Origin: Maribacter arcticus
Lineage (GTDB): Bacteria; Bacteroidota; Bacteroidia; Flavobacteriales; Flavobacteriaceae
Direction: 5' to 3'
DNA length: 64,000 nt
Assembly (NCBI RefSeq): GCF_900167935.1
Contig: NZ_FUYL01000001.1
Coordinates: 62,001 to 126,000, forward strand
Under the pieces are notes generated by a model. That model did no database searches. It had not been told where the DNA came from and was given only the letters and a program-made list of their open reading frames with translations. This document shows, in pieces, positions 1 to 64,000 of this stretch (position 1 is its first letter; every line of letters begins with the position of its first letter). The translations under genes were made by a program, and so were the position numbers.

Positions 1-882
1 GGCCATATCTATAGCCTCTATATAGGTGTGCGGTTTAATATTTAGAATTTCTTGTAGTCTTTTATCTTTGGCAATTACCTCTATTTTCATGCTATCTACT
101 AAATTCAAAGCTAGTTTATAAGAGGTTGAGGTTACAAAATATAGCCAATACGAAGACAATTTGGGGGTCATAATTGGTACAGTTAAAATCCAATTTTTGA
201 AACCTCGAGCTTCAGCATATTTATGAAGTATTTCTTTATAGGTGAAAACATCTGGACCTGCAATATCAAAAGAATCGTTGTAAGTTTTCTCATTGCCAAG
301 CACTCCTGTTAGAAAAGAAATAACATCACGGATAGCTATTGGTTGCGTTTTGGTCAATACCCATTTAGGAGTAATCATAAACGGGAGCTTCTCACATAAA
401 TCACGAATAATTTCAAATGAGGAGCTGCCAGAGCCGACTATAATACCAGCTCTTAAAACGGTTAGGTTAAAATCACCTTCATAGAGTATATCCTCAACAT
501 TTTTACGGGACCTTAGGTGTTTCGATAAAACTTCATCATTTACAATTCCGCTTAAATAAATAACTTGTTGAATATTGGTATAGGCTACAGTTTTATTAAA
601 ATTACGTGCGGTGGTAGCCTCAAGTTCATCAAAATCATGAATGGAGGCACTCATAGAATGTATTAAAAAATACGCGGCATCAATATCTTTCGGTAGAATG
701 TTCTCTTTTGGATCTTTTAAAAAATCAATTTCAACCACCTCAATTTGTTCTCTTATCTCCTTATCTACTGATAATCTGGTTTCATCACGAACTGCACAAA
801 TTACATGATGGCCCATTTCTAAAAGTAGGGGTAATAGACGCATGCCGATATAGCCATTAGCACCTGTGAGTAATATTTTCAT
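1..882 (-). CDS. NAD(P)-binding (SDR/NmrA-like) epimerase-type protein, 3' end outside window
   Basis: Reading the minus strand from an ATG at 882 gives about 294 residues running off the left edge without a stop. The N-terminus has a Rossmann dinucleotide-binding motif (TGANGYIG), followed by a pattern typical of atypical short-chain dehydrogenases of the YbjT/NAD(P)H-binding group: YLSGIV in the fourth strand and a central LRAGIIVGSGSSSFEI segment. It probably binds NAD(P)H; the substrate cannot be told. Its ATG overlaps the TGA of the upstream 141-residue gene (ATGA, 4 bp), so the two are probably translationally coupled. The C-terminus is not seen, so fusion to another domain cannot be excluded. 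Confidence 0.8.
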   Translation of the reverse strand, partial: MKILLTGANGYIGMRLLPLLLEMGHHVICAVRDETRLSVDKEIREQIEVVEIDFLKDPKENILPKDIDAAYFLIHSMSASIHDFDELEATTARNFNKTVAYTNIQQVIYLSGIVNDEVLSKHLRSRKNVEDILYEGDFNLTVLRAGIIVGSGSSSFEIIRDLCEKLPFMITPKWVLTKTQPIAIRDVISFLTGVLGNEKTYNDSFDIAGPDVFTYKEILHKYAEARGFKNWILTVPIMTPKLSSYWLYFVTSTSYKLALNLVDSMKIEVIAKDKRLQEILNIKPHTYIEAIDMA

Positions 883-1304
883 AAATCTTCGATGTATGTT
901 GGAGCATTATCCGCTTTATAAGCAATTATTTTTTTAAAGAATTTCTGTACTGCTTTGGTGTCAGATTCTACCTTTATATAGTAGTGATCCCGATAAATGG
1001 AATAGATAGAAGCTTCTCCTTTATAAAGGGATAATTTATAATACGGAATAACCAAAGCAAATGTTTCTAAGAGCGAGCGAAATCGAACAATGATTCCTTT
1101 TGGTCGTAATTCAACATTACAGGTGTTCCTATTATTATCTAAAATCAGTAAATTCCTTAGATCAACACTGGTTTCGGTAATGATTAGTTTTGGGGAGCCA
1201 ATACCATTTAATGCCCAACGTTCTTTTAACGTAAACGGCTTGCCTACCTGCTCATCTACCTTTCGGGTGATTTCTTTATTATTGTAGGATACGTTAACCA
1301 GCAT
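879..1304 (-). CDS. conserved-type hypothetical protein (141 aa)
   Basis: An ATG-started ORF of 141 residues with no signal peptide or membrane segment. It is rich in basic and aromatic residues with alternating hydrophobics, suggesting a small soluble alpha/beta protein. I do not recognise a family. It is the first gene of a two-gene minus-strand unit: its TGA overlaps the start of the NAD(P)-binding gene by 4 bp. It is divergent from argS, with about 115 bp between. A 65-residue plus-strand ORF lying inside it is a shadow. Genuineness is supported by the coupling and by the tight fit between neighbours; function is unknown. Confidence 0.65.
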   Translation of the reverse strand: MLVNVSYNNKEITRKVDEQVGKPFTLKERWALNGIGSPKLIITETSVDLRNLLILDNNRNTCNVELRPKGIIVRFRSLLETFALVIPYYKLSLYKGEASIYSIYRDHYYIKVESDTKAVQKFFKKIIAYKADNAPTYIEDL

Positions 1305-1391
1305 GTTCGCTTTATTAGGTAGTTTTTATTAAAGTTAACCAAATGACGAATGAATGCCGAATCTGTTTACCCTAAAAGCCTAAAAAATGAT

Positions 1392-1399
1392 TAGTTTTG
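1392..1399 (+). promoter_or_regulatory. TAnnTTTG-type -7 box upstream of argS
   Basis: TAGTTTTG matches the Bacteroidota -7 consensus TAnnTTTG and lies 21 bp before the argS ATG. A clear -33 TTG was not found, so the call rests on the -7 box and its position. Confidence 0.5.
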
Positions 1400-1420
1400 C
1401 AGGCTTAATTAAACGTTTTG

Positions 1421-3202
1421 ATGAATATTCAAGAGGTACTATCGCAGAAAGTAAAAGAAGCAGTACAATCTATCTTTAGCAAAGAATTGCCATCGGTAGA
1501 ATTTCAACCAACCCGAAAGGATTTTGAAGGAGATATTACCATTGTGGTATTTCCTATGTTGCGTGTTGTAAAAGGAAATCCTGTTCAAATTGGGGAGCAG
1601 TTAGGTGCTTATTTACAGGAGCATGTAGAAGAGGTTTTAGGCTATAATGTCATTAAAGGCTTCTTAAATATTATCATTGATGATGTATTCTATTTGAATT
1701 TTTTCAATGCTATTAAAGAAACGCCTCATTTTGGATTTGTAAAAGAATCAAAAGATGCTGTGATGGTAGAGTACTCTTCACCAAACACAAATAAACCACT
1801 TCACTTAGGGCACATTCGTAATAACCTTTTAGGATATTCTGTTGCTGAAATATTGAAAGCATCAGGTAAAAAAGTGTATAAGACACAAATTATCAATGAT
1901 CGTGGTATCCATATTTGTAAAAGTATGGTGGCGTGGCAAAAGTTCGGAAACGGAGAAACACCTGCCTCTACCGGATTGAAAGGTGATAAATTAGTGGGTA
2001 ATTATTATGTTGCTTTTGATAAAGCCTATAAAGAGCAAATAGCACAATTAGTAGCTGAAGGTATTGACCAAAAAGTAGCTGAAAAAGAAACACCCATTTT
2101 ACAGGAAGCACAAGAAATGCTTTTAAAATGGGAGGCTGGCGAGCCCGAAACCGTGGAACTTTGGAAAACCATGAACGGTTGGGTCTACAAAGGTTTTGAA
2201 GTGACGTATAAGAATTTAGGAGTCGATTTTGACACCCTTTATTATGAAAGTGATACTTACCTGTTAGGAAAAGACGTTGTTGCTGAAGGTCTTAAAAAAG
2301 GTGTTTTCTTTAAAAAGGAAGATGGCAGTGTTTGGATAGATTTGACCGAAGACGGATTAGATGAAAAAATAGTACTTCGTTCTGATGGTACGGCTGTTTA
2401 CATGACCCAAGATATCGGGACAGCTATACAACGTGTTAAGGACCACCCAGATGTTAACGGTATGGTGTATACCGTAGGTAATGAGCAAGATTACCATTTT
2501 AAAGTACTGTTCTTGATTCTTAAGAAACTTGGATTTTCGTGGTCCAATAAATTGCACCACCTAAGTTACGGTATGGTAGATTTGCCAAGTGGGAAAATGA
2601 AGAGTAGAGAAGGTACCGTTGTAGATGCCGATGACCTTATGGCCGATATGACCCAAACTGCTGCAACCATTTCTGAAGAGTTAGGGAAGCTTGAAGACTA
2701 TAACGAGGAAGAAAAGCAGTCGCTTTATAAAATGATTGGCTTAGGTGCTTTAAAATACTACATTTTAAAAGTAGATCCTAAAAAACGAATTTTATTCGAC
2801 CCGGAAGAATCGGTAGATTTTCAAGGGAATACTGGTCCGTTTATTCAATACACGTATGCTCGAATTCAATCTATTTTAAGAAAGGCGGAGAGTATGGGCA
2901 TTGATATAAAGAACGATGCCAAGATTTCAGAACTTCACGGTAAAGAAAAGGAATTGATAAAGCAACTTCAATTATTTCCAGATACCATTCAATTGGCAGC
3001 TGATAATTATAGTCCGGCATTGATTGCCAATTACACTTACGATTTGGTGAAAGAATTCAATTCTTTCTACCAACAAGTTTCGATACTAGGGGAGGCTGAC
3101 GATGAGAAAAAGATACTACGCGTGCAGTTATCCAAAAAGGTTGCTGAGGTAATTCAAGATGCATTCAAATTATTAGGTGTTGAAGTGCCTGAGCGTATGT
3201 AA
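1421..3202 (+). CDS. argS: arginyl-tRNA synthetase
   Basis: Charges tRNA-Arg with arginine (class Ia synthetase, cytoplasmic). From the ATG at 1421 the protein is 593 residues, the usual family length; a TTG directly before it (1418) is in frame but the ATG is preferred. It has an N-terminal Arg-tRNA-synthetase additional domain (about residues 5-90). The catalytic signature SSPNTNKPLHLGHIRNN contains HLGH near residue 130, a KMSKS-like loop (KMKSREG) lies near residue 392, and there is a C-terminal DALR anticodon-binding domain ending in LLGVEVPERM. The gene stands alone between a TAnnTTTG promoter and a terminator. Nothing unusual is seen. Confidence 0.98.
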   Translation: MNIQEVLSQKVKEAVQSIFSKELPSVEFQPTRKDFEGDITIVVFPMLRVVKGNPVQIGEQLGAYLQEHVEEVLGYNVIKGFLNIIIDDVFYLNFFNAIKETPHFGFVKESKDAVMVEYSSPNTNKPLHLGHIRNNLLGYSVAEILKASGKKVYKTQIINDRGIHICKSMVAWQKFGNGETPASTGLKGDKLVGNYYVAFDKAYKEQIAQLVAEGIDQKVAEKETPILQEAQEMLLKWEAGEPETVELWKTMNGWVYKGFEVTYKNLGVDFDTLYYESDTYLLGKDVVAEGLKKGVFFKKEDGSVWIDLTEDGLDEKIVLRSDGTAVYMTQDIGTAIQRVKDHPDVNGMVYTVGNEQDYHFKVLFLILKKLGFSWSNKLHHLSYGMVDLPSGKMKSREGTVVDADDLMADMTQTAATISEELGKLEDYNEEEKQSLYKMIGLGALKYYILKVDPKKRILFDPEESVDFQGNTGPFIQYTYARIQSILRKAESMGIDIKNDAKISELHGKEKELIKQLQLFPDTIQLAADNYSPALIANYTYDLVKEFNSFYQQVSILGEADDEKKILRVQLSKKVAEVIQDAFKLLGVEVPERM

Positions 3203-3206
3203 TAAA

Positions 3207-3231
3207 AAAAGACCGCCGAAGCGATCTTTTT
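3207..3231 (+). terminator. intrinsic terminator after argS
   Basis: A 10-bp stem with one mismatch (AAAAGACCGC / GCGATCTTTT) and a CGAA loop is followed by T residues directly after the argS stop. Its A-rich 5' side could also serve the convergent proteorhodopsin gene. Confidence 0.75.
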
Positions 3232-3277
3232 CATAGCAACTTAAATAATTAACCACCTAAATTAGGTTGCAAAGATG

Positions 3278-4015
3278 TTATGTAGTTTTCTTGGCCGCAA
3301 CAGCTGCACCGTATACAACCAGTCCAAATCCTATTTTGTTAATAGCATCTCCAATGTTATAAATGACATCCATATTAAGACCTAGATTGCCAAGACCTTC
3401 ATACCAACCAGGTGTGCCTGCCATATATCCTAATGGATAAATTGCCCATCCAACAAGTACGAACCAACAGAGAGTTTTGTGTGCAGTTAAAACAGCGCCA
3501 CCTGCTTGTTCCGCTAATTTCTTGGCGCTTCCAAACCATATTTCATAAACAATATAGAAATAAGCAAGACCTGAAATTAAACCCCAAACGGCTGGACCAG
3601 TACCTGTATTGTATACTGCTTCTCCAAAATAACCAGTAACAAGCATAACTATAGATGCAGCAATAAGTTTCCACATAAGGGATTTTTTTGCGCCAGCAAC
3701 TTTTAGTATAAGGTAAAATTCAACACACATTAAAGGTACTGTAAGTACCCAGTCTACATATCTAAAGAAGGTTGGAGATTCGCCTACTGTTGCCCAATAA
3801 TCTCGCATATACCAATAATGGACCGCGGCAATAAATGTAATAAGACCAGAAACCAGAATAGATGTTTTCCATTTAGTGTCAAAATCGTTCATTGAAAAGA
3901 AAAAGAAGGCAGATGCAGCCATCATGGCCATACATCCAACAAAGAACGTAAAACCAACATAGTCATTGGATAACATTTTAGTTGCCAATGAAATTGAAGT
4001 AATAAAATTTTCCAT
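3278..4015 (-). CDS. proteorhodopsin, light-driven proton pump (green-tuned type)
   Basis: A 245-residue, seven-helix microbial rhodopsin from the ATG at 4015; a TTG two codons upstream is less likely. Helix C reads RYVDWVLTVPLMCVEFYLIL, giving the proton-acceptor Asp (residue 88), Thr 92 and the donor Glu 99, i.e. the DTE set of outward proton pumps, not the NDQ set of sodium pumps. The tuning position (equivalent to 105 of proteorhodopsin) is Met, as in green-absorbing flavobacterial pumps. The retinal Schiff-base lysine is Lys 227 in helix G (INKIGFG). The His of helix B (AAVHYWYMR) is present. It is divergent from blh, which would supply retinal, so light-driven proton pumping at the inner membrane is well supported. 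Confidence 0.96.
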   Translation of the reverse strand: MENFITSISLATKMLSNDYVGFTFFVGCMAMMAASAFFFFSMNDFDTKWKTSILVSGLITFIAAVHYWYMRDYWATVGESPTFFRYVDWVLTVPLMCVEFYLILKVAGAKKSLMWKLIAASIVMLVTGYFGEAVYNTGTGPAVWGLISGLAYFYIVYEIWFGSAKKLAEQAGGAVLTAHKTLCWFVLVGWAIYPLGYMAGTPGWYEGLGNLGLNMDVIYNIGDAINKIGFGLVVYGAAVAAKKTT

Positions 4016-4068
4016 AATCAAAGTTTTTTTAAATTGTTTAAGTAAATTTACTAATAGTTAAACAATTA

Positions 4069-5016
4069 TTGTTTAATAAAATTGTTAAAATATTGAACAA
4101 AATAAAAAATAAGCATATTGATTTTCCGAACTTGGACAGTATAATAATTGTAGGGACTTTTTTTTCACTATGGTTAGCAGTCATTTTTGAAGACGTGATA
4201 GAACATGTTATGGCCTATATATTTATTCTTTCTTTTGGAATTTTGCATGGGGCAAATGACCTTAACCTTATTCAAAAGGCTGAAAGCAAAAAGAAATCGA
4301 CTAGAAATTACATAAAGATTCTGTTATATTATGTCCTTTTTGTGTTTGGTAGTGTATTGATTTTTTACTTAGTACCAAGCTTAGCATTGGTTGTGTTTGT
4401 GCTATTCAGTGGTTATCATTTTGGAGAACAGCATTTTATTTCTAAGACCATTAGAGCATCCTTTAAAACTAATGTGCTTTATTTTGCTTACGGTACTTTT
4501 ATTCTCTTTCTCCTCTTTAATTCAAATAATTTATCAACATCTGAAATTATTAAAACCATAATAGATTACTCTATTCCTATTTCTGTATTTAAGGTTGGAT
4601 TACTAATAAGTGGAATAATTTCGGCAGCTTTTAGTCTCATATTGGTATTGAAGAATGAATTAAAAATTAACCCGATAAAAGAGCTATTTTTTATAGGAAT
4701 ATTTTTTGTGGTTTTTAAAACAGCCTCTTTGTTATGGGGATTTGCTATATATTTTGTTTTATGGCATTCCATACCCTCCCTGTATGACCAGATATTCTTT
4801 TTGCATGGTAAGATTAATAAAAGGTCGTTCAGGTCATTTGTGGTAACGTCACTACCATATTGGTTAATTTCTGTTGCTGGACTGCTTTTCTTGCTTTTTC
4901 TATTTAGGGATAATTTAGAAAAGTCTTTGGCTTTCTTTTTCTCTTTTTTGGCAGCAATAACCTTTCCACATGTGTTGGTTATTAAAAGGTTGAATCAAAA
5001 TCAAAATCAAAACTGA
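4069..5016 (+). CDS. blh: Brp/Blh-family beta-carotene 15,15'-dioxygenase (TTG start)
   Basis: An integral membrane protein of 315 residues with about eight to nine hydrophobic segments. It shows the spaced histidines of the Brp/Blh family: HGANDL (His 60), YHFGEQHF (His 117 and His 122), LWHSIPS (His 233) and FPHVLV (His 301). The family cleaves beta-carotene to two retinal molecules with Fe(II). It lies head-to-head with proteorhodopsin, 53 bp apart, which fits retinal supply. The only start before the first motif is TTG at 4069; the next Met is about residue 48. Its last 10 bp overlap the convergent TonB-receptor gene. The carotenoid biosynthesis genes needed for the substrate are not in this window. 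Confidence 0.93.
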   Translation: MFNKIVKILNKIKNKHIDFPNLDSIIIVGTFFSLWLAVIFEDVIEHVMAYIFILSFGILHGANDLNLIQKAESKKKSTRNYIKILLYYVLFVFGSVLIFYLVPSLALVVFVLFSGYHFGEQHFISKTIRASFKTNVLYFAYGTFILFLLFNSNNLSTSEIIKTIIDYSIPISVFKVGLLISGIISAAFSLILVLKNELKINPIKELFFIGIFFVVFKTASLLWGFAIYFVLWHSIPSLYDQIFFLHGKINKRSFRSFVVTSLPYWLISVAGLLFLLFLFRDNLEKSLAFFFSFLAAITFPHVLVIKRLNQNQNQN

Positions 5017-7526
5017 ACTCTAAAACTAGCATTTGGCGTTAAGCCTAATGATATACGTTCAACAGTTTCTATACTATTATCATCTTTCAGTCTGTAATAG
5101 GTATTTAAGGTGTTTTTTCTATTGGTGAAATTTAGAATTGAGGCACCTAATGTTCCTTTTAATTTATCACTTAATTTAATGGTGTAGACTGCAGAAAAAT
5201 CTGCTCTAATATATTCAGGTAATCTACTACTATTTGAACTTTCGTAATTTATCTCATTGGGGAATACGTTATTATTTACTGGCTCATTATCGTTCGGTTG
5301 TGTGTAAGGTTTGCCAGATTTAAAGTTGAGTCCGCAACCTAGTTTTAAATTTCCGATAGTATAATTTCCAGCTAGTGTGATGGAATGTCTTATATCTAAA
5401 TTATTAGGAAAAGATGTTGGTATTAACGCATCAAAAGTATAATCGTTTTTATTGTAGGTGTAGCTCAGCCAAGCACTATACACATTGTTTTTAGTATTGA
5501 TTAAAAATTCTAGTCCTTTTACGGCATAAGACCCTATTTCACCATCAAATTGATTCTGATTTTGAAATCCTTGGGTATAAACATTAATACCATCTACTTT
5601 TTTGTAAAACCCGTCTATACCCAAATAGAATGTATCGGTATCGTAGTTAAAACCAATGGAACCTTGTTTGCTTTTGGTTAATGGTAATGCATCACCATCA
5701 GATAAAATCCAACGTCTTTTTTCAATACCAAGAAAATTTTGTTCTAAGTCAATTATTTGATTGGTAGCCTGACTTTTAAACTCTCCTAGAAGCTGTGTTT
5801 TGAAATTAGAAAATAATTCATAGGATAGATTAATACGTGGTTCAAAAATATACTCTTTAAAAGTATTTATATTTTCGAAATAATTTAAACGCCCCCCCAA
5901 CATACCATAGAATTTTGAATTTTCAGAGGTGTATTTGAGTTCAGAAAACAAGGCATGTTTACGAATAACTCCTTTTATATTGCTGGCAAATGGCGGTTGG
6001 TTAATATTGGTTCTATTTTCGATTCCAGTTTCGGTTAATTCGTAACCGTTTATCCAATCAATGCTTTCTAATACTTTATAATTAGTGATTAATTTAATGC
6101 TAGATTCTTTTACAAGGTTGTTCTGATTTAATTCTTGCGATTCATTATTGGTAACCGTAATCGCATCTAAGCCATATTGGGTATAATAAAAATGTAAATC
6201 GGTGGTGAAAACATCTGTCCATTCGCTTTTAAATTGCGACCCAATTGAGCTATTGTCTTGATTTAAACTACTTCGATTTGGAGTGCTATAGCCTTCAATG
6301 TTTTCTAAGTAATTTAAATTATTACTCATATTAATCATACTTACCTGAAGTTGGTGGTAGGGATTTATTTCGTAGATAAGCTTTGCTGTAAAGTCATAAA
6401 AATAGAATTCACTTTCTTGGTCTACTTCACTATCCTGAAATGCTTTATCTGAGAAAGTAGTATATGTAGGTGTGTTTAAAAAGTCAGTATAAGACCTACG
6501 AGCAGAAATTTGTATTGCAATATTTTCTTGTATAGGAATATGCCCGAAAATATCCCCTGATATTAAGTTAAACCCTGCGTTACCTCTAACGTTTAACGGA
6601 ATTTTATTTGAGGTTTGCATAGCTATAGTGCCACTCAATCCGTCTCCATAAGCCGCAGAAGTTCCATTTTTTATAACGTTGACATTATTTGTCACATACG
6701 GATTGAAGGCAGATATTAAGCCAAAAAAATGCCCTGTTTGGTACATTTTAATTCCATCCCATAAAATTAGATTTTGGTCATTTGTGCCTCCCCTTACATT
6801 AATATCAGATACGGTTTCATCAACACTCTTTATGCCAGGAAGCGCTTGAACGGTTTGTAGCACATCTGGTTCGCTTACGCCAGGTAATATTCCGAATTTT
6901 TCAATGTTCAGCTCAATACTAGCATCTTTTAATTGATTGAGACCTGTAGTTAGGAATTGTGAAACGACCACTTCATCTAGCTCTTGATAACTTAAGGCCA
7001 TGGCTATTTTTTTACAATCGCCAGTATTAGCCAAATCTTTGGCTTCGATGAACATAGGTTTATAACCTATATGCTTAATCTGAACTATTGAATTTTTTGG
7101 GATATTTTCAAAATTAAATTTACCGTTGGTATTTGTAATACTAGCTAATTTTGATTCAAATATTTCAACAGTTGCCCCTGGTATGGTATTTTCTTCGAAA
7201 TTATCAAGGACATAACCGCAAATTGAAATTGTAGAAGTGTTCGTTAATGAATAATAGCGGTCATTTAATTTAATAATAGTTAAATCTGTTGTAGTTCGTA
7301 TATACTCTAGAGTAGGCTTAAGGGCATCATATTTAGGTTTAGTTAGGCGAATTGAATAAACATCTTTATCAGCGTAGGAAAACTTAACATTGTGCTTGGT
7401 TTCTAGCTCTACTAGTAAATCTGTTAGTAATATTGAATTGTCAGTTGTGTTTTGAGCAAGACAAGACATGCCGCAAAACAGCAAAGAAACCAGAAAAATT
7501 AAATTGTTAAGGTGCTTTTTCGTCAT
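5007..7526 (-). CDS. TonB-dependent outer-membrane receptor with N-terminal STN and carboxypeptidase-like domains
   Basis: About 839 residues from the ATG at 7526; an in-frame upstream start at 7547 adds seven residues, but the signal peptide begins at MTKKHLNN and ends at SCLAQ. Order: STN (secretin/TonB short N-terminal) domain, about residues 30-95; carboxypeptidase-D regulatory-like beta-sandwich, about 100-170; plug with the motif INVRGGTNDQNLILWDGI; then a 22-strand-type barrel ending in an aromatic (VQF). The STN domain is the part that talks to FecR-type anti-sigma factors. The gene overlaps the FecR gene by 20 bp and follows the sigma factor. There is no SusD neighbour, so the ligand need not be a glycan. 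The C-terminus overlaps blh by 10 bp, tail-to-tail. Confidence 0.93.
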   Translation of the reverse strand: MTKKHLNNLIFLVSLLFCGMSCLAQNTTDNSILLTDLLVELETKHNVKFSYADKDVYSIRLTKPKYDALKPTLEYIRTTTDLTIIKLNDRYYSLTNTSTISICGYVLDNFEENTIPGATVEIFESKLASITNTNGKFNFENIPKNSIVQIKHIGYKPMFIEAKDLANTGDCKKIAMALSYQELDEVVVSQFLTTGLNQLKDASIELNIEKFGILPGVSEPDVLQTVQALPGIKSVDETVSDINVRGGTNDQNLILWDGIKMYQTGHFFGLISAFNPYVTNNVNVIKNGTSAAYGDGLSGTIAMQTSNKIPLNVRGNAGFNLISGDIFGHIPIQENIAIQISARRSYTDFLNTPTYTTFSDKAFQDSEVDQESEFYFYDFTAKLIYEINPYHQLQVSMINMSNNLNYLENIEGYSTPNRSSLNQDNSSIGSQFKSEWTDVFTTDLHFYYTQYGLDAITVTNNESQELNQNNLVKESSIKLITNYKVLESIDWINGYELTETGIENRTNINQPPFASNIKGVIRKHALFSELKYTSENSKFYGMLGGRLNYFENINTFKEYIFEPRINLSYELFSNFKTQLLGEFKSQATNQIIDLEQNFLGIEKRRWILSDGDALPLTKSKQGSIGFNYDTDTFYLGIDGFYKKVDGINVYTQGFQNQNQFDGEIGSYAVKGLEFLINTKNNVYSAWLSYTYNKNDYTFDALIPTSFPNNLDIRHSITLAGNYTIGNLKLGCGLNFKSGKPYTQPNDNEPVNNNVFPNEINYESSNSSRLPEYIRADFSAVYTIKLSDKLKGTLGASILNFTNRKNTLNTYYRLKDDNSIETVERISLGLTPNASFRVQF

Positions 7527-8418
7527 AGAACAGCACTTTATTCCCATCTAAGTTAAACTTAATTTGTAAAGGAACACTTATGCTTTTAAGGGCGAGTTCT
7601 AGATTTTCATTACTAAAAGATCCAGAGAATAGTTGCGAGGTGTTAATATTTTTAGTGGTAATCTTAATGTTATATTGACGTTGTAATTCATCTATTACAT
7701 AATTTAACGGAATGCTTTTAAAAGAACTTTCGTTCGATAACCAAGTAGGTTTTCCATTAATGGCTGCTTTTAACATGGTGCTTTTTCCATTTAGCATTAA
7801 CAATGAGTTGCCGGCTGGTAATTGTGTTTCTTTCCCATCCATTGTTACACTTACTAAACCTTCGAAGCAAGTAACCTCAAAATATTCTTTTCTTGTTTCT
7901 ACATTAAATTGTGTACCCAATACGGTTACCAGTCCCTGGTCTGTAGCTACGGTGAATTTTTGCCCTTTAGCTACTTTGAAAAAAGCTTCCCCTTTAAGGT
8001 TGACATTTCTATTAGATTCCCATTTATTTTTACTGAAAGTTAATTCTGACTCAGCGTTCAAAATAACTTCAGAGGTATCTGGTAATGAAATAGTTTTGTT
8101 TTCGGCATAGTCTGTGGTAAACGACTCGCTTAAAGTGCTTAAGTAGAAGAATGAACCCGTCAGTAAGACTGCAATGACAGCGGCAACACGTAGAAACTTC
8201 TTAAACGGAGTTAAGATGAATACTTTAGTGTCTTCGGCAGTTTTGAGTGGTTCAATTGAGCTCCATGCTTTATCCATATCAAATTCAGGAGCCTCAAGAT
8301 TTGAAGCGGAATCCTTTATTTTTTGATATGTTTCAAAAGCTTCCGATTTTTTGAATTCAGCCAATTCAGCCTCAGTCAACTCATCGTTAAGCCATTTTGC
8401 TAAGTAATTTTCTTGCAT
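7507..8418 (-). CDS. FecR-family anti-sigma factor
   Basis: From the ATG at 8418 (MQENYLAKWL) the protein has about 303 residues; nine more precede it in an open frame without clear support. Residues about 1-75 form the cytoplasmic anti-sigma part. A single membrane helix follows (VAAVIAVLLTGSFFYL). The FecR domain comes next (VLGTQFNVETRKEYFEVTCF is typical), and a C-terminal DUF4974/STN-like domain begins at LNYVIDELQRQY. It should hold the neighbouring sigma factor until the TonB receptor's STN domain signals ligand uptake through the periplasm. It lies between sigma (48 bp) and receptor (20-bp overlap) in one operon. Confidence 0.93.
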   Translation of the reverse strand: MQENYLAKWLNDELTEAELAEFKKSEAFETYQKIKDSASNLEAPEFDMDKAWSSIEPLKTAEDTKVFILTPFKKFLRVAAVIAVLLTGSFFYLSTLSESFTTDYAENKTISLPDTSEVILNAESELTFSKNKWESNRNVNLKGEAFFKVAKGQKFTVATDQGLVTVLGTQFNVETRKEYFEVTCFEGLVSVTMDGKETQLPAGNSLLMLNGKSTMLKAAINGKPTWLSNESSFKSIPLNYVIDELQRQYNIKITTKNINTSQLFSGSFSNENLELALKSISVPLQIKFNLDGNKVLFYDEKAP

Positions 8419-8493
8419 GTTTTTAGCTTTATAGTATAGTAACAACTACTTAGAGCAATACCCTACTCTTTTTTTAATTTATTTTATTAACCA

Positions 8494-9024
8494 TCAAATT
8501 CCATCAATCTTTTCTCTTAGGCTTTTAAGGGCCAAATGCATTCTTTTTTCAATAGCTTTAATGCTTACATCTTCCATTTCGGCAATCTCCGCATATTTTT
8601 TACCATCAATCCTATTTAATAAAAAAGTAGTACGTTGATTTTCTGGCAAATCGTTTAAAGCATTGTCAAGCTTTTGCTTGAATTCATTTTCTTCCATAAT
8701 GAATTCAGGCGATTCATTAGTCGTTTTTAAGGTGCTGTCTGCATACTTTAATCTTACTTTTTCAGCCTTAATAACATTCAAGTATAAATTATTGGCAACA
8801 GTATATAAGTAGGATTTAGCTTTGTCTGGACTAACCTTTGAGCAATTTTCCCAAAGTTTGACAAATGCTTCTTGAACAGCATCATTGGCTTTTTCTTCGT
8901 TTCCGAATTTATAAAATATATAATTGAAGATGGTTTTAGACGTTTCATTAAAAACCCTTTTATATATGGCCTCCTCACAGACGTTTTGTTGTTGATTTAA
9001 TTTCAATGGGTCTCTTTTTGTCAA
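8494..9024 (-). CDS. ECF-type RNA polymerase sigma-70 factor (FecI-like)
   Basis: A protein of up to 176 residues with sigma region 2 (IFNYIFYKFGNEEKANDAVQEAFVKLWEN) and region 4 helix-turn-helix (LPENQRTTFLLNRIDGKKYAEIAE) separated by a short linker; regions 1 and 3 are absent, as in ECF factors. It is first in the sigma-FecR-TonB receptor operon and divergent from the repeat lipoprotein gene at 9113, a likely co-regulated partner. The ORF opens with TTG at 9024, but that TTG is the end of a TATATTTG promoter box (9022-9029 on this strand). Translation may therefore begin at the TTG at 9009, five codons later. Cell-surface signalling of this kind is inferred from domain composition. Confidence 0.92.
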   Translation of the reverse strand: MTKRDPLKLNQQQNVCEEAIYKRVFNETSKTIFNYIFYKFGNEEKANDAVQEAFVKLWENCSKVSPDKAKSYLYTVANNLYLNVIKAEKVRLKYADSTLKTTNESPEFIMEENEFKQKLDNALNDLPENQRTTFLLNRIDGKKYAEIAEMEDVSIKAIEKRMHLALKSLREKIDGI

Positions 9025-9029
9025 ATATA
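9022..9029 (-). promoter_or_regulatory. TAnnTTTG -7 box of the sigma-FecR-receptor operon
   Basis: On the minus strand TATATTTG matches TAnnTTTG perfectly just before the sigma factor coding region. It overlaps the most upstream candidate start codon, which argues for a downstream start and a very short leader. Confidence 0.4.
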
Positions 9030-9112
9030 TTTTAAAAAAAATTAAAAAGTAGGTAGGGTATTTTGAAAGTGGAATGTTTTAGATGTATAATAACGAAAAA
9101 TACCAAGTCATT

Positions 9113-10873
9113 ATGAAAAAGTTTTTTAAATATACAATGTACGTTAGCCTACTAACAGTTGCATTAAGTTTCACCTCATGTCAAGATGAGTTTGAAGAAA
9201 TAAATACTGGTACAGAGCCTCAGGCTATTACCGCAAATTCTTCAACAGCACAATTAATTCAACATACATCGTCTAATGATGGTTCTTTTGATAACATTGT
9301 TGACGGTACAAGTTGTTTTGATATTAAATTTCCATATATAGTTGAGGTAAATGGACTGGAACTTACAATAGATTCTCGTGAAGATATTCATCAAATAGAA
9401 GAAATTTTTGATGCAATTGATGATGATCTTGATTTCTTAGAAATTTTATTTCCGATAACCATTACTGCTGGAGATTTTTCGGAAATCACCATTAATGGAT
9501 TACAAGATTTACGAGAATTGGCTGCTGAATGTAAAGAAGGTGGCGATGATGACGATATTGAATGTATTGATTTTGTGTACCCAATGACCATATTTACATT
9601 CAATGTAAACTTAGAGCAAACTAGTAATGTGATTGTAGAGAGTGATCGCGAATTAAGAATTTTCTTTAAAGACTTAGATGAGAACAAGCTTATTAGTTTT
9701 GACTTTCCTATTTCCTTGAAATTATATGATGACACTACAATTACGGTAGAAAACAATGAGGAATTGGCTAGAGTAATCGAAAATGCAAAGGATGTTTGTG
9801 ATGAAGACGACGACGATGATTACAACGATGATGATTTTAATGAAGCTAGTTTTAATGATAAATTGGTAGAGTGTGTTTGGTTCGTGAAAGAATTTAAAAG
9901 AAATGATATTGACCAGACTGTTCAGTATGTAGATTATATACTGAATTTCAAGGAAGATGGAACAGTAATTACAGGCTTTAGAGGGGCTGCCACCATAGCG
10001 GGCACTTGGAGCACAACGGTTGGGGATGATGGTGCTAAGTTGAACATGGAGTTTGAAACCTCTGTAGATTTTAATTTAGAATGGAATGTTTACGATATTG
10101 GTGATAACAGGATCAAATTATTTAATGGTGAAAGTAACCGTATTATAATGAAACAAATCTGTGAAGAAGATTTGGCTGAGGCTAACCCTGATTCATTAAG
10201 AGAAATTCTTAAGGAATGTAGTTGGGTCATCAAAAAAGTACAACAACAAGGTGAGGAATTAGATAGATTACTAGGGTATGAATTTAATTTTATGGCAGAA
10301 GGTGTTATTACCTTGAGTAATGGTGTAAACATATCAGAAGGTACTTGGGAAATAGCCCTAAATACAGAACAGAAATTGGTTATGGCCATTACGATGGGTG
10401 AAGAACCAGGCGTAAGTTTTGAGTGGCCAATTCGTGAAATGGCTAATAATAGACTGAAATTTGAAGTTGATGAGATAGGGTATGAGCTTGTTATGCAACG
10501 TGTTTGTGATAACAATAATACAGATGGTGACGTTGCCGAAATAAGAAACTTCATGATAGGTGGAGAATGGGTTGTAGCATCTTACGTAGAAGGGGATGTA
10601 AACATGACCGATATGTATGGTGGATATAGTTTAGGATTTATGGCTCAAAATCAAGTTTCTATAATGGAAGGTGGTCAAGCTTTTGGATCTGGACTTTGGA
10701 GAGTACTTAGAAATAGTGATGAAAAACTAAAAGTATACCTCAATTTTGGAGAAAATATGCCTTTTAATGAATTAACCGATGATTGGGATTTTGTTTCTGT
10801 AGTTGATGGAAGAATTGAGTTAAAGGATATCAGTGGAGATGGTACCATTACCACGTTGGTATTAGAAAAGTAA
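9113..10873 (+). CDS. large acidic lipoprotein built from two kinds of internal repeats
   Basis: About 586 residues from the ATG at 9113 (MKKFFKYTMY...), with a lipoprotein signal ending at SFTSC; ten upstream in-frame codons from 9083 are probably not used. Two N-terminal modules of about 80 residues each run between cysteines (CFDIKFPY... and CIDFVYPM...). Each is internally doubled with a [FY]P-beta-strand followed by a DREDI/NNEEL-type helix. An Asp-rich linker (DEDDDDDYNDDD) follows. Then come three about 105-residue lipocalin-like modules, starting CVWFVKEF, CSWVIKKV and GEWVVASY, each with a GTW or GLW strand. It is divergent from the FecI-like sigma gene, suggesting a surface lipoprotein partner of that TonB receptor. 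I do not know a named family. Confidence 0.85.
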   Translation: MKKFFKYTMYVSLLTVALSFTSCQDEFEEINTGTEPQAITANSSTAQLIQHTSSNDGSFDNIVDGTSCFDIKFPYIVEVNGLELTIDSREDIHQIEEIFDAIDDDLDFLEILFPITITAGDFSEITINGLQDLRELAAECKEGGDDDDIECIDFVYPMTIFTFNVNLEQTSNVIVESDRELRIFFKDLDENKLISFDFPISLKLYDDTTITVENNEELARVIENAKDVCDEDDDDDYNDDDFNEASFNDKLVECVWFVKEFKRNDIDQTVQYVDYILNFKEDGTVITGFRGAATIAGTWSTTVGDDGAKLNMEFETSVDFNLEWNVYDIGDNRIKLFNGESNRIIMKQICEEDLAEANPDSLREILKECSWVIKKVQQQGEELDRLLGYEFNFMAEGVITLSNGVNISEGTWEIALNTEQKLVMAITMGEEPGVSFEWPIREMANNRLKFEVDEIGYELVMQRVCDNNNTDGDVAEIRNFMIGGEWVVASYVEGDVNMTDMYGGYSLGFMAQNQVSIMEGGQAFGSGLWRVLRNSDEKLKVYLNFGENMPFNELTDDWDFVSVVDGRIELKDISGDGTITTLVLEK

Positions 10874-10884
10874 AATAAAATTAA

Positions 10885-10998
10885 GGCATCCATAAATATA
10901 CCGTCAACAGTAAAGAGTTGGGCCTCGTTGGCGGTATTGATGGAGGTTTTAGTTCAGGAGTTTATGAAAATGTAATTCCTTTTTTGCCCCACAAGTAA
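10885..10998 (+). pseudogene. short C-terminal coding relic (37 aa)
   Basis: In this gap an open frame without a start codon encodes ...KELGLVGGIDGGFSSGVY... and ends at TAA 10998, directly before a terminator. It looks like the 3' end of a lost gene rather than a free-standing peptide. Family not recognised. Confidence 0.3.
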
Positions 10999-11003
10999 CT
11001 TTA

Positions 11004-11036
11004 GAGCATCCATTTTTTAATGGGTGCTCTTTTGTT
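11004..11036 (+). terminator. intrinsic terminator
   Basis: An 11-bp stem (GAGCATCCATT / AATGGGTGCTC, one G-T pair) with a TTTT loop is followed by TTTTGTTTT. It ends the lipoprotein transcript and/or the relic before ffh. Confidence 0.85.
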
Positions 11037-11081
11037 TTGTATATTTTGGGGTTCTTGCTGCAGAATTAGCATTGATATTAT

Positions 11082-11089
11082 TAAATTTG
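11082..11089 (+). promoter_or_regulatory. TAnnTTTG promoter of ffh
   Basis: TAAATTTG matches the -7 consensus 22 bp before the ffh ATG; a TTG lies 24 bp upstream at 11055-11057, slightly beyond the usual spacing for the -33 box. Confidence 0.5.
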
Positions 11090-11111
11090 TACCCCCTTAA
11101 AAAAGAAAAGA

Positions 11112-12449
11112 ATGTTCGATAATTTAAGCGATAAGCTAGATAAAGCTCTACATGTACTAAAAGGTCATGGTCAGATTACAGAAATTAATGTTGCCGAAAC
11201 TACCAAAGAAGTACGTCGAGCCTTATTAGATGCGGATGTTAACTTTAAAATAGCCAAGGAATTTACCAATAGGGTTAAAGAAAAAGCTTTAGGGCAGAAT
11301 GTTCTAACCACTTTGCAGCCAGGCCAGTTAATGGTCAAAATTGTAAAGGATGAGTTAACACAATTAATGGGTGGTGAATCTGAAGGAATTAATCTTTCGG
11401 ATAATCCTTCTATTATATTGATGTCAGGTTTGCAAGGTTCTGGTAAGACAACCTTTTCAGGTAAGCTTGCGAATTTTTTAAAGACAAAAAAATCTAAAAA
11501 TCCATTGTTGGTCGCTTGTGATGTTTATCGTCCTGCGGCTATTGATCAGTTACATATTGTTGGAGAGCAAATTGGCGTACCGGTTTATTCGGATCGTGAT
11601 AATACCGATCCAGTTTCCATTGCAAAAGCTGGGATAGCAAAAGCAAAGGCAGATGGTTATAATGTTGTAATTATCGATACGGCTGGTCGTTTGGCGGTTG
11701 ATGAAAAAATGATGGCAGAGATATCTGACATTCATAAAGCGATACAGCCTCAAGAAACTTTATTTGTTGTCGATTCGATGACAGGGCAAGATGCTGTTAA
11801 TACAGCTAAAGCTTTTAATGATATTTTGAATTTTGATGGTGTTATCTTAACCAAATTAGATGGTGATACTAGAGGTGGTGCAGCTATATCTATCAAATCG
11901 GTTGTAGATAAACCAATTAAATTCATTGGTACTGGTGAAAAGATGGAGGCGATTGATGTCTTCTACCCATCACGTATGGCAGATCGTATCTTGGGTATGG
12001 GTGATGTTATCTCACTTGTAGAGAGAGCACAAGAGCAGTTTGATGAGGAGGAAGCTAGAAAGATTCAGAAGAAAATCGCCAAAAATAAATTCGGATTCGA
12101 TGATTTCCTGAGCCAAATTCAACAGATCAAGAAAATGGGTAATATGAAGGATCTTATGGGTATGATACCTGGTGCAGGTAAAGCTCTAAAAGGTTTGGAT
12201 ATTGATGACGATGCTTTTAAGCATATTGAGGCAATAATTTATTCTATGACTCCTGAAGAGCGTTCTACGCCTTCAAAATTAGACGCAAGTAGAAAAAAGA
12301 GAATTGCTAAGGGTGCCGGTAGAGAAGTGCAAGAAATAAACCAATTATTAAAGCAGTTCGACCAAATGAGCAAAATGATGAAAATGATGCAAGGTGGTGG
12401 CGGTAAGAAGATGATGCAGATGATGGGCGCCATGAAAGGAATGAAATAG
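11112..12449 (+). CDS. ffh: signal recognition particle GTPase
   Basis: The 445-residue protein subunit of SRP, which binds 4.5S RNA and signal sequences and docks on FtsY. N-domain helices cover residues 1-90. The G domain has the P-loop GLQGSGKTTFSGKLA near residue 105, DTAGR near 190 and TKLDGDTRGGAA near 250. The Met-rich M domain runs from about 300 and ends in MMKMMQGGGGKKMMQMMGAMKGMK-like low-complexity sequence, broken here only by glycines. Length is normal. It is followed 33 bp later by folD on the same strand and is likely cotranscribed with it. Confidence 0.98.
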   Translation: MFDNLSDKLDKALHVLKGHGQITEINVAETTKEVRRALLDADVNFKIAKEFTNRVKEKALGQNVLTTLQPGQLMVKIVKDELTQLMGGESEGINLSDNPSIILMSGLQGSGKTTFSGKLANFLKTKKSKNPLLVACDVYRPAAIDQLHIVGEQIGVPVYSDRDNTDPVSIAKAGIAKAKADGYNVVIIDTAGRLAVDEKMMAEISDIHKAIQPQETLFVVDSMTGQDAVNTAKAFNDILNFDGVILTKLDGDTRGGAAISIKSVVDKPIKFIGTGEKMEAIDVFYPSRMADRILGMGDVISLVERAQEQFDEEEARKIQKKIAKNKFGFDDFLSQIQQIKKMGNMKDLMGMIPGAGKALKGLDIDDDAFKHIEAIIYSMTPEERSTPSKLDASRKKRIAKGAGREVQEINQLLKQFDQMSKMMKMMQGGGGKKMMQMMGAMKGMK

Positions 12450-12482
12450 TAAACGAGCAACACTAACTTAAAAGAGACGGAT

Positions 12483-13367
12483 ATGGAATTATTGGATGGT
12501 AAAAAAGTATCCAATCAGATAAAAGAAGAAATCAAGGCTGAGGTTGCCAAGATGAGAGAAAGAGGTGAAAAAGTACCTCACCTAGCTGCAATCATCGTAG
12601 GTAATGATGGTGCGAGTTTAACTTATGTAGGTAGTAAAGTGCGTTCTTGTGAGCGTATTGGTTTCGAGTCTACTCTTATACAAATGCCTAGTACGACTTC
12701 TGAGCAAGAGTTATTGAAAAAGATAAAAGAATTGAACCTTGATGATGATATCGACGGTTTTATTGTTCAGTTGCCTTTACCAGAGCAAATAGATACGCAA
12801 AAGGTAATTATGGCCGTAGATCCAGATAAGGACGTAGATGGTTTTCACCCTACCAATTTTGGTAAAATGGCTTTAGATATGAGTACCTTTATACCAGCGA
12901 CTCCTTTTGGTATTCTAGAATTATTGGAGCGTTATAAGGTTGATACCAAAGGTAAGCATACGGTTGTTATTGGTCGTAGTCATATTGTAGGTAGACCAAT
13001 GAGTATTTTAATGGGTAGAAAAGGTTGGCCAGGAAATTCTACGGTTACCTTAACACATAGTCACACCAAAAATATAACTCAAATTATTTCACAGGCAGAT
13101 ATTGTAATATCTGCTTTGGGTGTTCCAAATTTTCTTAAAGCAGAAATGGTGAAAGATGATGCGGTGGTTATCGATGTAGGTATCACAAGAGTGCCAGACG
13201 AAACAAAAGAAAAAGGGTATTACATTACAGGAGATGTTGATTTTGAGAATGTAAGTAAAAAAGCATCTTTTATTACCCCCGTTCCTGGTGGGGTTGGTCC
13301 TATGACTATAGCGATGTTGTTGAAAAATACATTACTGGCACGTGAAAGACACAGAAGTAGAAACTAA
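12483..13367 (+). CDS. folD: methylenetetrahydrofolate dehydrogenase / methenyltetrahydrofolate cyclohydrolase
   Basis: A 294-residue bifunctional enzyme of one-carbon metabolism, oxidising 5,10-methylene-THF with NADP and hydrolysing 5,10-methenyl-THF. The catalytic-site segment YVGSKVRSCERIGF carries the family Tyr and Lys. GFIVQLPLPEQ is the family signature, GRSHIVGRPMSILM the NADP-binding loop, and PVPGGVGPMTIAMLLKNT the C-terminal signature. It lies just behind ffh and is closed by a hairpin terminator. Ordinary in every respect. Confidence 0.98.
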   Translation: MELLDGKKVSNQIKEEIKAEVAKMRERGEKVPHLAAIIVGNDGASLTYVGSKVRSCERIGFESTLIQMPSTTSEQELLKKIKELNLDDDIDGFIVQLPLPEQIDTQKVIMAVDPDKDVDGFHPTNFGKMALDMSTFIPATPFGILELLERYKVDTKGKHTVVIGRSHIVGRPMSILMGRKGWPGNSTVTLTHSHTKNITQIISQADIVISALGVPNFLKAEMVKDDAVVIDVGITRVPDETKEKGYYITGDVDFENVSKKASFITPVPGGVGPMTIAMLLKNTLLARERHRSRN

Positions 13368-13392
13368 TAATTTGTAAATTACAATAAAAAAA

Positions 13393-13418
13393 TCCGATAA
13401 GTATTGTCGGTTTTTTTT
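13393..13418 (+). terminator. intrinsic terminator after folD
   Basis: CCGATA / TTGTCGG stem with a short loop is followed by eight T residues, 25 bp after the folD stop. Confidence 0.8.
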
Positions 13419-13464
13419 ATACTATATGTCTTTTGATGAATCATTAGACTCTTATCATTTTCTT

Positions 13465-13626
13465 TTAATCTTGAATTTCATGATGCAATGAGGTATTCAT
13501 CTGTGTTGCCGTTGTTGTAGAATCATTAGGTTTTATAATGTCTATATCATTACTGTCATCGTAATCACAACTAGATATTAAAGTAACAGCGCAAAGAATG
13601 AGGAAACTAATAATAATGTTTTTCAC
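13465..13626 (-). CDS. small lipoprotein (53 aa, GTG start)
   Basis: On the minus strand a GTG at 13626 opens a 53-residue frame. It has a complete lipoprotein signal: two lysines or polar residues, a hydrophobic stretch IIISFLILCAVTLI, then the lipobox ISSC at Cys 20, followed by an acidic DYDDSND region. The mature part has only 34 residues. The signal layout makes a real gene likely despite the size. It is similar in plan to the 74-residue lipoprotein at 38269-38493. It is convergent to folD and divergent from the histidine kinase. Function unknown. Confidence 0.55.
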   Translation of the reverse strand: MKNIIISFLILCAVTLISSCDYDDSNDIDIIKPNDSTTTATQMNTSLHHEIQD

Positions 13627-13920
13627 AACTTTTTAATTTTAGTATTAAGGTTTATTGCTCTGTTATTAAAACGTTTAGAAATTAAAAATGGTATTCTTAA
13701 ATGGTTCAATACTATAGTATTGAACTCAATTATCATATAAAAGTTTGTTTAATGGTGATGTGCAGGAATAATGTCAAATAGTTACGAAGATGATAAATCA
13801 TAATTTTCAATATAAGCTGTCAATTTTTTTTGACTAAGTTTATTATCTATTACTAATTTTAGTCTCTAAAATTAGCATAACCTTGCTAATTCAAATTTTT
13901 GAATCTGATCAACAGTATAT

Positions 13921-14970
13921 ATGAAACAACACTTTTTTGATTCTTCAGTTGACATGCTTTGTATTGCGAATTACGAGGGTTATTTCGTAGAAGTAAATCC
14001 CGCATTTATGAATTTATTGGGGTTCTCAAGAGAGGAATTAATGTCTAAAAAAATTAATGATTTTGTTTTTGATCACGACAAAGATTCAACACAAGAAATT
14101 AGAGAGGGTATTCATAAAAATGAAAAACTCATAAATTTTCAAAATAGGTATGTCAGCAAGCTTGGCGAAATAGTGTGGTTGTCTTGGAGTGCTGTTCCTG
14201 TTGATACAGAAAAATTGGTTTACGCCATTGCTAGAGATATTACAGATGAAATGAATCTTAAAAATGAACGTATACTTGAACTCACTAAACTAAAAAGTGT
14301 TAATGAAGACCTTATTCGATTAAACTATACAACTTCACATGATTTAAGAGCCCCAATTAATAATTTAATCTCTCTTTTTAATGTTCTAGATTATTCAGTT
14401 ATTAAGGATGAAGATACGATGCAAATTTTGCGTTATATGGAAGTTTCTGCAAAAGATGTAAAGGAGTCATTAGAAAGTTATTTGAATTTAATTGAAAGTG
14501 CAAGTAAAGGGTTACATAGTTTTACTGAAGTGTTTTTTGATAACATTTTAGCGAAAACTAGAAGTACTTTAAGTGCTATCATAAAAAGCTCTCAGTCTCA
14601 AATCGATTTCGACTTTTCAAATTGCGAAAGTGCTTATTTTGATAATGCATATATGGAAAGTATTTTTTTAAACTTGATGACGAATTCTATTAAATATACA
14701 ATACCGGGTAGTCCTCCTAAAATGGAAATAAGAACTGAAATTCAAGATGGTAAGAAGGTCTTACTGTTTAAGGATTATGGGCAAGGCTTTGACATGGAAA
14801 AGAATGGTGATAAGATTTTCGGATTAAATCAACGTTTTAACGATACGCAAGAAGGTAAAGGTGTTGGTTTGTATTTAATTCAAAATCAAATTAATAGTTT
14901 AGGTGGTGCAATATCTGTAGAAAGTGAACCTAACAAAGGAGCTACTTTTAGTGTTGTGTTTCCTGCATGA
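13921..14970 (+). CDS. PAS-domain sensor histidine kinase (soluble, orphan)
   Basis: A 349-residue protein without membrane helices. The PAS domain covers about residues 5-120 (FDSSVDMLCIANYEGYFVEV... and WLSWSAVPV). The HisKA dimerisation helix has the phospho-acceptor His 140 in TSHDLRAPINN. The HATPase_c domain has the N box NLMTNSIKY, G1 DYGQGFDM and G2 GKGVGLYLIQNQ, ending with the usual VESEPNKGATFSVVFPA tail. No response regulator gene is adjacent. The nearest receiver-type gene in the window (44148-44541) is broken. Signal and target are unknown. The upstream 290 bp contain no other gene. Confidence 0.92.
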   Translation: MKQHFFDSSVDMLCIANYEGYFVEVNPAFMNLLGFSREELMSKKINDFVFDHDKDSTQEIREGIHKNEKLINFQNRYVSKLGEIVWLSWSAVPVDTEKLVYAIARDITDEMNLKNERILELTKLKSVNEDLIRLNYTTSHDLRAPINNLISLFNVLDYSVIKDEDTMQILRYMEVSAKDVKESLESYLNLIESASKGLHSFTEVFFDNILAKTRSTLSAIIKSSQSQIDFDFSNCESAYFDNAYMESIFLNLMTNSIKYTIPGSPPKMEIRTEIQDGKKVLLFKDYGQGFDMEKNGDKIFGLNQRFNDTQEGKGVGLYLIQNQINSLGGAISVESEPNKGATFSVVFPA

Positions 14971-15077
14971 TGATTTTTTTGTTTATATATAAGTATTGCT
15001 AAAAAATTAATTTTTCAATTCAATCTTCGCTATAGTGTTTTCATTAATTATCTTTAATGTTATAATCAACATCCACC

Positions 15078-16808
15078 ATGAAAAAACAAATATTTGCCAT
15101 CGTACTTCTGTTTGGTCTTTTAGTTAGTTGTGAAAAGGTAGTTAAACCAGTTCATGATATAAAAGTCATATTCGATGAAAGTTTAAGCGATACCCTGTTA
15201 GATGGTAGATTGTTGTTAATGTTATCTACAGATGATAGTGATGAACCTCGTTTTCAAATAAACGACGGTTTAAATACTCAAATTATTTTTGGAGTTAACG
15301 TAAATGATTGGGCACCAAATACGCCAATTACAATTGACGCTTCAGTATTTGGATACCCTTATTCAAGTTTAAAAGAAATTCCACCTGGCGAATATAATGT
15401 GCAAGCCCTTTTAAATGTGTATGAAACTTTTGATTTGGCTACAGGGCAAACTGTAAAATTGCCAATGGATAATGGTGAAGGGCAGCAGTGGCAGCGTTCA
15501 CCGGGCAATTTATATAGTACTCCGTTTAAGATTAGAATTGCGAGTAATGGTATTCAGAATGTGTCGGTCACTTTAGATCAAGAAATACCACCTATCGAGG
15601 AGGCAAAAGATACAGAGTGGATTAAACATATAAAAGTAAAGTCAGAAAAATTATCTGAATTTTGGGGACGTGATACTTATTTAGGAGCTCATGTTTTACT
15701 TCCAAAAGGATTTGATGAGCATCCAGAAGCTAAATATCCACTAATGGTTTTTCATGGTCATTTTCCATCCGATTTTGGAGGATTCAGAACTACTCCGCCA
15801 GACCCTAAAATGAAACCTGAGTTTTCAGAGCGGTTTAATTTAGAAGGGTACAATGTTATTGAGCAACAAGAAGCATACGATTTTTATAAACGATGGAATG
15901 AGCTAGATTTTCCTCGTTTCATTATAATTGAAATTCAACATCCAACACCATATTATGACGATTCTTATGCTGTAAATTCGGCAAGTCAAGGTCCTTATGG
16001 CGATGCGATTACATATGAGTTGATTCCCGAAATAGAAAAACAATTTAGAGGAATGGGTGAAGGTTGGTCACGTTTCTTGTATGGAGGATCTACGGGTGGT
16101 TGGGAAGCCTTAGCGGTACAGGTTAACTATCCAGAAGAATACAATGGTTGTTTCGCCGCTTGTCCTGACCCTATCGATTTTAGGGCTTATGCATTAACGA
16201 ATATATATGATGATGAAAACGCCTATTATTACCCTAGTGCTCATAAGAAACTAGAGGTGCCTTCGCATCGTAATTACTTAGGTCAAATACAATCTACATT
16301 AAGGCAGGGTAACCATTTAGAATTGGTTTTAGGAGATAAGTCGAGATCGGGCCAACAATGGGATATTTGGGAAGCAACGTATTCGCCACAAGGTGATGAT
16401 GGCTACCCATTAAGAATATGGGATAAAAAGACAGGTAAGATAAACCATAAAGTTGCCGAATATTGGAAAGAGAATTTTGATTTACGATACATTTTAGAAC
16501 GCGATTGGGATAAACTGGGTGACAATCTAAAAGGTAAAATTCATATTTACTGTGGTGACATGGATAATTACTATTTGAACAATGCGGTGTATCTAATGGA
16601 AGATTTTCTGGAAAGTACCACTGAGCCCTATTATGAAGGTGAAGTTTTATATGGTGACCGAGCAGAACACTGCTGGAACGGAGATCCAGAGTTACCAAAT
16701 GCTATAACTCGTTTACGATATAATAGTATGTACGTACCTAAGATTATGGAACGTATCGCGACAAGCGCCCCGGAAGGGGCTGACTTAACGAGCTGGAGGT
16801 ATGAGTAA
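15078..16808 (+). CDS. lipoprotein alpha/beta-hydrolase (esterase-D-like)
   Basis: A 576-residue lipoprotein with lipobox LLVSC (Cys 18). Residues 20-180 form a beta-rich N-terminal domain. The C-terminal part is an alpha/beta hydrolase of the putative-esterase type: a strand with oxyanion residues (PLMVFHGHF), nucleophile elbow YGGSTGGWEA (Ser near residue 337) and a late His in AEHCWNGD. Asp in GDMDNYY is a candidate acid. It probably hydrolyses an ester outside the cytoplasmic membrane; the substrate is unknown. An aldo/keto reductase follows 52 bp later on the same strand, suggesting joint use of a sugar- or aromatic-ester substrate, but this is only context. Confidence 0.82.
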   Translation: MKKQIFAIVLLFGLLVSCEKVVKPVHDIKVIFDESLSDTLLDGRLLLMLSTDDSDEPRFQINDGLNTQIIFGVNVNDWAPNTPITIDASVFGYPYSSLKEIPPGEYNVQALLNVYETFDLATGQTVKLPMDNGEGQQWQRSPGNLYSTPFKIRIASNGIQNVSVTLDQEIPPIEEAKDTEWIKHIKVKSEKLSEFWGRDTYLGAHVLLPKGFDEHPEAKYPLMVFHGHFPSDFGGFRTTPPDPKMKPEFSERFNLEGYNVIEQQEAYDFYKRWNELDFPRFIIIEIQHPTPYYDDSYAVNSASQGPYGDAITYELIPEIEKQFRGMGEGWSRFLYGGSTGGWEALAVQVNYPEEYNGCFAACPDPIDFRAYALTNIYDDENAYYYPSAHKKLEVPSHRNYLGQIQSTLRQGNHLELVLGDKSRSGQQWDIWEATYSPQGDDGYPLRIWDKKTGKINHKVAEYWKENFDLRYILERDWDKLGDNLKGKIHIYCGDMDNYYLNNAVYLMEDFLESTTEPYYEGEVLYGDRAEHCWNGDPELPNAITRLRYNSMYVPKIMERIATSAPEGADLTSWRYE

Positions 16809-16860
16809 TATTAGTAGGTAATAAGATTAAAGTAGTTAATTATAGAATTCAAATTAAAAT

Positions 16861-17832
16861 ATGAAGTATAGAAGATTCGGTAGAACCGATTGGCAAGTAA
16901 GTGAAGTAGGTTATGGAATGTGGGGCATGGCAGGTTGGACGGCCAGTGATGATGAGCAGTCAGCAAAGTCATTAGATTTAGCTGTTGAAAACGGAGTTAA
17001 TTTTTTCGATACCGCTTGGGGTTACGGTGAAGGCCATAGTGAAGAATTGTTAGGGGAGTTGGTAAAAAGACACCCTTCAAAAAAAATCTATACCGCTAGT
17101 AAAATACCACCTAAAAATTTTCAGTGGCCTGCAAAGCCAGAATATAAATTTGAAGATTCTTATCCAACAGCGCATATTATGGATTATACCCATAAAACTT
17201 TGAAGAATTTAGGATTGGAACAATTAGATCTTATGCAATTTCACACATGGGATGATGTTTGGAGCGATAGAGAAGAGTGGCAACGTGCTATTGAAGATTT
17301 AAAGACTTCTGGTAAGATTTCCGCAATGGGTATTAGTATGAATCGTTGGGAGCCAGAAAATGGAATTAAAGCATTAAAAACCGGACTCTTAGATGCGGTT
17401 CAGGTAATTTATAACATATTTGACCAAGCACCGGTTGACACGCTGTTTCCTTTATGTAAAGAGATGGATATTGCTACTATAGCACGCGTGCCTTTTGATG
17501 AAGGTACACTGACTGGTACTATGACAAAGGAGACTACTTTTCCTGAAGGCGATTGGAGAGGAACTTATTTTGTGCCTGAAAATTTAATTTCTTCGGTAGA
17601 ACATGCAGATGCCTTAAGACCATTAATTCCTGAAGGGATGACCATGGCAGAAATGGCACTTCGTTTTATCTTAATGAACGATAATGTGAGCACGACAATA
17701 CCTGGTATGCGTAAGCAACGTAATGTACTAGCTAACACAGCAACAAGTGATGGAAATGGTTTGTCTGCTAAATTATATGAAGAATTAAAAAAGCATAGAT
17801 GGGATAGAGTGCCTACTTCATGGTCTCAATAA
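16861..17832 (+). CDS. aldo/keto reductase
   Basis: A 323-residue NADPH-dependent oxidoreductase with a TIM-barrel fold. The catalytic tetrad can be placed: Asp 50 and Tyr 55 in FFDTAWGYGEGH, Lys 81 in ASKIPP and His 128 in MQFHTWDD. The C-terminal cofactor region STTIPGMRKQRNVLAN is present. Length is normal for the family. It is downstream of the lipoprotein esterase and is closed by a strong terminator. Substrate not predictable from sequence. Confidence 0.93.
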   Translation: MKYRRFGRTDWQVSEVGYGMWGMAGWTASDDEQSAKSLDLAVENGVNFFDTAWGYGEGHSEELLGELVKRHPSKKIYTASKIPPKNFQWPAKPEYKFEDSYPTAHIMDYTHKTLKNLGLEQLDLMQFHTWDDVWSDREEWQRAIEDLKTSGKISAMGISMNRWEPENGIKALKTGLLDAVQVIYNIFDQAPVDTLFPLCKEMDIATIARVPFDEGTLTGTMTKETTFPEGDWRGTYFVPENLISSVEHADALRPLIPEGMTMAEMALRFILMNDNVSTTIPGMRKQRNVLANTATSDGNGLSAKLYEELKKHRWDRVPTSWSQ

Positions 17833-17860
17833 TTCCTTTAAATAAATATTCATTTAATTT

Positions 17861-17897
17861 AAAAACCATCAACCCTATAGTAGAGTTGATGGTTTTT
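17861..17897. terminator. bidirectional intrinsic terminator
   Basis: A long perfect stem (AAACCATCAAC / GTTGATGGTTT) with a ten-base loop has A-rich and T-rich flanks. It separates the aldo/keto reductase from the convergent glyoxalase-fold gene. Confidence 0.88.
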
Positions 17898-17948
17898 AGT
17901 TATTAGGGTGTCGTAAACTATATAGCGGGCAATAGAAACTTGCTTAAA

Positions 17949-18374
17949 TTATTTAGCAAATAACTGACTTATATCTTTAAATGCTTTGAATTCTAATGCA
18001 TTACCAGCTGGGTCATAAAAGAACATGGTCGCTTGTTCGCCAACCTTTCCTTTAAAACGTACGTACGGTTCAATAACGAACTTTACATTTTTCGATTTTA
18101 GTTCTTCAGAAAAGCTTTGAAATGTATCCCACGGTAAAACCACGCCGTAATGTGGTACAGGAACATCATGCCCATCAACAGGGTTATGATGTATACTTTC
18201 TACTTCTGACTTTGGCTTGTAATGTATCACCAATTGATGACCGAAGAGATTAAAATCGACCCAATGGTCGCTACTACGACCTTCTTCGCAATTAAGAATC
18301 TCTCGATAAAATGTTCTGCATTCTGCCAAATTATGAACTGGTATGGCAATGTGAAATGGAGTTACGTTTTGCAT
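17949..18374 (-). CDS. VOC (glyoxalase/bleomycin resistance) family protein
   Basis: A 141-residue protein from the ATG at 18374; a GTG two codons upstream is in frame. It has two beta-alpha-beta-beta-beta modules. The first strand carries FHIAIPV, and the second half ends in [16 protein letters not shown], the typical VOC metal-site strand with Glu. Other candidate metal ligands are the histidines of FGHQLVIH and PHYGVVL. It is a metal-dependent dioxygenase or isomerase fold; the reaction is unknown. It lies 18 bp downstream of the alpha/beta hydrolase on the same strand and is probably cotranscribed. Confidence 0.88.
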
Positions 18375-18392
18375 AATCACTTATTTATATTA

Positions 18393-19232
18393 TTACTCCT
18401 CTAAGAAAGCAATTATTTTATCATTTACTTCATTTTGGTGCATAGAATGCCCAAAACCCTCGGTACTTACCAATTCACTTCCTTTCCAATGTTTATGAAC
18501 ATCTACTGAAGCATGATAAGGAGTTATCTTGTCTAGTCTGTCATGAAAAAGTAAACCTTTTTTAGAATTGGTCAAAACAAATTTTGAACTCGAAAATTCT
18601 TTTGGGGTGAATCCAAATTTAGCATAAAAGTATTCTTCAAGTACTGTCATTACCTTATTGTTGAAACCTAAAAGATTTTGGTAATGAGTGAAAATTTCAT
18701 GATATTCTGATGGCGAGCCAACCGTTACAATTTTTTCTACGAATACATTCGGATTTTTATACTCGTTATATAGAACAGTCATGCCGCCAACGGAATGGCC
18801 AATGACCGTTTTAGGTTGGTATTTTAGTATGATTGCTTGCAAAGCCTCTGCATATAAAGGAACATATAGAAATTTCCCAGATGAGTATCCATGAGCAGGT
18901 GCGTCAAAAGCTATAATATTATAATCAGCTTTTTGTAATTTTTCAATTAGCTTATGCCATCGCCAAGAATTGCTTTCCCATCCATGTATCAGTAGTAGGG
19001 TTTCTTTATTTCCTGGCCAGTTATATAGCTGAATTGAATGCTCCGCTACGTTAATGACGTCAAGTTTAGCATCGTCTAAATACTGTTTTTGATTAGGTAG
19101 AACCTTGCCTTTTCTAACGGTACAAAATACTTCGAATGCTTGGTGGGCTATTTTGTTTGGTACAAACCAAACAAAAATATTGAAATATAGGCCGTATAGT
19201 TTTGTTATGATTTTTTGAAGTAAAACAGGCAC
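18393..19232 (-). CDS. alpha/beta hydrolase (GTG start)
   Basis: A 279-residue hydrolase with an N-terminal hydrophobic, amphipathic segment (about residues 5-25) that could anchor it to the membrane. Family marks are LLIHGWESNSWRW (oxyanion), GHSVGGM (nucleophile Ser) and a final GFGHSMHQNE with the catalytic His. No ATG precedes the first motif, so GTG at 19232 is taken as the start. The substrate is unknown. It precedes the VOC gene by 18 bp on the same strand. Confidence 0.85.
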   Translation of the reverse strand: MPVLLQKIITKLYGLYFNIFVWFVPNKIAHQAFEVFCTVRKGKVLPNQKQYLDDAKLDVINVAEHSIQLYNWPGNKETLLLIHGWESNSWRWHKLIEKLQKADYNIIAFDAPAHGYSSGKFLYVPLYAEALQAIILKYQPKTVIGHSVGGMTVLYNEYKNPNVFVEKIVTVGSPSEYHEIFTHYQNLLGFNNKVMTVLEEYFYAKFGFTPKEFSSSKFVLTNSKKGLLFHDRLDKITPYHASVDVHKHWKGSELVSTEGFGHSMHQNEVNDKIIAFLEE

Positions 19233-19310
19233 TTTTTTAGCTTTTATAATATGAATGCAAAACTATCTTTCTTTTTGGATGATATGATATTTTATGAAAA
19301 AAACTAAGAA

Positions 19311-19865
19311 TCAATCCCAACCAATCATCATATATTTCACCTTTGCATTGTCTGGTATTTGTACCTCTTCAATTTTGCTGTTGGCATTATAACGTAGACT
19401 TTCCGGAAGTTCTTTTTTGTCTATTGTAAAATACAGGTCACTATTCTTTAGTAAAACCACCACATTATTCAAAGAGGTTATGATTTTTTTTATGGGGTAT
19501 TTGTCTTTTATTTCTTTAAAGGTACTCTCTTTAGAGATTCCTTTTTCAGTAATAAATCGGCTGTCATTAATTTGAATATTCTGTATGGTTGCAATACTAT
19601 CTGTATTTGGGGTAAGGGTAAGTAATAGTAGGCCACCTCTCTCGTATATTTTAATTTTACTAGCGCCGCTTCCAAAATTCAATTTTACGGTATCTTGAAC
19701 CACAGAGTCTTTTTCAAAAATAAGGTCAATATCTCTTGCCAGGCTTTGTTTGGTTAATTTGCCGACCTGATCTCCAGATATTTGAAAATCATTTTTTTGT
19801 TCTCCTGCGCAATTCATCAGTATGCAACAGCTCAATATCAATAAAAATGTATAACTAAACTTCAT
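19311..19865 (-). CDS. hypothetical lipoprotein (184 aa)
   Basis: The ATG at 19865 starts a lipoprotein signal ending at LMNC (Cys 19). The mature part is beta-rich with the segment ISKESTFKEIKDKYPIKK, a short repeat-like alpha-beta unit seen in proteins sensing small changes in the envelope; I cannot name the family with confidence. It starts 3 bp after the stop of the HerA-like ATPase gene (19869), so the two form an operon. Function unknown. Confidence 0.75.
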   Translation of the reverse strand: MKFSYTFLLILSCCILMNCAGEQKNDFQISGDQVGKLTKQSLARDIDLIFEKDSVVQDTVKLNFGSGASKIKIYERGGLLLLTLTPNTDSIATIQNIQINDSRFITEKGISKESTFKEIKDKYPIKKIITSLNNVVVLLKNSDLYFTIDKKELPESLRYNANSKIEEVQIPDNAKVKYMMIGWD

Positions 19866-19868
19866 AAT

Positions 19869-21374
19869 TTATCTCATCACTTTTTTTAATACCCCAAGTA
19901 CTCCTCTTATAAATGTTGCACTTGTTAATACTTTAATCACTGGGTTTTGTCTTGTACTTGTTCTGCTTGACGTTCTTCTGGCAGCTGGTTGGTCCTTTTC
20001 TTTTTCTGCCAGCTTTTCTGCAACCTCTATTTTTTCATTAAGAATTTCATACGCACTTTCTCTATCTATTATTTCATTGTACTTCTTAACTAATGAAGAC
20101 TTATCGATAACTTCTGCTAATTCTTTATCTGTTAAAATATCCATTCGGCTCATAGGAGCTCTTAATAAAGTAGCTGCAAGCGGTGTAGGTTTACCTTTTT
20201 CATCCAATGCCGAAATTAAGGCTTCACCAATGCCTAAAGAGGTCAGTACTTCTTTAGTGTCGTAATACTCAGATTCAGGATAATTTTCTGCCGTTAATTT
20301 AATTGCCTTTCGGTCCCTAGCGGTAAATGCTCTTAAGGCATGCTGCACCTTCAAACCTAATTGGGCCAATACATCGTTGGGTACGTCTGTTGGGTTTTGA
20401 GTAACAAAATAAATTCCGATGCCCTTTGAGCGTATCAACTTAACGATACTTTCAATTTGTTCTAACAAAGCTTTTGAAGCTTCTTTAAAGATAAGATGCG
20501 CTTCATCAATAAACAATATCAATTCTGGTTGGTCGCTATCACCTTGCTCAGGGAACGTGGCATAAATCTCAGCCAATAAACTAAGCATGAAAGTAGAAAA
20601 CAATTTAGGTCTATCTTGTATATCGGTCAATCTTAAAATATTGATATAGCCTCTACCTTTTTCGTCAATTCGAGTTAGGTCATTTACATCGAAAGATTTT
20701 TCTCCGAAGAACAATTCCGCACCCTGCTGTTCAAGCTCTATAATTTTTCTTAGTATGGTGCCTGTTGAGCTGGTAGATATTCTACCGTACTCTTTAGTGA
20801 ATTCTGCTTTGCCAGCACCTGTTGCGTATTGCAATACTTTTTTGAAATCCTTTAAGTCTAATAAGGGCATTTTATGGTCATCGCAGTATTTGAAAACTAC
20901 CGCAACGATACCTTCCTGAGTTTCTGATAGGTCTAAAATTCGGGATAAAAGAACGGGTCCGAATTCAGAGACTGTAGCCCTAAGTTTAACACCATCTTGT
21001 TCTGATAAAGAAAGTATTTCTACAGGGAAACTGCTTGCTTCAAAAGGGATACCGATTTTTGCATGACGTTCATCTATTTTAGCATGACCAGCACTCGGTT
21101 GTGCTAATCCACTTAAATCACCTTTTAAATCCATTAAAAGAACTGGGATTCCTTTTTGCGATAAATTTTCAGCAAAAACCTGTAATGTTTTAGTTTTACC
21201 CGTACCTGTAGCACCAGCAATTAAACCATGCCGATTCAATGTTTTTAACGGAATTTTTACAAAGGCATCTTTTACTGCTTCACCATTTAGCATGGCTGCA
21301 CCCATAATTATATAATCCCCTTTCGTAGCATATCCCTTTTCTATATGGTCAAAAAAATCTTCGGTACCGGCCAT
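19869..21374 (-). CDS. HerA-like / DUF853 (YjgR-type) ATPase
   Basis: A 501-residue RecA-fold ATPase of the HerA-FtsK superfamily. Walker A is GATGTGKTKT (near residue 56) and Walker B is LILFIDEAHLIF. There are sensor motif FVTQNPTDVPNDVL and a family Arg region (LRAFTARDRKAIK). The C-terminus is basic and coiled-coil-like (EKIEVAEKLAEKEKD), followed by an Arg/Ser/Thr-rich linker. The family's cellular role is poorly known. No NurA-like nuclease is adjacent, arguing against a classic HerA-NurA end-resection pair. It is first of a two-gene operon with the lipoprotein gene 3 bp downstream. Confidence 0.9.
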   Translation of the reverse strand: MAGTEDFFDHIEKGYATKGDYIIMGAAMLNGEAVKDAFVKIPLKTLNRHGLIAGATGTGKTKTLQVFAENLSQKGIPVLLMDLKGDLSGLAQPSAGHAKIDERHAKIGIPFEASSFPVEILSLSEQDGVKLRATVSEFGPVLLSRILDLSETQEGIVAVVFKYCDDHKMPLLDLKDFKKVLQYATGAGKAEFTKEYGRISTSSTGTILRKIIELEQQGAELFFGEKSFDVNDLTRIDEKGRGYINILRLTDIQDRPKLFSTFMLSLLAEIYATFPEQGDSDQPELILFIDEAHLIFKEASKALLEQIESIVKLIRSKGIGIYFVTQNPTDVPNDVLAQLGLKVQHALRAFTARDRKAIKLTAENYPESEYYDTKEVLTSLGIGEALISALDEKGKPTPLAATLLRAPMSRMDILTDKELAEVIDKSSLVKKYNEIIDRESAYEILNEKIEVAEKLAEKEKDQPAARRTSSRTSTRQNPVIKVLTSATFIRGVLGVLKKVMR

Positions 21375-21534
21375 TTAATAAATTTTGCATAAAAATAGGG
21401 GATTTTTAACCAAACCAAAAGGTAAGGGCTGTCTTAAATACTACTTAGTTTTCAACAGTTGAAGAGCCGTGTAAAATAGGTTGTAAAGAGTTTATTCTGA
21501 ATTACTCACATTAAGAAAATTAGGAAGTAAAACG

Positions 21535-21542
21535 TATCTTTG
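21535..21542 (+). promoter_or_regulatory. TAnnTTTG promoter directly before queE
   Basis: TATCTTTG ends four bases before the ATG at 21547. A start point about seven bases downstream of the box would fall at the start codon, so the transcript may be leaderless or nearly so. Confidence 0.5.
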
Positions 21543-21546
21543 CAAG

Positions 21547-22179
21547 ATGAAAAATGTGGAGGTACTTGAGAAAGTGAGTCAAGGGGTTTTTTTGCCCTTA
21601 ATGGAAGAATTCTACACCATACAGGGCGAGGGTTTCCATAAGGGAACTGCAGCTTACTTTATTCGAGTTGGTGGCTGTGATGTAGGTTGCCATTGGTGTG
21701 ATGTAAAGGAGAGTTGGAATGCTGAAACGCACCCACCTACCGATATTGTAAAAATTGTTACAAATGCGGCTAAATATTCAGATACGATTGTTGTTACTGG
21801 TGGTGAGCCTTTAATGTGGGATATGAACCCATTAACGAAAGCATTAAAAGAAAAAGGATTAAAAACACATATTGAAACTTCAGGTGCATATGCTTTAACG
21901 GGTGATTGGGATTGGATTTGTCTTTCTCCCAAGAAAAACAAATTACCTGAAGGTCGAATTTACGATGAGGCTCATGAGCTAAAAGTAATTGTGTTCAATA
22001 AGCATGATTTAATTTTTGCCGAAGAACAATCAGCAAAAACAAACGCTAATTGTATATTATATTTACAGCCAGAATGGAGTGTACGAGATAAGGTTGTTCC
22101 TATGATTGTAGATTACGTGATGAAAAACCCGAAATGGAAAGTTTCATTACAAACCCATAAGTATTTAAATATACCTTAA
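21547..22179 (+). CDS. queE: 7-carboxy-7-deazaguanine synthase
   Basis: A 210-residue radical-SAM enzyme converting 6-carboxytetrahydropterin to 7-carboxy-7-deazaguanine in queuosine/preQ0 synthesis. The cluster-binding motif is GGCDVGCHWCD, i.e. CX3CX2C with Cys 44, 48 and 51. The usual leading EFYTIQGEGFHKGTAAYFIR (substrate and SAM contacts) is present, as is VVTGGEPLMW. Length matches the short QueE type. Monocistronic: its own TAnnTTTG box and a perfect palindromic terminator. The other queuosine genes are not in the window. Confidence 0.95.
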   Translation: MKNVEVLEKVSQGVFLPLMEEFYTIQGEGFHKGTAAYFIRVGGCDVGCHWCDVKESWNAETHPPTDIVKIVTNAAKYSDTIVVTGGEPLMWDMNPLTKALKEKGLKTHIETSGAYALTGDWDWICLSPKKNKLPEGRIYDEAHELKVIVFNKHDLIFAEEQSAKTNANCILYLQPEWSVRDKVVPMIVDYVMKNPKWKVSLQTHKYLNIP

Positions 22180-22183
22180 CTGA

Positions 22184-22212
22184 AAAAAACCATGCAATTG
22201 CATGGTTTTTTA
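22184..22212. terminator. bidirectional terminator between queE and the metalloprotease
   Basis: A perfect palindrome (AAACCATGCAATTGCATGGTTT) is flanked by an A run and a T run. Confidence 0.9.
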
Positions 22213-22230
22213 ATTTATATCAATTCGTTA

Positions 22231-23142
22231 TTATCGACCACCATTGGCTCTAATATCTAAAATACATTCTGGGTCAAGGCCTACTGCGGCAGCATTTGAT
22301 TTGGCAGTCGTATGTTGTAAAAGATTTAAAACGCTATTTCCAGATAGGGCACAACCTGCTTTTATGCCAGCTTCATATTGCGCAATTGAATTTGCTCGAA
22401 TAGATTTCCCTGATGAACCCCCAAACAGTAACTCTGCGCGCATAAGGCATCCATTTTGGTTGCAATGATTGTCGCCAGCTAATTCTCCATCACTATTTTC
22501 AGATTGAGATTCATGGTCATTCACCATATCGGTACCTAAATTAACTAATCCAAAAAGGTGTCCAAATTCATGGTTTAAAGTAGTAGTTTCTACATCTGAA
22601 TCACTTATTGAACTACTTTTAGATGCTAATTTTTTTATAGTAACTTCATGAATAATCATTGAGGTATTACGATAAACTGCCCCTAAAGTTACTAAGCCAC
22701 CATCTAAATCATCACCTTCTGCTGGTGCATCTGCAAAATAAATATAGATAGCTAAAGTACTACCAGAAGTATAGGCAGTTCTGTTTTTAGCTTCTAAATC
22801 TGCAATTTCTTTAAGGGTAAGTTCATCTTCAACAGGGCTAGATAGTTCTTTGTATATAAGTTGAATATCTGTCTTAAAAGTATGTTCTTTTAGATAATTA
22901 ATGAATTGGGTCATTGCAGACTCAGTAGGTTTAAAACCGGTTACATAGGCGATTTCAATTTTCATTTTATCAAAATTTTCGTTCGATAGAATGTCATTAG
23001 CCGAGTCTCCAGCAAACAATAGGTTCGCTTTTTTATCAACTTCTGAAACTACAGTTTCATCTACAGAATCTGGTGAACTTTTTGAACAGGAAACGAAGCA
23101 AGTAATTAGCGCTATTAATAATAAATTTTTTAATATATTCAT
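22231..23142 (-). CDS. lipoprotein zinc metalloprotease (metzincin-like)
   Basis: A 303-residue lipoprotein with lipobox VSC (about Cys 19). The zinc site is HEFGHLFGLVN, matching HExxHxxGxxN of metzincins, and a Met follows in the CLMRAE segment, as expected for the Met-turn. The preceding domain is about 180 residues and acidic. It is probably an outer-membrane or periplasmic-face protease. It is convergent with queE and stands upstream of no other gene on this strand. The C-terminus is short after the active site. Substrate unknown. Confidence 0.82.
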   Translation of the reverse strand: MNILKNLLLIALITCFVSCSKSSPDSVDETVVSEVDKKANLLFAGDSANDILSNENFDKMKIEIAYVTGFKPTESAMTQFINYLKEHTFKTDIQLIYKELSSPVEDELTLKEIADLEAKNRTAYTSGSTLAIYIYFADAPAEGDDLDGGLVTLGAVYRNTSMIIHEVTIKKLASKSSSISDSDVETTTLNHEFGHLFGLVNLGTDMVNDHESQSENSDGELAGDNHCNQNGCLMRAELLFGGSSGKSIRANSIAQYEAGIKAGCALSGNSVLNLLQHTTAKSNAAAVGLDPECILDIRANGGR

Positions 23143-23186
23143 ATTCTTGGTTTGTCTGATAGTATAACGAAAAAATAAGCCTGCTA

Positions 23187-23900
23187 TTATTTGGCATGGG
23201 TCAATCTTGCTAAATAGTCGTAATGTTCGCCCTCCATTACAAGTTCGCAGTGTAAATTACTGTAATTTGCCGCTCGCTGTAATGTGTTGTAATCTACATA
23301 TAGCCAAGGGAAAGGGGCGCTTTTTTTATTTTTATATTCCATGCTAAAGCTTACCTCGCCATAATAATTTACATCTTCAGGAATCCAATAACCACCATCT
23401 TCATCATTCTCGAACATATAAATGATATCGCTAGAGTCTAAGAGAATTTGCCCATCAGTTTTAAGTAATGATTTCAATTTAGCGAAGAATTTTTCTAAGC
23501 CATTTAGAGTACCTGCTAAGCCAACACCATTCATTAAAATTAAAATAGTGTCGTATGTTTTTCCTTCGAAGTTTAAAAGATTTTCATTGATGGTGTTTTT
23601 AAGGCCTCTTTGTTTACTTACCTCAATAGCGCCTGGTGAATTGTCTAAACTGGTAACCGAAAGACCTTTGTTTTGCAAATACAGACTATGGCTACCTGCA
23701 CCGCAACCAACATCTAAGATTTCTCCTTGGCAAATCTTTAAAGCTTTTTGTTCCAATTTGGGCATGTCTTTGAAAGACCTGAACATATAGGGTAGGGGTA
23801 GCTGATCTTCCTCATCTAGGGAAGAATAGGTGGTGATGTCTTCATTGTAATTACCTTGCTGATAGTCTAAAAGTGCGGTGCCTAATATATCTTCTTTCAA
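23187..23900 (-). CDS. class I SAM-dependent methyltransferase (TTG start)
   Basis: A 237-residue Rossmann-fold methyltransferase with motif I EILDVGCGAGSHSLYL near residue 60, an acidic post-motif II (VTSLDNSPGAIEVS) and motif IV TILILMNGVG. It is of the size of small-molecule methyltransferases. No ATG or GTG is available between the upstream stop and motif I, so TTG at 23900 is the likely start. It is divergent from the YkgJ gene. Substrate unknown. Confidence 0.85.
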   Translation of the reverse strand: MKEDILGTALLDYQQGNYNEDITTYSSLDEEDQLPLPYMFRSFKDMPKLEQKALKICQGEILDVGCGAGSHSLYLQNKGLSVTSLDNSPGAIEVSKQRGLKNTINENLLNFEGKTYDTILILMNGVGLAGTLNGLEKFFAKLKSLLKTDGQILLDSSDIIYMFENDEDGGYWIPEDVNYYGEVSFSMEYKNKKSAPFPWLYVDYNTLQRAANYSNLHCELVMEGEHYDYLARLTHAK

Positions 23901-23950
23901 ATTAGTGTTATTTCTGTTTGCAAAAATCTCTCTTTTCAGAACTACTTTCC

Positions 23951-23958
23951 TAGTTTTG
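23951..23958 (+). promoter_or_regulatory. TAnnTTTG -7 box before ykgJ-like gene
   Basis: TAGTTTTG lies 17 bp before the ATG at 23976. No well-spaced -33 TTG was seen. Confidence 0.4.
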
Positions 23959-23975
23959 GGTCATAAATTTAGATT

Positions 23976-24467
23976 ATGGATGAGGTTTTGCGTGAATTAC
24001 CCAAGAAAGCTAAGGAAAAACATAGCGAAAACAAGAAGTTCTTTACAAAGCTGAAAAAGAAAACACCAAAGAACTTGGATTATATGATGCAAGAGTTGCA
24101 TGAGGCGGAATTTAAACGAACGGACTGTCTTACCTGTGCCAATTGCTGTAAAACCACGGGGCCGCTTTTTACAAATGCCGACGTAGAACGAATTTCCAAG
24201 TCATTTAGAATGAAGCCACAAAAGTTCATTGACACGTATTTACGAATTGATGAAGAAAATGATTTTGTACTGCAACAAGTGCCTTGCACGTTTTTAGGAG
24301 CTGATAATTATTGTTCTATTTACGACGTTCGCCCAAAAGCTTGTCGCGAATTTCCGCATACCGACCGCAAGAAATTTCAGCAAATAAGCAATCTTACATT
24401 GAAAAATGTTGAGATATGTCCTGCGGCTTTTAATATAGTTGAGGAGATGAAAAAGTTGATGAAGTAA
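23976..24467 (+). CDS. YkgJ-family cysteine-cluster protein
   Basis: A 163-residue protein with the family's cysteine arrangement: CLTCANCCKTTG near residue 50, then CTFLGADNYCSIYDVRPKAC, and a late Cys in VEICPAAF. These probably bind zinc or an iron-sulfur cluster; the biochemical role of the family is not established. A basic N-terminal 40 residues precede the first cluster. The last 33 codons and the following spacer are duplicated at 25383-25592 (see the repeat entries), so the 3' end of this gene marks a recombination point. Confidence 0.9.
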   Translation: MDEVLRELPKKAKEKHSENKKFFTKLKKKTPKNLDYMMQELHEAEFKRTDCLTCANCCKTTGPLFTNADVERISKSFRMKPQKFIDTYLRIDEENDFVLQQVPCTFLGADNYCSIYDVRPKACREFPHTDRKKFQQISNLTLKNVEICPAAFNIVEEMKKLMK

Positions 24468-24585
24468 CTTGTTGATTGGTGTAAGATTGAATTAAAAGAG
24501 TAAAGATTTGGATGTATAAAGATGATATCATCAATGATGCTATTTAAATGTTGTAAGTAATTAGAAAAATGAAAAGAAATACACA
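24364..24585 (+). repeat. left copy of a duplicated ykgJ 3'-end plus spacer segment
   Basis: The last 102 bp of ykgJ match 25383-25484 with 12 differences. The spacer after the stop also matches in blocks, e.g. TTGGATnnATAAA, GATATCATnAATGATG and TTATTnAnnTGTT. The unit ends where the DTW-domain gene begins. Ten of the 12 coding differences are at third codon positions. Confidence 0.85.
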
Positions 24586-25311
24586 TTGCAAGTCGAAATA
24601 AAAAATCCAAGAATCAAATGTTACAAATGCATGAGGCCTTTAAGTACATGTATTTGTAAACACATTAGTGCTTTCAAGACTAAAACTCGTTTTATTATTC
24701 TTATGCACCCGAAAGAGTACAAAAAAGAAAAGAACGGAACGGGGTATATGACTAATCTTCAACTTGAAAATTCAGAAATTATAGTTGGTGTCGATTTCAG
24801 CAATAATGATCGTGTAAATGAAATATTGACCAATGAAAAAAGTTGTTCTTTCTTACTTTACCCGGGAAAAGATAATTTTAACCTATCCAAAAGAAAAGAC
24901 TCGGAAATGAATTCTTTTATGGGTAAAACTCCTCATATCTTCCTTCTCGATGGTACATGGCCTTGTGCCCGTAAAATGCTTAAACTAAGTAAGAACTTGC
25001 AAAAATTAAAAAGAGTGAGCTTTGATAATAGTATAGAATCAAAATTTATTATCAAACAGCAGCCAGAATCTCTTTGTCTCAGTACTATTGAGTCAGTCTA
25101 TACGGTCTTAGATTTACTTAAGAAAGGTGGGGTAGAAGAATGCGAGACGAAGGACTTTCTTACTCCTTTTGAAAAAATGATTGAGCATCAACTCGAATAT
25201 ATTCTAAACCCAAATAGTAAAAACTATTGTTCAACTGCGAACAGAGAGATTCTTCCCAAGAAGATGTATAGGAATAATACGGAAAGAAATATTTTTTTTG
25301 AACTAGAATAG
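24586..25311 (+). CDS. DTW-domain protein (tRNA-uridine aminocarboxypropyltransferase-like), TTG start
   Basis: A 241-residue protein. The N-terminal cysteine cluster CYKCMRPLSTCICKHI is the zinc-binding part of the DTW family, and the name motif appears as FLLDGTWPCARKM. The following LCLSTIESV is the other conserved block. The family transfers the 3-amino-3-carboxypropyl group of SAM to uridine in tRNA (acp3U). The only start that keeps the cysteine cluster is TTG at 24586. The gene sits exactly between two copies of the ykgJ 3' end, so it looks like inserted cargo. Confidence 0.87.
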   Translation: MQVEIKNPRIKCYKCMRPLSTCICKHISAFKTKTRFIILMHPKEYKKEKNGTGYMTNLQLENSEIIVGVDFSNNDRVNEILTNEKSCSFLLYPGKDNFNLSKRKDSEMNSFMGKTPHIFLLDGTWPCARKMLKLSKNLQKLKRVSFDNSIESKFIIKQQPESLCLSTIESVYTVLDLLKKGGVEECETKDFLTPFEKMIEHQLEYILNPNSKNYCSTANREILPKKMYRNNTERNIFFELE

Positions 25312-25370
25312 ATGGAATTACTGAATCAATACCGAATAAATCAAGTATTATAAAAACTGGTTGTAACACC

Positions 25371-25592
25371 CCGTATATAGCCCGGAAGAAATTTCAACAA
25401 ATAAGTAATCTTACCTTGAAAAATGTTGAGATATGCCCTGCGGCTTATACTATAGTCGAGGAGATAAAAAAGTTAATTAAGTAGTTTTGTATAATTCTTG
25501 CTAATTTTAAGATTATTAACTTGGATACATAAACAAGATATCATTAATGATGTTATTCATTTGTTAGCAACAATTTTGAAAAAGTTAAGCAT
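25371..25592 (+). repeat. right copy of the ykgJ 3'-end plus spacer segment
   Basis: Second copy of the segment at 24364-24585, about 1,015 bp downstream and in the same orientation. It ends exactly at the GTG of the HEPN-like gene, as the first ends at the TTG of the DTW gene. Confidence 0.85.
25383..25484 (+). pseudogene. duplicated C-terminal fragment of YkgJ
   Basis: Thirty-three codons and a TAG stop encode RKKFQQISNLTLKNVEIC and the rest of the YkgJ tail, with four conservative replacements relative to the intact copy. There is no start codon and no upstream part. Eight of the 12 base differences are silent, so the piece diverged while still part of a working gene, probably in another strain. 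Confidence 0.85.
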
Positions 25593-26219
25593 GTGAAGAT
25601 AGACGAAGCATTACTTAAAAAAATGTCAGAAGGTATTTTGAGGTTTGGTGCGGTTTCGGAAGTAGGATTCAAGAAACTGGCTGATTTTGGTTGGTATGTA
25701 GATGCTCACATCTCTTTAGGATATACCACTAGTTTGATGGAAAAGGCAATGGAAGGAGATGTGGAGTTTTTAAACAATTTCTTTATTGATTATTACCAAA
25801 AAGCCATTAAACAAAGAATAAGTAGTTTTAAGTTAAAGCATAATGCGAGATTGGATATTATAAAAGAAGCTATTGATTGCCATAATGAAAAGAAGTACTA
25901 TGCCTCAACAATTCTATTCTTATCCCAGGCAGATGGCATGTGTGGTGGTTATTTGTTCAAAGGCGGGAATAGAAAACAAGAATTAAAGAAATATCTAGCA
26001 ACTTCCGAATATGGAAGTTTTTTCTTGTTGCTACTTAATTCTATAAATCAGAAAAGTGCTATAGATTCATTTTATCCAGAAGAATCAGGTGATTATGAAA
26101 GTGACTTAAATAGGCATGGGGTAATTCACGGTTACAATACTAGTTTTGGAACCAAAGAGAATAGCCTTAAGGCATTTTCTTTACTCTGTTTTGTAAATGA
26201 TTTTGTAGACCGATATTAA
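25593..26219 (+). CDS. HEPN-like protein (GTG start), possible RNase or abortive-infection type
   Basis: A 208-residue, helix-rich protein with no signal peptide. The C-terminal part has LNRHGVIHGYNTSFGTKENSLKAF: Arg 174 and His 179 form an RX4H motif of the HEPN superfamily (RX4-6H), many members of which are RNases in toxin and defence systems. The N-terminal part includes GVxDVGF-like VSEVGFKKLADFGWYVDAHI, whose function I do not recognise. It begins exactly where the second ykgJ repeat ends. No clear antitoxin gene is adjacent, so a toxin role is only an inference. GTG at 25593 is the start because the ATG two bases upstream is out of frame. Confidence 0.72.
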   Translation: MKIDEALLKKMSEGILRFGAVSEVGFKKLADFGWYVDAHISLGYTTSLMEKAMEGDVEFLNNFFIDYYQKAIKQRISSFKLKHNARLDIIKEAIDCHNEKKYYASTILFLSQADGMCGGYLFKGGNRKQELKKYLATSEYGSFFLLLLNSINQKSAIDSFYPEESGDYESDLNRHGVIHGYNTSFGTKENSLKAFSLLCFVNDFVDRY

Positions 26220-26297
26220 ATACTGTTGCCAACAAAACCTCCTATGAAAACCCTTCGTCCATTTCTAACTTAAATCGATAACCACTATTTTTACTAC

Positions 26298-27137
26298 ATG
26301 GAACAATTAATTTCTTATTTCGAAACCATACCGGCCGCTCACCGTTCATTAATTTTGGTAGGGGGAATAACCTTCTTTTGGATATTAGAAGGCATTGTGC
26401 CCTTGTTTAATGGGAGTTATGATAAATGGAAACATTCTTTGCCCAATTTCTTTTTTACATTGACTACTATCGTTATTAATTTTCCATTGGCATTTTTACT
26501 TTTAAAAACATCGGATTGGGCAATTGCCAATGATTTTGGGATAATTAACTGGTTGCCAGCAATGCCATTATGGGCTTATGTTTTTTTAGGTGTCGCCCTA
26601 TTAGATTTAATTGGCGCCTACACGGTCCATTTAGTAGAACATAAAGTAAAACCTTTATGGATGGTTCATTTAGTGCATCACACAGATCATAATGTTGATA
26701 CGACTACAGCGAATCGACATCATCCGTTAGAGAGTTTAATTCGTTATGTATTTACATTGTTAGGGGTATTTATTGTTGGTGCTCCTATCGGCATCATTAT
26801 GTTATATCAAAGCCTATCTGTAGTACTTTCCCAATTTAATCATGCGAACATTAAATTACCTAAAGGTGTAGATAAAGCATTGAGCTATGTGTTGATATCA
26901 CCAGATATGCACAAAGTGCATCACCATTATGTATTGCCATATACGGATAGTAATTACGGGAATATCTTCTCTTGGTGGGACCGTTTGTTTGGAACCTTTT
27001 TACATTTAGATAGAGATAAAATCATCTACGGTGTAGACACCTTCCCTGATGAGGTTGAAAATGGAAAAATCAGTTCTTTGCTGAAGTACCCATTTGTGGG
27101 GTATCGGAAACCAACAACTGGTATAGCCGAAGATTAA
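26298..27137 (+). CDS. sterol desaturase / fatty acid hydroxylase family membrane protein
   Basis: A 279-residue integral membrane di-iron protein. The histidine boxes are HLVEH and VHHTDHN, then RHHPLE and MHKVHHHY near residue 205, in the spacing of the superfamily. Four hydrophobic segments lie at about residues 15-35, 50-75, 90-110 and 155-180. It probably hydroxylates or desaturates a lipid or carotenoid (crtZ-like enzymes belong to related groups). It is convergent with the DUF1343 gene, with 3 bp between stops. Confidence 0.9.
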   Translation: MEQLISYFETIPAAHRSLILVGGITFFWILEGIVPLFNGSYDKWKHSLPNFFFTLTTIVINFPLAFLLLKTSDWAIANDFGIINWLPAMPLWAYVFLGVALLDLIGAYTVHLVEHKVKPLWMVHLVHHTDHNVDTTTANRHHPLESLIRYVFTLLGVFIVGAPIGIIMLYQSLSVVLSQFNHANIKLPKGVDKALSYVLISPDMHKVHHHYVLPYTDSNYGNIFSWWDRLFGTFLHLDRDKIIYGVDTFPDEVENGKISSLLKYPFVGYRKPTTGIAED

Positions 27138-27140
27138 TTT

Positions 27141-28379
27141 CTAATAAAGCAGATATTTCGCTCTAATTTTTTTGAACTTCTCTAAGTCTGGCTGCCACGA
27201 TTCTTTGATTTCAGTATTTGAATTTCCTGCTTCAATTTGTTTTTGCAGTTTATCGGTACCCGCGTGTTTGGTAAAGCCACTCGTGAGGAAAAAGGTGGTT
27301 TTGTCTGTCGAATTATTGTAAGCATCTATGACATAATCCATAGTTACTTCACCCATTCGCTCAGCTTTAGAAAGATCTACACCATAGCAAAGTTTCCCTT
27401 CTTCTTTTGGGTGTTTTGAACCGAAATTAGGTTTTGGTGTATACGTGAAACTATATTTATCACGATCTAAAAAAGAAGCTCCGTAACGTTGAAATTGAAA
27501 CTCTGTTCCGCGACCTGCATTCACATTAGTACCTTCAAAAAGGCCTAGACTAGGATAAAGTGTAATAGAAGTGTCATTAGGTAAATTTGGTGAAGGCCGT
27601 ATAGGCAAACTATAAAAACTAGTATGGGTCCAGTTCTCTAAAGGAATAATGGTCAAATCTACTTTTGTGCTATTTTCTAGCCATCCTTCTTCATTAATCA
27701 TGGAGGCATATTCGCCAATCGTCATACCGTAAACTAAAGGAATTTTGGTCATACCTAAAAACGAGGTATGTGCTGCCTCCATGGTAGGTCCGTCAACATA
27801 ATGCCCGTTAGGGTTTGGTCGGTCTAAAACCATCACAGGAATCCCTTTTTCTGCGCATGCTTCCATTACTAATTGCATTGTCGCTATAAAGGTGTAGAAG
27901 CGAACACCAACATCTTGTATATCAAAAAGAACCATATCTAATCCGTCTAATTGCTCTTGATTCGGTTTTCTGTTTTTGCCGTATAAAGAAATAAGGGGTA
28001 GCCCTGTTTTAGTATCGGTACTGTTTTTTACATGTTCACCGGCATCGGCCTGACCTCTAAAACCATGCTCGGGAGCAAAGACTTTCTTGATGTTCACATT
28101 CAAAAAAAGCAACGAATCGACTAAGTGTGTATGGCCTTCATTATTGAATATAACGCTGGTTTGGTTAGCTACAATCCCTATTTTCTTCCCTTTTAATAAA
28201 GGTAGGTAGGCATCGGTTCTATTGGCAGCAACAATTATTTCCTTCTCGACTTTCTCAATTTGTGGTTCAGAAGGTGGCGGTGTTGTAGCAGCTATCTTTT
28301 CAGTTTCGTTTCCGCAGGTGGCCAATACCAAAAACCATAATAAAACTGTACTTTTGAAATTGGATAAAAATAACATCAT
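27141..28379 (-). CDS. DUF1343 lipoprotein, exo-beta-N-acetylmuramidase (NamZ-type)
   Basis: A 412-residue lipoprotein: hydrophobic signal, then lipobox LATC (Cys 22). Family blocks are GKKIGIVANQTSVI, FAPEHGFRGQADAGE, LYGKNRKPNQEQLDGLDMVLFDIQDVGVRFYTF (broken here only for description), MVLDRPNPNG and LFEGTNVNAGRGTEFQFQ. NamZ enzymes release terminal N-acetylmuramic acid from peptidoglycan fragments, so a cell-wall recycling role is likely. Its start codon directly abuts the TTG of the divergent permease gene at 28380; there is no intergenic DNA. Confidence 0.9.
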   Translation of the reverse strand: MMLFLSNFKSTVLLWFLVLATCGNETEKIAATTPPPSEPQIEKVEKEIIVAANRTDAYLPLLKGKKIGIVANQTSVIFNNEGHTHLVDSLLFLNVNIKKVFAPEHGFRGQADAGEHVKNSTDTKTGLPLISLYGKNRKPNQEQLDGLDMVLFDIQDVGVRFYTFIATMQLVMEACAEKGIPVMVLDRPNPNGHYVDGPTMEAAHTSFLGMTKIPLVYGMTIGEYASMINEEGWLENSTKVDLTIIPLENWTHTSFYSLPIRPSPNLPNDTSITLYPSLGLFEGTNVNAGRGTEFQFQRYGASFLDRDKYSFTYTPKPNFGSKHPKEEGKLCYGVDLSKAERMGEVTMDYVIDAYNNSTDKTTFFLTSGFTKHAGTDKLQKQIEAGNSNTEIKESWQPDLEKFKKIRAKYLLY

Positions 28380-29621
28380 TTGAATCTAGAATATTTTATC
28401 GCCAAACGGCTTATAAAGGGTAAGGAGCATAAAATTAGTATATCTGCACCAATAATAAAAATAGCAATTGCAGCAATTGCTATTGGTGTAATCATGATGT
28501 TAATCGCCATTGCTACAGGACTTGGATTGAAGGAGAAGATTCGAGAAAAAATCACCGCCTTTAACGGTCACGTTCAAATCTACAATTACGATAATAATAA
28601 TTCTGAAGTTTCTATCGTACCCGTTAGTACAGAACAGAATTTTTATCCTGAATTCAATAGTGTTGAAGGTGTTGTGCACATACAGGCCGTGGCAACCAAA
28701 GCAGGTATCATTAGAACTGAAGAAACTTTTGAGGGTATTATCGCCAAAGGTGTTGGTGAAGATTATAACTGGGCACCATTTAAAGAATTTCTGATTGAAG
28801 GGGTTTTGCCTGATTATAATGGGGAACTGAATTCTGATGTTTTGATATCGAAGATAATAGCAAATCGCTTGAACCTTAAAGTAGGCGATTCTTTCTTTAC
28901 CTTTTTTCTTCGGGATGATGCAGCAGATAGAATTCCCAACCAAAGAAAATTTACAATTACCGGAATTTATGATAGTGGATTCGAGGAAATTGATGGACTC
29001 TACATTTTTACTGACATACGGCACATACAACGTATGAACAAATGGAAAGATACCGAAGTGGGTAATTTTGAAATTTTCTTGAACAGTTTTGATGATATTG
29101 ATGAAAAGAGTAATGAAATATATGGGGAAACGGTAGCTAGTTTAGATACCAAATCAATTAAGGATAAATACTATAAAATCTTTGAATGGATAGGCCTCTT
29201 TGATTTTAATATTGCCTTAATAATAGGTATTATGATTATCGTGGGTGGTATTAATATGATTACGGCTTTGCTCGTTTTAATATTAGAACGAACACCAATG
29301 ATTGGCATTTTAAAAGCTTTAGGTATGCCGAATTGGAGTATTCGTAAAGTATTTTTGTACAATGCAGCATATCTTATTGGAGTAGGTCTTTTCTGGGGTA
29401 ACCTTATTGGACTTGGATTCATTTTTGTACAGCATAAATTTAAAATCTTCAAGTTTCCTAATCCAAAGGAATATTACATCGAATATATTCCTGTAAGTAT
29501 AGATTTGTCTACAATACTTCTATTAAATATTGGAGTTTTATTTCTTTGTTTATTAATGCTATTAATTCCTTCATATATTATAACGAGAATAACTCCCGTG
29601 AAAGCTATTCGATTCGAATAA
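28380..29621 (+). CDS. ABC transporter permease of the LolC/LolE (FtsX-like) type, TTG start
   Basis: A 413-residue inner-membrane protein with an N-terminal helix (about residues 25-48), a large periplasmic MacB-like domain, then three C-terminal helices in an FtsX domain (about 270-295, 320-345 and 375-400) and a final ITPVKAIRFE. MNLEYFIAKRLIKG is the usual N-terminus of flavobacterial members, which supports TTG at 28380. It probably extracts lipoproteins for transport to the outer membrane. The ATPase partner gene is not adjacent. The start codon touches that of the DUF1343 lipoprotein on the other strand. Confidence 0.9.
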   Translation: MNLEYFIAKRLIKGKEHKISISAPIIKIAIAAIAIGVIMMLIAIATGLGLKEKIREKITAFNGHVQIYNYDNNNSEVSIVPVSTEQNFYPEFNSVEGVVHIQAVATKAGIIRTEETFEGIIAKGVGEDYNWAPFKEFLIEGVLPDYNGELNSDVLISKIIANRLNLKVGDSFFTFFLRDDAADRIPNQRKFTITGIYDSGFEEIDGLYIFTDIRHIQRMNKWKDTEVGNFEIFLNSFDDIDEKSNEIYGETVASLDTKSIKDKYYKIFEWIGLFDFNIALIIGIMIIVGGINMITALLVLILERTPMIGILKALGMPNWSIRKVFLYNAAYLIGVGLFWGNLIGLGFIFVQHKFKIFKFPNPKEYYIEYIPVSIDLSTILLLNIGVLFLCLLMLLIPSYIITRITPVKAIRFE

Positions 29622-29674
29622 TAGAATTTCAATAGCTAATTCATCTTTTAATCTTTCGTTAATCCCCTTTTTGG

Positions 29675-29682
29675 TAAATTTG
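29675..29682 (+). promoter_or_regulatory. TAnnTTTG -7 box before the M20 peptidase
   Basis: TAAATTTG lies 16 bp before the ATG at 29699 and matches the consensus exactly. Confidence 0.45.
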
Positions 29683-29698
29683 ATGTAAAACAAATTAG

Positions 29699-30994
29699 AT
29701 GCGTCAAAAATTAATTCTTACCCAAATTTTTCTATTGTTCATGGTCATTACAAATGCCCAGAAACTTACTAAAAACGAAAAGAAAATTGTCAAAAATATT
29801 GAGCAGAATAATGCTGAAGCGATTTCCTTTTTAGAAAAGGTCGTGAATATCAATAGTGGTACCTTAAACCTAAAAGGAATAGAAAAAGTAGGAAAAGAAT
29901 TTGCCACTGCTTTTGAAGAAATAGGATTTGAAAGTACGTGGATACCCATGCCGGAAGAAATGAATAGAGCCGGTCATTTATTTGCTGAAATTAAAGGTTC
30001 TAAAGGCAAGAAATTATTGCTCATCGGTCATTTAGATACTGTTTTTGAAGAAGATAGTCCGTTCCAGACTTTCGAAATGGTCAATGATTCTATCGCACAT
30101 GCGCCTGGGGGCAATGATATGAAAGGTGGCGATGTAATTGTACTTTATGCGTTAAAGGCTTTGAAAGAAAACGGACTTTTAAAAGATGCCCAAATTATTG
30201 TTGCTTTTACCGGTGATGAAGAAAGTACGGGCGACCCTTTAGAAGAAAGTAGAAAAGATTTAATTGCCGCTGCAAAAAGAAGTGATATAGCTTTAGGTTT
30301 TGAAACTTCAACCGGATTTAATTATGCTACTGTAGCACGTAGAGGTTCATCTGATTGGAAAGTAGTAGTGGAAGGTAAAAGAGCCCACTCTTCTGGAATT
30401 TTCAGTGAAAATACCGGTGCAGGAGCCATTTTTGAAATGTCACGGATTTTAAACGGATTTTATACCGATGTAAAAGGTGAAGATTTATTGACCTTTAATC
30501 CGGGTACTTTGCTAGGTGGTACTTTTGTAGAATTTGATGAAATGACAAGTAAAGGCACTGTTTTCGGTAAAACAAATGTAGTTGCCCAAAAAGCAGAGGT
30601 TCGTGGTGGGCTCCGTTTTATTTCCGAAGAGCAAAAAGAACGTGCACGTGATAAAATGAGAGCGGTTGTTGCTGAAAATTTACCTCACACTTCGGCGACA
30701 GTTACCTTTACTGATAGCTACCCTGCCATGCAACCTACAAGAGGCAACGAAGCTTTGTTGGCTAAATTAAATATTGTAAGTCAAGATTTAAAACAAGGTG
30801 AAGTTATTGCATATGATCCTGGTAAGCGAGGTGCGGCAGACACATCTTTCGTTGCGGAATATGTAGATTGTTTAGATGGTTTAGGTACTATGGGGAATGC
30901 GGCCCATACACCTGAAGAAACGGTTAATTTGAATACTATTGAAGCACTTACCAAAAGAACGGCACTATTAATTTACAGATTGATAAATGAGTAA
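29699..30994 (+). CDS. secreted M20-family zinc peptidase (carboxypeptidase G2-like)
   Basis: A 431-residue protein with a cleavable signal (MRQKLILTQIFLLFMVITNAQ). Metal and active-site blocks are LLIGHLDTVFEEDSPF (His and Asp), GGNDMKGGD (bridging Asp), GDEESTGDP (Glu pair), FETSTGF and the late His in NAAHTPEE. Members split C-terminal glutamate or related amides. It probably works in the periplasm. Its stop overlaps the next gene by 8 bp, so it is coupled to the aldose epimerase-type gene. Confidence 0.92.
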   Translation: MRQKLILTQIFLLFMVITNAQKLTKNEKKIVKNIEQNNAEAISFLEKVVNINSGTLNLKGIEKVGKEFATAFEEIGFESTWIPMPEEMNRAGHLFAEIKGSKGKKLLLIGHLDTVFEEDSPFQTFEMVNDSIAHAPGGNDMKGGDVIVLYALKALKENGLLKDAQIIVAFTGDEESTGDPLEESRKDLIAAAKRSDIALGFETSTGFNYATVARRGSSDWKVVVEGKRAHSSGIFSENTGAGAIFEMSRILNGFYTDVKGEDLLTFNPGTLLGGTFVEFDEMTSKGTVFGKTNVVAQKAEVRGGLRFISEEQKERARDKMRAVVAENLPHTSATVTFTDSYPAMQPTRGNEALLAKLNIVSQDLKQGEVIAYDPGKRGAADTSFVAEYVDCLDGLGTMGNAAHTPEETVNLNTIEALTKRTALLIYRLINE

Positions 30995-31772
30995 TATAAT
31001 AACACTTAAGGTCGGAAATCAAACAGTAATCATTGAAGGCGGAGAACTTGTAGGTTATCAAGTTTCTGGTCATGAATTTATGCACCAAAAAGGGAATCCT
31101 GGTTGGCGAAGTGTCGATACCGAAATGTTTCCAATTATTGGCCCAACAAACGAAGCTGGGTTTAAAGTAAGTACACCAAAAGGCGTTGCGATACAAGACC
31201 AGCATGGTTTGCTTCGAGAAATGACATATACAATTACTCAAAGTACCGAAAGTAAAGCTGTTTTTACCAAAAAATATAATGCAAATACGGAGGTTTTGAA
31301 TTCTAAATATCCTGCAAAATCAAGCACTGAAAAGCTTAGCTGGCCATATAATTTTGAATTTAATAAGACATTTGAGCTAAAGGATGATGAGTTGGTTATA
31401 ACCTTTACTATTGCTGGGGATCAAGGTATGCCGTTTATGCTGGGATATCATCCTGCATTTATGCTTCATTCTAAAAACCCAATAATTTCAGTCGGCGATA
31501 AGGATATTTCAATTGATGAGGTGATGGCAGTAGGTAGTAGGGCATTGCAAGTGCCTAACACGAATATTATTAGCTTAAGTGATGAGAAAAAATTACAAAT
31601 TTCAACGGAAGGTTTTAAACATTTTATGCTTTGGACCGAAGTGCCTAATATGGTATGTATAGAGCCTATTACTTTTTATCCCTATGAGGTAAAACAGGAA
31701 AATTTAGCTGACGGTTTTATCCACTTAACCAATAAACCGAGCGATTTTAAAGTAGTATTAAAGCCAATGTAG
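30987..31772 (+). CDS. aldose 1-epimerase family protein (LacX-like)
   Basis: A 261-residue protein of the galactose-mutarotase beta-sandwich superfamily. It has the catalytic-region His in LGYHPAF and the acidic residue in MVCIEPITFYPYE. No signal peptide. It starts inside the end of the peptidase gene (8-bp overlap). Sugar mutarotation or a related hexose-phosphate activity is likely; the substrate is unknown. The length is typical of the shorter LacX-like subgroup. Confidence 0.9.
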   Translation: MSNIITLKVGNQTVIIEGGELVGYQVSGHEFMHQKGNPGWRSVDTEMFPIIGPTNEAGFKVSTPKGVAIQDQHGLLREMTYTITQSTESKAVFTKKYNANTEVLNSKYPAKSSTEKLSWPYNFEFNKTFELKDDELVITFTIAGDQGMPFMLGYHPAFMLHSKNPIISVGDKDISIDEVMAVGSRALQVPNTNIISLSDEKKLQISTEGFKHFMLWTEVPNMVCIEPITFYPYEVKQENLADGFIHLTNKPSDFKVVLKPM

Positions 31773-31800
31773 TTCTTAGCTTACCTTAAATATTGGAAAA

Positions 31801-32574
31801 ATGTGTTACGATATAAAAGCCAGTTTAGAGGCACAATTAAAACGGGCAACAAGAAATCAAGATTTAAAGGCGATTGAAGAGATTATAGAAAAGTTGGCTC
31901 CGCTAACCGATTTACCATTGCACCATGCGTCTGGGTTTTCGCATCCTGAGGTGTTGATTTATACCAATGAAGACCCATTTTATCCAATTGTGGCCACTTG
32001 GGGACTCATTCCACATTGGGTTAAAAGTGTTGAACAGCAAAAGAAAATTTGGAACAATACTTTAAATGCCAGGGTAGAAACCATTTTTGAAAAACCTGCA
32101 TTTAGAGACGCCGCAACTGAGAAAAGATGCATTCTTTATGTTGACGGATTTTATGAACATCACCATTATAAAAATCAAGTGTATCCGTTTTTTATCCAGC
32201 AAAAAAATAAAGAACCTTTAGCTATGGCAGCACTTTGGTCTGAATGGGTAAATCATGAAAATGGCGGTGTAGTAAATTCATTTTCAATAGTAACTACAGA
32301 GGGTAATGATATCATGAGTAAGATTCATAACAATCCTAAATTGAATGGTCCACGCATGCCATTAATGCTTCTAACTGAGATGGAAGAACAGTGGTTGGCT
32401 TCAAAACAAGATTTTGAACATGATCTAAAATCAATAGTAAAGTCTGGTAGCGATGTACAGCTTCATGCATATTCTGTAGGTAAACTTCGAGGAAAAAGTT
32501 ATGCGGGTAACGTAGCTTCTATTTCAGATGAAATAAAATACAAAGAACTTGAAACCTTAGAAAAATACTTTTGA
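31801..32574 (+). CDS. SRAP domain protein (HMCES/YedK family)
   Basis: A 257-residue protein that begins MCYDIKAS; Cys 2, exposed after Met removal, forms the covalent thiazolidine link with abasic sites in single-stranded DNA. Other active-site residues are Asn 89 and Arg 91 (LNARVETI) and Glu 119 (VDGFYEHH). The usual H-x-R-x-P block appears as NNPKLNGPRMPLML, with no His at that exact spot. It is followed 3 bp later by a TfoX-like gene, so the two form an operon. It is a DNA-repair/protection gene. Confidence 0.94.
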   Translation: MCYDIKASLEAQLKRATRNQDLKAIEEIIEKLAPLTDLPLHHASGFSHPEVLIYTNEDPFYPIVATWGLIPHWVKSVEQQKKIWNNTLNARVETIFEKPAFRDAATEKRCILYVDGFYEHHHYKNQVYPFFIQQKNKEPLAMAALWSEWVNHENGGVVNSFSIVTTEGNDIMSKIHNNPKLNGPRMPLMLLTEMEEQWLASKQDFEHDLKSIVKSGSDVQLHAYSVGKLRGKSYAGNVASISDEIKYKELETLEKYF

Positions 32575-32577
32575 CCA

Positions 32578-32922
32578 ATGGCTTACAGTGAATATTTAGC
32601 AAATCGCGTGCGACAACGATTAATGGGCAAAGGTAATCTTGAAGAGAAAAAGATGATGGGCGGTCTCACCTTTATGGTAAATGGTAAAATGTGTGTAGGA
32701 ATTCTTTTCGATAAAAAAAGTGAAGAGGATAAGGTAATGGTACGAGTTGGAAAATTAAATTATGAAGAATTATTGAATCAACCTAGTAGTAAACCAATGG
32801 ATTTCACCGGTAAACCCATGCGCGGATTCTTATTTATAGGCGCTGATGGTTTTGATAGCGAAGATGATTTAGATTTTTGGGTAGAAAAATCTTTAGAATT
32901 TAATAGACTTTTGCACCAGTAA
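32578..32922 (+). CDS. TfoX/Sxy N-terminal-domain protein
   Basis: A 114-residue protein matching the TfoX N-terminal domain: the MMGGLTFMVNGKMCVGILF core, then MVRVGK and PMRGFLFIG with DFWVEKSLEF at the end. It has no C-terminal TfoX domain. In gammaproteobacteria Sxy/TfoX activates competence genes with CRP; the function of the single-domain proteins in Bacteroidota is not known. It lies 3 bp downstream of the SRAP gene, suggesting a common role in DNA handling. Confidence 0.87.
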   Translation: MAYSEYLANRVRQRLMGKGNLEEKKMMGGLTFMVNGKMCVGILFDKKSEEDKVMVRVGKLNYEELLNQPSSKPMDFTGKPMRGFLFIGADGFDSEDDLDFWVEKSLEFNRLLHQ

Positions 32923-32977
32923 TGTAATGGTCGCAAATACCTCTTCGAATGCTCCTTGAAATGATTAAATTTACCAT

Positions 32978-34717
32978 GTGAGGAATTTGTTTCCATTTTT
33001 GGATTGGGTATCTACCTATAAAAAAGCCTATTTTATTAAAGATTTACTGGCGGGCTTAACTGTTGGTATTGTTTTGGTTCCTCAGGGTATGGCGTATGCC
33101 ATGGTTGCAGGGCTTCCTCCTGTTCACGGATTATATGCAGCATTGTTTCCTGTACTTACATATGCATTCTTAGGTACTTCACGAAAAATAGCAGTGGGAC
33201 CAGTTGCTATGGACTCATTATTAGTCGCAGTAGGTTTAGGTACTTTGGCAATTACAGGAGTTGAGAATTACATTAAAATGGTGGTTGTTTTAGCCCTTAT
33301 GGTTGGTGCTATACAATTAGTATTGGGTGTTCTTCGAATGGGTTTTTTGGTCAATTTCTTGTCCAAGCCCGTAATAAGTGGGTTTACTTCAGCGGCGGCA
33401 ATTATTATTATTCTAAGTCAGTTAAAACACCTTCTAGGTATATCGGTAGAAAATAGCAATAAAATCTACGAGACAGTTCTTAATATTTTTTATAAATTAA
33501 GTGAAATAAATTTATTCGATTTTGGTCTCGGCATAGTTGGTATTGGACTATTGATAGGTTTTAAAAAATGGAATAAAAATATTCCGGGTATATTAATAAT
33601 CGTAGTCTTGGGCATATTGGCAGTGTATGTTTTTCAAATGGGAGCCTATGGCGTTAAGTTGGTGGGTAATGTCCCAAAAGGATTGCCTTCGTTTGTAATA
33701 CCTACCATAGATTTAGAGGACCTAAGGCAATTATGGCCTATTGCAGTTGCCCTAGCGCTTGTGGGATATTTAGAAGCTATATCAATAGGTAAAGCCTTGG
33801 AAGATAAAAGTGGAGAGGAAACAATACAGGCCAATCAAGAATTAATTGCCTTGGGCACCTCTAATATTGTCGGTTCTTTATTTCAAGGGTATCCCGTTAC
33901 TGCTAGCTTTTCAAGGTCAGCAATTAGTTATGATGCAGGTACGAAGACAAATTTGTTTGGTGTGTTCAGTGTTTTGTTAGTCGTATTTACATTACTGTTT
34001 TTAACACCTTTATTTCAATATTTGCCAAATGCTATTTTAGCAAGTATTATTATGGTTTCGGTGGTGAATCTGGTCGATGTAAAGTATTGCAAACACCTGT
34101 GGAAAAACAGAAAAGATGAATTTTTTGTATTGATGGTTACTTTTTTTATTACCCTGTTTATGGGAATTACTCAAGGTATTTTGATCGGAGTTTTATGTTC
34201 ATTATTACTCATGGTATATAGAACATCTAAACCACATTTTGTTGAGATAGGTAATATTGGAAATTCCGACTATTATAAGAATGTAATCCGATTTGCTGAT
34301 GAGGTTGTGGTTCGAGATGATTTATTGATTGTACGATTCGATTCACAATTGTATTTTGGTAACTCAGGATATTTTAAAAAGCAGCTTTTAAAGCATATGA
34401 AAGCAAAAGGCCCTAATTTAAAAGGAATTATTCTTAATGCAGAAGCAATAAATTATATAGATGCCACTGCAGCAGATATGCTAACAAAACTCATTCATGA
34501 TATTCGTGAAAGAGGTATCCAATTTTATATGGCGGGTGCGATTGGACCCACACGAGATATTATATTTAATACAGGAATTATTAAAGAATTACAACGAGAG
34601 TTTTTATTCGTAAAAACTAAAGAGGCGGTAGATTTTTATGATAATCCGAATGAAATTTCATTGTTAGCAGCCAAAGTGGCTTATGAAAACAGTAAAGTGG
34701 CAAAAGAAAAATTATAA
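32978..34717 (+). CDS. SulP/SLC26-family anion transporter with STAS domain (GTG start)
   Basis: A 579-residue inner-membrane transporter. The N-terminal signature is DLLAGLTVGIVLVPQGMAYAM. Ten or more membrane segments follow, with the family block GNIVGSLFQGYPVTASFSRSA appearing as TSNIVGSLFQGYPVTA. The C-terminal STAS domain covers about residues 440-555. Likely substrates are sulfate or bicarbonate. GTG at 32978 gives the usual short N-terminus. An MBL-rhodanese sulfur-type gene follows 70 bp later on the same strand, hinting at sulfur but not proving it. Confidence 0.92.
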   Translation: MRNLFPFLDWVSTYKKAYFIKDLLAGLTVGIVLVPQGMAYAMVAGLPPVHGLYAALFPVLTYAFLGTSRKIAVGPVAMDSLLVAVGLGTLAITGVENYIKMVVVLALMVGAIQLVLGVLRMGFLVNFLSKPVISGFTSAAAIIIILSQLKHLLGISVENSNKIYETVLNIFYKLSEINLFDFGLGIVGIGLLIGFKKWNKNIPGILIIVVLGILAVYVFQMGAYGVKLVGNVPKGLPSFVIPTIDLEDLRQLWPIAVALALVGYLEAISIGKALEDKSGEETIQANQELIALGTSNIVGSLFQGYPVTASFSRSAISYDAGTKTNLFGVFSVLLVVFTLLFLTPLFQYLPNAILASIIMVSVVNLVDVKYCKHLWKNRKDEFFVLMVTFFITLFMGITQGILIGVLCSLLLMVYRTSKPHFVEIGNIGNSDYYKNVIRFADEVVVRDDLLIVRFDSQLYFGNSGYFKKQLLKHMKAKGPNLKGIILNAEAINYIDATAADMLTKLIHDIRERGIQFYMAGAIGPTRDIIFNTGIIKELQREFLFVKTKEAVDFYDNPNEISLLAAKVAYENSKVAKEKL

Positions 34718-34786
34718 TCGAATTGATTATACCTCGTATTTTGAAGGTTGAGAATCAAGTGGTATATTGATAAATATTAATGAATT

Positions 34787-36196
34787 ATGAATATAGAACA
34801 AATATATACAGGATGTTTGGCTCAAGGAGCTTATTATATTGAGAGTGATGGAGAAGTAGCTATTATAGATCCCTTACGTGAGGTTACTCCTTATTTGAAA
34901 AGAGCAAAGAACGACAAGGCAAAAATTAAATATATTTTTGAAACTCATTTTCATGCCGACTTTGTAAGTGGCCATCTAACTCTATCTAAAGAAACTGGGG
35001 CTCCAATAATTTTTGGGCCAACTGCAAATCCTTCTTTTGATGCTATTATCGCAAAAGATGGTCAAGAGTTTAAATTAGGTAAAATTACTTTTAAAGTATT
35101 ACATACTCCTGGTCATACTATGGAGAGCACCACATATCTATTAAGAGATGAAAAAGGAAAAGACCATGCGATTTTTTCTGGTGACACCTTATTTTTAGGT
35201 GATGTAGGTAGGCCCGATTTAGCACAGAAAGCTGCCGACATGACACAAGAACAATTGGCCGGAACCTTATTTGATAGCTTGCGTACTAAAATTATGCCCT
35301 TATCAGATGATGTCATTGTATACCCAGCACACGGAGCAGGGTCTGCTTGTGGTAAAAATATGATGAAAGAAACGGTCGATACATTGGGTAATCAAAAGAA
35401 GATGAACTATGCTCTAAGGGCAGATATGACCAAAGAAGAGTTTGTAAAAGAGGTTACAGACGGGTTATTACCTCCACCAAAGTATTTCCCACTAAATGTA
35501 AAGATGAATAAGGAAGGCTATGAGGATATTGAAAAGGTTTTAGACCGAGGTACCAAAGGTCTTTCGCCTGAAGAATTCGAATTAATAGCGAATGAATCTG
35601 AAGCCTTGGTGTTGGATGTTAGACATCAAGATGAATTTGTAAAAGGCCATATTCCTCGATCAATATTTATTGGTTTAAATGGGGATTTTGCACCATGGGT
35701 AGGCGCTTTAATTGCAGACACAAAACAACCATTGTTGTTGGTGATACCAGAGGGTATGGAAGAAGAGGCCGTAACTAGATTGTCTAGGGTAGGGTTCGAC
35801 GCATCTATAGGATATTTAAAAGGAGGTATCGAAGCTTGGAAAGCAGCAGGTAAAGAAATCGATAAAATCACTTCTATTGGCGCAGAAGAGGCTAAGAAGA
35901 TGATAGACAGTACTAATATTAAGGTTTTTGATGTTCGAAAGAAAGGTGAGTATAAGAGCGAACATGTTTTAGATGCTGAAAGCACACCATTAAGTGAACT
36001 AAATAAGCATTTAGCAGAATATCCTGAGAAGGGAGATTTTTTAGTTCATTGTGCAGGTGGTTATAGATCAGTTATTGCGTCATCCATTTTAAAAAGTCGG
36101 GGTATTCATAATTTGATAGATGTGAAAGGCGGTTTTGGAGTGCTTAAAAAAGAAGGCGTGCGTACAACAGATTATGTTTGCCCTACAACATTATAA
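34787..36196 (+). CDS. MBL-fold hydrolase with two rhodanese domains (persulfide dioxygenase-like)
   Basis: A 469-residue fusion. The MBL domain (residues 1-250) has HFHADFVSGH (His 54, His 56, Asp 58, His 63), HTPGHTMES and SGDTLFLGDVGRPDL, the mononuclear-iron persulfide-dioxygenase pattern. The first rhodanese domain (about 265-350) lacks the catalytic Cys: its loop reads LLLVIPEGMEEE. The second (about 375-465) has it, as VHCAGGYRS with Cys 422. The enzyme probably oxidises glutathione- or other persulfides and passes sulfane sulfur. It follows the SulP gene, supporting sulfur metabolism. Confidence 0.93.
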   Translation: MNIEQIYTGCLAQGAYYIESDGEVAIIDPLREVTPYLKRAKNDKAKIKYIFETHFHADFVSGHLTLSKETGAPIIFGPTANPSFDAIIAKDGQEFKLGKITFKVLHTPGHTMESTTYLLRDEKGKDHAIFSGDTLFLGDVGRPDLAQKAADMTQEQLAGTLFDSLRTKIMPLSDDVIVYPAHGAGSACGKNMMKETVDTLGNQKKMNYALRADMTKEEFVKEVTDGLLPPPKYFPLNVKMNKEGYEDIEKVLDRGTKGLSPEEFELIANESEALVLDVRHQDEFVKGHIPRSIFIGLNGDFAPWVGALIADTKQPLLLVIPEGMEEEAVTRLSRVGFDASIGYLKGGIEAWKAAGKEIDKITSIGAEEAKKMIDSTNIKVFDVRKKGEYKSEHVLDAESTPLSELNKHLAEYPEKGDFLVHCAGGYRSVIASSILKSRGIHNLIDVKGGFGVLKKEGVRTTDYVCPTTL

Positions 36197-36293
36197 AATA
36201 GATAGATAGGACATTTAATGGTTTGAAAACAGTGAAGTGTCCTAGTTTAAATAGTATTAATTAATTCCTTTAATTAGGATTTAAATTGCGGCG

Positions 36294-36476
36294 ATGTTTA
36301 AAAATTTTATAGAGCGTATTGGCCTAATTAATGTTATAATGCTCTTGGTAGTTATTTCTATAATAATTGTATCGGAAGTGCTTTTCTTATCTGGAAAGAA
36401 ATTGGATGCAATTTTTATTGCATTTTGGGCGCCAACTATTCTAGGTTTTATGAATTATCTTAAATATAAAAAGTAA
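36294..36476 (+). CDS. small membrane protein, 60 aa
   Basis: The ATG at 36294 opens a 60-residue protein with two hydrophobic segments (about residues 12-30 and 38-53) joined by a short basic turn (SGKKLD), and it ends in a basic tail (YLKYKK). The last base of its stop is the first of the next gene's ATG (TAATG), an arrangement typical of coupled genes. No family is recognised. The pair lies between the MBL-rhodanese gene and the convergent exonuclease gene. Confidence 0.6.
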   Translation: MFKNFIERIGLINVIMLLVVISIIIVSEVLFLSGKKLDAIFIAFWAPTILGFMNYLKYKK

Positions 36477-36571
36477 TGGAATTTGTTCTATTATATTCAA
36501 TTTTCATCTCCATAGTCTTTATGTTGTGGTTGCTTTTTGTAATTAGGATGTACAAGAAAATGAAGGACTAA
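36476..36571 (+). CDS. single-pass membrane micropeptide, 31 aa
   Basis: The ATG at 36476-36478 overlaps the upstream TAA as TAATG. The frame encodes 31 residues: one hydrophobic helix (VLLYSIFISIVFMLWLLFVI) and a basic C-terminus (RMYKKMKD), which would place it N-out, C-in. Coupling to a second small membrane protein favours a real micropeptide, for example a subunit or regulator of a membrane complex. Function unknown. Confidence 0.5.
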   Translation: MEFVLLYSIFISIVFMLWLLFVIRMYKKMKD

Positions 36572-36590
36572 ATCAATTAAAGTGTTCTGA

Positions 36591-37955
36591 CTAAAGAGCG
36601 AAAATTGCATTAGGGTTTTTTCGCATATAGCTTTCAACAATTCTTTGTGTCTCTAGTGTATTTTTCTGTGGTATAATAAAGGTTTCCAGATTTTCTATAT
36701 GTTCTATGGAAAATTCTTTTGGTATGAAGCCGTAACCTGCGTAACTATTTTCTTGAATAATGACAAAGGCATTCTCTTCGGCATTTCTGCCATTTGTTTT
36801 TATGACTAAATCTGATTGAATATCTTTTAAACTTTTTAAGGCCTCTTGTACTCGTTCATTATAAGTATTCACCAAGCCTGTGTCAGAACATATACCAATG
36901 CATTGTTTGATCTTATAATGAGAGCAGCTTGAAACATTTTCTTGTAAATGACAATACTTGGGGCAAAGCTCAAAGGTATTGCATAACGCTTCTAAATACT
37001 GTCTGGCCTCAGTTGGGCTGTAGCATATGGCAAGAGCATTAGGTGTCATTTTTATTTTATTGAAGGCTAAGTGAATTATACCGTTACGATCTTCATAGCT
37101 GAAAATACCATATTGCTGTATAGTTCTTTTTTGAGCACTATTATATTTAGGGTATAGGTGTTTAATCTCAGCAGATTCCTTCAATAAAGCAATTAATTCA
37201 TTCCCAGTTTCTTCAAAATCTAAAGAGGCAGTTTCTGAGCAAAGCGTAATTTCTTTTGTTTTCTTATCGTAAAAATGGACTAGAACCCTTTTTTTAATGT
37301 TTATGGCCTTACCAACATAAATAATCTTTCCCTTTTCATTTTTAAAGTAATACACGCCAGGGGTTGTCGGCAGTTTTTCGTACTCCTCTTTTGGCAATGC
37401 AGGTGGTAGTGTAGCTTCTTGTGATTTTGAGTTTAAGAATAACTTAAAAACACTTTCTGCATTTTCAGCCCTTAATAGTTTATGAAACAATAAAACAGTT
37501 GCATGGGCATCACCTCTTGCTCTATGGCGATTGGTTAATGGAATACCTAAAGCAGCAGTTAATTTACCTAAGCTATAGGAATTATAACCTGGCAGTAACT
37601 TTCTTGAAAGACGTACAGTACAGAGCTTTTTTCTAGAAAAATCATGACCAAGTTGATAAAATTCGTTTTTGATGACGTTGTAATCAAAGTTCACACTATG
37701 GGCAACGAAAATGGTGTCTTTTGTAATTGCTTCAATTTTAGGTATAATTTCTTCTAGTAGAGGTGCATTGCGCACCATGTTATTATCAATTCCGGTAAGA
37801 CCCGTTATAAATGAAGGTATTTCACATTGCGGATTTACCAATGAGGTATATTCATCGACTACCTCATGACCATTATATTTAAATATGGAAATTTCGGTTA
37901 TTTTGTTGCCTTTTATTCCGTTTCCGGTGGTCTCTATGTCAATGATGGTATACAA
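36591..37955 (-). CDS. DEDDh exonuclease fused to a GIY-YIG (UvrC-type) endonuclease domain
   Basis: A 454-residue fusion. Residues 1-170 are a DnaQ-like 3'-5' exonuclease: DIETTG, then AHSVNFD and HRARGDAHAT (the final His-x4-Asp of the DEDDh type). Residues about 195-275 are a GIY-YIG nuclease (PGVYYF...KIIYVGKA) as in UvrC and Cho. The C-terminal part has cysteines (CPKYCHLQENVSSCSHYKIKQC broken by other residues) as in Cho-type proteins. It probably acts in DNA repair. The frame starts with TTG at 37955; no ATG precedes DIETTG. It is convergent with the small membrane-protein pair. Confidence 0.92.
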   Translation of the reverse strand: MYTIIDIETTGNGIKGNKITEISIFKYNGHEVVDEYTSLVNPQCEIPSFITGLTGIDNNMVRNAPLLEEIIPKIEAITKDTIFVAHSVNFDYNVIKNEFYQLGHDFSRKKLCTVRLSRKLLPGYNSYSLGKLTAALGIPLTNRHRARGDAHATVLLFHKLLRAENAESVFKLFLNSKSQEATLPPALPKEEYEKLPTTPGVYYFKNEKGKIIYVGKAINIKKRVLVHFYDKKTKEITLCSETASLDFEETGNELIALLKESAEIKHLYPKYNSAQKRTIQQYGIFSYEDRNGIIHLAFNKIKMTPNALAICYSPTEARQYLEALCNTFELCPKYCHLQENVSSCSHYKIKQCIGICSDTGLVNTYNERVQEALKSLKDIQSDLVIKTNGRNAEENAFVIIQENSYAGYGFIPKEFSIEHIENLETFIIPQKNTLETQRIVESYMRKNPNAIFAL

Positions 37956-37993
37956 ATACGATAAAATAAATTAGAAAAGTAAAGTTAGCGAAT

Positions 37994-38188
37994 TTGATAG
38001 AAATTTTTCATGAATTACCTCCTTTGAAATTTAAGAGGAGGGGTTGTATTGAAATTACCAATTTAAAGGAAGGTATTCGGTCGAAATACAATAGATGGGT
38101 TTTTAATTATAATCTGAAAATTATTTGCTCTCTAGATAAGAATCGTATTTATTTTGAGAAAGATGTACACCTTCAAAACCAGAGCTAA
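37994..38188 (+). CDS. doubtful small ORF, 64 aa
   Basis: A TTG-started frame of 64 residues (MIEIFHELPPLKFKRR...) between the exonuclease gene and a lipoprotein gene, in an otherwise empty 313-bp gap. It has a plausible alternation of charged and hydrophobic residues but no motif, no ATG and no obvious partner. It could be a gene fragment. Kept only because it is the sole content of the gap. Confidence 0.22.
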   Translation: MIEIFHELPPLKFKRRGCIEITNLKEGIRSKYNRWVFNYNLKIICSLDKNRIYFEKDVHLQNQS

Positions 38189-38268
38189 AAAGTAATTTAG
38201 CAGTATTAGCTTACAGTGTTTAATCGAAGTTAGAGAGAGGAGACTTTTCTGCTACAATATTTGTAACA

Positions 38269-38493
38269 TTATTCTTTACTACTTTTTTTTAGTTCGTTGG
38301 TCGTAGTATTGTTCACAACATCAACATTTAAAATACTGTTGTCTTGAACAGAATTTAATTGAACTTGTTGATTGGTATCACGTATTACATACTCTGATAC
38401 TAGGTCATAGTCCTTACCACAAGAAGATAAACTTAAAAGAAAAATAATGGCTGCTAGGGGGACGAAAAAGGTTCTGGATAATTTAAATCTCAT
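38269..38493 (-). CDS. small lipoprotein, 74 aa
   Basis: The ATG at 38493 starts a lipoprotein signal: basic MRFKLSR, hydrophobic core FVPLAAIIFLLSL, lipobox LSSC (Cys 25). The mature part of about 50 residues is polar (Asn, Gln, Thr, Val) and ends in a Lys/Ser tail. No family recognised. Its plan resembles the 53-residue lipoprotein at 13465-13626. Not in an operon. Confidence 0.65.
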   Translation of the reverse strand: MRFKLSRTFFVPLAAIIFLLSLSSCGKDYDLVSEYVIRDTNQQVQLNSVQDNSILNVDVVNNTTTNELKKSSKE

Positions 38494-38601
38494 GTAAAAG
38501 CAAATAGAATTTTAGTGGCTGAAATAGTAATTCATTCCGAAAATATTTAAACTTTATTTATTAACGATGAAAAGTTCGTTTTATTCGATGAAATGCACTA
38601 T

Positions 38602-38634
38602 AAAAGTTATTACAACCAATTGTTAATAACTTTT
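38602..38634. repeat. perfect 11-bp inverted repeat with 11-base loop
   Basis: AAAAGTTATTA and TAATAACTTTT are exact reverse complements. It may be a weak bidirectional terminator or a protein-binding dyad. It lies upstream of the small lipoprotein gene on the minus strand. Confidence 0.5.
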
Positions 38635-38885
38635 ACGCTTAAGGCTATAAGTATGTTGACTTATATGTTATGCTGGTAGATAACTGCGAAAAAAAAGCAG
38701 AAGTGGTTGTCATGTCTCACAGTTGCACTACATTTTAAAGACATTTCAAGCACTGATATATTAATACCTATTGGCAACACTATAAATTAATGCCATGCAA
38801 AATACTTGAGCTTAATAGGTATACTGAATTTAAAGTTACCTTAATCTTTAGGTAAACTCGAACTAAATAAATGAACCCATCTTTG

Positions 38886-38943
38886 CCCTAAGTTTGAGTT
38901 AGTTGAATAACCGATGCATTTCTCTTGATGTGTCGGTTTTTTA
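38886..38943 (+). ncRNA. candidate small RNA of about 55-60 nt
   Basis: CATCTTTG (38878-38885) differs from TAnnTTTG by one base. About 24 bases later begins a terminator hairpin (AACCGATGCAT / ATGTGTCGGTT, two mismatches, 38909-38938) with a T run. No open frame lies between, so a promoter-terminator unit for a short RNA, or an attenuator, is possible. Confidence 0.28.
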
Positions 38944-39010
38944 GTATAAATATTATTTAGTTAGAAAAGCGGGCAACGAATTTTGAGATTGAAAATCGAA
39001 AATGGTGGTA

Positions 39011-39241
39011 TTAAAGATTCACCTTTATTTCGTTGATTCTAAAAATCTGAATGCGTAAGAGATTTTGGAAAATGTGAACAATCTTTTCTTGGTGGTCTTC
39101 AGGTATACGACCACCAATAATCCAATTTTTTTGAATATGCTTAGTGCTTTTCGCATTAAACTCCATCATTAAGCATTCTAAAGCTTCTTGGCGAGTTTCA
39201 TCGTTCATTTTACTGAACATTTGTTTTATATTTTCGGTCAT
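39011..39241 (-). CDS. small hypothetical protein, 76 aa
   Basis: The ATG at 39241 opens a 76-residue soluble, mostly helical protein (MTENIKQMFSKMNDETRQEA...) ending in a beta-like RINEIKVNL. Composition is ordinary for a cytoplasmic protein. No motif and no family recognised. It is isolated between the empty region and the phosphatase gene on the other strand. Codon use and the ATG make it more likely real than not. Confidence 0.45.
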   Translation of the reverse strand: MTENIKQMFSKMNDETRQEALECLMMEFNAKSTKHIQKNWIIGGRIPEDHQEKIVHIFQNLLRIQIFRINEIKVNL

Positions 39242-39301
39242 GGTTGGTAATGGTCGGAATCAAAAATAAATAAAAAAGAGTTTTAAAATGCTATTAGTTA
39301 T

Positions 39302-39317
39302 CGATAGATATCACCAA
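39302..39317 (+). repeat. direct repeat copy 1 (CGATAGATATCACCAA)
   Basis: This 16-bp sequence is identical at 41455-41470. Similarity continues weakly for about 35 bp (AATTAAA... TTGAC). It lies about 150 bp before the phosphatase start. Confidence 0.75.
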
Positions 39318-39463
39318 GAATTAAACAATCCAATAATTACTTGACCTTTACGTAAATACAAAGTCATTTTAAGAATTAAAATTTGCAGACTATACATTTG
39401 TGCTTAGGTTTGATAATATCAAATGCATTGTTCGCGAAACATGTCCTTTTTAAAGCTGATTTT

Positions 39464-41245
39464 ATGAAATCAAGAATATTTTTTTCCATTTGTTTTTTTA
39501 TTGTGGTACTGTCTACGGGTAAAGCACAAGACTTTAAAGTACATTCTCATAACGATTATAAACAGAATATTCCTTTTTGGAAAGCTATCGGCGCAGAAGT
39601 GAATTCTATTGAGGTAGATGTTTTTTTACAGAATGGTAAGCTTCTTGTCGCGCATGAATTGAGTGAAGTAGATGATAGTAAAACGTTACAACGAATGTAT
39701 TTAGAACCTTTAAAAGAGGTTATAGAATTAGGATTGTTTTCAAATAAACCACTTCAGTTATTGATAGATGTTAAAACAGATGCGTATAAAACAATTGACG
39801 TAATTATTGATGGTTTAAAAGCGTATCCAATGATTACTGCTAATACCGATATTGAAATTGTAATTTCTGGTAACAGGCCAAAATTATCTGAGTATATAAA
39901 GTATCCAGGTTTTATTTCTTTTGATTATCAAAGTTTAGAGCCTATTACAGATACTGCTACCTTAAATAAGATAGCTATGGTAAGCCTAAGTTTTAGAAAT
40001 TTCTCAGATTGGAACGGAAAAGGAAGGTTAACAGCTACAGATTATAACGCTGTCGTTAATACAATTGCCAAAGCACATGAGTTTAATAAACCATTCCGGT
40101 TTTGGGCAACTCCAGATTCTAAATCTGCTTGGAAAGTTTTTGCCGATATGGGCGTAGACTTCATTAATACCGATATGCCTAGCGAATGTGTTATGTATGT
40201 AAACACCTTAAAAGAAAGGGTAGTGCAGAATACGGTTTTTTCTGAGGTTTATTATCCAACTTTTGAATCGGACAAGGCAAAGCGAAACCCTAAGAATATT
40301 ATCTTAATGATTGGTGATGGCAACGGACTTACTCAGATTTCAGCAGCCACTTTGGCGAATAATGGAGAGCTATCCTTGACCCAACTAAAAAGCATCGGTT
40401 TTATTAAAACCCAATCTGCCGATGATTTTACTACCGATTCTGCGGGAGCAGGCAGCGCAATTGCTACTGGTGAAAAAACCAACAATAGAGCAATTGGTGC
40501 TAATGCCAATGGCAAGGCGATTCCGAATATCACAGAAATTTTAACTAAAAAAGGATTTAATACTGGGGTCATCACTACAGATGAAATTACAGGAGCTACA
40601 CCTTCCTCATTTTTTGCGCACAGAACAGACCGTGGAATGGCAGAAGAAATTGCATCTGACTTAAATACTTCACAATTAAAATTATTCATATCCCAGCCTA
40701 CATCCGCGGTTAATGGAATTGATGAGGCAGAGTTTCATATGAAAAGTGATGTAAAAACCATTGGCATGAGTAAGGAAGAAAAAGTAGGTGCATGGTTCAA
40801 TACTACCAAAGAAGAACCTGTTGAATTCTATGTTGAAAAATTGGCACTAGCCACCAAAAACGGATTGTCATTCCTTCAGAATAAGAAGATGCCTTTTTTC
40901 TTAATGATCGAAGGTGCAAAAATTGATAGCTACGGCCATGCAAATGATATTAAAGGTGTCATCACCGAAAGTATCTCTTTTGACAAGGCAATTACCGAAG
41001 CCTTGAAATTTGCCGATGCCGATAAAAACACCCTGGTCATTATCACTGCCGATCACGAAACTGGTGGCTTAACGATTCCTCAAGGTGCTATGGCTAAACA
41101 TGAAATTGAAGCCGATTTTACAACGCATGACCATACAGGTACTATGGTCCCTATTTTTGCCTACGGACCTTTGTCTCAAGAATTTCAAGGCGTTTATGAA
41201 AACAATGAAGTCTTTCATAAAATAATTAAGGTATTAGGACTTTAG
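39464..41245 (+). CDS. secreted two-domain protein: PI-PLC/GDPD-like domain plus alkaline phosphatase
   Basis: About 593 residues from the ATG at 39464, which begins a signal peptide (MKSRIFFSICFFIVVLSTGKAQ); an upstream in-frame start at 39383 adds an unlikely 27 residues. Residues about 25-260 resemble a phosphatidylinositol/glycerophosphodiester phosphodiesterase barrel (HSHNDYKQNIPFWKAI, VDVFLQNGKLLVAHE). From about 290 follows an alkaline phosphatase: NIILMIGDGNGLTQIS (metal Asp), TDSAGAGSAIATGE (nucleophile Ser), and ADHETGG with metal His. Together they could take phosphate from glycerophosphodiesters outside the cell. It lies between two copies of a 16-bp direct repeat. Confidence 0.88.
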   Translation: MKSRIFFSICFFIVVLSTGKAQDFKVHSHNDYKQNIPFWKAIGAEVNSIEVDVFLQNGKLLVAHELSEVDDSKTLQRMYLEPLKEVIELGLFSNKPLQLLIDVKTDAYKTIDVIIDGLKAYPMITANTDIEIVISGNRPKLSEYIKYPGFISFDYQSLEPITDTATLNKIAMVSLSFRNFSDWNGKGRLTATDYNAVVNTIAKAHEFNKPFRFWATPDSKSAWKVFADMGVDFINTDMPSECVMYVNTLKERVVQNTVFSEVYYPTFESDKAKRNPKNIILMIGDGNGLTQISAATLANNGELSLTQLKSIGFIKTQSADDFTTDSAGAGSAIATGEKTNNRAIGANANGKAIPNITEILTKKGFNTGVITTDEITGATPSSFFAHRTDRGMAEEIASDLNTSQLKLFISQPTSAVNGIDEAEFHMKSDVKTIGMSKEEKVGAWFNTTKEEPVEFYVEKLALATKNGLSFLQNKKMPFFLMIEGAKIDSYGHANDIKGVITESISFDKAITEALKFADADKNTLVIITADHETGGLTIPQGAMAKHEIEADFTTHDHTGTMVPIFAYGPLSQEFQGVYENNEVFHKIIKVLGL

Positions 41246-41286
41246 TGAAAATAATTTTTGATTTTGACACTTCTTCTATACCATAG

Positions 41287-41400
41287 TCATTTTCTTCTAT
41301 TACCACTATAAACGGTGAAACTTTACAACAATTTACAAGCATTTTTCAAAAGCAAATGAACGGTGAAGAGGCAGTAAGTTTTAAGGTCGATTTAAAATAA
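41287..41400 (+). pseudogene. 3' coding relic (about 37 aa)
   Basis: After an in-frame TAG, an open frame without start encodes TTINGETLQQFTSIFQKQMN and ends in SFKVDLK at TAA 41400. It looks like a C-terminal remnant; I do not recognise the parent. It sits in the 294-bp gap between the phosphatase and the kinase relic. Confidence 0.3.
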
Positions 41401-41454
41401 CAGCTGTAATTTCTTGAAACAAAATCCTCATAAAACCTTGGGTTTAACTTTCAC

Positions 41455-41470
41455 CGATAGATATCACCAA
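41455..41470 (+). repeat. direct repeat copy 2 (CGATAGATATCACCAA)
   Basis: Identical to 39302-39317 and about 70 bp before the kinase relic. The two copies bracket the phosphatase gene and a coding relic (2,153 bp offset). Confidence 0.75.
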
Positions 41471-41539
41471 AATTAAAACTATTGAATCGTTCTATTGACT
41501 TAACGGGTTTGGTTCGATTCAATTTTATTAACCCAATTC

Positions 41540-42250
41540 TTGGGTGAAATACCACGTCTTAAAGGGGATAAAAAGTTCAACGATGTTAATGAAAGGTTTT
41601 TTTTGGCTGAATCTTTCCGAATTTTGGCCACGAACGTGAACTATATGTTGCCAAAGACTAAAAGTAGCCTAGGTAATGTTGTTTATGTCACTTCTGGGAA
41701 GATGGGCGAAGGTAAGAGTCTTATCGCTTATAACCTGTCCGTAGCCTTTACCAGTATCAATAAAAAAGTTTTGTTGGTAGGTGCCGATCTTAGAAGTCCG
41801 GAAATTCATAATTATTTCTCGATGGGTATAAATACAAAAGGCTTAACCGATTATTTACAGCATCCTGATTCTAATTGGCAAGACATTATTTATCCAGGGC
41901 TAGAAAATAGCAAAATGCACCATATATGCCTTAGTGGTTCAATTCCGCCCAATGCACCACAATTACTTTCAATTGGTGCTTTTGAGAATTTTATTGTGCA
42001 AGCAAAATCATTTTACGATATCATTATTGTAGATACGGCACCGACCATGCCAGTAACCGATACGTTATTGATTGCTGATTATGCCGATGTTACCTTATTT
42101 GTGACAAGAGCGGGTGTTACCGATAAAGCAGTCTTACAAGAGGCGAATGAACTTAACCGAAGGGATAAGTTGAAGAATATGGCATTTGTACTTAACGACA
42201 CCTAAATGGGCGCTAAAGATTCTTATTCATACTCGAATAACGAGAAGTAG
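41540..42250 (+). pseudogene. truncated BY-type (Wzc/CpsD-like) tyrosine kinase domain
   Basis: The open part (41540-42205, TTG start) encodes 221 residues of the cytoplasmic P-loop kinase of exopolysaccharide co-polymerases. It has LGEIPRLKG, LAESFRILATNVNYML, Walker A GKMGEGKSLIAYN, Walker A' LVGADLRSPEIHNYF and Walker B IIIVDTAPT. The N-terminal Wzz domain and both membrane helices are missing; an in-frame stop lies upstream. After LND T a TAA interrupts the frame, but the same frame continues 14 codons (MGAKDSYSYSNNEK) to TAG 42250. This is the expected Tyr-containing C-terminal tail, so the autophosphorylation tail has been cut off. No polysaccharide genes are nearby. Confidence 0.82.
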
Positions 42251-42528
42251 ATAGCTAGTATAGGTATACATTAAAATAGGGCTCATAAAGAAATTTGTTG
42301 AGCCCTTTAATTTGTTAGGTAGTAAAGTTGATGATTTCAAACTTCAATTTTTGAATAGTATCATCTGAATTATTGTTTCGCAACTTAAAATGGTTGTCCG
42401 CTTATTATTTTTAACATCAGAAAGGTTACTACCAAATACTTCCTACTTTTATAAGGTGAGCTATAGTAATCAACATTTAAATTGTAGTGATTGGTTAGAA
42501 ACACAAAAAATTATAAACTAGACAACCT
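42206..42528. other. 323-bp gap
   Basis: It holds the cut-off tail of the kinase relic, then a terminator at 42278-42312. The remaining 215 bp before the next gene are AT-rich with no recognised element. Confidence 0.5.
42278..42312 (+). terminator. intrinsic terminator behind the kinase relic
   Basis: AGGGCTC / GAGCCCT stem (7 bp, perfect) with a 15-base loop and a following T-rich stretch. Confidence 0.7.
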
Positions 42529-43620
42529 ATGAAAACACTTTTAAAAATTTTACTTGCTACGGTGTTGTTTGCAACGCTGTCCATAAAGGCCCAACAAGAC
42601 AAGAACCCGAATGTAATTTTAATTACACTAGACGGTGTTCGTTGGCAAGATGTTTTTACAGGAATCGATACTAAATTATTGAACAGTTCTTATACTCAAG
42701 ATAAAGATCTATTGACCGAAAAATTCGTTGGTACATCTATTGAAGAAAATAGGACTTTGTTAATGCCTTTCTTCTGGAATACGATTGCTAACCATGGGCA
42801 GTTGTATGGTAATAGAAATAAAAACAGTACTGTGAACCTTACCAATAAGATGATGTTTTCATACCCTGGGTATAATGAGATTTTAACCGGTAGTGCAGAT
42901 GATGAAAACATTGATAGCAATGATAAAATATATAACAAAAATGTGACCCTATTAGAACTGGCGAACACTACTGAAGCTTATAAAGGTAAAGTTGCCGGTT
43001 TTGGTAGTTGGGATGTTTTTCCGTTCATTATAAATGATAAAAGAAGCGGTGTACCCGTAAATGCTGGATATATGGATGCTACGGGCGATTTAAACAAAAG
43101 GGAGAAATTCTTGAACGAAATTCAACGCCAGGCACCTGTTATTTGGGAGAGCGTACGTTTAGATGTTTTTACGCATCAGTATGCCAAAGAATACATGAAA
43201 AAGAACCATCCGAAATTGGTATACATCTCTTATGGTGAAACAGATGATTTCGCTCATGACGGCCATTTTGATTTTTACACAAAATCATTACATAACACAG
43301 ATGCGTTGATTGCCGATTTGTGGAATTATGTGCAAACGGACTCCTTTTATAAAGACAATACCTATTTTATTATTACCACGGATCATGGCAGAGGAGAAGG
43401 TATAGAAGAAGGTTCGAAATGGACAAGTCATGGTATCGATGTTGCAGGGGCAGAACAAACGTGGCTGGCTATTTTAGGTCCTGATGTGACCTCTACAGGA
43501 GAAGCAAGTAACAATCAACTATACACCAATCAAATTGCACCTACGGTATTAAAGACCTTGAACATGAAAATAGACAGCAATAAGATGCCGGCAAATTCAA
43601 TCGATTTTAAGAGGCCTTGA
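42529..43620 (+). CDS. secreted alkaline-phosphatase-superfamily phosphodiesterase/sulfatase-like protein
   Basis: A 363-residue protein with a signal peptide (MKTLLKILLATVLFATLSIKAQ). The superfamily metal Asp is in NVILITLDGVRWQDVF, and a candidate nucleophile Ser lies in MMFSYPGYNEILTG. Further metal ligands are in YISYGETDDFAHDGH and FIITTDHGRGEG (Asp, His), with a late His in WTSHGID. The layout is that of type I phosphodiesterase/nucleotide pyrophosphatases, so it may cut phosphodiesters or phosphonates in the periplasm. Monocistronic with its own terminator. Confidence 0.88.
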   Translation: MKTLLKILLATVLFATLSIKAQQDKNPNVILITLDGVRWQDVFTGIDTKLLNSSYTQDKDLLTEKFVGTSIEENRTLLMPFFWNTIANHGQLYGNRNKNSTVNLTNKMMFSYPGYNEILTGSADDENIDSNDKIYNKNVTLLELANTTEAYKGKVAGFGSWDVFPFIINDKRSGVPVNAGYMDATGDLNKREKFLNEIQRQAPVIWESVRLDVFTHQYAKEYMKKNHPKLVYISYGETDDFAHDGHFDFYTKSLHNTDALIADLWNYVQTDSFYKDNTYFIITTDHGRGEGIEEGSKWTSHGIDVAGAEQTWLAILGPDVTSTGEASNNQLYTNQIAPTVLKTLNMKIDSNKMPANSIDFKRP

Positions 43621-43636
43621 TGTTGGCTTAAACTAT

Positions 43637-43660
43637 TAGCCTGTTTTCGGCTATTTCTTT
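43637..43660 (+). terminator. intrinsic terminator
   Basis: TAGCC / GGCTA stem with a short loop and a T-rich tail, 17 bp after the phosphodiesterase stop. Confidence 0.6.
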
Positions 43661-44147
43661 ATCGCTTGTTTATATTTTATGAATCATTGGGATGATTATT
43701 TTATAAAAATATAAACACATTTAAAATGTTGGTTACCGGGTAATTAGCTGTTATGGCTTTGTTGCGTGTTTTACAATTGATTTGCCATAGATTATGATTT
43801 CTTCAGTTTAGTGATTTAAATTCATATTATATAAAAGAACTAGAGCAACTCACTTATTATTATAGTGTTAGAAGGCTAATAGAGCTAAGGGTAATTATAA
43901 ATAAATTATGAAATTTTGAGATGTTATCTAAAAACGATTTATCTGTTGTAATTGGGGTTTTTTTTCGACTAAACTTTTTGTTTAATGTTGAAAATTAAGC
44001 TTTTACGAATTTTTTAGGAGAAATATTTTTTTCATGTGCCTAATTTATTTACATTGGAATAAAGTAAGAAATATACTACGTTTATATTTTTCATACCCAT
44101 TCTTTAATTAAGAAATTAAATGTTTTATATGGATAAATAACCCCCCT
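43661..44147. other. about 490-bp gap before a broken response regulator
   Basis: No open frame, hairpin of note or family resemblance was found. It is very AT-rich and may include the regulator's old promoter. Confidence 0.4.
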
Positions 44148-44541
44148 ATGAAGAGTAAAACTATTTGCATAATTGATGATGACCCTATTTGAGTCTATGG
44201 TACAAAGGTTCTACTGAACCATAATAATTATTTTGGTTTACGAAGATGGCTATGAGGCATTGGTAAACCTTACTGCCTTGGTAATTTCTAAAAAAAGGTT
44301 ACCAGATGTTATTTTATTAGATTTGAATATGCTGGTTATGAATGGCTGGGAATTCTTAGATGAATTTGTGAAGTTGCCATTAGTAATTAAACCACAAATT
44401 TTTGTAGTTAGTTCACACTTTGAATTAAGTCAAATCAATAAAGGAAATAGCTATGGTATTGTCAGTGATTATATTTCAAAACCTTTGGTTGAGTCTAAAC
44501 TCACCGATTTATTTGAAAGTGTAATGACTGCGAGTATTTAA
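44148..44541 (+). pseudogene. response-regulator receiver domain, broken by a stop and a frameshift
   Basis: The ATG at 44148 starts MKSKTICIIDDDPI, the first strand and acidic pocket of a receiver domain. Then TGA stands where a Phe codon is expected. The same frame continues VYGTKVLLNHNNYF. A frameshift then leads to VYEDGYEALVNLTALV..., with the phosphorylated Asp in DVILLDLNMLVMNGWEFLDE, the conserved Ser/Thr-Lys pair in ISKPL, and an end at 44541. Both halves align to one about 130-residue single-domain regulator. It is inactive unless both lesions are suppressed. No histidine kinase is adjacent. Confidence 0.85.
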
Positions 44542-44887
44542 TGAATAGAACAAGCTAATAGAGTTGATCTTTTATAAAACATATATAAGTTGATTGAAGG
44601 TGTATTTGTAAGGTAGTACCTAAGCTATTAAACAAAATAATTCAATCAAGTAAACTTGCCGAGCTTAAAATTTTCAAATCATAAACATGGTGTGTAAAAT
44701 TTTAGATCCAGATATTACTCAGAATAAATAAAAGCTCATAGGGGTCTAGTACCTATATATGCAATCACCTATTAATTTGGGTTTTGTGAGAGGTAAAATT
44801 TTTTACTCACCGAATAAGTGACTTTTAGCTACAGTTATTTTTTAGTAGGTTCTAAAAAAATTGGTTATCCCGTTTGTACGTAAACCA
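44542..44887. other. 346-bp gap left of the PSCyt operon
   Basis: No gene seen. It holds a 19-bp sequence (44808-44826) that recurs almost exactly at 52022-52040 beyond the other end of the operon. Confidence 0.5.
44808..44826 (+). repeat. left copy of island-flanking repeat
   Basis: CACCGAATAAGTGACTTTT matches 52022-52040 at 18 of 19 positions, in the same orientation. It can fold as a small TCAC/GTGA hairpin followed by CTTTT. Confidence 0.65.
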
Positions 44888-46282
44888 TTAGAATTCTATG
44901 CTATCCCTAGCTACAATGGGTAGGGTATAATTGCCATATTCAACAACTATGTTGCTTTGGCCGATGATTTCTGTTCCCGACTTATCTAAACCAGAGTTAA
45001 ATAGAAATACTTTTTCTAACTTCTTAAAGTCTTTGAGCTTGTTCAGGTTTTCTTCTTTAAATGTTGTGTTGCTAAGGTTAATGGAGGTTAGATGCTCGAG
45101 CATTTTTAAACGTTCTATTTGACTGCCGGTAATCGTAGTATTATCTAATTTTAGAATAGTAAGATGAGGTAAACTTGCGATGTCTGTAAAAATAGCATCC
45201 GTTATTTGAGTGCCCCCAAGGTCGAGTACTGCTATCTGGGATGCTACAGATTTTAGCAATTGAAAATCAATATCACTAAAACTTTTTAAATTAAGTGCGG
45301 AGACTTTTAAATAGTGGGTATTCTCACTCATTGTATTTAAATGAAGTCCGCTATTTTTTATCCTTAGTATACTATCTTGAGATGCAGCAGCAATTGCTAC
45401 ATCTGGATAATCTGTTTGTATGATTGTTGGAAAGAAAGATTGAAAGAGTGATTTTTCTAATCCTAGTTCTCCTATAGTTTTATCAAACGAAATACCATTC
45501 TCGATCCAAACACCAATTAGTTTAATAGCTTCTTTTGAGGGTTGTTTTTTTCCATCTGGCGGCATATGGTTGTCGTCACTCTTCGGTAATTTCATTCGAA
45601 TAAATAAATCGCTCTTATCTGCATGGCTAGTTAATACCACAGGACCATTTTCACCGCTTTCTAAGATACCTTGTTTTGTGTTTAAAAGTAGTTCTCCTTT
45701 TGCTTTTTTAGCATTGTGACAGCTTACGCAATTATTATTGAGTATGGGTTGAATAACAGCATTATACAAAATGGCAGCTTCCCAATTCTCATCGGTAAGC
45801 ACTATTTTCTTTTCTTCAAAAACTTCGTATCCCAGGGCAGACTTTAGTGAATTGGGTAGGGGTTCTATCAAATAATCTTCTCCATGCGTAATATTACCGC
45901 CTTGGTGCCCGGTAAAGGAAATCAGGATAAAAATGAGCACAGATAAAACCAGCATTGGAATCTTTGTTAAAAAAGGCAACATGGATTTATCTTTTAGCTT
46001 TGCCCACATTAAGAAAGAAAATAGCGCAGTGGCAATACCAGACCATAAGTGAACTTTTATAGAATCGAAAGAATAACCTTCCCCTAAATAGTGTAAATAT
46101 CCTGTGGTACAAGCTAAAACAGCGAAATACCCTGTCCATAAATAAATTAAAGATATCACGTGGTTAAATTCCTTTTGTTTTCTATCATAGAACTGTAACA
46201 GTAATCCGACGATAATAAACCCAATGGGCAAGTGAACCACTAGCGGGTGAAGTCTTCCAAAAAGTTGTTTTAAAACATCCAT
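44888..46282 (-). CDS. DUF2231 membrane domain + planctomycete-type cytochrome c + leucine-rich-repeat protein
   Basis: A 464-residue protein. Residues 1-130 hold four membrane helices with RLHPLVVHLPIGFI, the DUF2231 signature (His pair probably binding haem). A PSCyt1-like domain follows with the haem site CVSCHNAKKAKGELLLNT near residue 185 and MPPDGKKQPSKEAI. From about 290 to 440 lie four to five leucine-rich repeats (LDLGGTQITD, LKLDNTTITG, INLSNTTFKE). It is the last gene of the minus-strand operon. It could carry electrons from the periplasmic PSD1/DUF1501 proteins to the membrane; that is inference from domains and order. Confidence 0.88.
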   Translation of the reverse strand: MDVLKQLFGRLHPLVVHLPIGFIIVGLLLQFYDRKQKEFNHVISLIYLWTGYFAVLACTTGYLHYLGEGYSFDSIKVHLWSGIATALFSFLMWAKLKDKSMLPFLTKIPMLVLSVLIFILISFTGHQGGNITHGEDYLIEPLPNSLKSALGYEVFEEKKIVLTDENWEAAILYNAVIQPILNNNCVSCHNAKKAKGELLLNTKQGILESGENGPVVLTSHADKSDLFIRMKLPKSDDNHMPPDGKKQPSKEAIKLIGVWIENGISFDKTIGELGLEKSLFQSFFPTIIQTDYPDVAIAAASQDSILRIKNSGLHLNTMSENTHYLKVSALNLKSFSDIDFQLLKSVASQIAVLDLGGTQITDAIFTDIASLPHLTILKLDNTTITGSQIERLKMLEHLTSINLSNTTFKEENLNKLKDFKKLEKVFLFNSGLDKSGTEIIGQSNIVVEYGNYTLPIVARDSIEF

Positions 46283-46294
46283 AGTGGCAAAGGG

Positions 46295-47179
46295 TTACTC
46301 GATATTCATTCGTTCTTTGATTACCTTCATCATATAGAGGTTCGCCTTCCATTGATTCGCTACCGGTGCTCTGGTATAGGGTAAAGTTGGCATATAATCA
46401 GCAGGTCCGAATTCTGTAGTAAGCGTAAATATATTTTTGGTTTCCCAGTTTTTCCTGATTACTTTTTCCCAGATATCTAGATGTCTATCAACGGCCTTTT
46501 TCCATTCGGGCGCTTCTGGGTCGTTTACTTGTGGCCCTTCTGCATGTCCCACACGTGCATGTAAGTGGTGTGTGCGTTCTAACACTTTTTCAAGGGTATT
46601 ATCTTGTCCTTCCAGTAAAGATTCGTGTACCACCGTCCAATGACTTATGTCTAGATTTAATTTAAGCTCGGGTATTTCAGATAAATAGATTTTAGTATCG
46701 GGCAGGTTAAAGCTAAAACGCCCTCGATGGGTTTCATGATATATTGGAATTTTACTTTCCTTCGCAATTTTGTTGGCCAAGTCAATAAATGCTTTGTTCT
46801 GTTCAAAAGTGAAAAAATCACTGCCCGTATGGCAATTAATATATACAGGCGCCCACGTAGTCAATAGTCTTAAATGCGCTTCATAGCTTTTTAGGCTCTC
46901 TTCAAAGGGTAGGGATTTATTGGTGCCGTTTAAAAACCCCACTTTTAAATTGTACTTTTTTAGTGCAGCCTTTAAATTGTATTGGTCTTCTACTGTATTC
47001 GGAAACCAAATTTCTATACCGTCATAACCAGCGGCGGCTGTCTTTTCGCAAAAAGCATCCCAAGAAATAGTACGCCCCCAATCGGTTTGAAAAAATTGAA
47101 TCGTTTTTTGTTCTTGACTGCTACCCTTACTAGCGATAAACAATAATGCTAAAATAAAAAGGTGTCGTAATTTGGTCAT
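46295..47179 (-). CDS. secreted sugar phosphate isomerase/epimerase-like TIM-barrel protein
   Basis: A 294-residue protein with a cleavable signal (MTKLRHLFILALLFIASKGSSQ). The xylose-isomerase-like barrel shows GYDGIEIWFPN, YINCHTGSD, PIYHETHRGR (metal Glu and His), LNLDISHWTVVHES (Asp, His), HHLHARVGHAEG and TTEFGPADYMPT (Glu). These are the metal ligands of the AP-endonuclease-2/sugar isomerase superfamily. Export to the periplasm fits a role on extracytoplasmic sugars. It lies 12 bp before the DUF2231 gene and 30 bp after the DUF1501 gene in the same operon. Confidence 0.9.
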   Translation of the reverse strand: MTKLRHLFILALLFIASKGSSQEQKTIQFFQTDWGRTISWDAFCEKTAAAGYDGIEIWFPNTVEDQYNLKAALKKYNLKVGFLNGTNKSLPFEESLKSYEAHLRLLTTWAPVYINCHTGSDFFTFEQNKAFIDLANKIAKESKIPIYHETHRGRFSFNLPDTKIYLSEIPELKLNLDISHWTVVHESLLEGQDNTLEKVLERTHHLHARVGHAEGPQVNDPEAPEWKKAVDRHLDIWEKVIRKNWETKNIFTLTTEFGPADYMPTLPYTRAPVANQWKANLYMMKVIKERMNIE

Positions 47180-47209
47180 AAGGTATAGGTTGGTATTATT
47201 AAATCGGAA

Positions 47210-48727
47210 TTAAGCTAGAATTTCACGAATGACTTCTCCTTCCACATCTGTCAATCGAAAAGGCCTACCTTGAAAATCAAACGTAAATTGTTCATGGTCG
47301 AAACCAAGAAGATGTAATATTGTTGCATGAACATCATGAACGGATACCCTGCCATCTACCCCAGAAAAACCGATGGCATCGGTCTGACCGTGAGAAGCAC
47401 CTTTTTTAATTCCTCCGCCGGCCATCCACATGGTAAAAGCATCACCATGGTGATCACGACCTTTAAAGCCCATGGTTTTACCTTCTCGGTTCTCTTGCAT
47501 TGGGGTTCTGCCAAATTCACCACCCCAAACGACTAAAGTATCCTCTAGAAGTCCGCGTTGTTTTAGATCAAGTAATAAGGCACTCATAGGTCTATCGATT
47601 TCTCGACATTTATTTTTTAATCCTAAATCAACTGCTGTACTGGCATCGGTACCATGGGCATCCCATCCCCAATCGAACAACTGAACAAAACGAACACCAT
47701 CTTCAACTAATTTACGAGCCAAAAGGCAGTTATTAGCAAAGGATTCCTTGCCCGGTTCTACCCCGTACATGTCTTTAATATGTTGCGGTTCGTTATTAAT
47801 ATTCATTACCTCTGGAACAGCAATTTGCATGCGATATGCCATTTCATATTGATTGATTCGTGCTAAAATTTCTGGGTCGGCATATTTTGCGTATTCTTTT
47901 TTGTTGATGTCATTAATCGCATTGATGGTATTCTTTTTTAAATCGCGAGATATACCATCGGGATTATCGATATATAATACAGGGTCACCTTTTGAGCGAC
48001 ATTGTACACCTTGATAAACAGAAGGTAGAAATCCGCTTCCCCAAACACTTTTTCCTGCGCTAGGTGCCTTGCCGCCAGAAGTTAGAACCACAAAACCAGG
48101 GAGATTTTGATTATCAGAGCCAAGACCATAGGTAACCCAAGATCCAATAGATGGTCTACCTAATCTAGCACTACCCGTATGCATGAATAATTGTGCGGGA
48201 CCATGGTTGAATTGGTCGGTATGAACGGCTTTTAAAAAGGCTACCTCATCAACCACTTTTTTGAAATGCGGTAAATTATCGGAAACCCAATTGCCAGATT
48301 TCCCCTCTTGTTTGAAGGTTGCCTGTGGACCTAATAATTTAGGTGTACCTCGTATAAAAGCAAACTTCTTTCCTTCTAAAAGTGATTGTGGACATTCTTG
48401 ATTATTAAGCTTTGCCAGTTCGGGCTTGTAATCGAACATTTCTAATTGTGAGGGGGCGCCTGCCATATGTAAGTATATAACATTTTTCGCTCTGGGTGAA
48501 AATGGAGGTGGCAATGTAGCCAACGGATTTAAGTCTCGTTCGGAGAAGCCTGAGTTAATACCAGCTATTGATTTACCCGAGCTCAATGGGTCACACCCCA
48601 TAAATATTGAGCCTAAGGCTAGACCACCCATACCTGTAGCGCATTGTTTTATAAAATGCCTACGGGTCTTGGTTTCTAGTTCTATTTTAAGTTTTTCTGC
48701 TATGAGCCTATCTATATTACTTTTCAT
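47210..48727 (-). CDS. DUF1501 protein (sulfatase-superfamily fold), Tat-exported
   Basis: A 505-residue protein whose N-terminus has a twin-arginine signal (TRRHFIKQCATGMGGLALG) and a Cys soon after (FMGC). DUF1501 marks are KNVIYLHMAGAPSQLEMFDYKP, HGPAQLFMHTGSARLGRPSIGSW, VRFVQLFDWGWDAHG, LVVWGGEFGRTPM and GRDHHGDAFTMWMAGGG. The fold is that of alkaline phosphatase/sulfatases with metal ligands conserved. Its activity is not established. It is always paired in planctomycetes and some Bacteroidota with DUF1553 proteins, and that pairing is seen here (21 bp apart). Confidence 0.92.
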   Translation of the reverse strand: MKSNIDRLIAEKLKIELETKTRRHFIKQCATGMGGLALGSIFMGCDPLSSGKSIAGINSGFSERDLNPLATLPPPFSPRAKNVIYLHMAGAPSQLEMFDYKPELAKLNNQECPQSLLEGKKFAFIRGTPKLLGPQATFKQEGKSGNWVSDNLPHFKKVVDEVAFLKAVHTDQFNHGPAQLFMHTGSARLGRPSIGSWVTYGLGSDNQNLPGFVVLTSGGKAPSAGKSVWGSGFLPSVYQGVQCRSKGDPVLYIDNPDGISRDLKKNTINAINDINKKEYAKYADPEILARINQYEMAYRMQIAVPEVMNINNEPQHIKDMYGVEPGKESFANNCLLARKLVEDGVRFVQLFDWGWDAHGTDASTAVDLGLKNKCREIDRPMSALLLDLKQRGLLEDTLVVWGGEFGRTPMQENREGKTMGFKGRDHHGDAFTMWMAGGGIKKGASHGQTDAIGFSGVDGRVSVHDVHATILHLLGFDHEQFTFDFQGRPFRLTDVEGEVIREILA

Positions 48728-48748
48728 AGTAGTTTTTATTTACCAGGC

Positions 48749-51481
48749 TTATGCCTTGGTTAAAAATTCGTCTAAGTTCATTATTGCATTGGCTACTATG
48801 GTCAATGCTGCTAATTTCGAACTCGGTTTTTCTTTTAGACCTATAAAATTTTCTTCATACGTACCTGCCGAAAATTCAACCATCGCTTGGTCATATAAGC
48901 TCTTTAAAATTGCTAATTCTTCAGGATCTATTTCTGAAAATGTAGCTTTTTTGAATCCTGATGAAATTCCTTTTTCCACATCATCCATATCCATCGATTT
49001 CGCAAATGAATATGCAGCTTCTAAATAAACCGGGTCGTTCAAAGTAACCAATGCCTGTAATGGTGTATTGGTGACCGTACGTCGAATAGTACAAACTTCT
49101 CTACTACCAGCGTCAAACGTAATAAAAGAAGGGTAGGGGCTGGTACGTTTTAGGTAGGTATATATTGCACGCCTATATTTGTCTTTTCCTTTACTTTCTA
49201 CCCACGACTCATTGCTGTAAACAGATTGCCAAACGCCATCTGGTTGAGGTGGCATAACCCCTGGGCCATACATTTTTTTACTTAACAGTCCTGAAACCGC
49301 CAATGCTTGATCCCGTATTTCCTCTGCGGTCAAACGTATTCTAGGTCCGCGAGCATACAATTCATTATTTGGGTCTTTTTGATATAATTCTGGAGTAACT
49401 ATCGAACTCTGCCTATATGTGCCAGACATTACAATTTCTTTGATCAATGCTTTCATACTCCAATTTTGTTCATTCATAAACCGAAGGGAAAGCCAATCTA
49501 ACAAGGCAGGGTGACTAGGTGGGTCTGATTGAGTACCCATATCTTCTAACGAAGCGACAATACCCCTTCCAAAAACCTGATGCCATACACGATTGACCAG
49601 CGTACGTGCCGTTAACGGATTCTCTTTGCTTACCAACCATTTTGAAAGCCCTAAGCGATTTTTGGGCCATGCATCATCGTACGCATTAAGTATTTTCGGC
49701 GTACCTGGTTGTACCGTATCTGCCAGCATTAACCAATTGCCACGTTCAAAGATTTGAGTAACCCTTGCCATATCGCTTCGGTTTTCAACCATTATAGGAA
49801 GCTCTTGTGTTTGAGTATTCAGTAATTCTATAAATGATCGGTTTATTTGGTCATAACCGGCTTCGGTGGTTCCTGGTATATCCGATAAAAATGCGAACCA
49901 AGAAATATGACTTGTTGATACCTGTTTTGCAATTCTGTCATTATTAGCTTCAAAATATAAATCAATAGGTTCATTAATGGTTTTGAAAGGTATTTTTCTA
50001 ATTCCATTACCGTCAGTTTTATCGACCTTGAATTGCGCTAGTATTTCACCTTTGGCATTATTCTTTTTAATGGTCATAGTGGTGCCATTCATAAATGCCC
50101 TATAAAACATATATATTGAGGATGCACCTTTTGTATTGATATTTTTAAGTACGCACGACCCATCATCCCAAAGTGCTAAATATTTAGTGTCTGCAAGTTC
50201 ACCGTTGACAAAATTGGTCGCATTATGGGCTAAATATTTAGGTTCCATAAAGGATAAGAAATCAGCATAATTTTTCTTTTCCTCTTTAGTACCATACTTT
50301 TCTACCCAAGAGATAATTTGGTTTTTCTTTTTAGTCTGTTCGTCATTATAAAAACGAACATTCGGACTTTCATCGGGTGTATCCTCATCTCTCGTATTGT
50401 TGAAAAACGCCATAGCTTGATAGTACTCCTCATGCTTAAAAGGATCGTAGGTATGGCTGTGGCATTGTACACATTCCATTGTGGTACTTTGCCAAACAGA
50501 AAAAGTAGTATTTACCCGATCTAATACAGAAGCGACTCGAAACTCCTCATCTTCGGTGCCACCTTCGTCATTATTCATAGTGTTTCTGTGAAAAGCTGTG
50601 GCAATTAGTTGGTCTGCAGAAGGATCAGGTAACAGGTCTCCGGCCAATTGTTCAGTAGTAAATTGGTCGTAAGGCATGTCGGTATTAAATGCATCGATTA
50701 CCCAATCTCGATAACGCCACATGTTTCTACCATTATCTTTTTCGTAGCCTTTGGTATCTGCATATCTGGCCAAATCTAACCACCAACTTGCCCATTTTTC
50801 ACCATAGGTGTTTTGTTGTAAAAGATTGTCTACTGCCACTTCATAAGATATGTTTCCTGAAACGAAATCATCGTGTAATGCTGTAGTTGGAGGTAAACCC
50901 GTAAGGTCAAATGCCAATCTTCTAATAAGGATATTTTTATCTGCAGAATGATTTGGAGCAATCGTATCACTTTCTAATTTGGCCAATATAAAATGGTCAA
51001 TATCATTTTGTAAGAACTCATTTTTACTAACATCGATAATACTAGCTTCTTCAGTAATCGCCGGAACTGTTACTTTTTCTGGCAGTGAATACGCCCAATG
51101 TTCGCCCCATTTTGCACCTTGGTCTACCCATTTGGTCAACAAGTCAATCTCCTTCTTTGAAAGTTGGGGCTTTTCGTAAGGCATTCGTAATTCTGGATCC
51201 TCTTCTTTTAATCTTTTAATGAATTCGCTTCCACTGGCATCACCAGGAATTATGGCAGGTTTTCCTGATTTAGTAACTGCAAATGCTTCGTCCTTAAAAA
51301 GTAAGCTGAAACCACCATTTTTTTTGACTCCGCCATGACAGGTAATACATTTATTATTTAAAATAGGTTTTATCTGAGTACTATAATCTATTTGCTCAGA
51401 TGATGTGTTGCACGAAAAAATAGTAGTTGCAATGACAATAAAAACGTATTTAAAATAAACCTGTTTGCTGTTGTTTTGCAT
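48749..51481 (-). CDS. PSCyt1-PSCyt2-PSD1 (DUF1549/DUF1553) multidomain cytochrome protein
   Basis: A 910-residue lipoprotein-like protein (signal then IFSC, Cys 24). The PSCyt1 domain has the haem motif CITCHGGVKKNGG near residue 46. PSCyt2 (DUF1549) follows from about 150 (LIRRLAFDLTGLPPT) with a second haem motif, CVQCHSHTYDPFKH, near 340. A beta-sandwich insert (about 430-570) comes next. The C-terminal PSD1 (DUF1553) domain begins NRLGLSKWLVSKENPLTARTLVNRVWHQ. It is the first gene of the operon. Function is unknown; the two haems and export suggest an oxidation of a periplasmic substrate such as a sugar. Confidence 0.93.
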   Translation of the reverse strand: MQNNSKQVYFKYVFIVIATTIFSCNTSSEQIDYSTQIKPILNNKCITCHGGVKKNGGFSLLFKDEAFAVTKSGKPAIIPGDASGSEFIKRLKEEDPELRMPYEKPQLSKKEIDLLTKWVDQGAKWGEHWAYSLPEKVTVPAITEEASIIDVSKNEFLQNDIDHFILAKLESDTIAPNHSADKNILIRRLAFDLTGLPPTTALHDDFVSGNISYEVAVDNLLQQNTYGEKWASWWLDLARYADTKGYEKDNGRNMWRYRDWVIDAFNTDMPYDQFTTEQLAGDLLPDPSADQLIATAFHRNTMNNDEGGTEDEEFRVASVLDRVNTTFSVWQSTTMECVQCHSHTYDPFKHEEYYQAMAFFNNTRDEDTPDESPNVRFYNDEQTKKKNQIISWVEKYGTKEEKKNYADFLSFMEPKYLAHNATNFVNGELADTKYLALWDDGSCVLKNINTKGASSIYMFYRAFMNGTTMTIKKNNAKGEILAQFKVDKTDGNGIRKIPFKTINEPIDLYFEANNDRIAKQVSTSHISWFAFLSDIPGTTEAGYDQINRSFIELLNTQTQELPIMVENRSDMARVTQIFERGNWLMLADTVQPGTPKILNAYDDAWPKNRLGLSKWLVSKENPLTARTLVNRVWHQVFGRGIVASLEDMGTQSDPPSHPALLDWLSLRFMNEQNWSMKALIKEIVMSGTYRQSSIVTPELYQKDPNNELYARGPRIRLTAEEIRDQALAVSGLLSKKMYGPGVMPPQPDGVWQSVYSNESWVESKGKDKYRRAIYTYLKRTSPYPSFITFDAGSREVCTIRRTVTNTPLQALVTLNDPVYLEAAYSFAKSMDMDDVEKGISSGFKKATFSEIDPEELAILKSLYDQAMVEFSAGTYEENFIGLKEKPSSKLAALTIVANAIMNLDEFLTKA

Positions 51482-51678
51482 TGCTAAGAATAATATTTAA
51501 GTAGTGTTATAATGATAATCAGTAGACACTTTTGTAAGCAAACTTAATATTAAGAATTTTTAGCTTAATTATAAATGTAGTTTTAAAAATTGTTTAAAAA
51601 AAGACCAAATGTATCCAGTATTTTTGTTTTTAATAGGTCTATTTAACTAAAGTTGAGGTGAAAATATAGTAAGGTAAA

Positions 51679-51702
51679 GAAAAGGTCTTATAGACCTTTT
51701 TA
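51679..51702. terminator. bidirectional terminator
   Basis: AAAGGTC / GACCTTT stem with a TTATA loop, flanked by A and T runs. Confidence 0.6.
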
Positions 51703-51709
51703 GCACAGG

Positions 51710-51742
51710 TACGAGTTAATGCGTTCGCATTCGACTCTCGTA
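51710..51742 (+). other. TpsiC-arm-like hairpin with a palindromic insert
   Basis: TACGAG pairs with CTCGTA. If the internal palindrome AATGCG-TT-CGCATT is removed, the loop is TTCGACT, which matches the canonical tRNA T-loop TTCRANY. The matching 5' acceptor half is not upstream, so this is a fragment, not a tRNA gene. Confidence 0.35.
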
Positions 51743-51782
51743 GGTATAACGAAAAAAACCACCTATAATGTTGTTTTTTGAA

Positions 51783-51803
51783 GTGGAGCCGGGAGGGGCT
51801 ACC
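51783..51803 (-). other. degenerate tRNA 3'-end-like piece 1
   Basis: On the minus strand it ends CCCCTCCCGGCTCCAC, resembling a tRNA acceptor 3' strand. There is no complete cloverleaf. It resembles piece 2 at 51946-51973. Confidence 0.3.
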
Positions 51804-51880
51804 TTACGGTTGTTCCTAGTGGCTCACGCCCTGCAAATACAACTGTCAAGGCTTAAAGAAACCCTATTGTCTAAAAATAA

Positions 51881-51916
51881 AAATCCCAAACAAGCGAGCT
51901 TGATGGGATTTTATCT
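51881..51916. terminator. strong bidirectional hairpin terminator
   Basis: Two stacked stems, AATCCCA/TGGGATT and CAAGC/GCTTG with a GA loop, are flanked by T-rich sequence on both strands. It lies just downstream (minus strand) of tRNA-like piece 2, the place a tRNA terminator would occupy. Confidence 0.75.
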
Positions 51917-51945
51917 TTTCATCCACAATACAGTTGTTAGTGATT

Positions 51946-51973
51946 GTGGAGCCGGAGGGACTAGAACTCAACC
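51946..51973 (-). other. degenerate tRNA 3'-end-like piece 2
   Basis: The minus strand reads GGTTGAGTTCTAGTCCCTCC then GGCTCCAC, close to the 3' half of a tRNA (T-loop TTCTAGT, acceptor end GGCTCCA), but the T-stem does not pair well and the 5' half is missing. Probably an attachment-site relic. Confidence 0.35.
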
Positions 51974-52021
51974 TGGAAATGCCTATGTACAAGGGTTTTG
52001 AGGGGTTGTTTTTTTTATGCG

Positions 52022-52040
52022 CACCGAATAGGTGACTTTT
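52022..52040 (+). repeat. right copy of island-flanking repeat
   Basis: CACCGAATAGGTGACTTTT, 18 of 19 identical to 44808-44826. It lies directly beyond the hipT stop, with the whole PSCyt operon and the tRNA-like relics between the copies. Confidence 0.65.
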
Positions 52041-52043
52041 GTT

Positions 52044-53021
52044 TTATAAGATTAAAAGTGGTTTATCTAAAGAGGGAGAAGGAGAATATATCCTATCATA
52101 TCGATTATTAACTAAATCAATATATTTCTCTTTCATAGTATTTGATAAAAAGGAATTATTAACCCATTTTATTGCATTCCCCTTTTTCTTGTAAAAACGA
52201 TTGAATACACTTGAAATTTGCTTCTCGGTGAGCCCTAGCCCAGTGCCTAGGTTTTCGAAATGCTTTCGTTGGAGTTTACTCTTTTTTCCTTCTATAGTAA
52301 GTGCTAACTCTTCGTTATCATCAGGATTGGCAATGGAAACGTTGAGTAAGTCGTATGCAGGTGCTAGAAGCCACCCCCAAGTAGATTTAATCATGGAGAA
52401 GTTTTTAAGATGCATATCGTTATTCCCCGTCAAAAAACTAAACAGTGTTAATTCAAAAAAGAAGACCATATCCAATAGTGTATTTGCGGAATGGGTTCGC
52501 AAAGCTTTCCCAACTTTTTCCATGGAACTTTTGTACTTGTCAAAAGCTTCCGTTATTTGAAACATGTCTAGCATGTGAATTTTTTGGTCATCTTCTGTTC
52601 TGTCTATTCGCTTAGTGATATAAGACAGTTCGCCGGATTGCAATCGAATCAAACTAGAGGGCACGGTCTGTATTCCAAATGTTTCTGCAATGCGCATTGT
52701 TAAATGTTCATTTTGGGGCATTTCGGGATAATCGGATGATGGTGGCTTAAAGATGTAATTACCACCTAAAGCACCAACAACTGTCAGTCTAAAATTACCA
52801 GCGTCTTTAACTTTATTAATTAAAGACATCGACAACTTGGCCTGCACTCCCGGTACAGATATACTTCGGTCAATAACATTCTTTGCTAGTTCTGACATCT
52901 GGTTCAAGGAATATTCCAATTTTGGTGCTTCCTTGGTTCCAAAAAAAGATAAGCTACAAGTTTCGTGAAAATCTGCTTCTCCGCTTAAGCTCTCATAGCA
53001 GTATAAACATTTATGCTTCAT
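52044..53021 (-). CDS. hipT: HipT/HipA-type Ser/Thr kinase toxin
   Basis: A 325-residue kinase lacking the HipA N-subdomain, which is a separate gene here. A CLYC...HETC four-ligand cluster opens the protein. The Gly-rich loop is RSISVPGVQAKLS, with the SIS motif (Ser 53, Ser 55) that is autophosphorylated in HipT proteins. The ATP-binding lysine is in NYIFKPP. Catalytic Asp 202 is in GNNDMHLKNFS and the metal Asp 224 in APAYDLL. By the family it phosphorylates an aminoacyl-tRNA synthetase and halts translation. It starts 11 bp inside the end of hipS. The gene symbol follows the E. coli O127 HipBST system. Confidence 0.9.
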   Translation of the reverse strand: MKHKCLYCYESLSGEADFHETCSLSFFGTKEAPKLEYSLNQMSELAKNVIDRSISVPGVQAKLSMSLINKVKDAGNFRLTVVGALGGNYIFKPPSSDYPEMPQNEHLTMRIAETFGIQTVPSSLIRLQSGELSYITKRIDRTEDDQKIHMLDMFQITEAFDKYKSSMEKVGKALRTHSANTLLDMVFFFELTLFSFLTGNNDMHLKNFSMIKSTWGWLLAPAYDLLNVSIANPDDNEELALTIEGKKSKLQRKHFENLGTGLGLTEKQISSVFNRFYKKKGNAIKWVNNSFLSNTMKEKYIDLVNNRYDRIYSPSPSLDKPLLIL

Positions 53022-53346
53022 GATTTTCTTTTAGGGGGTGAACACTCACGGCGCCTATACAATTTTGACAACAGACTAATAGCAACCCCATTCGGTCATT
53101 TGGGTTTATCTTCCAATTTTTAGTGGCAATGTTCAGCAACCAACCTTCGGGAATCAATCCTTCAAAAAAAGGAAAAAGTCTATTGTCTTTATAGGGTGCT
53201 GATCGGACTGGCATAGAAAACGTCAGAAACTGTTCTGGATAGTTATCTATATAGTCAACATCATATTGAAATACATAGTCGCCATCATTGGTTTCTATAA
53301 GTTCACCCGCTTTACTATTGTTGTATAGGATAGTAGCTCTTCTCAT
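53011..53346 (-). CDS. hipS: HipS-like protein (HipA N-subdomain 1)
   Basis: A 111-residue protein matching only the N-subdomain of HipA: RRATILYNNSKAGELIET, DYVFQYD, and LFPFFEGLIPEGWLLNI, ending with NDRMGLLLVCCQNCIGAVSV. In HipBST systems this stand-alone piece (HipS) is the antitoxin that neutralises HipT, while HipB adds repression. It is translationally coupled on both sides: it overlaps hipB by 4 bp and hipT by 11 bp. The antitoxin role is taken from the family, not shown here. Confidence 0.88.
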   Translation of the reverse strand: MRRATILYNNSKAGELIETNDGDYVFQYDVDYIDNYPEQFLTFSMPVRSAPYKDNRLFPFFEGLIPEGWLLNIATKNWKINPNDRMGLLLVCCQNCIGAVSVHPLKENHEA

Positions 53347-53570
53347 TGTACGTCATTTTCAACACTCTCTTTTGTTGCATTTGGAACAGCAGCAAGCGTA
53401 TGGCCGAACATACTGAGTATGAGGTTGACCTTATCCATATTCAAGTTTGTTTTTCCTTGTTCTATTTTCCGGACAACCGTTAGGGCTACACCTGTTCGTT
53501 CCGCAAATTCTCTTTGTGTGAGATTCACCTCTTTTCTGCGTGCTTTTACAAATTCAGATAAAGTACTCAT
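53343..53570 (-). CDS. hipB: HipB-like XRE-family repressor/antitoxin
   Basis: A 75-residue protein with one helix-turn-helix: LTQREFAERTGVALTVVRKIEQGK (in parts), the XRE pattern, followed by a short helix (LNMDKVNLILSMFG) and a variable tail. It is first in the operon hipB-hipS-hipT. Its start codon lies within the first of three identical-type dyads upstream, so the protein probably represses its own operon. It is somewhat shorter than E. coli HipB. Confidence 0.9.
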   Translation of the reverse strand: MSTLSEFVKARRKEVNLTQREFAERTGVALTVVRKIEQGKTNLNMDKVNLILSMFGHTLAAVPNATKESVENDVQ

Positions 53571-53590
53571 TATATGTTTTTAAATATAAT
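53569..53590. promoter_or_regulatory. HipB operator-like dyad 1
   Basis: ATTATATGTTTTTAAATATA plus AT. Its arms TTATAT and ATATAA are perfect reverse complements separated by 8 bp. It overlaps the hipB start codon. Confidence 0.7.
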
Positions 53591-53608
53591 TATGAGTAAA
53601 TATAATAA

Positions 53609-53630
53609 ATTATATGGTTTTACGTATAAT
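53609..53630. promoter_or_regulatory. HipB operator-like dyad 2
   Basis: Same 22-bp pattern as dyad 1, with arms TTATAT and GTATAA 8 bp apart. It begins exactly 40 bp from dyad 1. Confidence 0.7.
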
Positions 53631-53648
53631 ATAACTAAAAATAATATT

Positions 53649-53670
53649 ATTATATGCTTTTAAGTATAAA
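53649..53670. promoter_or_regulatory. HipB operator-like dyad 3
   Basis: Same pattern (arms TTATAT and GTATAA, 8-bp spacer), again exactly 40 bp further. Three equal steps imply binding on nearly the same DNA face. Confidence 0.7.
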
Positions 53671-54628
53671 AATTACTCTACCGTGACGCTTTATTCACTT
53701 ATTTTGGTATCTATTAAGGAAGATAAAACCATAAATGTATAAAAATATCGATTTTCTATACAAAACGAAAGGGATGTGTATTGATTCAAGTGTTTTGTTA
53801 TGATTTAAGTATATTTTGATTCTCAAACTAAGCAAACTAAGCCCGTTGCCCTTAATTGCATTCCAGTCAAAGCGCATCATTTAAAAAGTTCTTGAACACC
53901 ATCCATTTTAAGAAAAATAGCATGAATGAAGTTCGCTTTATACTCTGCTAGTCATACCCGTATCGCTATCGGATAAATCTTTTTATTTTCAACAGTTGTC
54001 AAATTTAGTACCCCAGAATATACCTTTCCCTTTTCCGAAACCAAAGGAAACCGATTTGTTCCTAGACGGATTGCATAATCAGGCTCATGCTTCGCACTTT
54101 TTATAAATCTTTACTACGCTCAAATCAGTTAAGTGATACAGCATCGAAAAAAGGAAACGCATACGGCACTATGGGAAGTAAAGGGAACTAAAAAGGCATA
54201 CCCCATTATTTCCGCAGCCAAGAAAGCATTTGTAACTTGACATATGATGTCCGTATTACGATGGACATAAAAAAGGGGAAAGCGCACCGGATATAATAAG
54301 TAATGGGTGTTTTTCCCTCATAGATCTTGATACCGAATGCCTTCAAAAAAAATGGAAAGAACTTGAATCAGATCGGAAGCCCAGGGCTGCCGTTTTGAGG
54401 AGCGTAGCGGATAAAAAGGAGTAGCAAGAGGGTAACACGCTACGCGATGTTAAGTGCTCCTTTTTATTTATAAAAAATTGAAATTCAACTGTTTATAAAT
54501 ATGTAAAATTATAAGCTTTTTCCGATTTGCGACAAATGACCCGTGAACGCCCATTTCTGGGGAAGGATTTGCGACAAATATCAACGAATGGGAGAATAGG
54601 TATGGTCCTTACTGCATAAGTTTCAACA
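53671..54628. other. about 960 bp without a recognisable intact gene
   Basis: No credible gene. A 61-residue minus-strand frame (53695-53880) has no motif. From about 54100 the base composition is less AT-rich than the neighbours and looks like decayed mobile DNA. It contains interleaved inverted repeats at 54402-54467. Confidence 0.45.
54402..54467. repeat. interleaved inverted repeats (possible pseudoknot)
   Basis: GCGTAGCG (54402-54409) pairs with CGCTACGC (54438-54445). ATAAAAAGGAG (54411-54421) pairs with CTCCTTTTTAT (54457-54467). The arms alternate A-B-A'-B', so the two stems either exclude each other or form a pseudoknot. The second also looks like a terminator. Confidence 0.55.
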
Positions 54629-55089
54629 TTTAAAAAATATGAGCGGCCCAGAAAAACGTCCGTCAAACAATACCTATCTTGTGTACCGCAAATAAAAACG
54701 GACGGTTCATAGAGCGCTCCATTTATCAGGAGGCATTGGAGGAAAACCAAAAAAGAGTGGAGGAAAATCCGGAATACTATAGGCTCAGGCAACAAATAAC
54801 GGAACATCAGTTCGGCACCCTAAAAAGGCAATGGGGCTTCACCCATACATTGATGAGAGGAAAACAAAATGTACTCCCGGAGGTGAATCTGATAATGATT
54901 TGTTACAATCTCAAAAGACTTGTGTCAATTGTTGGCCTAAAAGTGTTGAAAGACAGGCTAAAAAGGCTTGTCAACATGTTTTTTGCCCTGTTAGAGGAAA
55001 TATCGGCCCCTAGGGCAGACTTCCTTTTATTCCGGATTCCACATCCCCATTCAGCTACAATAGAGAAAACTACCTTAGCTACGCCCTAA
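54629..55089 (+). mobile_element. IS1182-type transposase remnant (C-terminal part, frameshifted)
   Basis: The frame 54679-55089 encodes a C-terminal IS1182-family transposase segment: CTANKNGRFIERSIYQEALE, then ENPEYYRLRQQITEHQFGTL with the catalytic Glu, then KRQWGFTHTLMRGKQNVL and MICYNLKRL. About 50 bp upstream a different frame (54629-54682) gives FKKYERPRKTSVKQYLSC, the preceding cysteine segment, so a frameshift separates them. The DDE domain's first two Asp and the N-terminus are gone. It cannot encode an active transposase. Confidence 0.85.
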
Positions 55090-55159
55090 ATCCCAATCGA
55101 TTTATTATTTTTAACCCAGATGGAGTTGCTGCGCAAACTCCCGTTGTAAACAATTTATA

Positions 55160-55753
55160 ATGAAAAACATTAACTACTTAAAAAAAATAAGATTTCATTT
55201 ATTAGTTATACTTGTTCTATTATTAAATATTTCGTGTCTGAATTCACAAGCTTTATTTCAAGAAAATATCAAAGACTGGTTTATAAAGGGAGATGCTAAT
55301 TGGAATTTTTCTAACAATGAGTTGATTGGGAAAATTAAAAATGGGGCTGGATTTGTAATGACACAACAGAAATATAAAGATTTCATTTTAGAGTTGGAAT
55401 TTAAACCCGATAGTACTATCAATTCAGGAATTTTTATACGCTGCAAAAATAATGATATCAGCCCTACTGATTGTTATGAAGTAAATATTTGGGATTTACA
55501 TCCAAATCAGGATTATAGAACTGGGGCAATAGTAATGAAATCTATTCCTTTAGCAATGGTTCAAACAATTGATAAGTGGAATACTTATAAAATTAAAAAT
55601 GAAAAAGACCATATTCAGGTTTGGGTTAATGGTATTTTGACAGCCGACATCAGAGATAAAGTTCTCACCGAAGGATATATTGGTCTGCAAGCAACGGGAA
55701 CAGGAGAAATTAGATTTCGTAATGTAAAAATTAAGACCTTGAAAATGGATTAA
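55160..55753 (+). CDS. DUF1080 (3-keto-disaccharide hydrolase domain) protein
   Basis: A 197-residue single-domain protein with a signal ending at LNISC (lipoprotein Cys 26). The concanavalin-like DUF1080 fold shows DWFIKGDANWNFSNNELIG, FILELEFKPDSTINSGIFIRC, DCYEVNIWD, AIVMKSIPLAMV, WNTYKIKNEKDHIQVWVNG and GYIGLQATGTGEIRFRNVKI. Members bind or hydrolyse 3-keto-glycosides. It stands directly right of the IS remnant with no obvious operon partner. A second DUF1080 protein is at 62984-63799. Confidence 0.9.
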   Translation: MKNINYLKKIRFHLLVILVLLLNISCLNSQALFQENIKDWFIKGDANWNFSNNELIGKIKNGAGFVMTQQKYKDFILELEFKPDSTINSGIFIRCKNNDISPTDCYEVNIWDLHPNQDYRTGAIVMKSIPLAMVQTIDKWNTYKIKNEKDHIQVWVNGILTADIRDKVLTEGYIGLQATGTGEIRFRNVKIKTLKMD

Positions 55754-55799
55754 TTTGATAAATCGAATTTTATGATATTCAGTAATAAAAACTGTTTAC

Positions 55800-55814
55800 A
55801 ATCGAGTAGACGGC
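55800..55814 (-). repeat. 15-bp copy of a group II intron 3'-end-like sequence
   Basis: AATCGAGTAGACGGC is identical to 58573-58587. Some 50 bp further, GACAAAAAACAGG resembles CAACAAAAAACTGG behind the other copy. On the minus strand it reads GCCGTCTACTCGATT, like the end of bacterial group II introns. Confidence 0.5.
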
Positions 55815-55902
55815 CGTGAGCTTTAATACCCCGGGAACGTTAGCAACAATGGAGATTGCGCGACAAAAAACAGGTTTATTGTATCAATCACTTTAAAAAT
55901 TA

Positions 55903-56178
55903 TTGGCACTTAAAAGCAAATTGGTAGTATACCCTAGTCACATTAGTAACCCAATTTCTTTTGATGAGAAATTAATATGTAATACTCTTGGTGACATCAA
56001 AAACAATGTTGAAATATTGCAACTTAATGAAGAAGATTTCATTAATAATTTATTGCAAAAAATTCCTGAAACGCCACCAAATTAAGACGCTACAGTAAAA
56101 CTAAATTTGAAAGGCAATGCAAAAGTAGAAGATTTAATTGAATTGGAAGCAGGGGCTAATCGTTGTGCCATTTCTTAA
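55903..56178 (+). pseudogene. C-terminal remnant of an MBL-fold hydrolase (persulfide dioxygenase-like)
   Basis: The frame encodes KLVVYPSHISNP..., ILQLNEEDFINNLLQKIPETPPN, then a TAA (56083-56085), and continues in frame as DATVKLNLKGNAKVEDLIEL to EAGANRCAIS and TAA 56178. The PPP/PPN-then-GANRCAI ending is that of MBL-fold persulfide-dioxygenase-type enzymes. The metal-binding N-terminal half is absent. It precedes the MFS and cysteine desulfurase genes, pointing to a former three-gene sulfur cluster. Confidence 0.75.
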
Positions 56179-56188
56179 AAATTAAAAA

Positions 56189-57391
56189 ATGGAAGGAAAA
56201 AACATACAATTAGGCTTAAAGGAAAATTGGAAACAATTTACATTGCTATTAATAGTAAATGCCTTTGTTGGTGGTATGGTAGGATTAGAACGAACCATAC
56301 TTCCAAAATTAGCAGAAGAAGAGTTTTTAATAGTTGCTACTTCAGTAGTGTTGTCATTTATAATTGTCTTTGGAGTTGTAAAAGCCATTACCAATTATTT
56401 TACAGGCGTATTGGCAAATAGCATAGGACGTAAAAATCTATTAATCATTGGATGGATTATTGCTATTCCCATTCCATTTATTTTAATGTATGCCCAGCAT
56501 TGGAACTGGATTATTTTCGCCAATGTATTGTTAGGGATAAACCAAGGATTAACCTGGTCTAGTACGGTAGTAATGAAAATTGACTTGGTCGGTGAAAAAC
56601 ATCGAGGTTTAGCGATGGGACTGAACGAGTCTTTTGGGTATTTTTCTATTGCATTAGTAGCATTTACAACAGGATGGATTGCTTCTGAATATGGTCTACG
56701 TCCGTACCCCTTTTATCAAGGTATTGGCTTTGTGATATTGGGGTTGTTAATTAGCATATTTTTCATAAAAGACACCGCGAAACATGTTGCTGCTGAAACA
56801 AAAATCAATAACATAACGTCTCTCAAAAATATCTTTTGGGATACTACATGGCGAGACAACAACTTAGGATCCATTTCTCAAGCAGGTTTTATTAATAACC
56901 TTAACGATGGTATGATTTGGGGTGTTCTACCCATTATTTTAGCCAGTAGAGGTTTTAATTTAAAAAATATAGCAATCATCGTAGCTATATACCCCGCGGT
57001 TTGGGGCATTGGACAATTAATAACCGGAAAACTATCCGATCACTATAATAAAAAAATGATGTTATTTATAGGGATGGCATTACAAGGTGTATCTCTAATT
57101 TTCATGTTTTGGGCAACTACCTATTTTCAATTCATCATTCTTTCGTCACTTTTGGGAGTAGGTACTGCAATTGTATATCCTACTTTTTTATCGGCAATAG
57201 CTAGTTTTACAAACCCTAATCAAAGAGCGAAAAGTATAGGTACTTTTAGGCTCTGGAGAGATTTAGGTTACGCTTTTGGCGCATTATTAACCATTATTAT
57301 AGCGCAATTTTTTGAAATAGATATTACAATTATTGCTATAGGAATATTGACCCTAGCATCATCAATCATTATAAAAATAAGAATGACCTAA
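56189..57391 (+). CDS. MFS-family transporter
   Basis: A 400-residue inner-membrane protein with 12 predicted helices, the family loop 2-3 signature (GVLANSIGRKNLLIIGWI) and its second-half counterpart (TGKLSDHYNKKMMLFIGM). The substrate is not known. It is followed 1 bp later by cysteine desulfurase and preceded by the MBL-hydrolase remnant, so a sulfur compound is a fair guess. The N-terminal ELKENWKQF-like cytoplasmic stretch is short. Start: ATG at 56189. Confidence 0.92.
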   Translation: MEGKNIQLGLKENWKQFTLLLIVNAFVGGMVGLERTILPKLAEEEFLIVATSVVLSFIIVFGVVKAITNYFTGVLANSIGRKNLLIIGWIIAIPIPFILMYAQHWNWIIFANVLLGINQGLTWSSTVVMKIDLVGEKHRGLAMGLNESFGYFSIALVAFTTGWIASEYGLRPYPFYQGIGFVILGLLISIFFIKDTAKHVAAETKINNITSLKNIFWDTTWRDNNLGSISQAGFINNLNDGMIWGVLPIILASRGFNLKNIAIIVAIYPAVWGIGQLITGKLSDHYNKKMMLFIGMALQGVSLIFMFWATTYFQFIILSSLLGVGTAIVYPTFLSAIASFTNPNQRAKSIGTFRLWRDLGYAFGALLTIIIAQFFEIDITIIAIGILTLASSIIIKIRMT

Positions 57392-57392
57392 T

Positions 57393-58553
57393 ATGAACAC
57401 ACCATTTATTTATCTCGACTATAATGCGTCTACACCAAATGATCCTAGGGTTGTAGATGCGATGTTGCCTTTTCTAACGAATCATTATGGCAATCCTTCT
57501 AGTATTCACTCACAGGGAATAAAGGCTAAAGAATCTATTGAAAAGGCTCGTAAACAAGTAGCTAACTTGTTAGATGCATCTCCTAATGAAATTGTATTCA
57601 CTAGTGGAGGAACAGAATCTAACAATTACGCCATTATTGGTACCGCTATATCCAATAAAGAAAAAGGGAATCATATTATTACCTCTTCAGTAGAACACCC
57701 TGCTGTTATAGAGGTTTGTAAATATCTTGAAACACAGGGGTTTAAAATCACTTATGTTGATGTGAATAAAAATGGTATTGTAGATGTAAAAGAGCTTGAA
57801 AAGGCCATATTGCCAGAAACTATTTTAATTACCATTATGCATGCTAATAATGAAGTTGGCAGCATTCAACCAATAAAAGAGATTGGAGAAATCGCAAAAC
57901 AACATGGTATTATTTTTCACACAGATGCTGCTCAATCGGTTGGTAAAATAGCAACGAATGTAAAAGAATTAAATGTAGATTTATTAACCATCGCTGGGCA
58001 CAAAATATATGCTCCAAAAGGCATTGGTGCCTTGTACATAAAGAAAGGAATTACTTTAAGCAAATTAATGCACGGTGCAGGTCACGAATTTAATAAACGG
58101 CCTGGGACTGAAAATGTAATGCAAATAGTTGGTTTAGGGAAAGCTTGTGAAATAACAAATCAAGAGTTTAATGAAAACACCTCACAAATGAGGAAAATGA
58201 GGGATTATTTGTTAGTTCAATTAAATAGTTTGAATTTTGATTCAATTGTTAATGGAGATGTATCAAGGTCGCTTCCAAATACTTTGAACATGAGTTTTAA
58301 AAATATTGATGCTAATACGGTAATTAATGAACTTCGAAACAAGGTAGCTTTATCTGCTGGTTCTGCCTGTCATTCAGGAACAGCAAATTTATCTAATGTT
58401 TTAAAAGCGACACTATCCGATTATAATTATGCCAATGGAACATTTAGATTTTCAGTAGGAAAAAATACTACTAAACAAGAAATTGATGATGCAATTATTC
58501 ACTTTAAGAAAGCATTTGAAAAATTGAAACTTACGAAGTTAAATTATCATTAA
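57393..58553 (+). CDS. cysteine desulfurase (NifS/IscS-type aminotransferase class V)
   Basis: A 386-residue PLP enzyme moving sulfur from cysteine to an active-site Cys. The start YLDYNASTPNDPRVVDAM is the usual opening, with EIVFTSGGTESNNYAI and SSVEHPAVIEVC (His stacking on PLP). HTDAAQSVGKI and LTIAGHKIYAPKGIGALYI carry the PLP lysine near residue 203, and LSAGSACHSG the catalytic Cys near residue 325. No scaffold protein gene (IscU/SufU) is adjacent, so it may serve a special pathway with the MFS protein 1 bp upstream rather than general Fe-S assembly. Confidence 0.94.
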   Translation: MNTPFIYLDYNASTPNDPRVVDAMLPFLTNHYGNPSSIHSQGIKAKESIEKARKQVANLLDASPNEIVFTSGGTESNNYAIIGTAISNKEKGNHIITSSVEHPAVIEVCKYLETQGFKITYVDVNKNGIVDVKELEKAILPETILITIMHANNEVGSIQPIKEIGEIAKQHGIIFHTDAAQSVGKIATNVKELNVDLLTIAGHKIYAPKGIGALYIKKGITLSKLMHGAGHEFNKRPGTENVMQIVGLGKACEITNQEFNENTSQMRKMRDYLLVQLNSLNFDSIVNGDVSRSLPNTLNMSFKNIDANTVINELRNKVALSAGSACHSGTANLSNVLKATLSDYNYANGTFRFSVGKNTTKQEIDDAIIHFKKAFEKLKLTKLNYH

Positions 58554-58572
58554 AATATAAAGCCCAGTTGCT

Positions 58573-58696
58573 AATCGAGTAGACGGCTATCCCCATCAGT
58601 GAGGAGAGTGCACCTCTCACACCACCGTACATATGGGTCTCGTATACGGCGGTTCGTAAACCGATGGGTTCAGTTCTGGACTTGCAACAAAAAACT
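58573..58696 (-). mobile_element. group II intron 3'-end relic
   Basis: On the minus strand the region reads GAACCGCCGTATACGAGACC, TGTACGGTGGTGTGAGAGG, CTGATGGGGATAGCCG and TCTACTCGATT. This is the domain IV-VI neighbourhood usually found after a group II intron reverse transcriptase. No RT gene remains in the window. The last 15 bases recur at 55800-55814. It is only the end of an element. Confidence 0.6.
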
Positions 58697-58699
58697 GGA

Positions 58700-59015
58700 C
58701 AGAATATAAGGCTCAAAACAAGCATTGGTAAGTAATAGATTCTAAACCGGTTGTTTTTTATACTATTTTTTATATTATATGTTCCTATTTTGAAACCTGA
58801 CTATTCTTATGATTTAACTCAGCTTGTTGCCAACAAGTGGGTAGCATCAATGAGGCTATCCAATTATGGATCTAAGTTATTTATCCTTTATTTAAACTAT
58901 GACATTTTTTCTTTAGCTTTTTTTGAAATCGTTCAATTTTGGTTGAGCATCACTTCTCCCTGTTGTAATTAGTGAATCAAAAACGGAGAAAGCTTTTTCT
59001 ATAACTTGTATTTCG
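58700..59015. other. about 315-bp gap
   Basis: No gene or structured element recognised. A 73-residue plus-strand frame (58751-58972) is AT-rich and without motif. Confidence 0.4.
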
Positions 59016-59195
59016 TCAGCAAACAACTTTCTTTTGCGAGAAAAGAACTGGTAGCCTTCTATAGCGGAAGCTACCTTCGAAATTCTCACAGATATTTACT
59101 TCGCAAAGAGCCTTAGCTTCTAATAATCTACCTTCTTTTTCCAGCTGTTTCGCAATCAAATTTCTATGAACCTGGGTATCGAAATTATTACTCAA
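59016..59195 (-). pseudogene. short TPR-like protein fragment (59 aa)
   Basis: The minus-strand frame opens at TTG 59195 and reads HRNLIAKQLEKEGRLLEAKA, then LCEVNICENFEGSFRYRRLP. This resembles a tetratricopeptide-like unit of small Bacteroidota proteins, where the chain normally continues after a KRLAVLYRK-type helix. It ends soon after at 59016. Probably a gene end cut by the rearrangements around it. Confidence 0.4.
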
Positions 59196-59519
59196 CCTTT
59201 ATTTGAACTTACTAAAAATATGCTCTTAATATCGATAGAGACAATTGATGAGCATTTTAAGATAGCACCATTATAACTTTTTTAAAAGAAAAGGGGTTAT
59301 GAAATAAATTTACGCTAATTCAAAAAAAATATAAAATAGTAAAAACGGTTATCATGCTTTGTCTTAATGTCTTTTTAAATTTAATACAACGTAGAGGTGC
59401 CCCCTCTTCTAATTTATTCGGTGTAAAGGATTTTACTACCTTCTGTTCAGACTCTTTCTTAATCTATACTTCAGCTATAAAATATTATTAACTATTATAG
59501 TTCTTCAGATAATAATTGT
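59196..59519. other. 324-bp gap
   Basis: I see no gene, hairpin or repeat in this stretch. Confidence 0.4.
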
Positions 59520-60284
59520 CTACAGAGGTTTCAAAAACACCTTTCGTATATTTGAGACAGAATTGGCATATTCTTTTTTTGCACTCATAACCTTCCACTC
59601 CGGATGGTCAACAAAAGTTTTCCAGCTGGCATCATGCTCCTCCATATCCTTAAAGTTCAGCATATAGGTAAGGCATGGTCTATGCGGTCCTATAATCATT
59701 TCCCCAAAAAATAAGGGATGTAAGTTTGTTTTTAAAAAAAGATCAATCTCCTCTGTATTGAACATTTTAATCTTGCGTCCTACAGCATCCTCACTATACC
59801 CTTCATAAGTCCTTAATTCAAATAATGAGGCTCCATTAATCGGATCTAACATATTGGGCATACCATCAAATGCAAGTAATAGGGAGGAAGTAAACCTGTT
59901 ATAAACCCTATCATCTTGCGAAAGGGCATTATAACCTGATGCCGCTTTAGTATATTTAGGGTCGGCTTCCAAATTTTGGGCGTCGATGTAAATTTGGCTG
60001 TTAGGATAACTTATGATTACCCAAAGTTTAGTCGGGTTAGAATTTCCTAGTTCATTGAAGAGCATAAAATGGTTTGCGCCAAAACGCTTTAGGGTTGGTT
60101 GTAGCACATTCTTCAAATAGTCTATAAGAATTTGTTGATCCCCCCCTAATTTAATTTCATAAGTACGGATTTCATAAAGTTCTTTTTCGACTTTATTTTT
60201 TAGTATTTCTGAATTGTAGCCAAAGCTTGTCAACGACAAGATGATTGCTGACAGTGCAACGAATATTAAATTTCTTCTTTTCAT
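59520..60284 (-). CDS. NIPSNAP-family protein, exported
   Basis: A 254-residue protein with a signal peptide (MKRRNLIFVALSAIILSLTSFG). Two ferredoxin-like NIPSNAP halves are visible: the first starts LYEIRTYEIKLGG and the second SLFELRTYEGYSED, with DASWKTFVDHPEWKVM as the usual second-half helix. The family's function is not established; in Bacteroidota it is common next to DUF1080 and sugar-oxidoreductase genes, which is the case here. It is the most downstream intact gene of the minus-strand series. Confidence 0.9.
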   Translation of the reverse strand: MKRRNLIFVALSAIILSLTSFGYNSEILKNKVEKELYEIRTYEIKLGGDQQILIDYLKNVLQPTLKRFGANHFMLFNELGNSNPTKLWVIISYPNSQIYIDAQNLEADPKYTKAASGYNALSQDDRVYNRFTSSLLLAFDGMPNMLDPINGASLFELRTYEGYSEDAVGRKIKMFNTEEIDLFLKTNLHPLFFGEMIIGPHRPCLTYMLNFKDMEEHDASWKTFVDHPEWKVMSAKKEYANSVSNIRKVFLKPL

Positions 60285-60341
60285 ATGGTATTTGTATTTA
60301 TATCCTAATTACTGAATCAATTATAAGTTTACTCTTTTGCC

Positions 60342-60569
60342 TTATTTTACAACTAAATAGATGGTGTCTATAATTTTAAGGTCTTTTACAACTTCTTCTC
60401 CATCTACTGGAACTACATTTACGTCAAAAATAATTTGTGCCATGCCATCCATTTGTAAGGTTTGGTCGGTAATATGTGACGCCCTGAGTTCTCCTTTATA
60501 GATTCGCCCTTTTATGGGGGCATACCCTGAAGAAGGATGTATTTCGGCAAACCCTTTTTCTCCATTCAA
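60342..60569 (-). pseudogene. C-terminal remnant of a Gfo/Idh/MocA-type oxidoreductase
   Basis: A TTG-started frame of 75 residues (EKGFAEIHPSSGYAPIKGRI, QMDGMAQIIF, VPVDGEEVVKDLKIIDTIYL) matches the end of Gfo/Idh/MocA family proteins: a beta-sheet edge, then the helix with Gly-Glu-Glu and the final IYxxxK. The NAD-binding Rossmann domain is missing. It lies between NIPSNAP and DUF5916 genes, probably the remains of the dehydrogenase of a sugar cluster. Confidence 0.6.
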
Positions 60570-60637
60570 TTAAAATACTTTAAATTATTGTTTTTTGGAT
60601 TTGATGATTTTAGGATTGTCCTTTAATTTGAAAGGCC

Positions 60638-62809
60638 TTACCAATTAAACCAATGTGTAAATTTTAGGGTAAGCGACCAGCTTTTACCAATATTGGGATC
60701 TAATAATTGCATATTGGTGTAGACAATAAACAAATCCGAAGCAGGCTTATAACGCCATTGAAAACGAGAATTGATATTAAAATTATTACTTTGCTCGTTG
60801 TACTGGAACAAATTGGAAAAGAAGAGTTTATTGGTAAACGTTATATCTATTTCTGAACCAATCAACCAGAATTCAGTATTGTACCAAGGGTCCGGCAACT
60901 GGATATGATTATAACTAAGGTTTGCATTTAAGCTAACATATGGCTGAAATCTATATCCCACTTCTCCAGTTAAACTTGTTCTATTTCCATCTTGATAATA
61001 GCCTCCTAATCGACCTTCAAAAGCATAGGTCAGTAAACTTTGAGGTTTGGATTTATATTCCCATCCAAAAGAATTCCATCTATGTTTGGTGCCCGTTGCT
61101 AAAGTCGAAATACCAAGCCCGCTAGGGTCGAAAGGGGAAAGTAATTCTACATAATCATCGCCCAAAAAGAATAGTAGGCTGCTTCGCTTTCTAAAATCGA
61201 TTTTATACTTTAAATAAGCAGTATGATCAGTCTCGTTAAATTGTTCATTGAAATAATAGAATCCGTTTACTTCCGGGCCATGACTAAGTATTAGACCTGC
61301 TTTTGGAAAAAACAAATGCCCTACTTTTCCAGATATATTTTTATAGCCTCTTCGCCTTACAAAACCAACTTCCGCGGAGTAATCATGACTAACCCATTCC
61401 TCTTGTATGCGCCAGTTCCATTTACGGTTGGTATATCCTATGTGTGCACCTTGGGTAAATCCGCTATCCTCATCCGTAGGGGCAAAGGATTTTAGAAAAA
61501 ATGCCTTACCATTCCAGGCATTATTTGCAGAAGCCAGATTGTACTCAACACCAAGATTTCTGTTATACTTGGCGTATATATCAACCAACGAATCATTCTC
61601 CATTGGATAGTTAATAGATTGTTTGTTCACGAACATCATTCCAATACTACTGCGGCCAAATATTTTTCGCTGTAACGACATTACCGCAAAATTTTGACTG
61701 GGTTGCCCAGATTCTTCAATGCTTGCTGTTTGCATATCCATAACGCCCAATCGCCAATTATCGTTAAGGTTACCACTTATACGTGCACCAGCTTGAATAG
61801 GTACATTCAGTCCAATTCTTCGGGAGAAAAAAGGTCTAATGGTCTCATATCCAAAATTGGCAAATAAATCTCCATTTTCTAAAAAGAACTGTCTACGCTC
61901 TGGGAAAAACAATTCAAAACGGTCTAGATTGGTTACTTGGCGATCTACTTCAACCTGTGAAAAATCAGGATTTACAGTTAAATCAAGATTTAAGGAAGAG
62001 GTAAGGCTGAATTTAACATCACCCCCTATTTTTTTGTGTGTGGTGTCTTCACCCTCAAAATCTTTTGCAGTGCCTCCCAGCAAATATGGGATTACGGAAA
62101 TATTGGTCTTTGGCGAAGGCGGTGGTGCATCCCATACCAATACCCCTGTGTAGGCCAAGGATGCCGTAGGGAATTGCCTTGGGATAGGGGTCCAACTCGA
62201 TTTTTCGCTCGACTTCAAATCCAACCTACTAAAGTTGATGCCCCATTTTGTTACGCCGTCCTTGTAGCGGATAGATTTAAAGGGGATGGCCATTTCCACG
62301 ACCCATTTTTCGGGATATTGCCTTACTTTAGAAATCCATTTGCTATCCCAATTAAGGTCTATACTTCCTCCCCCGAACATGGTACCGTCCCACTGTGCCC
62401 CAGCGGCATTGGAACCAAAGGAAAAACCGGTAGTCTGATTGTTGAACGGGTCTATGAACAGTAAAAAGTTGTCATTCTTACCAAAGGAGAAATCCCGTCG
62501 TAGTGATTCCACATAATATTTACCAGGAACACTGTTAAAAAAGGTGGCGGCCAAGTAAATGTTTTTATCATCATAAGTCATCCTTATCTCCGAAGTTTCA
62601 TTAGCCTTTCCCGTATCCATAGGCAATACCATAAAGAAATCATCGGCCACATCAGTCTCTTGCCAGGCCCGCTCATCCACAATCCCATCAATGATAACCG
62701 GCTGTACTGTTTTTCGGATATGATATTGAAAGGTTTCGTTCTTTTTTTGGGCGTTCACCTGAAATATTCCTAATCCCATGGTGAGGAATAGGATGCTGTT
62801 TTTTATCAT
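60638..62809 (-). CDS. DUF5916 outer-membrane protein with CBM9-like N-terminal domain
   Basis: About 723 residues from the ATG at 62809 (MIKNSILFLTMGLGIFQVNA signal, then Q); an upstream ATG at 62845 adds 12 residues. Residues about 25-220 are a carbohydrate-binding family 9-like sandwich (PVIIDGIVDERAWQETD, MTYDDKNIYLAATF, WVVEMAIPFKSIRY). The rest is DUF5916, a long beta-barrel-like region with DFSQVEVDRQVTNLDRFELF and FPERRQFFLENGDLF, ending FTHWFNW. It probably binds an extracellular glycan or ligand at the outer membrane. Confidence 0.9.
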   Translation of the reverse strand: MIKNSILFLTMGLGIFQVNAQKKNETFQYHIRKTVQPVIIDGIVDERAWQETDVADDFFMVLPMDTGKANETSEIRMTYDDKNIYLAATFFNSVPGKYYVESLRRDFSFGKNDNFLLFIDPFNNQTTGFSFGSNAAGAQWDGTMFGGGSIDLNWDSKWISKVRQYPEKWVVEMAIPFKSIRYKDGVTKWGINFSRLDLKSSEKSSWTPIPRQFPTASLAYTGVLVWDAPPPSPKTNISVIPYLLGGTAKDFEGEDTTHKKIGGDVKFSLTSSLNLDLTVNPDFSQVEVDRQVTNLDRFELFFPERRQFFLENGDLFANFGYETIRPFFSRRIGLNVPIQAGARISGNLNDNWRLGVMDMQTASIEESGQPSQNFAVMSLQRKIFGRSSIGMMFVNKQSINYPMENDSLVDIYAKYNRNLGVEYNLASANNAWNGKAFFLKSFAPTDEDSGFTQGAHIGYTNRKWNWRIQEEWVSHDYSAEVGFVRRRGYKNISGKVGHLFFPKAGLILSHGPEVNGFYYFNEQFNETDHTAYLKYKIDFRKRSSLLFFLGDDYVELLSPFDPSGLGISTLATGTKHRWNSFGWEYKSKPQSLLTYAFEGRLGGYYQDGNRTSLTGEVGYRFQPYVSLNANLSYNHIQLPDPWYNTEFWLIGSEIDITFTNKLFFSNLFQYNEQSNNFNINSRFQWRYKPASDLFIVYTNMQLLDPNIGKSWSLTLKFTHWFNW

Positions 62810-62983
62810 TCCGTAAAATTTAGTTATTTCATAAAAATTGTTCATAATACTAATAGATCTATCTCTATTTAATTTAAATAGTTTTTATCCATTTTATTTC
62901 TCTAATACTGCAATAAAGTCCATTTCGATGCAGGTATACTCTCCTTGGTTGTATTTTAAAGTGGTGATTCAAAGTCATTGTAT

Positions 62984-63799
62984 TCATTGGGGAAGTAAAT
63001 CCACACGCCTAAAAAAGATTTCAGCACTTTCAGACTGTATCTGAATACGTCCTTTTCTTGGTTTTACATCTGTTGCTTTATTTACAAGAACTCCGTTGAG
63101 GAATACCGCTATTTCACCATCTTTTACCACACATTCCAAAAGATTCCATTCCCCTACTGGTTTTTCGATATCATTTTCACCTCTAAAATCTAGGACATCC
63201 TTCCAATTTGGATCACGACTATACCAATTGATGCGATTCTCGTTTATAGTTACTTTACGTCCCTCGGGTTGAAAAACAAAAGAGTTTCCTTGTTTTTCTT
63301 TTGCTACCGTGCATGTAATTTCAAATTTGTTGCTTCCATCTCCAACTACGATAAAATCTCCAGTACCTCCTTCAATAATCTGGCATTCTATGGATGTCAT
63401 CCATATGCCCTGAGAATTGCCGTCCTCTCCTTGTGAATGTAATAATATACCACAATCGCGTGCATTCTTTAATCTGGGGGCATAGGTCGTTTGCCCCCAT
63501 TTAAATTCTGTAATTAGTCTATAATTTTCGTATTCCGTATCAGTAGTTATACATCCCCATTCCTCACCAGAAATTCGGATCATCCCATCTTTTACGGTAA
63601 AGACCTTTTTTGGGTCATCATCGCGTCCCCGATTTTGGAGAAAGGTATACCATCCATCCAAGTTGTTTCCATTGAACAATTCAATGGCTTTCTTCCCCAT
63701 ATCCTTTTTTCCTGGGGTAGAACGCATCGCGTTTTGTCCGACAGCATTAACAACAACTGTTATTGAAAATAGCACAAATATCAATATCTTTTTTTCCAT
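62984..63799 (-). CDS. DUF1080 (3-keto-disaccharide hydrolase domain) protein, secreted
   Basis: A 271-residue protein with a cleavable signal (MEKKILIFVLFSITVVVNAVGQ). DUF1080 blocks are LFNGNNLDGWYTFL, FTVKDGMIRISGEEWGCI, YRLITEFKWGQ, CGILLHSQGEDG, CQIIEGGTGDFIVVGD, WNLLECVVKDGEIAVFLNG and GRIQIQSESAEIFFRRVDLLP. This is the long, standard form; 55160-55753 is a shorter, more divergent paralogue. It likely acts on 3-keto-glycosides together with dehydrogenases of the Gfo/Idh/MocA type, of which a remnant is nearby. Confidence 0.92.
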   Translation of the reverse strand: MEKKILIFVLFSITVVVNAVGQNAMRSTPGKKDMGKKAIELFNGNNLDGWYTFLQNRGRDDDPKKVFTVKDGMIRISGEEWGCITTDTEYENYRLITEFKWGQTTYAPRLKNARDCGILLHSQGEDGNSQGIWMTSIECQIIEGGTGDFIVVGDGSNKFEITCTVAKEKQGNSFVFQPEGRKVTINENRINWYSRDPNWKDVLDFRGENDIEKPVGEWNLLECVVKDGEIAVFLNGVLVNKATDVKPRKGRIQIQSESAEIFFRRVDLLPQ

Positions 63800-63825
63800 G
63801 TCATTTTTTTGTTTTTCATATCAAT

Positions 63826-63984
63826 TCATCCTCTTAACCTGCCGTACTTTTTCAATACCATATCAACTAAATTATCATTGGCCTTCGGACTTCCGATATT
63901 TACATATACTATATGGACATCAAGATTTATTTTCTTTAACATCTTAAGGAGTTGCCAATCTTTTTCTTCATTCCTTCCATTTAT
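63826..63984 (-). pseudogene. C-terminal coding fragment (about 52 aa) at the right edge
   Basis: The minus-strand frame reads NGRNEEKDWQLLKMLKKINL, then DVHIVYVNIGSPKANDNLVD, and ends KKYGRLRG at 63826; a TAA closes the frame upstream at 63985. No start codon with an N-terminal domain is available, so it is a fragment or has a frameshift near the A-run at the window edge. Family not recognised. Confidence 0.35.
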
Positions 63985-64000
63985 TTAAATTTTTTTAAAA

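Follow-up and report, generated by a model that had tools for sequence, protein, structure and literature searches.

In HipBST modules, toxin neutralization (by HipS) and DNA binding (by HipB) are assigned to separate proteins, and how the two are coupled is the question raised by a locus of Maribacter arcticus in which three evenly spaced dyads precede hipB. The locus lies in a stretch of 64,000 nucleotides of contig NZ_FUYL01000001.1, which was analyzed as a whole and is referred to here as the window.

The HipBST module and its characterized counterparts

An earlier note on this DNA had described three genes overlapping by 4 and 11 bp and a HipT with S-I-S at residues 53 to 55, all of which can be read directly from the open reading frames, which lie on the minus strand (Table 1); the triplet is located directly N-terminal of V-P-G-V-Q. 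Gene order, fold, and matches to protein families and solved structures all support the note's assignment of hipB-hipS-hipT to the HipBST toxin-antitoxin modules. HipB matched TIGR03070 couple_hipB (E = 8.2e-19; 67.3 bits, slightly below the cut-off of 71.65) and Pfam HTH_3 (E = 2.2e-11), with weak matches to solved structures (Legionella pneumophila HipB, E = 0.0014). HipS matched Legionella HipS at 58 bits and Escherichia coli HipS at 48 bits, and its Glu67-Gly-Trp69 pairs in the alignment with an E-G-W of the E. coli protein (Glu63, Trp65), in which Trp65 is wedged by the kinase loop according to passages of PMC10627512 and PMC6581861. HipT matched Legionella HipT (PDB 8ezr) at 167.7 bits, E. 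coli O127 HipT at 66.9 bits, and full HipA at ≤31.4 bits. The kinase motifs are intact, with D202, H204, K206, N207, and D224 invariant in alignment columns of 37 sequences. An AlphaFold2 model of HipT built from 37 sequences had a mean pLDDT of 80.2 (<50 at residues 53 to 76 and 315 to 325), and its best Foldseek matches were the Legionella and E. coli HipT structures (top match 7vkc, TMq 0.79). The poorly modeled residues 53 to 76 are the Gly-rich loop itself.

Table 1. Coordinates of the module, its dyads, and a candidate promoter element in the window
Feature	Positions	Strand	Description
hipT	52044..53021	-	325 aa; Ser/Thr kinase of HipA type that lacks N-subdomain 1; Pfam HipA_C, E 1.1e-43
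hipS	53011..53346	-	111 aa stand-alone HipA N-subdomain 1; Pfam Couple_hipA, E 1.5e-24
hipB	53343..53570	-	75 aa HTH protein; TIGR03070 couple_hipB and Pfam HTH_3 matches
O1, hipB-nearest dyad	53570..53589	.	final bp coincides with the first base (A) of the hipB start codon
Candidate -7 promoter box TATATTTA	53597..53604	-	between O2 and O1; one base off TAnnTTTG
O2, middle dyad	53610..53629	.	40 bp from O1; at -59 in 70 in-register loci
O3, outer dyad	53650..53669	.	40 bp from O2; at -99 in 70 in-register loci

Three characterized split-HipA systems bear on the window. The HipBST of E. coli O127:H6 (PDB 7ab3-7ab5), to which the earlier note had likened it, shares gene order, the SIS loop, the HipS E-G-W, and the fold (TMq ≤0.75). 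The likeness in split HipA and loop holds, but E. coli O127 was rejected as the nearest relative, as Legionella HipT scores higher both in bits and in Foldseek. Legionella HipBST (PDB 8ezr, 7vkb) is the best solved-structure match of both HipT and HipS and has the same gene order, the split HipA, and three evenly spaced upstream operators. The three-component HipBA of Haemophilus influenzae (PMC9438503) also has a split HipA (HipS-type protein 7czo, HI_0666, 45.1 bits), and passages of that paper contain no operator array.

The 22-nt repeats at 53569, 53609, and 53649 recur at spacings of 40 and 40 bp, confirming the exact steps claimed before. In the window, the dyads are 20 bp long (TTATAY-N7-CATATAA) and separated by 20-bp gaps. 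The 8-bp-spacer dyad of the earlier note is present, but across relatives the element is better described by half-sites of 7 bp with an N6 center (TTATATG-N6-CATATAA) than by 6-bp halves flanking N8; the left-half G occurs only at the middle site in the window. Single dyads are unremarkable in this AT-rich window and common by chance: TTATAY-N8-ATATAA with ≤1 mismatch gave 10 strand-matches versus 4.27 expected, a number reached by 8 of 100 shuffles, and 6 of the 10 were the three array sites on both strands. It is the spacing that makes the array remarkable, since 20,000 dinucleotide shuffles of the 266 bp preceding hipB yielded no 40/40 triad as good. Across the 4.21-Mb genome, TTATAY-N7-CATATAA matched five times, three of them in the array (reversed control pattern, one match). 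A second array was not found in the genome with this pattern, and a regulon was rejected on that ground.

Two known operator arrangements were compared with that of the window. E. coli K-12 hipBA likewise has an HTH repressor and several upstream dyads, and the likeness in 8-bp spacer noted previously holds when dyads are aligned on their centers, with half-sites sharing an outer ATA. The architecture differs, as K-12 has two genes, an unsplit HipA, and four TATCC-N8-GGATA sites at 28/39/28 bp, versus three TATAT/TATAC sites at 40/40 read directly in the window. In Legionella, three evenly spaced 18-nt operators with 53-bp gaps were assayed by EMSA (passages of PMC10653801), which by arithmetic gives a 71-bp step; in a comparison of lengths, the window has 20-bp sites and 20-bp gaps and so lacks this layout, which class C (below) fits in step. 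Since Legionella HipBST already has three EMSA-tested sites, the triple operator of the window, for whose conservation the support is strong, does not represent a new kind of arrangement, and Legionella-type HipBST has been published as widespread in Bacteroidota (passages of PMC10653801). According to passages of PMC10653801 and PMC9325769, Legionella-type operators are absent from E. coli O127 HipBST. A search by title and abstract opening, with most subscription journals outside its reach, found no paper on HipBST operators outside Legionella. Evenly spaced triple operators are known from Legionella HipBST; what seems to be new is the existence of classes with a 40-bp step, their distribution across Bacteroidota, and the rule for the steps.

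Conservation of the array and classes of step

A total of 299 Flavobacteriaceae genomes were searched (HipT in 32 at E = 1e-30), and the best 80 of 584 confirmed loci from a scan of genome contigs were used. The 110 HipT loci then available were reduced to 96 after removal of four without HipB, two with <200 bp upstream, and eight below the 60% threshold for HipB; near-copies remain among the 96 (L004 and L084, for instance, represent one and the same piece of DNA). The search for dyads before hipB homologues proposed in the earlier note bore out the array: among the matches listed, 94 of 96 close relatives had an upstream triad at 38- to 42-bp steps, exactly 40/40 in 80, and the two others (L077 and L089) had two sites each. 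Shuffles of the 96 loci gave any triad in 8 of 19,200 cases and an exact 40/40 triad in none, and other 266-bp stretches of the same loci had no triads (0/1,916). The register of -99/-59/-19 relative to the hipB ATG was found in 70 of 104 loci with enough upstream DNA (63 without near-copies), and in class A loci in register the half-site cores were nearly invariant.

More distant loci differed in half-site, in step, or in both. Seven loci with 42 to 47% HipT identity (L101 to L107) had no TTATATG triad and instead had TTATACC-N6-GGTATAA (≤3 mismatches) three or four times at 40 to 41 bp. We distinguish four classes, named A to D here, with the window in class A; membership was set by the HipB helix in the first motif-free scan and by the best HipT match in later counts. 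A phylum survey of 395 genomes recovered HipT in 82 at E = 1e-20, from which 60 further regions were taken and a few partial matches set aside; 199 and 92 genomes and four plasmids were added later. The resulting 259 HipT loci yielded 222 with hipB and hipS, 219 of these with at least 170 bp upstream, and 193 non-redundant loci. The 37 loci without hipB or hipS by these rules were mostly class D, which was rebuilt by a looser rule (29 loci, 23 non-redundant), and 11 of classes A to C stayed excluded.

A motif scan of the loci with near-copies removed (class-specific dyads, steps of 25 to 90 bp, 100 shuffles per locus) found triads that beat all shuffles in 87/88 class A, 59/66 class B, 32/34 class C, and 15/23 class D loci; the shuffles keep dinucleotides and not ancestry, so that related loci are non-independent tests. 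Of the class A triads, 86 of 87 were on the class step. By eye, two triads were mis-picked: L077, scored at 29/30, has two true sites, and L133, scored at 62/61, has four with a 41-bp step. Without these two the counts are 86/88 for class A and 58/66 for class B. A motif-free scan for three 20-nt windows at equal 25- to 80-bp steps upstream of hipB, with 40 shuffles all beaten, gave 91/98 in class A (77 at 40/40), 45/51 in class B (nearly all 39 to 42), 14/16 in class C (70 to 73, one 61), and 17/24 in class D (mostly 60 to 62). On the non-redundant set it gave 81/88, 54/66, and 28/34 for classes A to C and 4/5 for class D loci found by the rules.

With L077 and L133 set aside, single steps in class A were 39 bp in 9 cases, 40 in 157, and 41 in 6, and those in class B were 39 in 1, 40 in 69, 41 in 43, and 42 in 3. 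Class D steps were longer (60 in 5, 61 in 23, 62 in 2). Class C, with 18-nt dyads of the form TTACYG-N6-CRGTAA, had steps of 61 (2, both in L166), 69 (1), 70 (13), 71 (33), 72 (12), and 73 bp (3), that is, 62/64 at 69 to 73 bp; L166 (61/61) is one turn below the class step, leaving 31/34 class C loci at their own step. A class C HipT matches Legionella HipT at 384.2 bits, versus 167.7 bits for window HipT, which makes class C the nearest to the Legionella system. Three sites are not strictly needed, as only two clear sites were seen in L077 and L089 (class A), L120, L155, L164, and L165 (class B, by eye), and L182 and L194 (class D). Four sites occur in L010, L065, L079, and L103.

After the classes had been fixed, a further family was used as a fresh check (80 genomes, 38 with HipT, 42 loci), with 23 new loci left after removal of 13 without hipB, one too short, and five already in the set. 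Class C triads beat all shuffles in 8/10 loci (seven at 70 to 72 bp, one at 69/68 that was not dyad-like), and the remaining two were also at 70 to 71 bp. Class B did so in 5/8 at 40 to 41 bp, with the same step in the other three. Class D did so in 1/5 (60/61), the others scattering at 31/30, 37/36, 86/86, and 62/61. Classes B and C thus passed the check, and class D was noisy and weakly supported. In a quick HipT tree of 126 rows (30 of the 88 class A loci and 40 of class B sampled, Legionella HipT left out), SH-aLRT support was 100 for the separation of class D and likewise of class C, and 99 for that of A plus B. On this tree the step label required 15 changes, versus 54.7 for shuffled labels.

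The probable binding protein and the candidate promoter

The half-site changes together with HipB. After the HTH turn, HipB reads A-L-T-V-x-R-K in 88/88 class A loci, G-L-R-F-x-R-D/E in nearly all 66 of class B, and G-K-T-x-x-F-D in nearly all 34 of class C; the class B half-site is TTATACC versus TTATATG in class A, with both classes at a 40- to 41-bp step. Since half-site and recognition helix co-vary, this joint change points to HipB as the binder of the dyads, a role also suggested by the conservation of the array itself. It is very improbable that the dyads are sites of a nucleoid protein or some other factor and precede hipB by coincidence: AT-rich dyads are common by chance in the window, but three of the five genome matches are the array, no other stretch of the relatives' loci had a triad, and half-site changes accompany changes in the recognition helix. 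A viral contig (L268) in which three dyads spaced 39/40 bp precede an unrelated ORF, and where no hipB was found, would fit such a coincidence. It was the only one with a three-dyad array among 128 viral loci in the matches listed (120 with two half-sites 40 bp apart and eight with a HipB-like protein), and given how the loci were selected it may be due to chance. The eight viral contigs encode a HipB-like HTH protein (52 to 66% identity); neither HipS nor HipT was matched there at E = 1e-4, and the stretches examined lacked a 40-bp triad. Phage carriage of the module was rejected, as none of 50,697 phage records matched HipT at E = 1e-5.

The O1 dyad starts at -19 of the hipB ATG in 56/87 class A arrays, and class A loci in register have a TATATTTG-like box between O2 and O1. 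We take TAnnTTTG to be the Bacteroidota -7 promoter consensus. Exact TANNTTTG was found within -25 to +5 of O1 in 62/87 class A arrays, 45 of them at -15 (control stretch, 0/87), and was rare in other classes (6/59 class B, 4/32 class C, and 5/15 class D arrays). The window's own box is one base off the consensus, which counts against a promoter reading there. A short, evenly repeated array might alternatively act at the RNA level, serve in recombination, or resemble iterons in function, and one class B hipBST (L203) is indeed on a plasmid typed as conjugative. We find this scarcely credible given the fixed register in class A to the hipB start and to the promoter-like box, the wide occurrence of the array in Bacteroidota genomes, and the single array in the M. 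arcticus genome.

Spacing and the proposed mechanism

In 72 class A arrays at 40/40, pairwise identity of the sites was 0.75 to 0.85, compared with 0.38 in the O3-O2 gap (0.35 by composition); the O2-O1 gap, where the promoter box is located, reached 0.57. In the other classes, outer gaps exceeded the identity expected from composition somewhat (class B, 0.44 versus 0.37 in 26 arrays at 40/40 and 0.38 versus 0.32 in 12 at 41/41; class C, 0.36 versus 0.31 in 8 arrays; class D, 0.40 versus 0.29 in 10), so the argument from length is cleanest in class A. There, the outer gap is hardly conserved in sequence and nearly fixed in length, and the spacing itself looks to be under selection. A conserved step across poorly conserved gap sequence speaks for a geometric constraint. 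Of the two modes that the earlier note had suggested, cooperative repression would explain such a constraint, whereas a free DNA loop of the usual kind probably needs more than 40 bp.

The steps of the classes differ by about whole helical turns, which with three values is no more than suggestive. Class steps of 40.2 (mean of the class A and B means), 60.9, and 71.0 bp (without L166) fit 4, 6, and 7 turns of 10.15 bp, a fit equaled by 0.38% of random triples from 30 to 90 bp at zero phase and by 0.84% at free phase. A claim that neighboring sites share one face of the helix was rejected on the 40-bp step alone, which is 3.8 turns at 10.5 bp per turn; a phase argument can be made only from the comparison of classes and rests on the three values. 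Since the class steps leave 0.83, 0.80, and 0.76 turn at 10.5 bp per turn, a constant angle is the safer description than a same face. The K-12 hipBA steps leave 0.67 and 0.71 turn.

The most probable reading, in our estimate, is HipB autorepression of a HipBST module through three HipB-dimer sites held in a fixed rotational setting. HipB dimers would occupy O1 over the hipB start, O2 at the expected -33 region, and O3 upstream, shutting a promoter whose -7 box would lie between O2 and O1, and would do so better with HipT and HipS bound. HipT and HipS would join HipB on DNA, where HipS Trp69, placed at the kinase loop, would neutralize HipT. The equal step would hold HipB-HipT-HipS complexes at one angle, so that neighbors could touch, most simply through HipS. 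In passages of PMC10653801, EMSA shows Legionella HipB binding to its three sites, with additional shifts once HipT and HipS are present; in passages of PMC10627512 and PMC6581861, repression of the E. coli hipBST promoter requires HipB and no other protein, a lower level being enough with HipT. The HipA N-terminal subdomain, the counterpart of HipS, reportedly takes part in dimerization during DNA binding (passages of PMC6581861). It is from these binding reports and this dimerization that neighbor contact through HipS, with the step setting the angle, is proposed. The sequences themselves show the genes, their homology, and a conserved array with conserved spacing and class-specific steps; for the window's module, HipB as the binder, repression, neighbor contact, HipT neutralization, and a kinase target are inferred. 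The HipT of E. coli O127 phosphorylates TrpS.

Contact between neighbors is proposed tentatively, as the authors of the Legionella work bring up states of intermediate occupancy, unlike the cooperativity seen in E. coli (passages of PMC10653801 and PMC9325769). The sites could be three independent ones, without contact, giving graded repression by occupancy, and the even step could be a relic of tandem duplication. Stepwise occupancy is compatible with the Legionella EMSA, as read from passages of that work, and loci with two sites (L077, L089) or four (L010, L065, L079, L103) occur; the slight excess of identity in class B, C, and D outer gaps is what shared ancestry would leave. A duplication relic accords poorly with a length held within 1 bp while the class A gap has decayed nearly to its composition value, and with a step retained even after the half-site changed between classes A and B. 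We regard independent sites as unlikely, though to a lesser degree than the alternatives considered above. In the same EMSA work, Legionella O1 stripped of its inverted-repeat symmetry still shifted (passages of PMC10653801).

Autorepression through HipB at a fixed setting could be extended to a helical ruler, an idea that we hold tentatively and consider somewhat doubtful as a whole. The step would be fixed within each subclade and shift by whole turns (about 40, 61, and 71 bp), with HipS bridging neighbors at a set angle; the ratio of HipS to HipT would thereby be sensed at the array, and the strength of repression would depend on antitoxin supply, apart from neutralization. Spacing mutants would tell simple occupancy from neighbor contact, and classes A to D are natural variants of the step. 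Operator geometry is also a practical rule by which to find and sort HipBST loci within a phylum.

Several HipT and HipS residues follow the classes. Trp69 of HipS is kept in 88/88 class A and 63/66 class B loci, and the aligned column holds Ile in Legionella HipS and Ile (17/34) or Val (11/34) in class C. The SIS that the earlier note had pointed out in the window is not constant in the family. Loop triplets of the 88 class A loci were SVA (33), SIA (20), SVS (15), SIS (13), SVT (3), and four others, and SIS was rejected as a family signature, occurring in 13/88. The first loop serine is present in 84/88 class A loci and in 5 of the 44 class B loci (of 66) with triplets listed. The HipT N-terminus has C5, C8, H19, and C22, a C-x2-C then H-x2-C pattern found in 88/88 class A and 65/66 class B loci; it was not found in 34 class C or 23 class D HipT sequences and, unlike in the window, is lacking from the Legionella HipT N-terminus as aligned. 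Passages of PMC8262856, PMC10627512, PMC9325769, PMC6581861, PMC9438503, and PMC10653801 make no mention of a HipT metal site. The pattern in class A and B HipT is likely such a site.

Cysteine and histidine residues at the HipT N terminus

The N terminus of HipT carries a set of cysteine and histidine residues (see table). When HipT sequences were compared between HipBST classes (groups defined by best HipT match), this pattern was conserved in classes A and B and was not found in classes C and D. C5, C8, H19, and C22 likely form a zinc site in the N terminus of the kinase.

Features within and flanking the hipBST module
Feature	Window position	Strand	Basis
C5-x2-C8-x10-H19-x2-C22 pattern, HipT residues 5-22	52956-53009	minus	sequence
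Partial DDE transposase, upstream of module	54679-55089		Pfam DDE_Tnp_1_6, E 8.4e-10
Stretch downstream of hipT	51780-52000		by eye
Stretch with likeness to DNA upstream of other arrays	53830-53900		by eye

DNA flanking the module

Part of a DDE transposase gene lies upstream of hipBST. Downstream of hipT, two segments resemble the 3′ ends of tRNA genes and are possibly a scar left by insertion; no tRNA was called in this stretch, and its sole match in a search of the same genome was to itself. A second stretch resembles sequence upstream of the arrays of four compared loci (L004, L005, L006, and L011); it likewise matched only itself in the same genome.

Arrays and HipB-like proteins in other loci, viruses, and a plasmid

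Five compared loci had four dyads instead of three, with the step unchanged (L010, L065, L079, L103, and, judged by eye, L133). Eight viral contigs (L384 to L391) encode HipB-like helix-turn-helix proteins (52 to 66% identity), which may be phage repressors of the HipB type; the contig stretches examined had neither a HipS nor a HipT match and no 40-bp triad. On another viral contig, L268, three dyads like those of class A (which read TTATATG-N6-CATATAA) at steps of 39 and 40 bp (about positions 2757 to 2856) lie upstream of an ORF whose sequence reads like a NUDIX hydrolase; no HipB match was found on L268. Since L268 was selected among the 120 matches listed, its triad may be due to chance. 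Plasmid pRUNSL02 of Runella slithyformis (L203), typed as conjugative, carries a class B hipBST with its own array (steps of 41 and 40 bp), close to a relaxase gene.
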